The notes beneath the pieces are model-generated. The model had not been told where the DNA came from. It saw only the letters and a list, made by a program, of their open reading frames with translations, and made no database searches. 29,512 bases of DNA from a virus: the IMG/VR virus record IMGVR_UViG_3300042731_003968, positions 1 to 29,512 of that record; one strand, 5' to 3'. Shown in pieces: positions 1-29,512 of the stretch; positions within the stretch are counted from its first letter, which is position 1, and every line of letters begins with the position of its first letter. The translations under genes and the position numbers were made by a program.

Positions 1-2
1 TA

Positions 3-263
3 TCGCCGCTGCATTTGGTCCGGGAGGGGATGCCAAAAACTCTGATAATAAATGGCGATGCTGATCGAACGACGACAGCTGAGGTTGCCAGGAAATTCTA
101 TGACGAAATGAAATGGTTTGGCAATTTTGCAATGCTATATATTTACTCTGGACAAAAACACGGATTTTCAAACTATCGAGTAGACGAATGGCCGTGGGGC
201 CATAACCCGCTTTACTATCGAGTGATGCAAGAGGTCCTGGTGTTTTTAAGGAGGTTTGAATGA
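3..263 (+). CDS. Alpha/beta hydrolase (esterase/lipase type), C-terminal part; gene starts before the window
   Basis: The open frame runs in from the left edge without a start codon. It reads SPLHLVREGMPKTLIINGDADRT and ends in a HGF motif followed by YYRVMQEVLVFLRRF. This is the classic end of an acetyl-esterase or BD-FAE-like alpha/beta hydrolase: the Asp in the GDADRT turn and the His of HGF would be the acid and base of the Ser-His-Asp triad; the nucleophile Ser lies outside the window. Such enzymes cleave carboxyl esters, often acetyl groups on sugars. Its stop overlaps the start of the RNase HII gene (ATGA), so the two are probably cotranscribed. A TTG at 15 could serve as a start but would cut into the conserved fold. 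Being in a phage gene string, it may act on host surface glycan esters (inference). Confidence 0.72.
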   Translation, partial: SPLHLVREGMPKTLIINGDADRTTTAEVARKFYDEMKWFGNFAMLYIYSGQKHGFSNYRVDEWPWGHNPLYYRVMQEVLVFLRRFE

Positions 264-1000
264 CGGACTCAGGGCTGATCACGATCGGAATTGACGAGTG
301 CAATTTTTCGCCAAGCCTGGCTGGGCCGTGCGTTGTGTGTGCGCTGATGGCCGTCGAAGAAGTCGGCGGTGTGATGGACTCAAAAAAAACTACAAGGGCC
401 CAGCGCGTCGAGCTGTTCAAAGAGCTCTCGAAAAAATCTCACTACTCTGTGCACATTGCAACGGTCAACGATATCTCAGGGCTCGGAATTTACCAGGCCC
501 GGAACCTGGCGGTCGAGATGGCCGGTCTCTGTCTATTGAAAAAGATACGGTCCAAAGGGTACGGCTGGCCAAACAAGCAGATCATAATCGATGGCCACTT
601 TGCAAAAAAATGGCTGCTACACTATGAGTCGACCTTTACGGTTCCGACGATTTGCATGATTGGCGGGGACTCAAAGGTCTACGAGATATCAGCCGCCTCG
701 ATAGTGGCAAAGGTATATGTGGACATGATATTTGACGGCATGGCCCGCGACTATCCCGGCTATCGCCTGGACAAAAACCACGGATCGCCTGATCCAGAGA
801 TGTATGAAAAGCTGAGATCAGACGGCCCGACACCGTTTCACCGGATCGAGGGATACGGCAAAGAATGGTGGGACAAAATAATGGAGGGAGAATATGTCGA
901 CTTCGGAGAAAACGACTCAAGAGACCCTGGAGGAAAAAGCAAGAGACCTACTCAAAAGGGCTTATTTGGGGAGAAAAAGGACGTCGATGATACGGGCTGA
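260..1000 (+). CDS. Divergent ribonuclease HII-like protein
   Basis: The 246-residue protein has the RNase HII plan: GIDE at 10-13, LAGP at 20-23, DSKK at 40-43, IIIDG at 108-112, then AASIVAKVYVDM at 145-156, YPGY at 165-168 and TPFHR at 191-195. The four acidic catalytic residues expected for cleaving RNA in RNA-DNA hybrids (D12, E13, D111, D155) are all present. Two features that known RNase HII enzymes use to read a single ribonucleotide junction are changed: the GRG loop after the first Asp-Glu is replaced by CNFS, and the tyrosine of the HKGY motif is replaced (NHGS). The last 40 residues are charged and low in complexity and overlap the next gene. ATG at 260 overlaps the hydrolase stop. 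Likely role is removing RNA primers or processing hybrids during phage replication; substrate preference may be altered. Confidence 0.85.
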   Translation: MTDSGLITIGIDECNFSPSLAGPCVVCALMAVEEVGGVMDSKKTTRAQRVELFKELSKKSHYSVHIATVNDISGLGIYQARNLAVEMAGLCLLKKIRSKGYGWPNKQIIIDGHFAKKWLLHYESTFTVPTICMIGGDSKVYEISAASIVAKVYVDMIFDGMARDYPGYRLDKNHGSPDPEMYEKLRSDGPTPFHRIEGYGKEWWDKIMEGEYVDFGENDSRDPGGKSKRPTQKGLFGEKKDVDDTG

Positions 1001-1238
1001 TTTTATAGCGGCCGGGATGTTGCCCGACGGTGTGACGGCCTTTGGAATGATGAAGGTGCCGGCAAGCCAGAGCGTGACCGGATCGGCCATTTATGGTCTT
1101 TACTTTGCGGCAATGGGAAAAGACAAGAGAGGGCGAAATATATCAAAACCGCTTGTCGAAGAAAATAAACTTTTTGTGGGATTAACCGCCTCGGAAGATT
1201 GCTATGAGCACTTAAAGGGGAGGGGGCATGGCAAGTAA
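894..1238 (+). CDS. Hypothetical protein, 114 aa
   Basis: I do not recognise this protein. It begins with a charged helical stretch and then a compact region with IRADFIAAGMLPDGVTAFGMM and GSAIYGLYFAAMGKDKRG. The ATG at 894 has a good GGAGGG site just upstream but gives a 107-nt overlap with the RNase HII gene in another frame. A second ATG at 987 (residue 32) would overlap only the RNase HII stop and keeps the non-charged core, so the start is uncertain. The 3' end overlaps the nuclease-like gene by 11 nt, suggesting translation coupling within one DNA-metabolism operon. Confidence 0.6.
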   Translation: MSTSEKTTQETLEEKARDLLKRAYLGRKRTSMIRADFIAAGMLPDGVTAFGMMKVPASQSVTGSAIYGLYFAAMGKDKRGRNISKPLVEENKLFVGLTASEDCYEHLKGRGHGK

Positions 1239-1704
1239 AGAGCGAGAGCGCTGGCTGAGGTTCCAGCGAGACATTTGCAAGTGGCTGCGATCCCGGGGAT
1301 TCACGGCTCACAACTTTCCTCCACGGACAAAAGTCATAAAGCTGAAAAGCGGAAAAACGGTGGTCCGATCCGAGGATCAGGATGTCTTTGGCTGTGATAT
1401 AGTGGCCAGGAAAATTTACAAGGCTGAGGGCGCGATCATCGGATTTAAGGAAGTGTGGATTCAGGCGACGCTGGATACAAACGTGGTCAAAAAGATCAGG
1501 CAAGTGAGCGAGGCGCCGCTCTTTCCTGTGGCGGCCGTGTCTAATATCGATCCGGTCCATACTCAGATATGGCTAAAAAGGAAAGGCGGGAACATAAACA
1601 TAAAGCAAGTCGTGGGGATCGGCGAAAGGTATGAGGCTGTGAATGTTGGAAAGATCATCCGGGGAAAATTCTATGCCGAGGAGGGGGTGCGATGGGATTA
1701 TTAA
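1228..1704 (+). CDS. PD-(D/E)XK-like nuclease (Holliday-resolvase-like), putative
   Basis: The protein of 158 residues opens with a basic helix (RFQRDICKWLRSRGF, 11-25), followed by a KSGKTVVRSEDQDVFGCDIVA segment and a VWIQAT strand at 76-81. This matches the core of small PD-(D/E)XK nucleases such as Hjc- or VRR-NUC-like proteins found in phages, where an Asp before a beta strand (here D57) and an acidic or Gln residue with a following polar one (Q79, T81) bind metal. The usual ExK is QxT here, as seen in some phage relatives annotated as resolvase-like; activity is therefore not certain. It would fit a role in resolving branched DNA before packaging, next to RNase HII. The start codon lies in the previous gene. 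Confidence 0.5.
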   Translation: MASKERERWLRFQRDICKWLRSRGFTAHNFPPRTKVIKLKSGKTVVRSEDQDVFGCDIVARKIYKAEGAIIGFKEVWIQATLDTNVVKKIRQVSEAPLFPVAAVSNIDPVHTQIWLKRKGGNINIKQVVGIGERYEAVNVGKIIRGKFYAEEGVRWDY

Positions 1705-1871
1705 AAAAGATTAATATTTGGAAAATTGTCGAGTGGGGCTTTTTGATGCCGGCGGTTTGGCTGCTTTGTATCCTGGCGATGCTTGCGCTTGGATTAATTA
1801 TGCTGATATTTTTACCGTTTTGGCTTGGGGATGCCGTGACCAAGAACACACACTATCGACCGGTATTATGA
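1692..1871 (+). CDS. Small membrane protein, 59 aa
   Basis: ATG at 1692 has a GAGGAGGGGG site right before it and overlaps the end of the nuclease gene by 13 nt. The protein has a short basic N-terminus (MGLLKKINIWK) followed by a long hydrophobic stretch covering about residues 16-45 (AVWLLCILAMLALGLIMLIF), long enough for one or two membrane helices, and a short polar tail. Basic residues first suggest the N-terminus stays in the cytoplasm. The stop at 1869-1871 overlaps the start of the next gene (ATGA). Function unknown; small hydrophobic phage proteins of this sort may be holins, antiholins or exclusion proteins. Confidence 0.6.
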   Translation: MGLLKKINIWKIVEWGFLMPAVWLLCILAMLALGLIMLIFLPFWLGDAVTKNTHYRPVL

Positions 1872-2302
1872 GCTGGAGTAGCGCGATCCTGGGGATCGCT
1901 TGTTTAATAGGTCTCTCATGTTCTATGAGGAGTCTAATCCGGGAAGTGCGGAGGGCGAGCCAGCCCTGGTCGTTCTCGGAGCGGTGGAACATGAGGGAAA
2001 AATATCTTGAGGAGGCGCAAGTGGAAAATGGCTCACGACTAATCAACAATCAGCCTGTGCGGGTTTACTTAGTCGATCCGCTCGAGGCTGTAAATGTATT
2101 CGTCCGGCCGAAGTGGCTGCGTGGCCTGATCAGATCGATGAAGATCGTGATCAGGACCGAGTCGGAGGAGCTGACGATCCATAACACGAGGGAAAAGGGG
2201 AAAGGCGGAGTTTGTCTGGCCCAAAGACAGGATGACGTCCTGGCTCGGTCGAGGATCGCTCGGAAGATTTTGGCTGACGAAAAATCAAATCAGGGAGGAT
2301 GA
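1868..2302 (+). CDS. Hypothetical membrane-anchored protein, 144 aa
   Basis: I chose ATG 1868 because it overlaps the previous stop (ATGA) and starts with a hydrophobic segment, MSWSSAILGIACLIGLSC, that can span or enter the membrane. The rest is polar: a charged helix (SLIREVRRASQPWSFSERW) then a beta-rich part (VRVYLVDPLEAVNVFVRP, MKIVIRTESEELTIHN) and a basic tail. The frame is open further upstream but that part is in the shadow of the neighbouring gene. A GTG at 2021 with a strong GGAGG site lies in frame and could make a soluble 93-residue form. No family recognised. Confidence 0.55.
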   Translation: MSWSSAILGIACLIGLSCSMRSLIREVRRASQPWSFSERWNMREKYLEEAQVENGSRLINNQPVRVYLVDPLEAVNVFVRPKWLRGLIRSMKIVIRTESEELTIHNTREKGKGGVCLAQRQDDVLARSRIARKILADEKSNQGG

Positions 2303-2303
2303 C

Positions 2304-2678
2304 ATGAAGAAGTTTTTGGGTGTGGTTTTTGTGCTGATGCTCTTGGCGCCGATGGCCTTGCTGGCTCAGGACGATGTCCCTGTTGATGTCGATACTGAGC
2401 TCGTCGCCGCGATCCTGGCAGCCTTTGGGGTCGGGGTCCTGGGCCTGACACAGATCATCAAGAATGTTCTGAAGGTGCCGACCTGGCAGTCTGATATCGC
2501 AAAGAAGATAGCGGGATATGGAATTTCGCTTGTGGTATCGGCAGCCGGCACTATCTTCACCTTGACGACTACGGGACAGATGGCCTTGGGAAAGGCGATC
2601 CTTTATACCGCTGTCGTTTGGGGCATTGCAAACGGGTGGTGGAAAGGGCTCAAAGAGCTCATTGCAAAACACCGCTGA
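2304..2678 (+). CDS. Holin-like small membrane protein with signal sequence, 124 aa
   Basis: ATG 2304 is preceded by a GGGAGG site. The protein begins with a typical signal peptide or first membrane helix (KKFLGVVFVLMLLAPMALLA, cut plausible after ALLA), an acidic linker (QDDVPVDVDTE), and two more hydrophobic stretches at about 28-50 (LVAAILAAFGVGVLGLTQII) and 73-112 (ISLVVSAAGTIFTL and AILYTAVVWGIANGWW), ending in a basic tail. Two or three helices, about 120 residues and a charged C-terminus fit a phage holin, though no holin family is recognised with certainty and the lysin sits 2 kb downstream in another transcription unit. It is the last gene before a 134-nt gap with a hairpin. Confidence 0.6.
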   Translation: MKKFLGVVFVLMLLAPMALLAQDDVPVDVDTELVAAILAAFGVGVLGLTQIIKNVLKVPTWQSDIAKKIAGYGISLVVSAAGTIFTLTTTGQMALGKAILYTAVVWGIANGWWKGLKELIAKHR

Positions 2679-2748
2679 TTTGGATTTGGCGAAAAAGGAA
2701 AGGGCCAGTGATACTTTTACGGGAGCACAGCGCTTTCACAAGAGTTAC

Positions 2749-2773
2749 CCCGCGGGATATAGCATCCCGCGGG
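2749..2773 (+). terminator. GC-rich hairpin, possible attenuator or terminator without T-tract
   Basis: A perfect 10-bp stem (CCCGCGGGAT at 2749-2758 with ATCCCGCGGG at 2764-2773) closes a 5-nt loop. It sits in the gap 2679-2812, which holds no gene. No run of T follows, so it is either a weak or Rho-assisted terminator, an mRNA-stabilising structure, or a protein site; CCCGCGGG is itself a palindrome. Confidence 0.45.
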
Positions 2774-2812
2774 CTCTGATAAGCTGGCGGGAAAGGGAGG
2801 GCAAACAAAAAA

Positions 2813-3508
2813 ATGATTGATTTTCGTCTTGATATATCGCCGCTGGTGACAGAAAAGGAAGTCTTGGAATTTTTAGGGACCGACCGCCGATCCTTATGGA
2901 CGATGATATATTTCAAGGGGATGCCGGTGCTCCAGCTATCATCGAGGTTGGACATGGTCCGATTCAAAAAAGAGGATGTGCTCAAATATTTATTGAGCCC
3001 TTTCTGGCACAACAAGTTTCCTTTTGTCTGTAAATTTTGTGGGAAAAACTTTTGGCTGGAGCGGAAGTGTGAGAGAGTCAAGATATATGCAACGAGGAAA
3101 TATCATTTTTGTGATGACTCAAAATGCTGGAGCTGGTTGACCGGCGCGAGTCAGCTTGTTTTTAAGTCGACCCGATATATCGATGCGATGCCGGGATCAT
3201 GCCGACATCAATACTTTTTCAATAAGTATTGGACCGAGCTCCAGTGTGTTGATTGCGAGAAAGTTTTTGACGTTAAAAAGGTTGACCTAAAAAAATATAA
3301 GGACAAAGAGGTTCGCTGTGGATCGTGTTCAAAGAGCCGGGCGAAAAGGAGGTGGCCGTCGCCGGATTACGCGGCTGCCGCGCACTATTTTAAGTTAAAC
3401 TTCGAGGAGGTCGAGAGGCTAAACTTTTGGCCGATCCTCGAGATGAAGATATTGCAAAAAAATCTACGAAAGGAGATCAAAGATGGCGAAAGAGGCGCAG
3501 AGGCTTGA
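2813..3508 (+). CDS. HTH plus tandem zinc-finger DNA-binding protein, 231 aa
   Basis: Residues 12-62 (TEKEVLEFLGTDRRSLWTM to RFKKEDVLKYL) look like an excisionase or MerR-type winged helix used to read DNA. Two zinc-binding pairs follow: CKFCG at about 73-77 with CDDSKC at about 100-105, and CVDC at about 144-147 with CGSC at about 169-172, making two treble-clef or ribbon-like units. A basic stretch (KSRAKRRW) separates them from a helical C-terminus. No named family recognised; it could be a transcription regulator or a homing or packaging accessory protein. The start has an AGGGAGGG site. Its last 26 nt overlap the next gene. Confidence 0.65.
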   Translation: MIDFRLDISPLVTEKEVLEFLGTDRRSLWTMIYFKGMPVLQLSSRLDMVRFKKEDVLKYLLSPFWHNKFPFVCKFCGKNFWLERKCERVKIYATRKYHFCDDSKCWSWLTGASQLVFKSTRYIDAMPGSCRHQYFFNKYWTELQCVDCEKVFDVKKVDLKKYKDKEVRCGSCSKSRAKRRWPSPDYAAAAHYFKLNFEEVERLNFWPILEMKILQKNLRKEIKDGERGAEA

Positions 3509-3749
3509 GCGTATTGACATTCAGAACACCGAAGATGTTCGGAGAGTTTTGACCGACGAGATCAACGAGCTAAGGACAGGCAATAGCAATCCGGCTCGCG
3601 CAAACGCCGTGGCAAACTTGACCGGCAAAATGTTATCATCGGTTAAGCTGGACATCGATGTTCACAGATATGTGACAAGCGGCAAGCATCAAAAAATTAA
3701 GTCTCTAAAAACCCAGCTCATTGACACGGAAAAGCAGCTGACAAAGTGA
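3483..3749 (+). CDS. Small conserved-type phage protein, 88 aa
   Basis: Start ATG 3483 follows AAGGAGAT. The sequence has the pattern TEDVRRVLTDEINELRTG then ARANAVANLTGKMLSSVKLDIDV, two helices around a turn with R-G and A-NL-GK residues. This resembles short helical phage or plasmid proteins that occur next to DNA-binding or terminase-type genes, but I cannot name the family. The last gene of the unit, it ends 7 nt before the stem of a strong terminator. Confidence 0.6.
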   Translation: MAKEAQRLERIDIQNTEDVRRVLTDEINELRTGNSNPARANAVANLTGKMLSSVKLDIDVHRYVTSGKHQKIKSLKTQLIDTEKQLTK

Positions 3750-3756
3750 GTCGGGT

Positions 3757-3800
3757 CCCCCTATAAAAATAAGATTTTATTTTTATAGGGGGTTTTTTTT
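3757..3800 (+). terminator. Strong intrinsic terminator
   Basis: A perfect 16-bp stem (3757-3772 with 3777-3792, CCCCC at the base and A/T-rich at the tip) with a GATT loop is followed by eight T (3793-3800). It ends the first operon just after the stop at 3749. The A-rich upper arm also makes it partly usable on the other strand. Confidence 0.93.
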
Positions 3801-3802
3801 AC

Positions 3803-3834
3803 CCCTGTAATATGATATAATATGTTATACAGGG
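3803..3834 (+). promoter_or_regulatory. Extended -10 promoter inside an inverted repeat (putative operator)
   Basis: TGATATAAT at 3813-3821 is a perfect extended -10 (TG-N-TATAAT). No good -35 is seen because the terminator T-run fills that place. The -10 is flanked by inverted arms CCCTGTA (3803-3809) and TACAGGG (3828-3834); the right arm overlaps the Shine-Dalgarno of the next gene. A dimeric repressor bound here would block RNA polymerase. The gene just downstream encodes a HTH protein, so autoregulation is possible (inference). Confidence 0.7.
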
Positions 3835-3843
3835 AGGTGAAAG

Positions 3844-4041
3844 ATGAAAAAGATCGGAAGATCACAAAAATGGCTCAGGGAAAACAGGGCCGAGACCTAT
3901 TGGGAAAGCCTGGAAAAGCTGGACCTTTTGTCGGTCGATGACGTTGCTCGCAAGCTGGGGATTTGTAACAATTCTGCCTACTGGCTGTTGAGCAGCCTCC
4001 GGGTCCCGCTCCAAGAACAGCTGGCGAAGTTGAGGAGCTGA
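3844..4041 (+). CDS. Small HTH protein, 65 aa
   Basis: First gene after the extended -10 promoter, with a very strong AGGGAGGTG ribosome site and a leader of only about 16 nt. Residues 27-52 (LDLLSVDDVARKLGICNNSAYWLLSSLRV) have the helix-turn-helix pattern of MarR or crossover-type DNA readers: a first helix VDDVARKLG and a recognition helix NNSAYWLL. Basic N-terminus (MKKIGRSQKWLREN). Likely a transcription regulator of its own unit; target not known. Confidence 0.6.
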   Translation: MKKIGRSQKWLRENRAETYWESLEKLDLLSVDDVARKLGICNNSAYWLLSSLRVPLQEQLAKLRS

Positions 4042-4043
4042 AG

Positions 4044-4223
4044 ATGGAGGTAAACGAAAAGGTCAGGATCACGATCGAGGTCACAGAAGTCTTACCTGGA
4101 TGGTTTGCTGAGATTGGAGACCGGCTGCCGGAATTTCTCAACGATCTATTTGCAACGAGGAAGTGGAAAAAGTGTGTGCTCAAATCTGGAATCTGCACGA
4201 CTGAGATTGAGAATAAAAAATGA
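4044..4223 (+). CDS. Hypothetical protein, 59 aa
   Basis: ATG 4044 lies two bases after the previous stop and is preceded by TTGAGGAGC. The product starts with a beta-like stretch (EKVRITIEVTEVL) then a helix (WFAEIGDRLPEFLNDLFATRKWKKC) and a short tail. Its stop overlaps the next start (ATGA at 4220-4223), so it is part of the four-gene string under the 3813 promoter. No family recognised. Confidence 0.55.
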   Translation: MEVNEKVRITIEVTEVLPGWFAEIGDRLPEFLNDLFATRKWKKCVLKSGICTTEIENKK

Positions 4224-4429
4224 AGAAAAAAACTCATTACAGAAAGTATCACGGCAAGCACGTCCGGGACCTCAAGAAAGAGGAGCGAGAGCTGCGGGGT
4301 ATCCAGAAAGTGTGCCGGGATTGCGCCAGGTATTGCAAGGTCCTCAACGCTCCAAATTCCACTTTTATCTGCTACTTACGGAGGCCGAAAACAGCGCAGC
4401 AAACGAAACAAGACGAGGCCGCAGCGTGA
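4220..4429 (+). CDS. Small basic Cys-containing protein, 69 aa
   Basis: Highly basic N-terminal half (MKKKTHYRKYHGKHVRDLKKEERELRG split over residues 1-27) followed by CRDCARYC (about 32-39) and a later Cys at about 51, which could bind one zinc ion. Tail is polar and Ala-rich. The start and stop both overlap neighbours (ATGA and GTGA). Probably nucleic-acid binding; no named family. Confidence 0.55.
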   Translation: MKKKTHYRKYHGKHVRDLKKEERELRGIQKVCRDCARYCKVLNAPNSTFICYLRRPKTAQQTKQDEAAA

Positions 4430-4728
4430 TCGGCATAAACTACGAGAAGGTCTCAGAGCTCATGTCGAATGACGAGCTCCGGGAAACGCTCAGGAAAACC
4501 TACCGCGAAACAATGGGCATGGCAAAGCCGATGGGGCTGGCGGGCCAGATGGCGAATGACATCATGGCCTTTGCGGTGATCGCAAGTTTTATCGTCGAAG
4601 AAAAGGACATCAGAAAGCTCCGGGACAAGGCGGAGACTGATGCTTTTCTCGAACAGCACGGCAACTACATCCTCGAGCTTGCAAAGAAAATATTCCCGGA
4701 GTACCTAGCCTTTACAAAAAAGATTTAA
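4426..4728 (+). CDS. Hypothetical helical protein, 100 aa
   Basis: GTG at 4426 overlaps the previous stop (GTGA) and follows ACGAGGC. The frame is open further upstream, but that stretch is in the shadow of the preceding genes. The product is mostly helical: YEKVSELMSNDELRETLRKTYRE, then a Met/Gly/Ala segment (MGLAGQMANDIMAFAVIASFIV) and a charged helix to the end. Not membrane-like enough to call a holin. Last gene before the terminator at 4753. Confidence 0.55.
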   Translation: MIGINYEKVSELMSNDELRETLRKTYRETMGMAKPMGLAGQMANDIMAFAVIASFIVEEKDIRKLRDKAETDAFLEQHGNYILELAKKIFPEYLAFTKKI

Positions 4729-4752
4729 CCCTCCGATAGGGCATGGCCTTTA

Positions 4753-4782
4753 GGGCCGGCGGCCGCCGGCCCTTTTTTTTTT
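4753..4782 (+). terminator. Intrinsic terminator, GC-rich palindrome with T10
   Basis: The 20 bases 4753-4772 form a perfect palindrome that folds to an 8-bp GC stem with a GGCC loop, followed directly by ten T (4773-4782). It closes the four-gene unit; the T-run runs into the next promoter. Confidence 0.93.
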
Positions 4783-4784
4783 AC

Positions 4785-4814
4785 TTGACAAAGTAGCTCT
4801 GGCCTTATTATAAG
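4785..4814 (+). promoter_or_regulatory. Sigma70-type promoter of the lysis unit
   Basis: Perfect -35 TTGACA at 4785-4790, an 18-bp spacer, and TATAAG at 4809-4814. The 14 bases TTTACTTGACAAAG at 4780-4793 recur exactly at 22771-22784 in front of the scaffold/capsid genes, again with an 18-bp spacer. It lies just after a terminator and 19 nt before the lysin start. Confidence 0.82.
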
Positions 4815-4832
4815 TAATAAGCGGAGGCCAGC

Positions 4833-5282
4833 TTGCCCGATCCTTCCGTACTATCTGAATATATCCGTGACCGGGCCATTTGGTATCTCGAGAGACTTCT
4901 CACTCAAGGCATCGCTTATTATTGGGGAGGCGATGATCCCATTCAAGGATTTGATTGCAGCGGTTTGGTCATTGAGGTTTTGACCGCTGTCGGCATTTTG
5001 CCGCACAAGTATGACTCGACCGCTCATGATTTATATCTAAAATTCAAGCTAAACAAACTCGAAAAGGGAAAGCGCGGCTGCCTGGTTTTTTGGTTTAAGG
5101 CTGGCCGGGCGATCCATGTCGAAATGATGATCGACGATTATCACACCGTCGGCGCATCCGGCGGCGGCAGCAAGGTCACAGACGTTGCAGCTGCCATCAA
5201 ATACAATGCCTTTGTAAAGATGCGGCCGGTCGATTACCGGGGTGAAAACTATAAGGTCATCGATCCTTTCAAGGAGATTTAA
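4833..5282 (+). CDS. NlpC/P60 family peptidase, probable phage endolysin
   Basis: The 149-residue protein has the NlpC/P60 core: YYWGGDDPIQGFDCSGLV (29-46) with catalytic Cys42, GCLVFWF at 82-88, and His95 in AIHVEMMID; His104 in YHTVGASGG is the likely third residue. This family cleaves D-Glu-diaminopimelate or similar bonds in peptidoglycan. There is no signal peptide, so release would need a holin. TTG at 4833 is the start: it has a GCGGAGG site at the right distance and no upstream ATG exists in frame. First gene after the TTGACA promoter, followed by a spanin-like pair, which supports a lysis role over a tail-tip role. Confidence 0.85.
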   Translation: MPDPSVLSEYIRDRAIWYLERLLTQGIAYYWGGDDPIQGFDCSGLVIEVLTAVGILPHKYDSTAHDLYLKFKLNKLEKGKRGCLVFWFKAGRAIHVEMMIDDYHTVGASGGGSKVTDVAAAIKYNAFVKMRPVDYRGENYKVIDPFKEI

Positions 5283-5284
5283 CC

Positions 5285-5485
5285 ATGCCATACGACGAGG
5301 CCATAGGCACAGGACTCAAAATTGTCCTTGAGCTGATCAAGGCGCTGAATCCATCGGACCTCGAGCGGGTCAAAAAGGCAATCCGAAAACAGGAGGAAGA
5401 AAATGCTGAAAAGATGGAGAAGATCAAGAAGGCCGTTGTGGATGGGGACGTTGATGCTATCAACGCTCTTATTTTTGGGGAATAG
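5285..5485 (+). CDS. Small charged helical protein in the lysis unit, 66 aa
   Basis: Start ATG 5285 follows AAGGAG two bases after the lysin stop. The product is almost all helix: GLKIVLELIKALNPSDLERV then a Lys/Glu-rich stretch (KKAIRKQEEENAEKMEKIKK) and a DGDVDAINALIFGE end. Its last 83 nt are shared in another frame with the spanin-like gene that starts at 5403. No family recognised; the first part could be a weak amphipathic membrane helix. Confidence 0.6.
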   Translation: MPYDEAIGTGLKIVLELIKALNPSDLERVKKAIRKQEEENAEKMEKIKKAVVDGDVDAINALIFGE

Positions 5486-5708
5486 CTGCACGACAAAAAC
5501 TGAGATTGTATTAGTCGGAGAGGCCCGGGTCGTACAGAAGTTGGAAAACGGAAACTTCGAGGTGACGCCGGCCACGATCCTTGAGATAGCCAGGCTGAAG
5601 GGTGAAAATAATATGCTCCAGCTCGAGGTGAAAAAACTCCATGAGCTCATTGAAATTCTGAAAAAAAGTGGAGGCTTTTATTGGCTACAACTGAACCAAC
5701 AACCATAA
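5403..5708 (+). CDS. Spanin-like membrane or lipoprotein with coiled coil, 101 aa
   Basis: ATG 5403 has an AGGAGG site with ideal spacing although it lies inside the preceding gene. The N-terminus is very basic (MLKRWRRSRRPLW), then a hydrophobic stretch (MGTLMLSTLLFLG) ending at Cys29 (GNSC). If cleaved at this Cys it would be a lipoprotein, but the box is poor (G and N at -3 and -2). If not cleaved, it has the N-in, C-out form of an i-spanin. The outer part ends with a coiled coil (ILEIARLKGENNMLQLEVKK, about 59-78, and on to 90). Overlapping position behind a lysin is typical of spanin genes, which fuse inner and outer membranes at lysis. The family is not proven. Confidence 0.6.
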   Translation: MLKRWRRSRRPLWMGTLMLSTLLFLGNSCTTKTEIVLVGEARVVQKLENGNFEVTPATILEIARLKGENNMLQLEVKKLHELIEILKKSGGFYWLQLNQQP

Positions 5709-5971
5709 TAGGGCTCGCTGCGCTGGTCGTCTCGAATATCGGGATATGGATCAGGGAGTGGAGGAAACACAAGGATTGGAAAACGAAAAACGGCGACGTC
5801 GGCGAGATAAAGGGCGACGTCAGGGAGATAAAAAGAGATATGGGGAGCGTGAAGGTCAAGCTGGGCGCAGTCGATACGGACCTCAAAAACTTTGGTCGGA
5901 CCTGTGCCCGGCACGACGAGGAGATTAGGGAGAACCGAAAGGCGATCTTAAAAATAGCGGGGGGCGAGTGA
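5681..5971 (+). CDS. Membrane-anchored coiled-coil protein (XhlA-like or holin-like), 96 aa
   Basis: TTG 5681 follows a GTGGAGG site and overlaps the previous gene by 28 nt. Residues 8-25 (TIIGLAALVVSNIGIWI) form one membrane helix; the rest is charged with a heptad-like repeat (GEIKGDVREIKRDMGSVKVK, then LGAVDTDLKNF). Basic residues come right after the helix (REWRKHK), so the C-terminus is probably in the cytoplasm, which argues against an i-spanin and is closer to a hemolysin XhlA-type or holin accessory protein. It stays in the lysis unit with ATG/GTG overlaps on both sides. Confidence 0.6.
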   Translation: MATTEPTTIIGLAALVVSNIGIWIREWRKHKDWKTKNGDVGEIKGDVREIKRDMGSVKVKLGAVDTDLKNFGRTCARHDEEIRENRKAILKIAGGE

Positions 5972-6267
5972 GGGTTATCCCGGGGCGAAACAGGACAAAG
6001 GGAAGGCCCTTACACCGGAGCCGCCGGTACATCCGAAAGGGCAAGTGCCTCCGCTGCGGCTGGTGCTGCTTGAACGAGGATTGCGAGTGGCTGCGGTTTA
6101 ACGAAGATGCCACGATCGCAACTTGCTTTATTTTCGGAAAGAAAGAGCGGCCGGCAAAATGCTTGAATTTTCCGCAAGCACCTCCGATCCTAAACCCTAA
6201 ATGTGGGTTTTATTTCCTGGATGCTTGGGAGGGCTATCGAGAAGTAAAAATGGGGGCCGATCTATAA
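5968..6267 (+). CDS. YkgJ-like CxxCxxCC protein (zinc or iron-sulfur binding), 99 aa
   Basis: GTG 5968 overlaps the previous stop. After a very basic N-terminus (GRNRTKGRPLHRSRRYIRKG) comes CLRCGWCC at about 27-34, then C-EWL, ATCFIF and RPAKCLNFP. This matches the CxxCxxCC pattern of the YkgJ/UPF0153 family (C-CG-CC, C-L, C-Y, RP-C-FP), proteins thought to bind zinc or an iron cluster but with no clear function. It is a little shorter than most members. Its presence between a lysis unit and structural genes is not explained; protein modification or a metal-bound virion factor are both open. Confidence 0.72.
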   Translation: MRVIPGRNRTKGRPLHRSRRYIRKGKCLRCGWCCLNEDCEWLRFNEDATIATCFIFGKKERPAKCLNFPQAPPILNPKCGFYFLDAWEGYREVKMGADL

Positions 6268-6443
6268 TGTACCTAATATGCTTGCAATGCCGGGAGTACA
6301 AGGAGATGAGTGAGCTGGACTCGGCAGCCTGTTTGCGCTGGGTAATGCAGCACAAGAACCACTCGCTTATTTTTGATGACTCTTTAGAGTGGTTTAACGA
6401 GAGGGAGAGGCTGTTGAATATCAGGGATGCGAGGATTGGATAA
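6267..6443 (+). CDS. Hypothetical protein, 58 aa
   Basis: ATG 6267 overlaps the previous stop (TAATG) and follows GGGGGCC. The product begins MYLICLQCREYKEM with one CxxC pair and has a third Cys at about 18, then a helix with His, Trp and charged residues. No family recognised. It ends directly before the ATG of the large structural gene. Confidence 0.5.
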   Translation: MYLICLQCREYKEMSELDSAACLRWVMQHKNHSLIFDDSLEWFNERERLLNIRDARIG

Positions 6444-8003
6444 ATGGCAATAACCGTCGCGGCCTATGGGAACGTCCTGTCGATAAACACCTGTGAAAAC
6501 TCAGGAGATTGGACAGGCGAAAGCCCCGCTGATACCACAGACTTTTACAAGGAAGGATCGCAATGCGTAGGATTTACAGTTAGGGGTGCGGGTGCAAATG
6601 ATGTCACGATCTCGGGCTCTTGGAACCTGTCGGGAAAACATCTCCGACTTTGGTTTATGACCGTTACGATCAAGGAGCTTAACTCTGAGGCCAGCAACGG
6701 CTTGCAGATTATCCTCGGAGATGGAACCAACACGGCCTACTATACTGTCGGCGGTGGCGACACCTATCCTGGAGGATGGTGGAACCTCGTGCTGGACTGT
6801 GACAGGACGCCAACTTCCGGGACGGCGCCGACGCTGACGGCCGTTACCACGATCGGCGTCAGGATGAACCACACGGGGACAGCCAAAAATTCCGAGAACA
6901 CCTGGATCGACATGGTCCATTGCTGCGACGGGCTCCGGGCATACGGCGATGACTCTGGCAGCCCTTTTGATCTTGACGACGTCCTCTCGGCCGATGAAAA
7001 CACTACAAACGGCTGGGGGGTGATCCGAAAGATCGGAGGAGTTTTTTATCTCAACGGCTTGCTTAGGTTTGGGGATAACGCCAGCACAAACATCTTGGAT
7101 TTTGAGGACTCGAATGAGATCGTAGTTTTTGAGGACCGGCCTGTCGATTCCGCTTTGTATGACATTGCGGTGGTTGCAAACTCGACCGGAGCGACTCAGG
7201 ATTTTTACCTTGGATCAAAAAGCGGGGGGCGAGGTATCTCCGGCTGCATCTTTAAGTCTGAAGGATCGATAAAGTACACGGTCACGATCACGGATTCCGA
7301 TATGCACTACATCGGAATATATGGCTGCAACTTTCTGGATGCCGGCGACATCTTTTTCCCGGACTATAATGCGAATTATGAGGTTTTAGATTGCGCCTTC
7401 CAAGAGTGCGGCGAGGTGGACGTCGGGACGGGCGCGGTCACTTACTGCAATTTTATAAATGCTGACAACGTGGCGATGATCCTGGACTCGACCACCGTGA
7501 ACGCCACTTACTGCAACTTTATAAATTGCCCGCGGGCCGTGGAGATCACGACGACCGGATCGCTGGACTTTGACAATATGCAGTTTACCGGGAACACCTA
7601 CGATATTTATAACAGCTCCGGCGGATCAGTGACGGTAAACGCGACAGACTCGAATCCCTCAGAGCTGAAGATCGACAATTCAAGCGGCAGCTCGACCTCG
7701 ATTGTAAACACTGTCTATATCACGATCTATGTGAAGGATCGGGACCTCAATGCGGTCCAGGGAGCCTCGGTTGCGGTTTACAAGACGAGCGATGATTCAG
7801 AGCTTTTGCTGGAGCTTACTGATACGAACGGAATGGCTCAGGATACATTCAACTATCCTGGATCGGCCACTGATGTATATTTTAGGGTGAGAAAGAGCTC
7901 ACCGGGAGACACAAGGTATAAGGCCATCTCAAGCTCCGGGCAAATTACGTCTGATGGATTCACGACAACTGTTTTGCTCGACGAGGATGAAGTGGCTACT
8001 TAG
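6444..8003 (+). CDS. Phage structural protein with beta-helix and Ig-like C-terminus, 519 aa
   Basis: The N-terminal part (1-165) is a beta-sandwich of lectin-like character (WNLSGKHLRLWFMTVTI, GGWWNLVLDCDR, NTWIDMVHC). Residues about 264-400 are built of short beta rungs with repeated patterns such as TYCNFINADN and TYCNFINCPR, typical of a right-handed beta-helix. The end (421-515: VYITIYVKDRDLNAVQGASV, then TDTNGMAQDTF) is a carboxypeptidase-regulatory or Ig-like domain. Such combinations are found in tail spikes, tail fibres or virion decoration proteins that touch host glycans. It follows the previous stop with no gap. No catalytic residues of a glycan lyase can be named. Confidence 0.72.
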   Translation: MAITVAAYGNVLSINTCENSGDWTGESPADTTDFYKEGSQCVGFTVRGAGANDVTISGSWNLSGKHLRLWFMTVTIKELNSEASNGLQIILGDGTNTAYYTVGGGDTYPGGWWNLVLDCDRTPTSGTAPTLTAVTTIGVRMNHTGTAKNSENTWIDMVHCCDGLRAYGDDSGSPFDLDDVLSADENTTNGWGVIRKIGGVFYLNGLLRFGDNASTNILDFEDSNEIVVFEDRPVDSALYDIAVVANSTGATQDFYLGSKSGGRGISGCIFKSEGSIKYTVTITDSDMHYIGIYGCNFLDAGDIFFPDYNANYEVLDCAFQECGEVDVGTGAVTYCNFINADNVAMILDSTTVNATYCNFINCPRAVEITTTGSLDFDNMQFTGNTYDIYNSSGGSVTVNATDSNPSELKIDNSSGSSTSIVNTVYITIYVKDRDLNAVQGASVAVYKTSDDSELLLELTDTNGMAQDTFNYPGSATDVYFRVRKSSPGDTRYKAISSSGQITSDGFTTTVLLDEDEVAT

Positions 8004-8014
8004 GGAGGAGGAAA

Positions 8015-8188
8015 ATGGGAATTAAGAGAGCGATCGACACGAGAAAAGAACACATCGCCACTTATACGGAGCTCAAGAAGGGCTACAAAAAAGCTGGCGA
8101 TAGCAAGGGGGCCGAGGACTGCGACCGGAGGATCAAGATCATACGGGGACAGATCAAGAGCCTCGAAAAAGAGATGGGAGGTAAATAA
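8015..8188 (+). CDS. Small charged helical protein, 57 aa
   Basis: ATG 8015 follows a strong GGGAGGAGG site and the stop overlaps the next start (TAATG). The product is Lys/Arg/Glu-rich and helical (IDTRKEHIATYTELKKGYKK, later RRIKIIRGQIKSLEKEMGG). It lies between two large virion-type genes and has a counterpart at 10845, also a small coiled-coil protein, after the second one. May be a chaperone or linker for the structural proteins (inference). Confidence 0.65.
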   Translation: MGIKRAIDTRKEHIATYTELKKGYKKAGDSKGAEDCDRRIKIIRGQIKSLEKEMGGK

Positions 8189-10845
8189 TGGCAATAGGCG
8201 ATGATTTTACAGTTGACTATCCGAACAAGAGGGTCCACCACTCGGCAAACAATAACACCTACACGGTCCAGGCTTTTTATTCCTGGCTGATGGACACATT
8301 TGATGCCTTGGCCCAAATGGACGATCCTATTCCGATGGAGGCCAAAACTCAGTTTGAGTACGAGCTGCAAAACCGCTGGTACATCGAGCAAGAGGCGTTC
8401 AAGTACCTGGAAACTGGCGCCATAAAAACTGTTGGCTGGGATGCTGCCACATACAACGATGGGATCAGGATGCTCACTTTTGGCGATACCTACACGAACG
8501 CTGTTGCCGGAGACATCGGCCGCGAGGTGGGCTATTCCGGCGGAACGCCAACTGACACCGGGACGTTGCTCGACTATGATAACACTCAGAAAAAATGGTG
8601 GATCAGGGTCGACGCCACAGGCGACACTTTTGCGAACGACTCTACGGCCATCGATCTTGACGACGGCGCGGGAACGGGGACCGGAATCCTGGCGAAAGCC
8701 TCGGAAACCGGGGATGACTTGTGGCCGAACATTTACTCGCTGGGAACGATCGAGTCGAGCCCTTATGGGCTGCTTTATGTTCTCCAGCTGCTAGATGTTA
8801 TCAGCAACGCCAGAAACTCAAACGAATGGTGGGCAAGGACAGACGGGCATTTTGACATCCTGGTGAAAACAAAAGAGTGCGATGTCGAGATCGATGACGG
8901 GGACATTTTTATTTTCAACCGCCAGTATTCAGATTTGAACGATCACTTTGAGATCGATCTGACAGCTGGAGGGCGAAACCCGGTGCCGCTGGCTACATCT
9001 GCCGACATCAATAACACGACCCCGGAACAGTATCTATTTTATGACGCTGAAACCGGCGGCGGATTCGCCGAGGGTGACGTGGTGATCGGAGGGACGAGCG
9101 AGGCTGAGGCCGAAATCGTTTATCTGGATGATTGGACAAACGAGGGCTGTCTAGGGCTCGGAAATGTGAAGGGCACATTTCAGGACAACGAGGACCTTGA
9201 AGTCACCGGGACCAAGCGCGGGGAGGCAAACGGAACGCTTTGTGACTATTACCTCGAGTATGACGGGGAAACTGGCGGCGGCTTTGCCGTGACCGACGTT
9301 GTAAGCGGAAACACGACCGGCGCAGCCGGCACGATCAAGTGTCTCCAGGACGACGGCTTAACCGGAAAGCTCGGGATCGAGATGTCGAATTATATCGACT
9401 TTCAGGACGGCGAGGACCTCTATGTTACAGCCTCAAAGAGAGGGGAGGCCGACGGAGCTGGGACCCGCGGAGTCGCGGCGATGGATGACATCGAGATCGT
9501 TTTTGTAAACGGCACGATGGGCTTTGACCAGGGAGACGAGGAAATTTATGCCGGCGACACGATCACTGGCCAGACAAACGGAGCGACCGCTTATGTGATC
9601 GATGTCGACGTGACCAGCGGAACCTGGGGCGGCGGAGACGCAGCTGGGACCCTGACGCTCGGAAATATAGAGGGGGTTTTCCAGGATAACGAGATTATAA
9701 AAGCTGATGCCTCACCGGGAGAGGTTGTGGTCGACGAGACGAACGGAGTCGTGGTCGTACACACTTTCGATCAGGCGATGGAACAGCAAAGCGCCTATCC
9801 CTATGATGTGATGATTTACTGTGCTGGCCGCTATGTGAATGATGTCTACGAGTACCTGAAAATGGGGGTCCGGGAAGATCAAGACTCGATGACCTATTAC
9901 AGCTTTCAATCTCGGGTGCGCTGGGTAGAGTTTCAATCTGGCGGATATACAAGCGCAGTTGAGTCGGATGTCGGAAAGGGCGTTACTCAGGCCACGACCG
10001 GCGATACGGGAACACTATTGTCCTACAATAACACGACTCGACAGTGGGAAATCTTGGTTGACGATCCGACCGGGGATTGGTTTGATACGGTCAATTCGAT
10101 CTCGGTGGATTCCGGGACCGGAGCGGGGACGCCTTTGGGGTGCTCCTGGCTTGGGGCTATGGAAGGCCGAATATATCGGCGGGCTTATGCTGCATACGCG
10201 CTCCAGAAAGCCGCAGCTTTCGGCACTTTCGCCGGGGGAGTTTTCTTCGGAGCTCAGGGAGTGTGGATCGAAGATATGCACAGCTCGGATGTCAAAAACT
10301 ACAAGCTGACAGACTCAGACGGCAATCCGCATGATCCTCCGAACAAGCAGTCCTTTGTGATCGGGAACACGGTCTCAGGCGACTCGGTCGGGGTTTTCAA
10401 GGATGACGGATCGGGCAATGTCGACAAGTCGATGTTTGGGATCAAAGCGGTCCAGGGATCAGGTGCAGCCTATGTGGATATTGATACAACGATACCGGTC
10501 GACACTCCGGCGTCCGGCTATGTGCGAGTGGTCAGGCGGAACGCGAGCGGCGACATCCTGGGAGAGGAGCGGTACGAGTACACGAGCTGGTCAGGGGATC
10601 GCTTTACTCTGAGCGGGACCACATCTGAGGCATACGACACCGACGACACCGTTTATTATGGCTGGATCGACGATGCGGCCACGGGGACTTCGATATCTCA
10701 GGAAGTCATTTATCTGACAGATCGGAACCTCATTGTCCGGGTGAGAAATGCTGGAGTGATCGTACCTTTTGAGACGACCGGAACATTTGACTCGACGGGT
10801 TATTCGACGAACACGATCAGGCGAGCAGACGAGATTTATGTATAA
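8188..10845 (+). CDS. Large modular phage structural protein, 885 aa
   Basis: ATG 8188 follows GGGAGGT and starts MAIGDDFTVDYPNKRVHHSA. The N-terminal 95 residues form a helical and beta head-binding-type part with YSWLMDTFDALAQMDDPIPM. Two kinds of modules follow: type A (97-168 and 581-650; DTGTLL-Y-NT, TGD, GTG-G-) and type B (284-348, 358-423 and 438-516; ETGGGFA-DVV-G-T, FQD-E-L-VT, RGEA-G). The C-terminus has Ig-like strands. Length, Gly/Asp/Thr content and repeats fit a virion appendage such as a fibre or baseplate protein. It is not a tape-measure protein: it lacks long helices. Exact role is unknown. Confidence 0.72.
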   Translation: MAIGDDFTVDYPNKRVHHSANNNTYTVQAFYSWLMDTFDALAQMDDPIPMEAKTQFEYELQNRWYIEQEAFKYLETGAIKTVGWDAATYNDGIRMLTFGDTYTNAVAGDIGREVGYSGGTPTDTGTLLDYDNTQKKWWIRVDATGDTFANDSTAIDLDDGAGTGTGILAKASETGDDLWPNIYSLGTIESSPYGLLYVLQLLDVISNARNSNEWWARTDGHFDILVKTKECDVEIDDGDIFIFNRQYSDLNDHFEIDLTAGGRNPVPLATSADINNTTPEQYLFYDAETGGGFAEGDVVIGGTSEAEAEIVYLDDWTNEGCLGLGNVKGTFQDNEDLEVTGTKRGEANGTLCDYYLEYDGETGGGFAVTDVVSGNTTGAAGTIKCLQDDGLTGKLGIEMSNYIDFQDGEDLYVTASKRGEADGAGTRGVAAMDDIEIVFVNGTMGFDQGDEEIYAGDTITGQTNGATAYVIDVDVTSGTWGGGDAAGTLTLGNIEGVFQDNEIIKADASPGEVVVDETNGVVVVHTFDQAMEQQSAYPYDVMIYCAGRYVNDVYEYLKMGVREDQDSMTYYSFQSRVRWVEFQSGGYTSAVESDVGKGVTQATTGDTGTLLSYNNTTRQWEILVDDPTGDWFDTVNSISVDSGTGAGTPLGCSWLGAMEGRIYRRAYAAYALQKAAAFGTFAGGVFFGAQGVWIEDMHSSDVKNYKLTDSDGNPHDPPNKQSFVIGNTVSGDSVGVFKDDGSGNVDKSMFGIKAVQGSGAAYVDIDTTIPVDTPASGYVRVVRRNASGDILGEERYEYTSWSGDRFTLSGTTSEAYDTDDTVYYGWIDDAATGTSISQEVIYLTDRNLIVRVRNAGVIVPFETTGTFDSTGYSTNTIRRADEIYV
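8476..10137 (+). repeat. Two type-A modules within the 885-aa protein (8476-8691 and 9928-10137)
   Basis: Copy 1 codes residues 97-168 and copy 2 residues 581-650. Both read a YT-AV-D-G-V start, then DTGTLL-Y-NT-WE/WI-VD, TGD, D-DDG or DSGTG-G-. The copies are diverged at the DNA level, so they are old duplications or convergent beta folds; they bracket the type-B array. Confidence 0.7.
9037..9735 (+). repeat. Three type-B modules within the 885-aa protein
   Basis: Modules at about 9037-9231, 9259-9456 and 9499-9735 share ETGGGFA (or MGFDQGD), DVVIGGTSEAEAEI-like strand pairs, G-LGLGNVKGTFQDNEDLEV and a GEA-G end. The first two are most alike, the third is longer with an insert (VTSGTWGGGDAAG). 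They look like tandem beta domains of 65-79 residues. Confidence 0.72.
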
Positions 10846-11036
10846 TGAGCGATCGAGAAATTCGATATGATCCAGACGCTTTGAGGAGGGCTCTGAAAAA
10901 GTGTGAGGAAAACATAAAGCTGTATGAGCGGTATATCGAGGACCAAAAAAACACGATAGCTTTGCTCGAGGCCGACCTGGAGCGAGAGCTCAAATTACGC
11001 GAGAAAGAGCAAGCAAAGGCGCGGCGGACATCCTAA
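10845..11036 (+). CDS. Small coiled-coil protein, 63 aa
   Basis: ATG 10845 overlaps the stop of the large structural gene (TAATG). After DREIRYDPDALRRALKKCEE the sequence is a continuous charged heptad pattern (LYERYIEDQKNTIALLEADL and ERELKLREKEQAK), so a coiled coil over about residues 10-58. No family recognised; as with the 8015 gene it goes with a virion protein and may be an assembly partner. Confidence 0.65.
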   Translation: MSDREIRYDPDALRRALKKCEENIKLYERYIEDQKNTIALLEADLERELKLREKEQAKARRTS

Positions 11037-11049
11037 TCTGCCGCGCTTT
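11016..11049 (+). terminator. Hairpin over the stop of the coiled-coil gene, possible weak terminator
   Basis: GCGCGGCGGA at 11019-11028 pairs with TCTGCCGCGC at 11037-11046 (one G-T pair), extended by AAA/TTT and a G-T pair to 14 pairs (11016-11049). The stop codon TAA lies in the loop. Only three T follow within the stem, so it may be a weak terminator or an mRNA-processing structure rather than a full stop. Confidence 0.45.
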
Positions 11050-11069
11050 GCTGCCAGGGAGACGGCTCA

Positions 11070-11768
11070 ATGGGATTTACTTTTGACGATGTAAACAGGA
11101 TCATCACGATCGATCCAGAGGTTGAGGTTACTTGCCAGGAAATCCTAAACGCTTGCCGTGAATTTGAGGATAACTGGAACGGGATGGATGACGCTCAAAT
11201 TGCGGAGGCCAGCGGAAAGCAAAATCTCGGAGGGGGGAAACAAGTCGGGATCACCTTAGAGCTCTTAAATGATTGGAGGATCAAATTCGCCGCCAAAGGA
11301 ACGCCTACATTTTGCTCTGTCAAAGACGGAAACTTTGTGCCCAGCTATCAGTCCGGCTATATGCCGATCGAATACTCGGCAAATGTTTTTGCGATCGTAG
11401 AGCTCGACACATCGGCGGCCATCGTGACCGCAGCCGGCGTCGGCGAGGATTGGAGCGCAGCGGAGCGAGCACAGCTCCGGGACGCGCTGGGAATTGACGG
11501 ATCGAAGGTTACGGCCACAGGAGGCCAGCTGCAAACCTTGGCGCTGGGAATTGACCGAATCCTGGGCCTGGTCCACGAGAATCACCTGATAAAGGATCAG
11601 ACATACACGACGATCGGCGGCCGCTATCATTTGACCGCTGCCACGATCCGAATATTCGCCTCAGCGGCCGATTGCAATTTAGATCAAAATCATATTGCAG
11701 AATACAGCCTGACGGCCTCATACGACGGGAACGGAAACTGCAACGAGTATAAGGTGGTCAAGGCATGA
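11070..11768 (+). CDS. Phage structural protein (baseplate or tail type), 232 aa
   Basis: ATG 11070 follows a GGGAG site. The first 115 residues are a beta-rich domain (TFDDVNRIITIDPEVEVTCQ, WNGMDDAQIAEASGKQ, GGGKQVGITLELLNDW, IKFAAKGTPTFCSVKDGNFV). The middle holds the phrase EDWSAAERAQLRDALGIDG (127-145), which recurs in many phage tail and baseplate proteins as a helix pair. The C-terminus has a beta-rich, Ser/Ala-rich stretch. I cannot name a family but it clearly belongs to the virion gene group. Confidence 0.65.
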   Translation: MGFTFDDVNRIITIDPEVEVTCQEILNACREFEDNWNGMDDAQIAEASGKQNLGGGKQVGITLELLNDWRIKFAAKGTPTFCSVKDGNFVPSYQSGYMPIEYSANVFAIVELDTSAAIVTAAGVGEDWSAAERAQLRDALGIDGSKVTATGGQLQTLALGIDRILGLVHENHLIKDQTYTTIGGRYHLTAATIRIFASAADCNLDQNHIAEYSLTASYDGNGNCNEYKVVKA

Positions 11769-11947
11769 ACGCTTTGAGCTTGGCGACTCGAGGAAGGGTC
11801 AATATGGAGGGGATCGAGCTTGGGACCTGGGGACGGATCAGCCCGCCGACTTACATCCTGATTTACTATTCGCTGCGCTGCATGATAGGATATCTTGAGG
11901 AACGGCTCAATATAACGGGCCATACAGAGAGGTGTGAAAATGTCTGA
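11765..11947 (+). CDS. Hypothetical protein, 60 aa
   Basis: ATG 11765 overlaps the preceding stop (ATGA) and follows AAGG. The product has RGRVNMEGIELGTWGRISPP then a hydrophobic TYILIYYSLRCMIGYL that could lie in the membrane interface, and a polar tail. It overlaps the next gene slightly. No family recognised. Confidence 0.45.
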   Translation: MNALSLATRGRVNMEGIELGTWGRISPPTYILIYYSLRCMIGYLEERLNITGHTERCENV

Positions 11948-12158
11948 AACAAAGCTGCGGTTTCGGTGGTCTCTCCGGCCGCCGGAGCATCCGAATTGTC
12001 TTTGCACTCTGTTGCCGACAAAGGAGATGATCAGGACCTTCCACAAGCTGTTGGCTGAGGAGCTGCGGACCAGGGGAGCGATCCTGGAGCGGGAGGCCGA
12101 AGGCGTCTTTAACCTGGTGGACGAGTATGAGCGGAGGGGATTGTCTGATGGCAACTGA
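11940..12158 (+). CDS. Hypothetical protein, 72 aa
   Basis: I chose ATG 11940 because GAGAGGTG stands seven bases before it. The product starts SETKLRFRWSLRPPEHPNC, with LCTLLPTKEM then helices (TFHKLLAEELRTRGAILERE, GVFNLVDEYERRG). No family recognised; it lies in a run of very small genes upstream of the small terminase. Confidence 0.5.
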   Translation: MSETKLRFRWSLRPPEHPNCLCTLLPTKEMIRTFHKLLAEELRTRGAILEREAEGVFNLVDEYERRGLSDGN

Positions 12159-12327
12159 GGAAGGCGGCTGCCTCGAGGCCCAGCTCGAGACCGCTATCTC
12201 TTTCGAGGCGTCCCTGGACTCGGGCGCCGCCTCTGCAATATTAGAGGAAGATCACGGAATAAGCGGGACCTTAGAGGTGAAGATGGTCTTTGAGGGCCGT
12301 CTCGGTCGCTGCTATTCAGAGGAGTAA
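12148..12327 (+). CDS. Hypothetical acidic protein, 59 aa
   Basis: ATG 12148 follows GCGGAGGGG; an upstream ATG at 12127 is in frame but has a poorer site. The product is acidic and beta-like (AQLETAISFEASLDSGAASA, GTLEVKMVFEGRLG), reminiscent of small beta domains, with two or three Cys. Family not recognised. Confidence 0.45.
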   Translation: MATEEGGCLEAQLETAISFEASLDSGAASAILEEDHGISGTLEVKMVFEGRLGRCYSEE

Positions 12328-12330
12328 AAC

Positions 12331-12573
12331 ATGAGCACAGATTTTAGGGAGGACTACAAGATCGGGACGTTGATTTGGATCAACGATGCACACGGCCTGG
12401 GCATGGGGCTCTACCGTGTGACAGAGATCGAGAACCCCGGAGTAAGGGTGACTTTGCGCCGGCTGATCGGGGAGCCAGAGACGATTGAGATCAAGCCGAG
12501 CTATTGGGAGCTGGACAGCTTGCGCCGGGCAAGGCGGGCCTGGAAGATAATGGTTGAGGAGGTCCTCAGATGA
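12331..12573 (+). CDS. Hypothetical SH3-like beta protein, 80 aa
   Basis: ATG 12331 follows GAGGAG. The product reads YKIGTLIWINDAHGLGMGLY, TEIENPGVRVTLRRL, then a helix with many Arg (LDSLRRARRAWKIMVEEVLR). The first 55 residues look like a small beta barrel. No named family. Its stop overlaps the next possible start (ATGA at 12570). Confidence 0.5.
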   Translation: MSTDFREDYKIGTLIWINDAHGLGMGLYRVTEIENPGVRVTLRRLIGEPETIEIKPSYWELDSLRRARRAWKIMVEEVLR

Positions 12574-12632
12574 AAGCGCCAGCCAGGGGGAGATGCAGTT
12601 CTCGAACGACAACTGGAGGCCAGGATGAATAG
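12570..12632 (+). CDS. Possible very small ORF, 20 aa
   Basis: ATG 12570 overlaps the previous stop and has a GAGGAGG site, but it codes only 20 residues (MKAPARGRCSSRTTTGGQDE). It may be a real mini-gene or just a coupling element that carries ribosomes to the next start at 12641. Low confidence. Confidence 0.25.
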   Translation: MKAPARGRCSSRTTTGGQDE

Positions 12633-12640
12633 GTGGGATG

Positions 12641-12793
12641 ATGGTAAGTGATTGCACAGAGAATGAGCAAGGTAAGTTGGATACAGCATTGATTAAGCCA
12701 ATAGTAATTAATGCAAGGATTTATTATTACGATTGGCAATACGACCCCTACACCCTAGTTGAAAAAGTGGAGGTGGAGGAGCTAAAGAAATGA
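12641..12793 (+). CDS. Hypothetical protein, 50 aa, AT-rich
   Basis: Two adjacent ATG codons at 12638 and 12641 follow AGGTGG (12631-12636); the second fits better. Product: SDCTENEQGKLDTALIKPIV, then NARIYYYDWQYDPYTLVEKV and a Glu/Lys end. The DNA is clearly more AT-rich than its neighbours, with codons such as ATA, TTA, ATT, which may mark an acquired piece. Its stop overlaps the next start (ATGA at 12790). Confidence 0.45.
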   Translation: MVSDCTENEQGKLDTALIKPIVINARIYYYDWQYDPYTLVEKVEVEELKK

Positions 12794-12945
12794 ACACGGA
12801 CATCGTTGTCTCGCTGCTGGTGCTGGCCGGCATAATTTTCCTGGGCGCCATCGGTGGATTCATCTTAGGAAGAATAACGTGCAGCTGCCGTAAAGTCGAA
12901 CGGTGTATTAAACAGTACAGGGAGGAGTGCGGTGAGAAAGACTAG
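12790..12945 (+). CDS. Small single-span membrane protein, 51 aa
   Basis: ATG 12790 overlaps the previous stop and follows GGTGGAGGAG. One hydrophobic segment covers about residues 5-28 (VVSLLVLAGIIFLGAIGGFI), then CSCRKVERC and a charged tail. The basic residues after the helix put the C-terminus in the cytoplasm. Family not recognised; similar in size to small phage membrane proteins of unknown role. Confidence 0.55.
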   Translation: MNTDIVVSLLVLAGIIFLGAIGGFILGRITCSCRKVERCIKQYREECGEKD

Positions 12946-13008
12946 GGGATACCCTCTTATGAAGGGGGGGGGTGTTCTTAACTCTTTTTTTCCCAGGTTT
13001 TTTAAGCT

Positions 13009-13644
13009 ATGAGTAAATATAACAAAGCTAAAGGTAGAGTCGTAATGACCGGCGCAAAGGAAATCCAAAAACTCGCAGAGAACGCCTCAAAACAAACTGA
13101 CAAATACCTAGAGGCAGAGATCATCAAAGAGGAGAAAGCCGAGGCCAAAGGCCGAGGCAAGAGCAACGAACAGCCCAAAGTAGAACCTATCTCAGTCGCA
13201 GAGCTCAAAGATATGGAGGAAACCCTCAAGCCCTTCTTCGGAGCCCCTCCAAAACGTGCATCAAGACGCCATCACCTGAGCAAATGGAGACCAGGTTTCG
13301 CACGAGTCGCGTTCTATCTAACCAAAATCGGTATGTTTGAGAAGGATATCGCAGCCATTATAGGGGTCAGCGATCGGACGTTTACAGAGTGGAAGAACGC
13401 CAGGCGGCCCTTACAGCGGGCTTTAGAAAAGGGCGTAGCAGAGAGAAATCGAAACATCCTTAACGCCGCGCTCACGGCCGGCCTCCGGGATCGGAATGTG
13501 ATCATGCTGATCTTCCTACTGAAAAACTATCTAGGGTTTAAGGATCGACAGGACGTTCATCAAACTGGAGAGATGACTGTCGTTTATAAGAGTCATATAC
13601 CAAAGGAAAAGAAAGAGAGGAGCAAGGCGGAGGAGGGAGCATAA
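13009..13644 (+). CDS. Terminase small subunit-like protein
   Basis: Residues 107-135 (IGMFEKDIAAIIGVSDRTFTEWKN) form the helix-turn-helix seen in phage small terminases, followed by RRPLQRALEKGVAERNRNI and, at 168-180, FLLKNYLGFKDR, the family's typical end (F-LKN-G-KD). A charged, low-complexity N-terminus of about 90 residues precedes it. Small terminase binds the packaging site on phage DNA and hands it to the large terminase at 15413. The ribosome site is poor for ATG 13009; ATG 13045 is an alternative with AAAGGT near. The separation from the large terminase by about 1.8 kb of small genes is unusual. Confidence 0.72.
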   Translation: MSKYNKAKGRVVMTGAKEIQKLAENASKQTDKYLEAEIIKEEKAEAKGRGKSNEQPKVEPISVAELKDMEETLKPFFGAPPKRASRRHHLSKWRPGFARVAFYLTKIGMFEKDIAAIIGVSDRTFTEWKNARRPLQRALEKGVAERNRNILNAALTAGLRDRNVIMLIFLLKNYLGFKDRQDVHQTGEMTVVYKSHIPKEKKERSKAEEGA

Positions 13645-13695
13645 TGTCTATATATAGTGGTTTTTGCGGCATATACAAGGAGTAGTGGGTTGTAA

Positions 13696-13929
13696 ATGAT
13701 TGGAAACAAACAGGTTACAAAATCTGTGTCGCATAACTATTATTATGTAAACTTTTTGCCAGGGGGTATGCTGCGCTCTGCCCGGGGAGTATTGACCGGG
13801 ATGGCCCGCTATCTTGCCGGCGGCTGGAGGAGTGGGCTGGCAGCTGTGGAGGATGATCTCTTATCCCTCGCTGAATCTTTACCGCCAGCGAGAGGCGAGA
13901 GACCAGGGAGCAAGGGAGAGAATCATTGA
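13696..13929 (+). CDS. Hypothetical protein, 77 aa, doubtful
   Basis: ATG 13696 has an AAGGAG site 13 bases upstream, a little far. Product: KQVTKSVSHNYYYVNFLPGG, then a helix with Arg/Ala (MLRSARGVLTGMARYLAGGW) and a Pro/Gly/Glu-rich end. A shorter start at 13768 is possible. It may be a short real gene or a chance frame. Confidence 0.35.
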   Translation: MIGNKQVTKSVSHNYYYVNFLPGGMLRSARGVLTGMARYLAGGWRSGLAAVEDDLLSLAESLPPARGERPGSKGENH

Positions 13930-14059
13930 ACAAGGGCCGGGGCATACCGGGGGCCCATATGGCCCCTTACAGGGGTAGGGGTCGCGTCGGTCATGAATGA
14001 CTACACAAAAACAAAAGGGACTTATGTATAACAAAATATATCAGAAAGGATGAAAAAGG
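13930..14059. other. GC-rich hairpin region without genes between the terminase genes
   Basis: No gene is supported here. GGGGCC (13950-13955) can pair with GGCCCC (13961-13966); the same GGCCCC can alternatively pair with AGGGGT at 13971-13976, so two exclusive folds exist. Further on, GTCAT and ATGAC arms (about 13990-14001) make a small hairpin. A short reading frame at 13644-13685 (13 aa, after TAATG) precedes the region. The rest is A-rich and includes a TATAAC at 14027-14032 without a -35. Such a segment could be a packaging or regulatory site. Confidence 0.4.
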
Positions 14060-14302
14060 ATGAAGATTGATACATCTATAATCACGAGGTCGGAGGGGGG
14101 AGAGGAGAGCGCAAAATTTGTGGCTGAAATTTGTGGGCCGACATTCGAGGTTCGTAAAGTGTTATTGGCGCTGTCGGATATGGCTCAGGCTTTTCGGGCT
14201 CTTACGGATCGGGGGGAGAAGGAGGGAGAGGAAGATCGAGAGACGTCGGGGGCGCCTGGAAAAATTTCTTCGACAGGGGGGAGAGATGGACTCGGCTCTT
14301 GA
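14060..14302 (+). CDS. Hypothetical protein, 80 aa
   Basis: ATG 14060 follows AAAAAGG with AAGGA further up. The product begins KIDTSIITRSEGGEESAKFV, contains VRKVLLALSDMAQAFRALTD as a helical core and ends with a Gly/Ser/Glu-rich low-complexity tail that is G-rich in the DNA. It overlaps the next gene by 17 nt. Family not recognised. Confidence 0.5.
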   Translation: MKIDTSIITRSEGGEESAKFVAEICGPTFEVRKVLLALSDMAQAFRALTDRGEKEGEEDRETSGAPGKISSTGGRDGLGS

Positions 14303-14459
14303 GATCGAGATGGAGGTGGAGCGTCGTGACGAGATGGAATTTGAAAAGGGTGAGGATGTGATCCTGACGCCGACTGAGGTTATGAGGGAGCTGCGGTTGA
14401 TCAAGAAAAAGGACAGGGTCCAGCCCAGGCTCAGGATACCGAGGAGAAGAAGAAAGTGA
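14286..14459 (+). CDS. Hypothetical charged protein, 57 aa
   Basis: ATG 14286 follows GGGGGGAGAG and lies inside the end of the preceding gene. The frame is open further upstream, but without a good site. The product is acidic then basic: EIEMEVERRDEMEFEKGED, LTPTEVMRELRLIKKKDR, ending RRRRK, so a bipolar helix that could bind nucleic acid or bridge proteins. Its stop overlaps the next start. Confidence 0.5.
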   Translation: MDSALEIEMEVERRDEMEFEKGEDVILTPTEVMRELRLIKKKDRVQPRLRIPRRRRK

Positions 14460-14623
14460 TGGGAATGTTTCCTCGGCTGTTCATCACGATGGCTACGGAT
14501 TTGTTTTGTTTTGCGGCCGTCATGTTGACGGGCGTTCTCATGTTTTTTATTCTTGTGCCGCTGGCCTTGATAGTTGCCGTGTTTGAGCGGGGGGAGGAAG
14601 TGGCGAGGAGGTGGGGAAAATGA
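14459..14623 (+). CDS. Small membrane protein, 54 aa
   Basis: ATG 14459 overlaps the previous stop (TGATG). Two hydrophobic runs with a short break (FCFAAVMLTGVLMFFILVPL and ALIVAVF), enough for one long or two short membrane helices, followed by a basic end with GEEVARRWGK. Its stop overlaps the next start (ATGA). Such small membrane proteins next to the packaging genes may be holin-type or exclusion factors; no family recognised. Confidence 0.55.
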   Translation: MGMFPRLFITMATDLFCFAAVMLTGVLMFFILVPLALIVAVFERGEEVARRWGK

Positions 14624-15135
14624 GGAAGGTTTTGGCGGTCGGTCTGATTTTAATTTGTGGCGCGAGTGCTGCCGCTTTTATGTTTGAGGGAGGTCGCCGC
14701 GGCCTGATCGTTCACGAGGCTGATGGCCGGTTTATAGTGAACACTCACCCGGCGCAGCCTATTGATTTGAATCCCTGGTCCCAGCCCAGGCTGACGATAA
14801 AGATGTGGTGGGAGGTTGAGGGATCGCGTGAGGTTCAAATTGAGATCGGATTTATTTCGATGTCGAAGAAGATGCGTATGTGCCCGGAGGTTCGGATTTT
14901 TGCAGCTGGCGCCTGGAGAGATATCCAGCGTGTGCGCTGGGGCGGAGACCGGGAAGTAAAGGGCGGCTCCTGGGAACAAATCACAGCGACGATCTCTGAG
15001 GACGAGCTCTATCTTATCTCCCAGGCAGAAAAGCCGCAGATGTTTGATGTGTGTGGGAATAAATTCAGGATACACCCGTATGAGGTGGAGGATTTTCATG
15101 AGGCCGTGATGATCCTCGGGGAGCTGAGAAGATGA
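14620..15135 (+). CDS. Secreted or periplasmic protein, 171 aa
   Basis: ATG 14620 is preceded by GAGGAGGTG and overlaps the previous stop. The N-terminus (RKVLAVGLILICGASAAAF) is a clear signal peptide with a plausible cut after ASA. The mature part is a beta-rich domain: PRLTIKMWWEVEGSREVQIE, IGFISMSKKM, VRIFAAGAWRDIQ, then ITATISEDELYLISQAEK and a GNKFRI end. The pattern of a WWEV strand, ISEDEL and an A-K repeated helix and VCGNKF resembles a bacterial domain of unknown function rather than a virion protein. Function unknown; a host-modifying or superinfection-exclusion role is possible but only a guess. Confidence 0.62.
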   Translation: MRKVLAVGLILICGASAAAFMFEGGRRGLIVHEADGRFIVNTHPAQPIDLNPWSQPRLTIKMWWEVEGSREVQIEIGFISMSKKMRMCPEVRIFAAGAWRDIQRVRWGGDREVKGGSWEQITATISEDELYLISQAEKPQMFDVCGNKFRIHPYEVEDFHEAVMILGELRR

Positions 15136-15416
15136 CTCTCACGATGAACATGAGAACAGCTTGCTCCTGGTGCCTGATCATCCTGGCGCTAGGGCTCACG
15201 TTTCGGATGATAGTTTGGCCGGTGGTCAGCCCTCAGAAACCTGAGCTCATTTCAAAAACAGAGCTCGTAGAGGCCGGCAAAGTAGAGGGCGGTGCTGATT
15301 CCTATTACAGGTTCCGGGAGGAGGCCGGCGAGTGGGTTAAAATTTTCAAAGAGGCGATCCCGATCCTGACTGTGATCCTGGCGTTCTTTTTGAAAAAGGA
15401 GAAGAAAAAAACTTGA
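15132..15416 (+). CDS. Two-span membrane protein, 94 aa
   Basis: ATG 15132 overlaps the previous stop (ATGA) and follows GGGGAGC. Hydrophobic stretches at about 9-33 (ACSWCLIILALGLTFRMIVW) and at 75-87 (IPILTVILAFFLK), separated by an acidic loop (ELISKTELVEAGKVEGGADS) and closed by KKEKKKT. Basic tail should be cytoplasmic, giving N-in or two-span topology. Size and form would fit a pinholin or holin accessory. Stop overlaps the terminase start. Confidence 0.55.
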   Translation: MTLTMNMRTACSWCLIILALGLTFRMIVWPVVSPQKPELISKTELVEAGKVEGGADSYYRFREEAGEWVKIFKEAIPILTVILAFFLKKEKKKT

Positions 15417-16831
15417 GCGAATTTCCTCACGACGAGCTGCCGGTTGATGCTATCGAGACCGAGAGCATAATACCGACACAGAGACAAGGCGAGGCTTTCG
15501 AGCGGCCCGAACAGTTTATCCTTTATGGCGGAGCGATGGGCGGCGGCAAGTCGACCTGGCTTTGTGCTTATGCCGTCGAGCTCTCGATGCGGTTCCCGGG
15601 GAACGTCGGATTTTTGTGCCGGCACGAATTGAGCTGGCTGAGAAAGACGACGCTTGTCACCCTCATGGAGCATCTGCCGATCGAGCTCATTGCCCAGCAT
15701 CACAAGACAGAAAATTATATAAAATTCAGGAACAAATCCGTCCTCCATTATGGCGGGCTGGGCGATGACAAGAAGGCGATCGACCGGCTGAAGTCGATGG
15801 AGCTGGGATGGTTCGGGATCGACCAGGCCGAGGAGACGAGCGAGAGTTTTTTCTTCATGCTGATGACCAGGCTCAGGCTCCGCGTTCCTGGCATAAAATA
15901 CAAGGGGCTGCTTACTGCAAACCCGCACCCGGGCTGGGTTAAGCAAAGGTTTATCGACCAGGCTCTCCCGGATCATTATTTTGTGCCGGCTTTACCGGAG
16001 GACAATCCCTATTTATCCGAGGACTATGTCCCGAATCTGATGGCAAATCTGCCGGAGGATTTGATCGAGCCCTGGCTGAGAGGGAATTGGGATCACCTGG
16101 CGGAGGTCTCAAATATATATCCGACGCCGATGGTTTTTCAGGCGATGGAGCGCAAGCTGATCCCCGGGCCGTCCGAGGAGGTGTCCTACGGGATCGATGT
16201 CGCTGAGTTTGGCGGGGACGAGACGGTGATCGCCAGGAAAAAAGGTTTTAAGTTTGAGCTCGCAAAGTCCTGGATTCACAAGGACCCGATGGAGGCGGTC
16301 GGCGAATACATCCAGCTCGTAAATTATGACAAGAGAGTCCCGGTGAAAGTAGACGCGATCGGTCCGGGCTCCGGGGTTTTTTACCGGCTCAAAGAGCTGG
16401 GCTTTAACGCCTATGCGATCAAGGGATCGGAAAGGCCCAGCAAAAAGCACAAGGACACATATAAAAATAAAAAGACGGAGCTGTACTTTAACCTCAAGGA
16501 TATGCTGCCTTATGCCGACATCCCGGCAGACGTAAAGCTCCGCAGCCAAATGACCTCGGCCAGGTATCGAATCCTGTCGAACGGGATGATAGCAGTCGAG
16601 TCCAAGAAAGAGCTCCAGCGTCGAAACCAGCCGAGCCCCGACCGGCTCGAGGCTTGCATTTATGCCGCAGCTCAAGTTGGCGTTGACGATTGGGAGGGCG
16701 AAGTTTATCATGCTGGCATGGCCGAGAAATCAGCGGGCCGCGAAAGGCGGCGGCAATTCCAGCTCGAGGAAAATAAAGTCCACAGGGACGAGGAGGACGA
16801 CGATGACATCGGAGAAGTCTTTATCGACTAA
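15413..16831 (+). CDS. terL: Terminase large subunit (ATPase and nuclease)
   Basis: TTG 15413 starts the protein: it overlaps the previous stop and has GGAGAAG before it. Walker A GGAMGGGKST at 39-48, Walker B-like ELGWFGIDQAEE at 130-141, and the coupling motif TAN at 168-170 make the ATP-driven motor. The nuclease domain has D262 (YGIDVAEFGGDET), D314 (KVDAIGPGSGV) and D410 (SPDRLEA), the three acidic residues of the RNase-H-fold. It packs DNA into the prohead together with the portal and the small subunit. At 472 residues it is of normal length. The 29-nt overlap with the portal gene links the two in translation. Confidence 0.95.
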   Translation: MSEFPHDELPVDAIETESIIPTQRQGEAFERPEQFILYGGAMGGGKSTWLCAYAVELSMRFPGNVGFLCRHELSWLRKTTLVTLMEHLPIELIAQHHKTENYIKFRNKSVLHYGGLGDDKKAIDRLKSMELGWFGIDQAEETSESFFFMLMTRLRLRVPGIKYKGLLTANPHPGWVKQRFIDQALPDHYFVPALPEDNPYLSEDYVPNLMANLPEDLIEPWLRGNWDHLAEVSNIYPTPMVFQAMERKLIPGPSEEVSYGIDVAEFGGDETVIARKKGFKFELAKSWIHKDPMEAVGEYIQLVNYDKRVPVKVDAIGPGSGVFYRLKELGFNAYAIKGSERPSKKHKDTYKNKKTELYFNLKDMLPYADIPADVKLRSQMTSARYRILSNGMIAVESKKELQRRNQPSPDRLEACIYAAAQVGVDDWEGEVYHAGMAEKSAGRERRRQFQLEENKVHRDEEDDDDIGEVFID

Positions 16832-18248
16832 AGAAAAACCGGAGGAAGAATTAGGCGAAGTTTTTCACATACAAAAAAAACGTGGAATCTTGAAGGCGAG
16901 CGATCCGCGCCGGTCCGCACAGCTGAAAGAGGAAAAGTATTTGAAAGCTCACGGCCTGATCCCGCATCCTTTCGCAGTATCAAGCCTCATGCTCCTCCAG
17001 GAGAATTGCAGTTTTTTTGATGCCTGTGTTCGGCAGATCGCAGTCGACGTTGTGGGCCAGGGCTGGACAGTCAAGGCATCAGAGGAGTCCGAATCAGATC
17101 AGGACAAAAAAAAGAAGTCCGAGATCGTAAACTTCCTGAAGGACCCGAACGATACAGACGAGGACATCGCCGATATAATCGAGAAAGTGATCATTGACAT
17201 CGGGACAGTCGGCTGGTACGGGATCGAGGTCTCAAAAGAGGGTGACACTGTAAACGGCCTTTGGCAAGTCCCCGCTCACACGATATGGGTTCACGAATCC
17301 AAGGAAAAATATTGCCAGATCAGGGGAACAAAAAAAATGTGGTTTCGGGATTACGGATCAGATATGCCCCTGAGCTCAAAGACAGGCGGGGAGGTAAAGT
17401 CGAACACGGCGCACGAGCTGATCTATGGCCGGCGATACTATCAGGCATCTGACTATTACGGAGCGCCGCCTATACTGCCGGCGGTGGGAGGAGTCCAAGG
17501 TCTCATAGGGATCAGGGACTACAACCTGGCGTTCTTTGAAAACTACGGGGTGCCGGCATCCTTGCTTGTCCTCGAGGGGAGATGGAAAGAGGGCTCGGCC
17601 CGCAAGATCACAAATTTTCTGGACACAGAAATAAAGGGATCATCAAACGCTCACAAGACGCTGGTCCTCAAGCCTCCTCCAGAGGGCAAGGTGGATTGGA
17701 AGAAAATCCAGGAGGCTATCGACGAGGCCGGCTTTAAGGTTTATCTGAAAATCCTGAGAGACGAGGTCCTGGTCTGCTACAAGATGCCGCCATATAGGAT
17801 CGGGATCGCAGAGCTGGGATCGCTGGGCGGATCGACGGCCGTGGAGATGACAAGAATTTATGCCGCCTCGATCATCCAGCCTCTCAAGCGCCAGACCGCC
17901 AGGATGATCACAAAGAAGGTCATCGAGCAAGGTCTCGCGGGAGAGGGATTTGAGTTTGAATGGGGCGAGCTGGATATCCGGGACTACGATGCGATGGTCA
18001 AGCGTTTTCACATCCTGGTATCGATCGGAGCGATGACTCCAAACGAGGCTCGAGTCGAGCTCGGGAAAAAGCCTTACGATGGCGGAGACCAGCACTATGT
18101 CCAATCGAATTATGTGCCGGTCGGAGAGGAGACAGTCCGCAAGATGCGAGACACGCTCGAGGCATCGATCGCTGAGGTCGTGAGAACACTCGACATAAAA
18201 GACGAGGAGCAAAGGAAACTAATCGAGGGAATGATTCCTCGAGAATAA
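16803..18248 (+). CDS. Portal protein
   Basis: ATG 16803 follows GAGGAGG; the frame is open upstream but overlaps the terminase end. The protein of 481 residues shows the portal signature PHPFAVSSLMLLQENCSFFDACVRQIAVDVVGQG near 57-90, then RRYYQASDYYGAPPILPAVG and GIRDYNLAFFENYGVPASLL in the wing and stem, and PPYRIGIAELGSLGGSTAVE in the clip-crown. This fits a PBSX/HK97-type portal that forms a 12-mer ring at one head vertex, docking the terminase. A charged acidic C-terminal helix ends it. Confidence 0.88.
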   Translation: MTSEKSLSTKEKPEEELGEVFHIQKKRGILKASDPRRSAQLKEEKYLKAHGLIPHPFAVSSLMLLQENCSFFDACVRQIAVDVVGQGWTVKASEESESDQDKKKKSEIVNFLKDPNDTDEDIADIIEKVIIDIGTVGWYGIEVSKEGDTVNGLWQVPAHTIWVHESKEKYCQIRGTKKMWFRDYGSDMPLSSKTGGEVKSNTAHELIYGRRYYQASDYYGAPPILPAVGGVQGLIGIRDYNLAFFENYGVPASLLVLEGRWKEGSARKITNFLDTEIKGSSNAHKTLVLKPPPEGKVDWKKIQEAIDEAGFKVYLKILRDEVLVCYKMPPYRIGIAELGSLGGSTAVEMTRIYAASIIQPLKRQTARMITKKVIEQGLAGEGFEFEWGELDIRDYDAMVKRFHILVSIGAMTPNEARVELGKKPYDGGDQHYVQSNYVPVGEETVRKMRDTLEASIAEVVRTLDIKDEEQRKLIEGMIPRE

Positions 18249-18267
18249 ATTTATATGGAGGTGAGCT

Positions 18268-18576
18268 GTGCCACAAAGCCTTGTATTTCTGAAGGAGCCC
18301 CCGATCACACTAGCGATCAAGGGCGGTGTGGACAACAAAAAATTGAAGGAGTACCAAAAAATCCTGGGGAATTGCATCCTGACGCAAAGCCCGGAGGGAC
18401 TCCACACTCTCGTTACAGTTGACAGGGATGTAAACATCTCTCACATCCGGGAGTGCTCGGATGCAGAGATGGCGAAAATGAGGCAGCAAAAAGAGGAGAT
18501 GGGAAAGCAGCCGGAACAAAGGAGGCTTGTCAGGCCGGAAGTAAAGCCCATGTTCCCGGGAAAAAGGAAGAAGTAA
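18268..18576 (+). CDS. Hypothetical protein, 102 aa
   Basis: GTG 18268 follows GGAGGTGAG. The product is mixed beta and helix: SLVFLKEPPITLAIKGGVDN, EYQKILGNCILTQSPEGLHT, VNISHIRECSDAEMAKMRQQ, then a basic tail with KPMFPGKRKK. Position between portal and MuF gene suggests an internal head or portal accessory protein. Family not recognised. Confidence 0.6.
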   Translation: MPQSLVFLKEPPITLAIKGGVDNKKLKEYQKILGNCILTQSPEGLHTLVTVDRDVNISHIRECSDAEMAKMRQQKEEMGKQPEQRRLVRPEVKPMFPGKRKK

Positions 18577-18580
18577 AACA

Positions 18581-20218
18581 ATGGCGGCGTCGATCGAGAT
18601 CAGGAAAATCCTGGACGGAGTCCTAGAGAAAATCGATCAACCTCGGCGCCGCCAAATTGACTACGCGAAACTTCTTAGGAAAAACCACGAGGCTATGGCA
18701 AAGGCCCAGCGAGAGTTTATGCAATGGCTGGGAGGTCACGCAAGGAAAAGAGTCGGGAAATTGAGAATGGGAACGGCAACCAAGATGGCCGCATCTCTTA
18801 CAGATGATAAGGAAGTGCTTGAGAAAGGCCAGGAATTTTTTATTCGGCCTATGGCCGAGAGTTTTGCCGACGGTTACGAGATGCTCCCCAAGATGGAGAT
18901 AAAAAAAGATTGGACAAAAAATCCCGTGCCGTTTATCGATCGCATCCCCGGGGAACACTACGACGTACATTTTCCCGGGCCGCAGATCGATCCGGTCCTT
19001 GTCCACTCTGTAAACTATGCCAAGTTTTACTCTGCCGAGCTGATCCAAGCTGTTCACGAAACCTTTAAGGGCGCGGTCCGTCGGGTGATCCAGGATGCCA
19101 TAGATCAGAAGTGGGGCCTCTGGAGAATCAAGAAAGAGCTCAATCGAGTTTTGTATCCAGGGAAAGATATGGGAAATTATCTCAATGATCGCCAAACAAA
19201 CTTCCACCACAGGACAAGAATTGAGATGGCTCAGGCCGGATACAGCCAGGATCAGATAGAAAAGTGGAGCACCGCATATATCAAGAAAGCCTGGAAGTAT
19301 AGACTCGAGATGATCGCCAGGACAGAGACGGCAAGATCGGCGACACAAGGGATGCTCAGGGCTTATAGCTACATGGGGATTCAGGCCGTCAAGTGGATCG
19401 CCGATCCTGAGTGCTGCGATGCTTGTGATGAAAAAAACGGCAAGGTTTATTCCGTCAGTCAAATGAGAGAAGTCCCGATGGAGGCGCCTCCACTTCACCC
19501 GAACTGCGAGTGTGTGCTGGTTTATACGGCAGCCGAGCTCCCGAAATCAGAGCGAGGCAGAACGAACATACAAATCGCTGACGATCTCAAAGAAAAGCTG
19601 GGGCTTGAGCGCGTAGAATTTAGGGGCATACTTCCTGATGTGTCTGAGGAAATCTCAGAGCTATTGCAGAAACTTTACAAGCAAATGGAATCCTACCTCG
19701 AGGAAGTCGAGGTCGGCTCGGCTAATGCAAATGCTTATGCCAGCACAGCCTCGTCCGGCGACAGGATCACTTTTGCTGAGGGCTGGTACAACAATCTTGA
19801 CGAGATGCTCGATAAGCTCATTGAGAACATGAGGACAAAGTGGCATCCAAGGATGAAAGAAAAGCACCTCCTCCCCTCCGTCACTCTGCATGAGTTTGTC
19901 CACAGCTCGGGAGCTACTCAATACTGGAAACTAAGAAATAAGAAAACAGAGTTTTGGAACGAGCTCGTCGAGATCATGAGGCCATACTATGACCTCGAGG
20001 ATGAATGGAAGGAACAGGTAGAAATGGGCATGATGACCCATGAACAGTTTGAGAAAAGACTGAGAGAAATCTATCCTTCTGGCTATGCCTTTGAGAGCAC
20101 CGACGAGCTCATTGCTGAGGCGGTGACAGACGCCGTCTACGGAACAGAAACAAAAGAAATGTCAAAAAAAATATATGATTTATGGATAAAGCATTTCTCA
20201 AGAAAGGGCGGAGAGTAA
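18581..20218 (+). CDS. MuF-type head morphogenesis protein fused to a zinc metallopeptidase-like C-terminus
   Basis: Residues about 140-315 hold the Phage_Mu_F (SPP1 gp7-like) domain: RTETARSATQGMLRAYSYMG at 247-266, DPECCDACDEKNGKVYS at 275-291 and PPLHPNCECVLVY at 303-315, with Cys/His residues that may bind zinc. In phages this protein sits in the procapsid near the portal. A second domain follows (about 380-540): NANAYAST, DRITFAEGWYNN, then LHEFVHSSG at 436-444 with the HExxH motif (H437, E438, H441), and DELIAEAVTDAVY at 508-520, where E513 could be the third ligand. This is the layout of MuF-fused zincins known from phage-encoded polymorphic toxins and polyvalent proteins. The protein may be packed into the head and act in the new host (inference). 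The N-terminal 20-130 is helical. Confidence 0.85.
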   Translation: MAASIEIRKILDGVLEKIDQPRRRQIDYAKLLRKNHEAMAKAQREFMQWLGGHARKRVGKLRMGTATKMAASLTDDKEVLEKGQEFFIRPMAESFADGYEMLPKMEIKKDWTKNPVPFIDRIPGEHYDVHFPGPQIDPVLVHSVNYAKFYSAELIQAVHETFKGAVRRVIQDAIDQKWGLWRIKKELNRVLYPGKDMGNYLNDRQTNFHHRTRIEMAQAGYSQDQIEKWSTAYIKKAWKYRLEMIARTETARSATQGMLRAYSYMGIQAVKWIADPECCDACDEKNGKVYSVSQMREVPMEAPPLHPNCECVLVYTAAELPKSERGRTNIQIADDLKEKLGLERVEFRGILPDVSEEISELLQKLYKQMESYLEEVEVGSANANAYASTASSGDRITFAEGWYNNLDEMLDKLIENMRTKWHPRMKEKHLLPSVTLHEFVHSSGATQYWKLRNKKTEFWNELVEIMRPYYDLEDEWKEQVEMGMMTHEQFEKRLREIYPSGYAFESTDELIAEAVTDAVYGTETKEMSKKIYDLWIKHFSRKGGE

Positions 20219-20415
20219 TGCAAACTCACGATCCGATATGCTTTAAGTGTGAGCACTACCTGGGGCTCAGGGGTCTCAGGAAGGGCGGCGGCTTTCAGTG
20301 TCGAGCTTTTCCAGATAGGATTCCACATATAATCTTCGAGACGGGGGATCACTCGGAGCCATTGCCCAAACAAAAAAATAAAATAGTTTTCACTCCAAAG
20401 GGAGGAAAGAAATGA
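20218..20415 (+). CDS. Small conserved-type Cys protein after MuF, 65 aa
   Basis: ATG 20218 overlaps the previous stop (TAATG). Pattern: CFKCEHYLGL, then FQCRAFPDRIPHII, and H-EPLPKQKNKIVFTP. This matches short proteins often found directly after MuF head genes in phages (C-C-HY, C-AFP-GIP, H-P-Q, F-P), which look like a zinc or metal site, of unknown function. It is probably a head or assembly accessory. Stop overlaps the next start (ATGA). Confidence 0.65.
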   Translation: MQTHDPICFKCEHYLGLRGLRKGGGFQCRAFPDRIPHIIFETGDHSEPLPKQKNKIVFTPKGGKK

Positions 20416-20801
20416 GCTGGAAAATAAAGAGAGGGAACACCTCGATCCAAGAAATACCGATCGTTGACAAGGACGGAAATGCAGTCACAAACCTGTCCTC
20501 TGCTGAGGAGATAAAATTTGAGGTCAAGGAATCCCATGACGCTGATCCTTTCATCGAGAAAAGCGCGGACTCAGCTTTTGGCGGAATCCAGGTCGACATG
20601 ACTCAGGATGGAGCGGAGGTCGGCACCTTGATGATCACGGTCCTCCCGGAGGATACAGCCGGCAGCGGAGCTCCTGATCCTGGGAATTATGTAATGGGAT
20701 TGCAGATCAAGTGGAGCGCGACGCTCATTTGGGAGGTCATCCTAAAGATCGACGGGGTCGAAACAAAGACCTTTGAGATCGAGGATGATGTAGTGAAATA
20801 A
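20412..20801 (+). CDS. Ig-like structural protein (BppU N-terminus-like), 129 aa
   Basis: ATG 20412 overlaps the previous stop and follows GGGAGG. It is all beta: WKIKRGNTSIQEIPIVDKDG, VTNLSSAEEIKFEVKESHDA, TLMITVLPEDTAG, PGNYVMGLQIKW and TKTFEIEDDVV. The run of strands with DGNAVTNL and an EDTAG loop resembles the N-terminal domain of baseplate BppU or phage Ig-like decoration proteins. A virion role is likely. Confidence 0.6.
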   Translation: MSWKIKRGNTSIQEIPIVDKDGNAVTNLSSAEEIKFEVKESHDADPFIEKSADSAFGGIQVDMTQDGAEVGTLMITVLPEDTAGSGAPDPGNYVMGLQIKWSATLIWEVILKIDGVETKTFEIEDDVVK

Positions 20802-20962
20802 TGCGGGCAGAGAATGTAGTCGCTGAGGAGAAGTGCCCGAAGTGCGGGTCGGGACTTTATCGAGCCCCGGCTTGCTGCACCTGGAGGCGACGAGGATTTA
20901 AGACGGTCCTTAAATGTGTCCGATCTAAATGCCGGTACAGAATAGGAGAGAGGCGACGATGA
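20801..20962 (+). CDS. Zinc-ribbon mini-protein, 53 aa
   Basis: ATG 20801 overlaps the previous stop (TAATG). CPKCG at 12-16 pairs with CVRSKC at 39-44 for a four-Cys zinc ribbon; CC at 25-26 may help. The rest is very basic (WRRRGFKTVLK, RYRIGERRR), so nucleic-acid binding is likely. No ribosome site is evident beyond the overlap. Stop overlaps the start of the protease gene (ATGA). Confidence 0.6.
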   Translation: MRAENVVAEEKCPKCGSGLYRAPACCTWRRRGFKTVLKCVRSKCRYRIGERRR

Positions 20963-22770
20963 GAATAGAGGAAATAAAACTAAGCAAACTGAAAGAGGTC
21001 TCAAATCGTGAGCTCTATAATTTGCGATTGAGGTTTGTCCAGCTCTGGACAAAAAACTTTCACAACAATAACAGTCAGCAAGTCGGGGAGCTCAAGCGGA
21101 CAGACATGATGAAAAAGTATCGAGCTCTTGCCGGCGAGATGAAGTCTCGCGGATTGAGCTATCTGAAGGAGACCTCAATCGATCGAGCTGTTTTCAAAAA
21201 AGCAATGCTGGGGGTGGACGTGCCCAGCCTCGGAGATCATCTTGTCGCTGAAAATTATGTCTCGATATGTGGCCCGTTTGTGAAAGGCCCAAAGGATTCT
21301 TCTGGCATCGACATCGTGATCCGGGATGTCACGGATAACAGAAACGTCGAGCTGGAAAAGCGCGTAGTAAAGCTGGTGGAAAAAGAGACGGAGAAAGAGG
21401 CTAAGATCACCTATGATCCAGAAGGCCCGCAGTCCGCTTTCATTCCGGTGTTCGATTTGATTCTGAGGACCCGCGACGAGACGAAAAAAATTGATCTGGA
21501 AAAAAAGGGGGCCAGGATAAAAATTGAAAAGCCCGAAGTGACAGACACGCAAGTCCGGGTGCCGGTACGATCTGAAGGATGCGAGGTGACGGCAACCATT
21601 ACGATCTCCGAAGAAAAAGGGATCAAGGCTTTGTACTGCGGGAAAGAGAAAGCGATCCAAACATACCTGTTTGACAAGGACAAATGGACGATGGCTCAGG
21701 CGAAAAAATGGATAAAAGAAAACGGCGAGGCGGCCGCCAAATCAGCCGGCGACAAGGCCAGCGCTGATGGGGCCCATACTAAGACACCCACAAAAAAGGA
21801 TGCTGCCGACGGGAGCAAAGACAAGAAAAGTGGGGACAAAGAGGCGGTCGACTTCTATGTGAAAGTCCTCGAGAAAAGACCTCTAAAAAGCGGGAAATTT
21901 TCCTACACGGTCGGCTATGCTGCCGACGGTGAGACGAGGCCGATTTTCAAGGCTTTCAGCACAAGCCTTGAGGCGGACGTAGGCGCGACTTTAGAGGTGT
22001 CGGCAAAAGAGGTGGTTGCGAAAATAAAAGACGGAAAACTGAAGGTGTCGGTCGCCGGTCCTATCGTTAAAAAAGAGAGCGATGAATGTGTCGACACGGC
22101 CCGGGAAATAGTCGGCCGTGCCCACTCCGCCGGCATCCTGAAGGTCACGGCGTACTTGATCGAGGAGCTCAAAGAGATCGGAGTGCTGGACGAATCCAAG
22201 CACAAAGAGACGAGAAAAAAATTGAGCGAGGCCCAGCGAAAAGAGTGCGATGCTGAAACTGAGAAAATCCGGGAAAACCAAAAGACGGCGAAGTATCCGC
22301 ACAAGTTTAAGCCGGCAAAGTACACTCACCCGAACGGGCACCCGCGCTGTATAATCTGCGGCCAAGAGGAGCTCATTGATTCGGATTGCCAGCCTCCAGA
22401 AAAGCCCTACTTCAAATTCAGCAAGGTCAATAAGAAGGAACAGATCGTGGGGGGCATTGTTTATGCCCCGTCACAGAAAGATGCTCAGGGCGACTTCACG
22501 GATAGGAAAGAGATCGAGCGGGCCATGTATAAATTTATGGAGAAATATGCTGAGGACCCTAAGCGGATCAAGGTCATGCACAAGGGAGAGTCTGTGACGT
22601 TCCCGATCCTTGAGAGTTTTATCCCGGAGCAAGATATCATCAAGGGAGATGACATCATAAAGTCTGGAGCCTGGTGGTTGATGATCAGGATCACCGACCC
22701 TGAAATTTGGGCTGCCGTTGAAAGCGGGCAACTCAATGGCTTTAGCATGGGCGGAACAGCCCGGGCATAA
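20959..22770 (+). CDS. XkdF-type prohead protease with N-terminal nucleotidyltransferase-like and OB-like regions
   Basis: ATG 20959 follows AGGAGAG and overlaps the previous stop. The C-terminal region (about 485-603) fits the XkdF putative serine protease: VNKKEQIVGGIVYAPSQKDA, VMHKGESV with H541, GAWWLMIRITDPEIW and GFSMGG with S596 as the probable nucleophile. The N-terminal 70 residues are helical. Residues 95-190 (AENYVSICGPFVKG, SSGIDIVIRD, ITYDPEGPQS, FIPVFDLILR) look like a pol-beta-type nucleotidyltransferase, in which GIDI replaces the usual DID, so it may be inactive. A KWTMAQAKKWIKENGE stretch, a Lys/Asp-rich linker (261-295) and a beta region (296-370) that may be an OB fold follow. 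A CIIC-type zinc knuckle (464-467) comes before the protease. The protease would process the prohead scaffold. Confidence 0.8.
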   Translation: MRIEEIKLSKLKEVSNRELYNLRLRFVQLWTKNFHNNNSQQVGELKRTDMMKKYRALAGEMKSRGLSYLKETSIDRAVFKKAMLGVDVPSLGDHLVAENYVSICGPFVKGPKDSSGIDIVIRDVTDNRNVELEKRVVKLVEKETEKEAKITYDPEGPQSAFIPVFDLILRTRDETKKIDLEKKGARIKIEKPEVTDTQVRVPVRSEGCEVTATITISEEKGIKALYCGKEKAIQTYLFDKDKWTMAQAKKWIKENGEAAAKSAGDKASADGAHTKTPTKKDAADGSKDKKSGDKEAVDFYVKVLEKRPLKSGKFSYTVGYAADGETRPIFKAFSTSLEADVGATLEVSAKEVVAKIKDGKLKVSVAGPIVKKESDECVDTAREIVGRAHSAGILKVTAYLIEELKEIGVLDESKHKETRKKLSEAQRKECDAETEKIRENQKTAKYPHKFKPAKYTHPNGHPRCIICGQEELIDSDCQPPEKPYFKFSKVNKKEQIVGGIVYAPSQKDAQGDFTDRKEIERAMYKFMEKYAEDPKRIKVMHKGESVTFPILESFIPEQDIIKGDDIIKSGAWWLMIRITDPEIWAAVESGQLNGFSMGGTARA

Positions 22771-22775
22771 TTTAC

Positions 22776-22805
22776 TTGACAAAGGTATTGATATAGATTT
22801 AGATT
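22776..22805 (+). promoter_or_regulatory. Sigma70-type promoter of the scaffold-capsid unit
   Basis: TTGACA at 22776-22781, an 18-bp spacer and TAGATT at 22800-22805 (4 of 6). The 14 bases TTTACTTGACAAAG (22771-22784) are identical to those of the lysis promoter at 4780-4793, with the same 18-bp spacer. It lies right after the protease stop in the largest gap of the head module, so it would boost capsid protein synthesis. Confidence 0.7.
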
Positions 22806-22968
22806 TATAGCGATATGAAAGATTAGCGCAGATCAAGAGTTTGAGGATTGGGGCCGATGCCCTTTCACCATGCTGCGCTCAAGCGCTCAAGACTCGAGAT
22901 GCTGTTTAGGGTTTTGAGTCGCTCCTACCATAGGGGGATTCAAAAATCAGTTTTACGGAGAAAATGTT
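22806..22968 (+). promoter_or_regulatory. Structured 5' leader of the scaffold-capsid mRNA
   Basis: No gene is seen here. AGCGCAG (22825-22831) can pair with CTGCGCT (22873-22879), enclosing a small GGGC/GCCC hairpin (22851-22862); then CTCAAGAC (22886-22893) pairs with GTTTTGAG (22911-22918). The ribosome site ACGGAG stands before ATG 22969. The leader may stabilise the mRNA or be a control site; it is not a recognised riboswitch. Confidence 0.5.
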
Positions 22969-23712
22969 ATGCCGCGAAAGCTGAAAGACATTGATGTGGA
23001 CGAGGTGTCACTCGTGGACGCCGCGGCCAATCTAACAAAATTCTTCATCAAAAAAAGGAGAAAACCTATGGACTTTACCGAATTGCTAAAGGGCTACGTT
23101 CCAGATGACGAGGAGCTGACAGAGGAAAATATTGCAAAGGCTAAAGGTCTCTCAAAGGAAATCCTCACAGAGATCACGGGCGCTTTGAATACGCTGAACA
23201 AGTACAAAGATGATATGCCGTCTGACGTGATAAACGCCATCAAAACACTTGCGAAACGCTCGACCTACGGATACCCCTCCACCGAACAAAAAGAAGTTGA
23301 CTTTGTCGAGGAGCTCGAAACAGTCGAAAAGGCTGGGGCTCGTCTCTCCAAGGCTACGATTGAACAGCTGAAAAAGATCGCTGCTATCATCCAGGGGATG
23401 ATCGGCGAAAGAGAGAAAGGCATCAAGAAAGACAACGACAATATCCCGGATGAAATCGTGAGCGAGCTCGAGGAGCTCCGGCGTTTCAAAAAGGAAAAGG
23501 TCGAGGCCGATGCCGAGCTCGAGAAAAAAGCACAAGAGGATGCTGAGAAAAAGAGAGACGAAAAAATCACTGAGCTTGAAAATGAGATCAAAGAGCTGAA
23601 GAAAAAGAAGGGGCTAAGGAAATCGATCGAGGCACAGGACAATGACGGCGACGGGGACGACGACGGCGACGATGGAAGCAAATGGCCCTCACTTCAATCT
23701 GAGGAGGAATGA
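22969..23712 (+). CDS. Scaffold protein of the prohead
   Basis: ATG 22969 follows ACGGAG. The first 30 residues (KLKDIDVDEVSLVDAAANLT then FFIKK) carry the D-V-EVSLVD-AAN motif that opens scaffold or protease-target proteins next to XkdF-type proteases. The rest is charged and helical with a long coiled coil (about 150-220: SELEELRRFKKEKVEADAEL, KITELENEIKELKKKK) and an acidic Asp/Gly tail. This fits a capsid scaffold cut by the upstream protease. Its end overlaps the capsid gene region (stop at 23710-23712). Confidence 0.75.
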   Translation: MPRKLKDIDVDEVSLVDAAANLTKFFIKKRRKPMDFTELLKGYVPDDEELTEENIAKAKGLSKEILTEITGALNTLNKYKDDMPSDVINAIKTLAKRSTYGYPSTEQKEVDFVEELETVEKAGARLSKATIEQLKKIAAIIQGMIGEREKGIKKDNDNIPDEIVSELEELRRFKKEKVEADAELEKKAQEDAEKKRDEKITELENEIKELKKKKGLRKSIEAQDNDGDGDDDGDDGSKWPSLQSEEE

Positions 23713-23714
23713 GA

Positions 23715-24854
23715 ATGAAAACAACGAAAAAGCTGCTCGAAAAAATGAAGATCAAGAAGGGTTTCCCCTTGATCTCCATGCCGGCTGTTACCCTGACAGA
23801 GGAGGAGGCTGATCGATTCATCGACTATGTGGTCGATGAGAGTGTAATGAAAAGTTATGCTCGCATCGAGAAAATGGGCAAGCCTCAAAAGAACATCCGA
23901 GCGATCGGATTTGGTCAGGGCAACTTCCTGTATCCGGCAAACCACTTCAACGAATCCAAGTACAAAAAGCAATGGGCTCACAACTTGATCCAACTGAGCA
24001 CGGTCAAGATCAGGGGTGCCGTGGTCATCTTTGACGATGACATCGAGGACCTCACCGGGATCATGACCGAGGACCAGTACAACGACAAGGTAATGAGGAT
24101 CATCACTCAGAAGATCGCTCATGAGCTCGAGGATATGTACTGGATGGGAGACACGCACGGTCTCAATTCATTTGCAAGCGATGACATCCGCTCCCTGGTG
24201 GATGGCTGGCGCTATATCATCACACACTCGCAGTCAGGGCAAGACTACTACAATGACGTCTCCGGCGGAGCTCACATTCTAAACGCCTGTGAATGTCAGA
24301 GTGGGGCGGATTGCCCGAGTGCCAGCGATGACCCTGATGCCGTCTTTCGGTATCCTGGCGGAATCATGGAAAGAGCTGCCACGGCTCCCTATGACTACGA
24401 GTGCAAGTACCACAAGATGATCAAATCTATGCCCTCAAAGTACAAGACCAAAAATGGCCTCAAGAACATGAAGTTTCTCAATAGCGATCTTGTGACTCAA
24501 GATTATCTCGAGGCGCTGTCGAACAGAGGCACGGCCCTCGGGGATGCGGTCTATAAGGGCGAGGCGCAGCCGGCCTATGGCAAGGTTGAAATCATGGACG
24601 TACCATTGATGCCAACCGATCTCGGCGCTGACTCGGACGGAACGAATGGTTTGATAGGCGGAGGCTCTTGGGCCGACGTTTTCTTTGGGCCCAAGAATAA
24701 CCTGATCCTCGGAATCCAGCGGGATATCAAGATGGAATCCGAGCGGGTTCCCCGAGACGAGGCGACTTACATCTATTTTTCGATGCGCGTTGCTTGCGCC
24801 ATCGAGAATGTCAACGCCATCGTCTTGACAACTTGCCTCACGCACGAGTGCTGA
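23715..24854 (+). CDS. Major capsid protein, HK97 fold
   Basis: I chose ATG 23715 because GAGGAGG stands seven bases before it; ATG 23709 is in frame but too close. The 379-residue protein has the capsid pattern: LISMPAVTLTEEEADRFIDY, DESVMKSYARIEKMGKPQKN, a VIFDDDIEDLTGIMTEDQYN core, QKIAHELEDMYWMGD spine-like helix, SWADVFFGPKNNLILGIQRD and a EATYIYFSMRVACAIENV end. These are marks of a Siphovirus-type HK97-fold major capsid protein. Direct placement after scaffold and protease, before head-tail proteins, supports the call. Confidence 0.88.
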   Translation: MKTTKKLLEKMKIKKGFPLISMPAVTLTEEEADRFIDYVVDESVMKSYARIEKMGKPQKNIRAIGFGQGNFLYPANHFNESKYKKQWAHNLIQLSTVKIRGAVVIFDDDIEDLTGIMTEDQYNDKVMRIITQKIAHELEDMYWMGDTHGLNSFASDDIRSLVDGWRYIITHSQSGQDYYNDVSGGAHILNACECQSGADCPSASDDPDAVFRYPGGIMERAATAPYDYECKYHKMIKSMPSKYKTKNGLKNMKFLNSDLVTQDYLEALSNRGTALGDAVYKGEAQPAYGKVEIMDVPLMPTDLGADSDGTNGLIGGGSWADVFFGPKNNLILGIQRDIKMESERVPRDEATYIYFSMRVACAIENVNAIVLTTCLTHEC

Positions 24855-24855
24855 G

Positions 24856-25152
24856 ATGCGGGCTTTGGTCACTAACTTCGGCTATCGTAGGAGCTTTCCG
24901 ACGTGCATCGGCGACATCTTCATCCCGAGGAATCAGGCTGTTGAAATCGAAGATCGCCAGGCACTAAAGGAGCTCAAATCGTTTCCTCACATAAAAGTCG
25001 AAATCCTGGAGGCCGACCCCAAGGTCGACTACTCAGGGTACTCGATCAACCAGCTCAGGAACATTGCATCTCAGCTGGGCCATGAGGGAACATTCAAAAT
25101 GCGAAAGGTCGATATAATCAATCTCTTGGAGGAAAACTATGCCACAGTATGA
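24856..25152 (+). CDS. Head-associated protein with SAP-like C-terminus, 98 aa
   Basis: ATG 24856 lies one base after the capsid stop. The N-terminal 50 residues are beta (ALVTNFGYRRSFPTCIGDIF, IPRNQAVEIEDRQAL). The end (about 58-93: VDYSGYSINQLRNIASQLGH, EGTFKMRKVDIINLLEE) has the helix-loop-helix of a SAP or LEM/HeH fold that binds DNA. Such fusions occur in small phage head proteins after the capsid gene. The last 14 nt overlap the next gene. Confidence 0.6.
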   Translation: MRALVTNFGYRRSFPTCIGDIFIPRNQAVEIEDRQALKELKSFPHIKVEILEADPKVDYSGYSINQLRNIASQLGHEGTFKMRKVDIINLLEENYATV

Positions 25153-25909
25153 ATTTCCAACGGTACACAGCGACCCCCAAAAGGACGCCATGATTCGAGA
25201 CGTGGAGTTTAAGTTTACTCACGTCGCCAGGGACAAATGGAATTGGTTCCGAAACTACGAGATCATCGATTCCCACAGATATGAGAATGACTTCGATGTT
25301 TATGCCGCGGGCGATTGGCACATCACTACAACCGAGGATGGATCGGGCGATGCCACAGAGGCTCTTGGTGATGGTGCAAACGGGATTCTCGTTATCACAA
25401 ACGATGATGCCGATAACGACACGGACGAGCTTGAGCTCCAGGGAGAAGGCTTTAAGCTGGTTGCCGGATATCCGCTCTATGCGGAAATCCGTTGCAAAGT
25501 CAGCACGGGCGTTCTCGCCGGCTTTTGGTTTGGACTCAACACCGGAGGAGCGGGCTGGTACACCGGCACAAACGACTATGTCGTTTTCAAGGCGGACGAA
25601 GATGCCGCTGATCTCGAGTTTGTCGCGGCCAAGGACGGAACGGCCACAACGGTCGATACCGGAATTAACCTTGCCGATGACACCTATTTCATTGTCGGTT
25701 TTCACTTTGATGGTGCCGGCACCCTGAGATGGTTCGTTTTCACTGACGGAGACTTCCCGCAGACTTGCGTTGCAACTGGCTCTGTCACAACGAACATCCC
25801 GGACGACGAGGAGCTTGCGCTAGGATTCGGCGTCAAGAACGGCGAGGCCGTAGCGAAGGTTCTCACTGTCGACTACGTCAAGTGTGTCCAGAGACGGGTC
25901 AGAGAATAA
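25139..25909 (+). CDS. Concanavalin-like virion decoration protein, 256 aa
   Basis: ATG 25139 follows GGAGG. After a short helical start (EFPTVHSDPQKDAMIRDVEF) the protein is a jelly-roll: ENDFDVYAAGDWHITTTEDG, SGDATEALGDGANGILVITN, GYPLYAEIRCKVSTGVLAGF, TYFIVGFHFDGAGTLRWFVF and LALGFGVKNGEAVAKVLTVD. This lectin-like fold and phrase set are typical of proteins encoded just after the major capsid gene and thought to decorate capsids or form minor head proteins. It closes the capsid transcription unit. Confidence 0.68.
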   Translation: MPQYEFPTVHSDPQKDAMIRDVEFKFTHVARDKWNWFRNYEIIDSHRYENDFDVYAAGDWHITTTEDGSGDATEALGDGANGILVITNDDADNDTDELELQGEGFKLVAGYPLYAEIRCKVSTGVLAGFWFGLNTGGAGWYTGTNDYVVFKADEDAADLEFVAAKDGTATTVDTGINLADDTYFIVGFHFDGAGTLRWFVFTDGDFPQTCVATGSVTTNIPDDEELALGFGVKNGEAVAKVLTVDYVKCVQRRVRE

Positions 25910-25918
25910 CCTGGAAAC

Positions 25919-25965
25919 AATAGAGCCGGGCCCCGGAATTTCCTGGGCCCGCTCTATTTTCTTTT
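25919..25965 (+). terminator. Intrinsic terminator of the capsid unit
   Basis: AATAGAGC (25919-25926) pairs with GCTCTATT (25951-25958), with one bulged C, then GGGCCC (25928-25933) with GGGCCC (25945-25950). T-rich tail TTTTCTTTT follows. Placed right after the stop at 25909. Confidence 0.85.
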
Positions 25966-25977
25966 GAAGGATCGCAC

Positions 25978-26604
25978 ATGGGAAACTATATCAATCGGGG
26001 AGACGTCACGAATTGGGCCGTGGGATTAAGCAATGCTGATAAAGACGAGATCATCGCCAGGATCGAGCTCCAGCTCGAGGAGCTGACAAGAGCTCATTTT
26101 TATGCGAAGTCTTTTGATCTCGAGATGAACGGGAATAACAAGAACAGAATATTCCCAGCGCTGCATGGTGACATAATCACCGTCACCGGTCTTTGGATTT
26201 GCGGGATCGAGGCGGATTCGACCTGGTATTATTTCGACACGGATTCTGTTTATCTTGACCTGTGCACCTCGGGTGCTTTCATCGGGGACCCGGAGCTCAG
26301 GTACACTCTTTCCCAGGCGGAGCCTGACGGGCTTTTTCCTCACGGCTACAATAACATCAGGATCACGGGGACCTACGGAAACTCGAGACTTCTTGCGCTG
26401 GCGAAAAGGGCTTGCCAGATCATGATCGAGTTTGAGAACGATAAGAGCACTCACAAGAGACATTTCAAGATGGAGTGGATCGGGAATTACAGGTACGATC
26501 TTCCTGGGGCCGAAGAAGGCGGAATGTTTTATACCGGGATCAGGGAGCTCGACGATCTTATAGGTCAGCTTATGCTTGACACTCCGATCCTGGCGACACC
26601 GTAA
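25978..26604 (+). CDS. Head-tail adaptor or connector protein, 208 aa
   Basis: ATG 25978 follows AAGGAT. The protein begins YINRGDVTNWAVGLSNADKD with helices KDEIIARIELQLEELTRAHF, followed by beta strands FDLEMNGNNKNRIFPA, ITVTGLWICGIEADSTWYYF and a C-terminal helix RLLALAKRACQIMIEFENDK. This mixed helix and strand plan fits the phage gp6 or HK97 gp6-like adaptor family that forms a ring below the portal. The family is inferred from length and place after the decoration gene. Confidence 0.65.
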   Translation: MGNYINRGDVTNWAVGLSNADKDEIIARIELQLEELTRAHFYAKSFDLEMNGNNKNRIFPALHGDIITVTGLWICGIEADSTWYYFDTDSVYLDLCTSGAFIGDPELRYTLSQAEPDGLFPHGYNNIRITGTYGNSRLLALAKRACQIMIEFENDKSTHKRHFKMEWIGNYRYDLPGAEEGGMFYTGIRELDDLIGQLMLDTPILATP

Positions 26605-27305
26605 TGCCGACACTATATAAGAACGCAAGGTTTGAAAACCGCTGGCTTTGGGAGGTCCTTCCTAACGGCTCGTGGTCTGGCCGGCCGTGCGCGATCGTGG
26701 GAGGAGGTCCCAGCTTAAAGGGTTTCGATTGGTCTCGGTTAAAAGGGATCAGGACGATCGGGGTCAACCTAGCGTTTAAGGCGTTTGATCCGACGATTAT
26801 TTTCTCGATGGACACAAGGTTCCTGAAGTGGATCGAGCGCGGGGAGTACGGGCCAGATGTGAGGAAACAGTTTGCTCAGTCCTTGGCTTATAAAGTCTGG
26901 ATGGCAACCTATGTGATAAAAGTGCCGGCAGAATTTTTTCTGATCCGGGTTTACAAGGATTATGCAAGCGGGCTCCGTGCCTTTACGTTTGACATGACTA
27001 AGGGGATAGGTCACGGGAATAACTCAGGGTACGGAGCCCTTAACCTCGCGGCCTGTCTTGGAGCGAATCCGATTTATCTCCTGGGGTTTGACATGATGCA
27101 CCACTATGATGAAACCAACAAAGCAAAGACACACTGGCATGGTGGGCATCCATCTCCACAGCGAGAAAAAACAGTCACGAGTTTTATCCAGCATTTCAAC
27201 CGCGCAGCGCCGATCCTGAAGGAAAAAGGGATCAACGTGATCAACCTTAGTCCGGGATCAGCGCTCACCTGTTTTAAGAAAGCAAAGCCGGAGGAATACC
27301 TATGA
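26604..27305 (+). CDS. DUF115 / MptE-like sugar-modifying protein
   Basis: ATG 26604 overlaps the previous stop (TAATG). CAIVGGGPSLKGFDWSRL at 29-46 (nucleotide-binding loop GGGPSL), IFSMD at 66-70, GHGNNSGYGALNLAACLG at 137-153, YLLGFDM at 158-164 and HWHGGHPS at 177-184 are the marks of the MptE-like DUF115 family, known in motility accessory factors (Maf) that add nonulosonic acids and often in phages. Likely transfers a sugar or sugar-phosphate to a protein or acceptor in the cytoplasm. It opens the carbohydrate cassette and runs into the cupin gene (ATGA). Confidence 0.72.
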   Translation: MPTLYKNARFENRWLWEVLPNGSWSGRPCAIVGGGPSLKGFDWSRLKGIRTIGVNLAFKAFDPTIIFSMDTRFLKWIERGEYGPDVRKQFAQSLAYKVWMATYVIKVPAEFFLIRVYKDYASGLRAFTFDMTKGIGHGNNSGYGALNLAACLGANPIYLLGFDMMHHYDETNKAKTHWHGGHPSPQREKTVTSFIQHFNRAAPILKEKGINVINLSPGSALTCFKKAKPEEYL

Positions 27306-27646
27306 GCGTACAGGGAAAAGTTTGGGGAGAGACCCGCTGTATCTTTCACACAGATACAGTCGCCGTGTATCACCTAAAAATCAAGGATGGCGGATTTTGC
27401 TCAGAGCACATTCACAAGCATAAAAGCAACTTGTTTTATGTCTTGAGCGGAAAGCTCAAGGTTACTCTTTTTTCAGGAGCCGGCAAAGATATCACTGTCT
27501 TAGGGCCCGGCGATAGCTCGGCCGTGCCGCCGGGATTGTATCACAAGTTTGAGGCTCTCGAGGATTGCGAGTGCCTCGAGTTTTACAGGACTTATCTCCA
27601 GGAGCCGGATATCGACCGGCGCACTTTGGGAGGGATCAGGAAGTGA
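27302..27646 (+). CDS. Cupin-domain protein
   Basis: ATG 27302 follows GGAGG. Cupin motif 1: CSEHIHKHKSNLFYVLSG with H36 and H38 (the usual Glu is replaced by Asn43); motif 2: GPGDSSAVPPGLYHKF with P76, G78 and H81. It is a small single-domain cupin like those used in sugar epimerisation or isomerisation or metal-bound dioxygenases. Placed between DUF115 and glycosyltransferase genes, with overlapping stops, it is probably a sugar-processing enzyme or sensor. Confidence 0.8.
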   Translation: MSVQGKVWGETRCIFHTDTVAVYHLKIKDGGFCSEHIHKHKSNLFYVLSGKLKVTLFSGAGKDITVLGPGDSSAVPPGLYHKFEALEDCECLEFYRTYLQEPDIDRRTLGGIRK

Positions 27647-28527
27647 ACATTGCGCTTTACTCGCGGACTCCTCTGGCGGCCGCTCCTTGGGAGCTTTACC
27701 GAGCGCTAAAAAAGTACACGAATCATAACGTCTCCCTGATAAACGAGACAAACAAATATAACGATGGCCGTGCTTTTCCGCATCACTTGATCTTCTCGAC
27801 AAACAATGGAGTGGCGCTGAGGGCCCTGATGGAGGCCGACGTCTGGCACGTTCACAACTATCTTTCTCCGCGGATAACGACGCTCAAAGGAAAGTCAAAG
27901 GCAAAGGTGCTCGCTCAGTTTCACTCGGTTCCGCGCCTTGGGAATTGGCAATCTCTCATGAGGTTTGCCAACATGAGCTACACGATTGACCAGCCATTGC
28001 AGCTCAAGGAATATAAGATGCCGGGGCTGCCGAACATAATCGACCCGGATGAATATCGGCCGATCCAAAGGTCGGATAAAATCAAGATCGCCTTTGCCCC
28101 CTCTACAAGGACCAGGCCAGGCCGGCCTGACTCGAAAGGATATCACGAGGTCAGAAGGATTTTGGATCAAGTTGCCTTAAAAAGAGATGTCGATATCGCC
28201 TGGATCGAGGGCAAGGAATACTATGAAAATCTTCAGATGAAAAAGGAAAGCCACATCCTGATCGACGATGTCGTCACCGGGAATTGGCACCGGACCTCAC
28301 TCGAGGGGCTTTGCTTTGGCTGCGCTGTCTTAAACCGAATTTCAAAGCTGCCGTTTGTCTTTTCAAACCTCGGCAATCTCGAGGAAAAGCTCCTCTGGCT
28401 TATTGATAACCCAGGATGCCTTGAGGACATCCAGGATCGATCGAGACTTTGGATTTTGCAGAATTGGCACCCGATAGAAAAAATTGAGAAATACCTCCAG
28501 GCATACGGGAGGCTCAATGCACGTTAA
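27643..28527 (+). CDS. GT-B type glycosyltransferase
   Basis: GTG 27643 overlaps the cupin stop (GTGA). The product, 294 residues, starts NIALYSRTPLAAAPWELYRA, has DVWHVHNYLSPR and a NIIDPDEYRPI linker typical of GT4, then IKIAFAPSTRTRPGRPDSKG, HILIDDVVTGNWHRTSLEGL with the acceptor-loop Glu and CFGCAVLNR. It is shorter than many GT4 enzymes, with a reduced N-terminal lobe. It likely transfers a sugar from a nucleotide sugar to a surface, DNA or protein acceptor. Stop overlaps the next start. Confidence 0.7.
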   Translation: MNIALYSRTPLAAAPWELYRALKKYTNHNVSLINETNKYNDGRAFPHHLIFSTNNGVALRALMEADVWHVHNYLSPRITTLKGKSKAKVLAQFHSVPRLGNWQSLMRFANMSYTIDQPLQLKEYKMPGLPNIIDPDEYRPIQRSDKIKIAFAPSTRTRPGRPDSKGYHEVRRILDQVALKRDVDIAWIEGKEYYENLQMKKESHILIDDVVTGNWHRTSLEGLCFGCAVLNRISKLPFVFSNLGNLEEKLLWLIDNPGCLEDIQDRSRLWILQNWHPIEKIEKYLQAYGRLNAR

Positions 28528-29161
28528 TGTTATCATCCCGACGCACGACAGGCTCAAGCTCCTGATGGAAACGATCAAGTCTATCCAGGAAAGCAAGTAC
28601 AAGGATGTCTCGATCTTTGTGATCATCGACGGAAATCTCGACCTCCTCCCCCCGTTGCTCAACGAGGATGTCGGGCTATTTATAAACAAAAAAAGAAGGG
28701 ATTGGGTTTACTCGATGAACACGGCGATCAGACACACGGCCGGAGATGCAACGATCTATGCCTCGGATGATCTCATTTTCTCCAAACAATGTATTGGCCT
28801 AGCTGTCCACGCGCTGAAGGCAAAGGCCCCGGATGGCGATGGGCTTGTTGCCATAAACCAGGATGTGCGAGGCTGCACGACGGCCTTCGGTTTGATGGGC
28901 CGCAAGTTTGTCGAAAGGTTCCCTGGCCGCCAAGTCTTTTGCCCGGACTACATCCACTTTGGTAGCGATGCGGAGCTCGGCCGGTTTGTCCGATCGATCG
29001 GGAAACTGATCATCGCGCCTGGAGCTGACGTGATCCACCGGCGGCTCAATGATCCTACTCACAAGCTGGCAAAAAGAGTCGAGCAACAAGACTTTGCGAT
29101 TATCGCGGAGAGGAGAGAGAAGGGCTATCTGTGGGGGAAAAATTTTGGGAGAATTAAATGA
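28517..29161 (+). CDS. GT-A (family 2-like) glycosyltransferase
   Basis: ATG 28517 follows GGGAGG; the frame is open upstream but the true GT2 start is MHVNVIIPTHDRLKLLMETI at residues 1-20. Then VSIFVIIDGN, DWVYSMNTAIRHTAGDATIY and the metal-binding SDD at 83-85 (ASDDLIF), with FGSDAELGR as an acceptor region. This fits an inverting glycosyltransferase using a nucleotide sugar. Together with the neighbours it forms a sugar-transfer cassette. The stop overlaps the next start (ATGA). Confidence 0.75.
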   Translation: MHVNVIIPTHDRLKLLMETIKSIQESKYKDVSIFVIIDGNLDLLPPLLNEDVGLFINKKRRDWVYSMNTAIRHTAGDATIYASDDLIFSKQCIGLAVHALKAKAPDGDGLVAINQDVRGCTTAFGLMGRKFVERFPGRQVFCPDYIHFGSDAELGRFVRSIGKLIIAPGADVIHRRLNDPTHKLAKRVEQQDFAIIAERREKGYLWGKNFGRIK

Positions 29162-29512
29162 CTGAGGTTGATCTATTCAAATCTGTGACTATTCCAGAAT
29201 ACACGAGTCAAAGATACTGGCAGTCACACTATCGATTTTTTTTGAATATTATAAACCAGGCGGGGATCGAGGTCAGGATGCGACGGATCGCAGAAAATGG
29301 CCGAGGGTTCCCAGCGCTATTTGACAATGGCTTTAAGGTTCACGTTGACTTTGGCGATCACTTTCATGTCAACGAAAATCTCGAGGATTATGATCTTTGT
29401 TTCCGGTATCACTTCTCGGATACAAGGCACAAGCATCTAAAGAATACATTCCCGTTCTCTCCGATCAGCTTTCAAAATTGGCCGGACTATTGGAAACTCA
29501 GGAATGAAATCA
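29158..29512 (+). CDS. Partial gene of the carbohydrate cassette; runs off the window
   Basis: ATG 29158 overlaps the previous stop. The open part reads TEVDLFKSVTIPEYTSQRYW, FFLNIINQAGIEVR, then VDFGDHFHVNENLEDYDLCF and FSDTRHKHLKNTFPFSPISF, ending in NWPDYWKLRN. The NTFPFSP-W-DYW phrase resembles glycosyltransferases of the LPS or glycan type, but the catalytic half lies outside, so the family is not settled. Confidence 0.55.
   Translation, partial: MTEVDLFKSVTIPEYTSQRYWQSHYRFFLNIINQAGIEVRMRRIAENGRGFPALFDNGFKVHVDFGDHFHVNENLEDYDLCFRYHFSDTRHKHLKNTFPFSPISFQNWPDYWKLRNEI

Follow-up and report, generated by a model that had tools for sequence, protein, structure and literature searches.

The gene at positions 18581-20218 of a viral DNA fragment encodes a MuF head protein whose C-terminal domain was shown, at the level of sequence comparison, to share common descent with a wide family of MuF-zincins. 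The fragment, hereafter called the window, is a 29,512-base IMG/VR virus record of ~51% GC. A fusion of a MuF protein to a zincin-like metallopeptidase domain had been proposed in a first-pass annotation, and it is borne out by family profiles, a held-out profile, conserved motifs and the fold of a relative. The window protein is a divergent new member of the already described MuF-metallopeptidase group, not a new kind of system. New here are the M34-type assignment, which comes through a relative modelled with confidence, the correction of the active-site residues, a second carrier family (Phage_min_cap2) and an apparent exchange of the zincin subtype where the MuF part is conserved.

The ORF on the plus strand is open throughout from ATG to stop and codes for 545 aa. 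It is flanked by the portal gene on one side and by the protease and capsid genes on the other, and the gene order terminase-portal-MuF-capsid is present in the window. The features of this region are:

15413-16831, terminase of the standard head cluster
16662-18248 (+), portal protein (PF04860, 2.2e-29), adjoining the MuF gene
18268-18576, small ORF between the portal gene and the MuF-zincin gene
18581-20218 (+), MuF-zincin fusion protein of 545 aa (ORF and family profiles)
19238-19519 (+), MuF/SPP1 gp7-like core, residues 220-313 (PF04233, TIGR01641)
19568-20215 (+), predicted C-terminal M34-like zincin domain, about residues 330-545 (held-out profile, alignment A5, fold of an aligned relative)
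19889-19903 (+), HEFVH active-site motif, residues 437-441 (H437, E438 and H441 invariant in 26 sequences)
20084-20086 (+), Y502, nearly invariant (residue alignment to the solved chain 2l0r)
20105-20119 (+), E509-LIA-E513 (both glutamates invariant in 26 sequences; E509 is the predicted third zinc ligand)
20412-20801, 129-aa ORF directly after the MuF-zincin gene
22414-22764 (+), S78_2/XkdF-type prohead protease domain, residues 496-612 of the ORF 20929-22770 (PF14550, 1.7e-25)
22969-23712, ORF between the protease-containing ORF and the capsid-like ORF
23709-24854 (+), major capsid-like protein (phrog_1623, 2.4e-47; PF05065 weak, 0.0011)

The MuF core was significant in three libraries (Pfam, PHROG and NCBIfam). 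PF04233 matched residues 220-313 (E 6.4e-10, 40.2 bits against a curated cut-off of 29.6) and TIGR01641 of NCBIfam matched residues 219-314 (E 1e-13, 51.6 bits against a cut-off of 39.65), in agreement with the earlier placement of the end of the Phage_Mu_F core near residue 315. Additionally, phrog_115 ('minor head protein') matched the protein with 3.7e-18, as did several other PHROG head families. The core carries the motifs CDAC (279-282) and HPNC (306-309). To our knowledge, SPP1 gp7 has no zincin extension. The window protein resembles SPP1 gp7 in its MuF core and in its gene position, and the portal, which is encoded next to it here, is the partner of the MuF protein in SPP1 (PMC6316719).

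Predicted active site and fold of the C-terminal domain

None of the Pfam or NCBIfam models covers the C-terminal domain, and a tblastn search with the C-terminus found no relative in annotated phages and plasmids. Direct searches of Pfam, NCBIfam, PHROG and PDB sequences with the C-terminus gave matches at chance level only, among them Dbr1_C, SHOCT and the CamA methyltransferase, and these were rejected. With Pfam ATLF (PF07737), no match was obtained for the window protein; the relative L030 reached 21.9 bits compared to a gathering cut-off of 27.4. A separate C-terminal region with an HExxH at residues 437-441 had been described before, and HEFVH is indeed found there, with support from the held-out profile for the region around it. 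This is the only HExxH in the 25,191 residues of the six-frame window ORFs (at least 60 aa). An HExxH alone occurred in 1.8% of the shuffles of the domain, and an HExxH together with E[hyd][hyd]AE near the observed spacing occurred in 0 of 20,000.

The first relatives were retrieved from viral contigs with a DNA pattern consisting of HExxH, a gap of 186-216 bases and E[hyd]x[hyd]AEA, searched in CAC-start and CAT-start halves. From the two halves, 20 and 35 stretches were obtained; of the 20 in the first half, 18 had an open frame through the motif and belonged mostly to large phage proteins. Since these relatives were found by the motif, the relationship was tested beyond it. A profile was built from 17 relatives with the window protein left out. 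With this held-out profile, the window C-terminus scored 39.3 bits (E 3e-11 at Z=1000), compared to 12.0 bits for the best of 2000 shuffles and at most ~4 bits for other window ORFs. The segment 320-434, which lies upstream of the motif and played no part in the retrieving pattern, scored 16.6-18.1 bits, compared to at most 8.9 bits in 1000 shuffles.

Active-site residues were assigned from an alignment of 26 sequences (A5), in which the relatives are 12-25% identical to the window protein. In the early alignments A1 and A4 the HExxH of the window protein was misplaced; with more sequences, all motifs share one column. No variation is seen at H437, E438, H441, E509, A512, E513 and A514, and hardly any at Y502. 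Residues 502-515 read YAFESTDELIAEAV, with ELIAEAV starting at residue 509. The HExxH helix of the window protein is followed by a Y-x6-E helix, in the same register as in the solved chain 2l0r. In the residue alignment, the E509 column of the profile falls on the zinc-binding glutamate of lethal factor, which is Glu735 and binds zinc together with His686 and His690 (PMC5668564). The seven residues from Y502 to E509 are the same spacing as from the M34 tyrosine to the zinc-ligand glutamate. Because E509 aligns with lethal-factor Glu735 at tyrosine + 7, we infer that H437, H441 and E509 are the zinc ligands, and E438 is the predicted base. The first-pass annotation had named E513 as the key glutamate. 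This residue is conserved, being invariant in the 26 sequences and placed one turn after E509 on the same helix, but as a zinc ligand it was rejected, since the M34 alignment puts the ligand at E509 (Y502 + 7).

That the catalytic residues are invariant across 26 diverged relatives is what one would expect if the enzyme is active. The divergence of the window protein and its failure to match any curated zincin model could instead point to a relic that is no longer catalytic and has a structural role. We regard this as highly improbable, since no catalytic position, Y502 included, has been lost as the rest of the domain diverged.

Structure prediction, which had been put forward as a check, gave a confident M34-type zincin for the aligned domain of a relative, but the window domain's own model was poor (pLDDT 61.7, pTM 0.55). 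Fold matches of the latter were rejected as helix-bundle noise. With the window protein in the alignment, the domain of the relative L025 was modelled with a pLDDT of 94.1 and a pTM of 0.90, with a layout of helix, three strands, HExxH helix and glutamate helix. Comparison by VIA-align resulted in a Z of 12.2 for the lethal-factor catalytic domain (3.8 Å over 176 residues) and of ~7 for the PPEP enzymes. We take both of these to be M34-type zincins, and the model allows the L025 domain to be assigned to the same type with high confidence. Foldseek alone against the PDB gave no E below 0.001 for this model; its top row was lethal factor (prob 0.82). In a viral structure library, the best matches of the L025 model were phage proteins named minor capsid, MuF-like and lethal factor. 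Searched by sequence, the profile hit the catalytic core of lethal factor (7.5e-4) and, in the solved structure 9sfn, an internal virion protein (9.9e-4), and the zincin profile also matched the virion RNA polymerase family (phrog_2206). The likeness to MEROPS M34 (lethal-factor catalytic domain, PPEP-1/-2/-3) thus lies in the fold of the aligned relative and in the HExxH...Y-x6-E arrangement. Differences from these M34 enzymes are the low identity of ~14%, the absence of lethal-factor targeting domains and the failure of Pfam ATLF to match the window protein.

Carriers and relatives of the domain

In viral contigs, no close relative of the whole window protein, of its C-terminus or of its portal was found. 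The pattern search recovered a MuF protein with the same C-terminal zincin (L007/L011, PF04233 5.6e-16) and a Phage_min_cap2 protein with the same zincin at its C-terminus (L018:3120-4961, minus strand, PF06152 1.9e-96). Alignment-based searches of viral contigs added further MuF-zincins (L024-L030). In L028 and L029, the same zincin is fused to Phage_min_cap2 (PF06152), another minor capsid family. Matches in genomes came from Sporomusa, Propionispora, Alistipes, other Bacteroidales, a Nitrospinaceae bacterium and a Gastranaerophilales bacterium. Many of the relatives are MuF or Phage_min_cap2 fusions from phages or prophages of Bacillota, Bacteroidota, Nitrospinota and others, and their zincin sits in head modules of different types. 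Many unrelated phages have a head protein with a zinc-protease tail; in random samples such relatives are infrequent, with 4 in 398 genomes of the Sporomusa phylum. A carrier that is not MuF as far as seen was observed on a genome contig of Bacillus sp. PS06 (L038:2-4276, plus strand), where at least 1425 aa comprise long acidic repeats and then the same zincin at the end.

The MuF parts of L024/L025 and L091/L092 are 74-79% identical, and their zincins, which are only 29-40% identical, represent two subtypes. As judged from these identities, the zincin subtype appears to have been exchanged behind the conserved MuF parts, which fits a variable payload. The exchange was seen between L024/L025 and L091/L092; for the window protein's own lineage, no close relative was found.

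The combination of a MuF core with a C-terminal enzymatic domain, as present in the window protein, is the layout of MuF polymorphic toxins. Variable C-terminal enzymatic domains on MuF proteins, zincins among them, had been cited as known in the earlier annotation, in line with two surveys (PMC5576092, PMC5512222). Jamet et al. described MuF polymorphic toxins of temperate phages in 2017, with a metallopeptidase domain in 20% of 191 putative toxins (PMC5576092). The window protein shares with these toxins the N-terminal MuF core, the variable C-terminal enzymatic domain and the place next to the portal. On the other hand, it is known from a 29.5-kb fragment, its C-terminal domain has diverged beyond the reach of present Pfam and NCBIfam models, and no immunity-like gene was recognised beside it. 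A family match was looked for with the 129-aa ORF 20412-20801 and none was found. By eye, this ORF has the look of a beta-rich structural domain rather than of an immunity protein. According to Iyer et al. (2017), no domain is commoner in phage polyvalent proteins than the zincin (PMC5512222). The window domain resembles these zincins, including that of the N4 virion RNA polymerase, in the HExxH helix and glutamate helix, in virion-associated carriers and in being profile-related. The window protein is a simple two-part MuF fusion, whereas the polyvalent proteins, with zincins of 12 clades, are giant and multidomain.

Proposed role of the fused zincin

Our preferred reading, which we consider probable to a modest degree, is that the domain is a virion-carried protease that is ejected and acts in the host. 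The MuF part would bind the portal and bring a few copies into the procapsid, as is established for SPP1 gp7, which the portal directs to the inside of the procapsid and which aids the start of infection (PMC6316719). H437, H441 and E509 would hold the zinc, with E438 as the general base and Y502 in the site. The zincin would be carried in the virion and leave with the DNA. In the host, it may cut one or a few proteins early in infection, which might bias the infection or remove a defence. The MuF core beside the portal counts for a portal-targeted, virion-carried zincin, and the fusion of the same domain to Phage_min_cap2 likewise counts for carriage in the virion. The matches to the internal virion protein of 9sfn and to the virion RNA polymerase family count for an ejected protease; the virion RNA polymerase of N4 has an HExxH domain and is known to be ejected (PMC12633501). 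Two toxin activities, ADP-ribosylation and alarmone synthesis, have been shown for MuF fusions, and those with ADP-ribosyltransferase or alarmone-synthetase tails are antibacterial when expressed (PMC11699363). Counting against this reading, our literature search found no experiment on a MuF-zincin or MuF-protease, the window domain's own model is poor and no immunity-like gene was recognised beside the fusion gene.

Alternatively, the zincin might act in particle assembly by cutting the MuF protein itself, the scaffold or other head proteins, in maturation or autoprocessing. Iyer et al. propose pre-packaging autoproteolysis for the P1 DdrB zincin (PMC5512222), actinophages are annotated with fused MuF-like and capsid maturation protease genes (PMC7302621), and one of the phage proteins hit by the zincin fold in the viral structure library bears the name capsid maturation protease. 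Additionally, in the loci of five relatives the genes that follow were matched to scaffold and/or capsid families with no protease among the genes searched, so processing during assembly is possible in general. On the other hand, a protease of the S78_2/XkdF type is already encoded in the window where one is usually found, two genes before the capsid gene. The fused zincin is therefore not needed for the usual maturation step and would not be the sole maturation protease of the window phage. 'Capsid maturation protease' as its main role was rejected because of this separate domain (PF14550) in the ORF 20929-22770. An outside target that changes also explains the swap of subtypes on conserved MuF parts better than a fixed role in assembly would. 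We judge a role in assembly to be rather unlikely. Of the two options given in the first-pass annotation, injected effector and capsid maturation, the latter is the weaker, since a separate S78_2/XkdF protease is present and since, among the relatives, the domain occurs in differing types of head module.

It is also conceivable that the zincin only frees itself by cutting the linker after ejection, with MuF staying at the portal and without a host target. Autoproteolytic release by zincins is documented or proposed in polyvalent proteins and injection systems (PMC5512222). However, no payload lies C-terminal to the zincin, and in polymorphic toxins it is the toxin peptidases that are C-terminal, with processing peptidases upstream (PMC3482391), which makes mere self-release very unlikely in our view.

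Going beyond the preferred reading of an ejected protease, the window protein might found a distinct, diverged lineage of M34-like proteases that are packaged in the head and cut a specific host target, a proposal to which we give little credence at present. If it were true, the target could, for instance, be a defence protein that is cleaved in the opening minutes of infection. The window protein would then be a protease equivalent of injected anti-defence proteins, with portal-bound MuF as its carrier. MuF proteins with enzymatic tails represent a widespread, little-tested delivery route, in which the DNA may be accompanied into the cell by a head protein located at the portal. The predicted catalytic residues (E438 as base, E509 as ligand, and Y502) and the cultured carriers (prophages of Sporomusa and Propionispora) make the question of effector versus maturation testable.

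Other genes of the window

Among the families matched in the subset of window ORFs searched, no integrase was noticed. In the 613-aa product of the ORF 20929-22770, about the last 115 residues form the S78_2/XkdF protease (PF14550), and residues 1-490 are without a PHROG match. This ORF contains VSICGPFVKGPKDSSGIDIVIRD followed by FDLIL, which we take to resemble a Pol-beta nucleotidyltransferase signature. The family phrog_3017 (head maturation protease) matches two ORFs within window positions 20929-23712 in swapped order, with its positions 42-153 on the end of the ORF 20929-22770 and its positions 1-39 on the start of the ORF 22969-23712. This arrangement suggests a split or rearranged protease-scaffold unit. 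At window positions 260-1000, a phage-encoded ribonuclease HII was observed (PF01351, 1.7e-17), with ~30% identical copies in a few phage records. Two adjacent genes at 26604-27646 match phrog_4603 (alpha-2,3-sialyltransferase, 1.5e-31) and phrog_7851 (cysteine dioxygenase, 1e-14).
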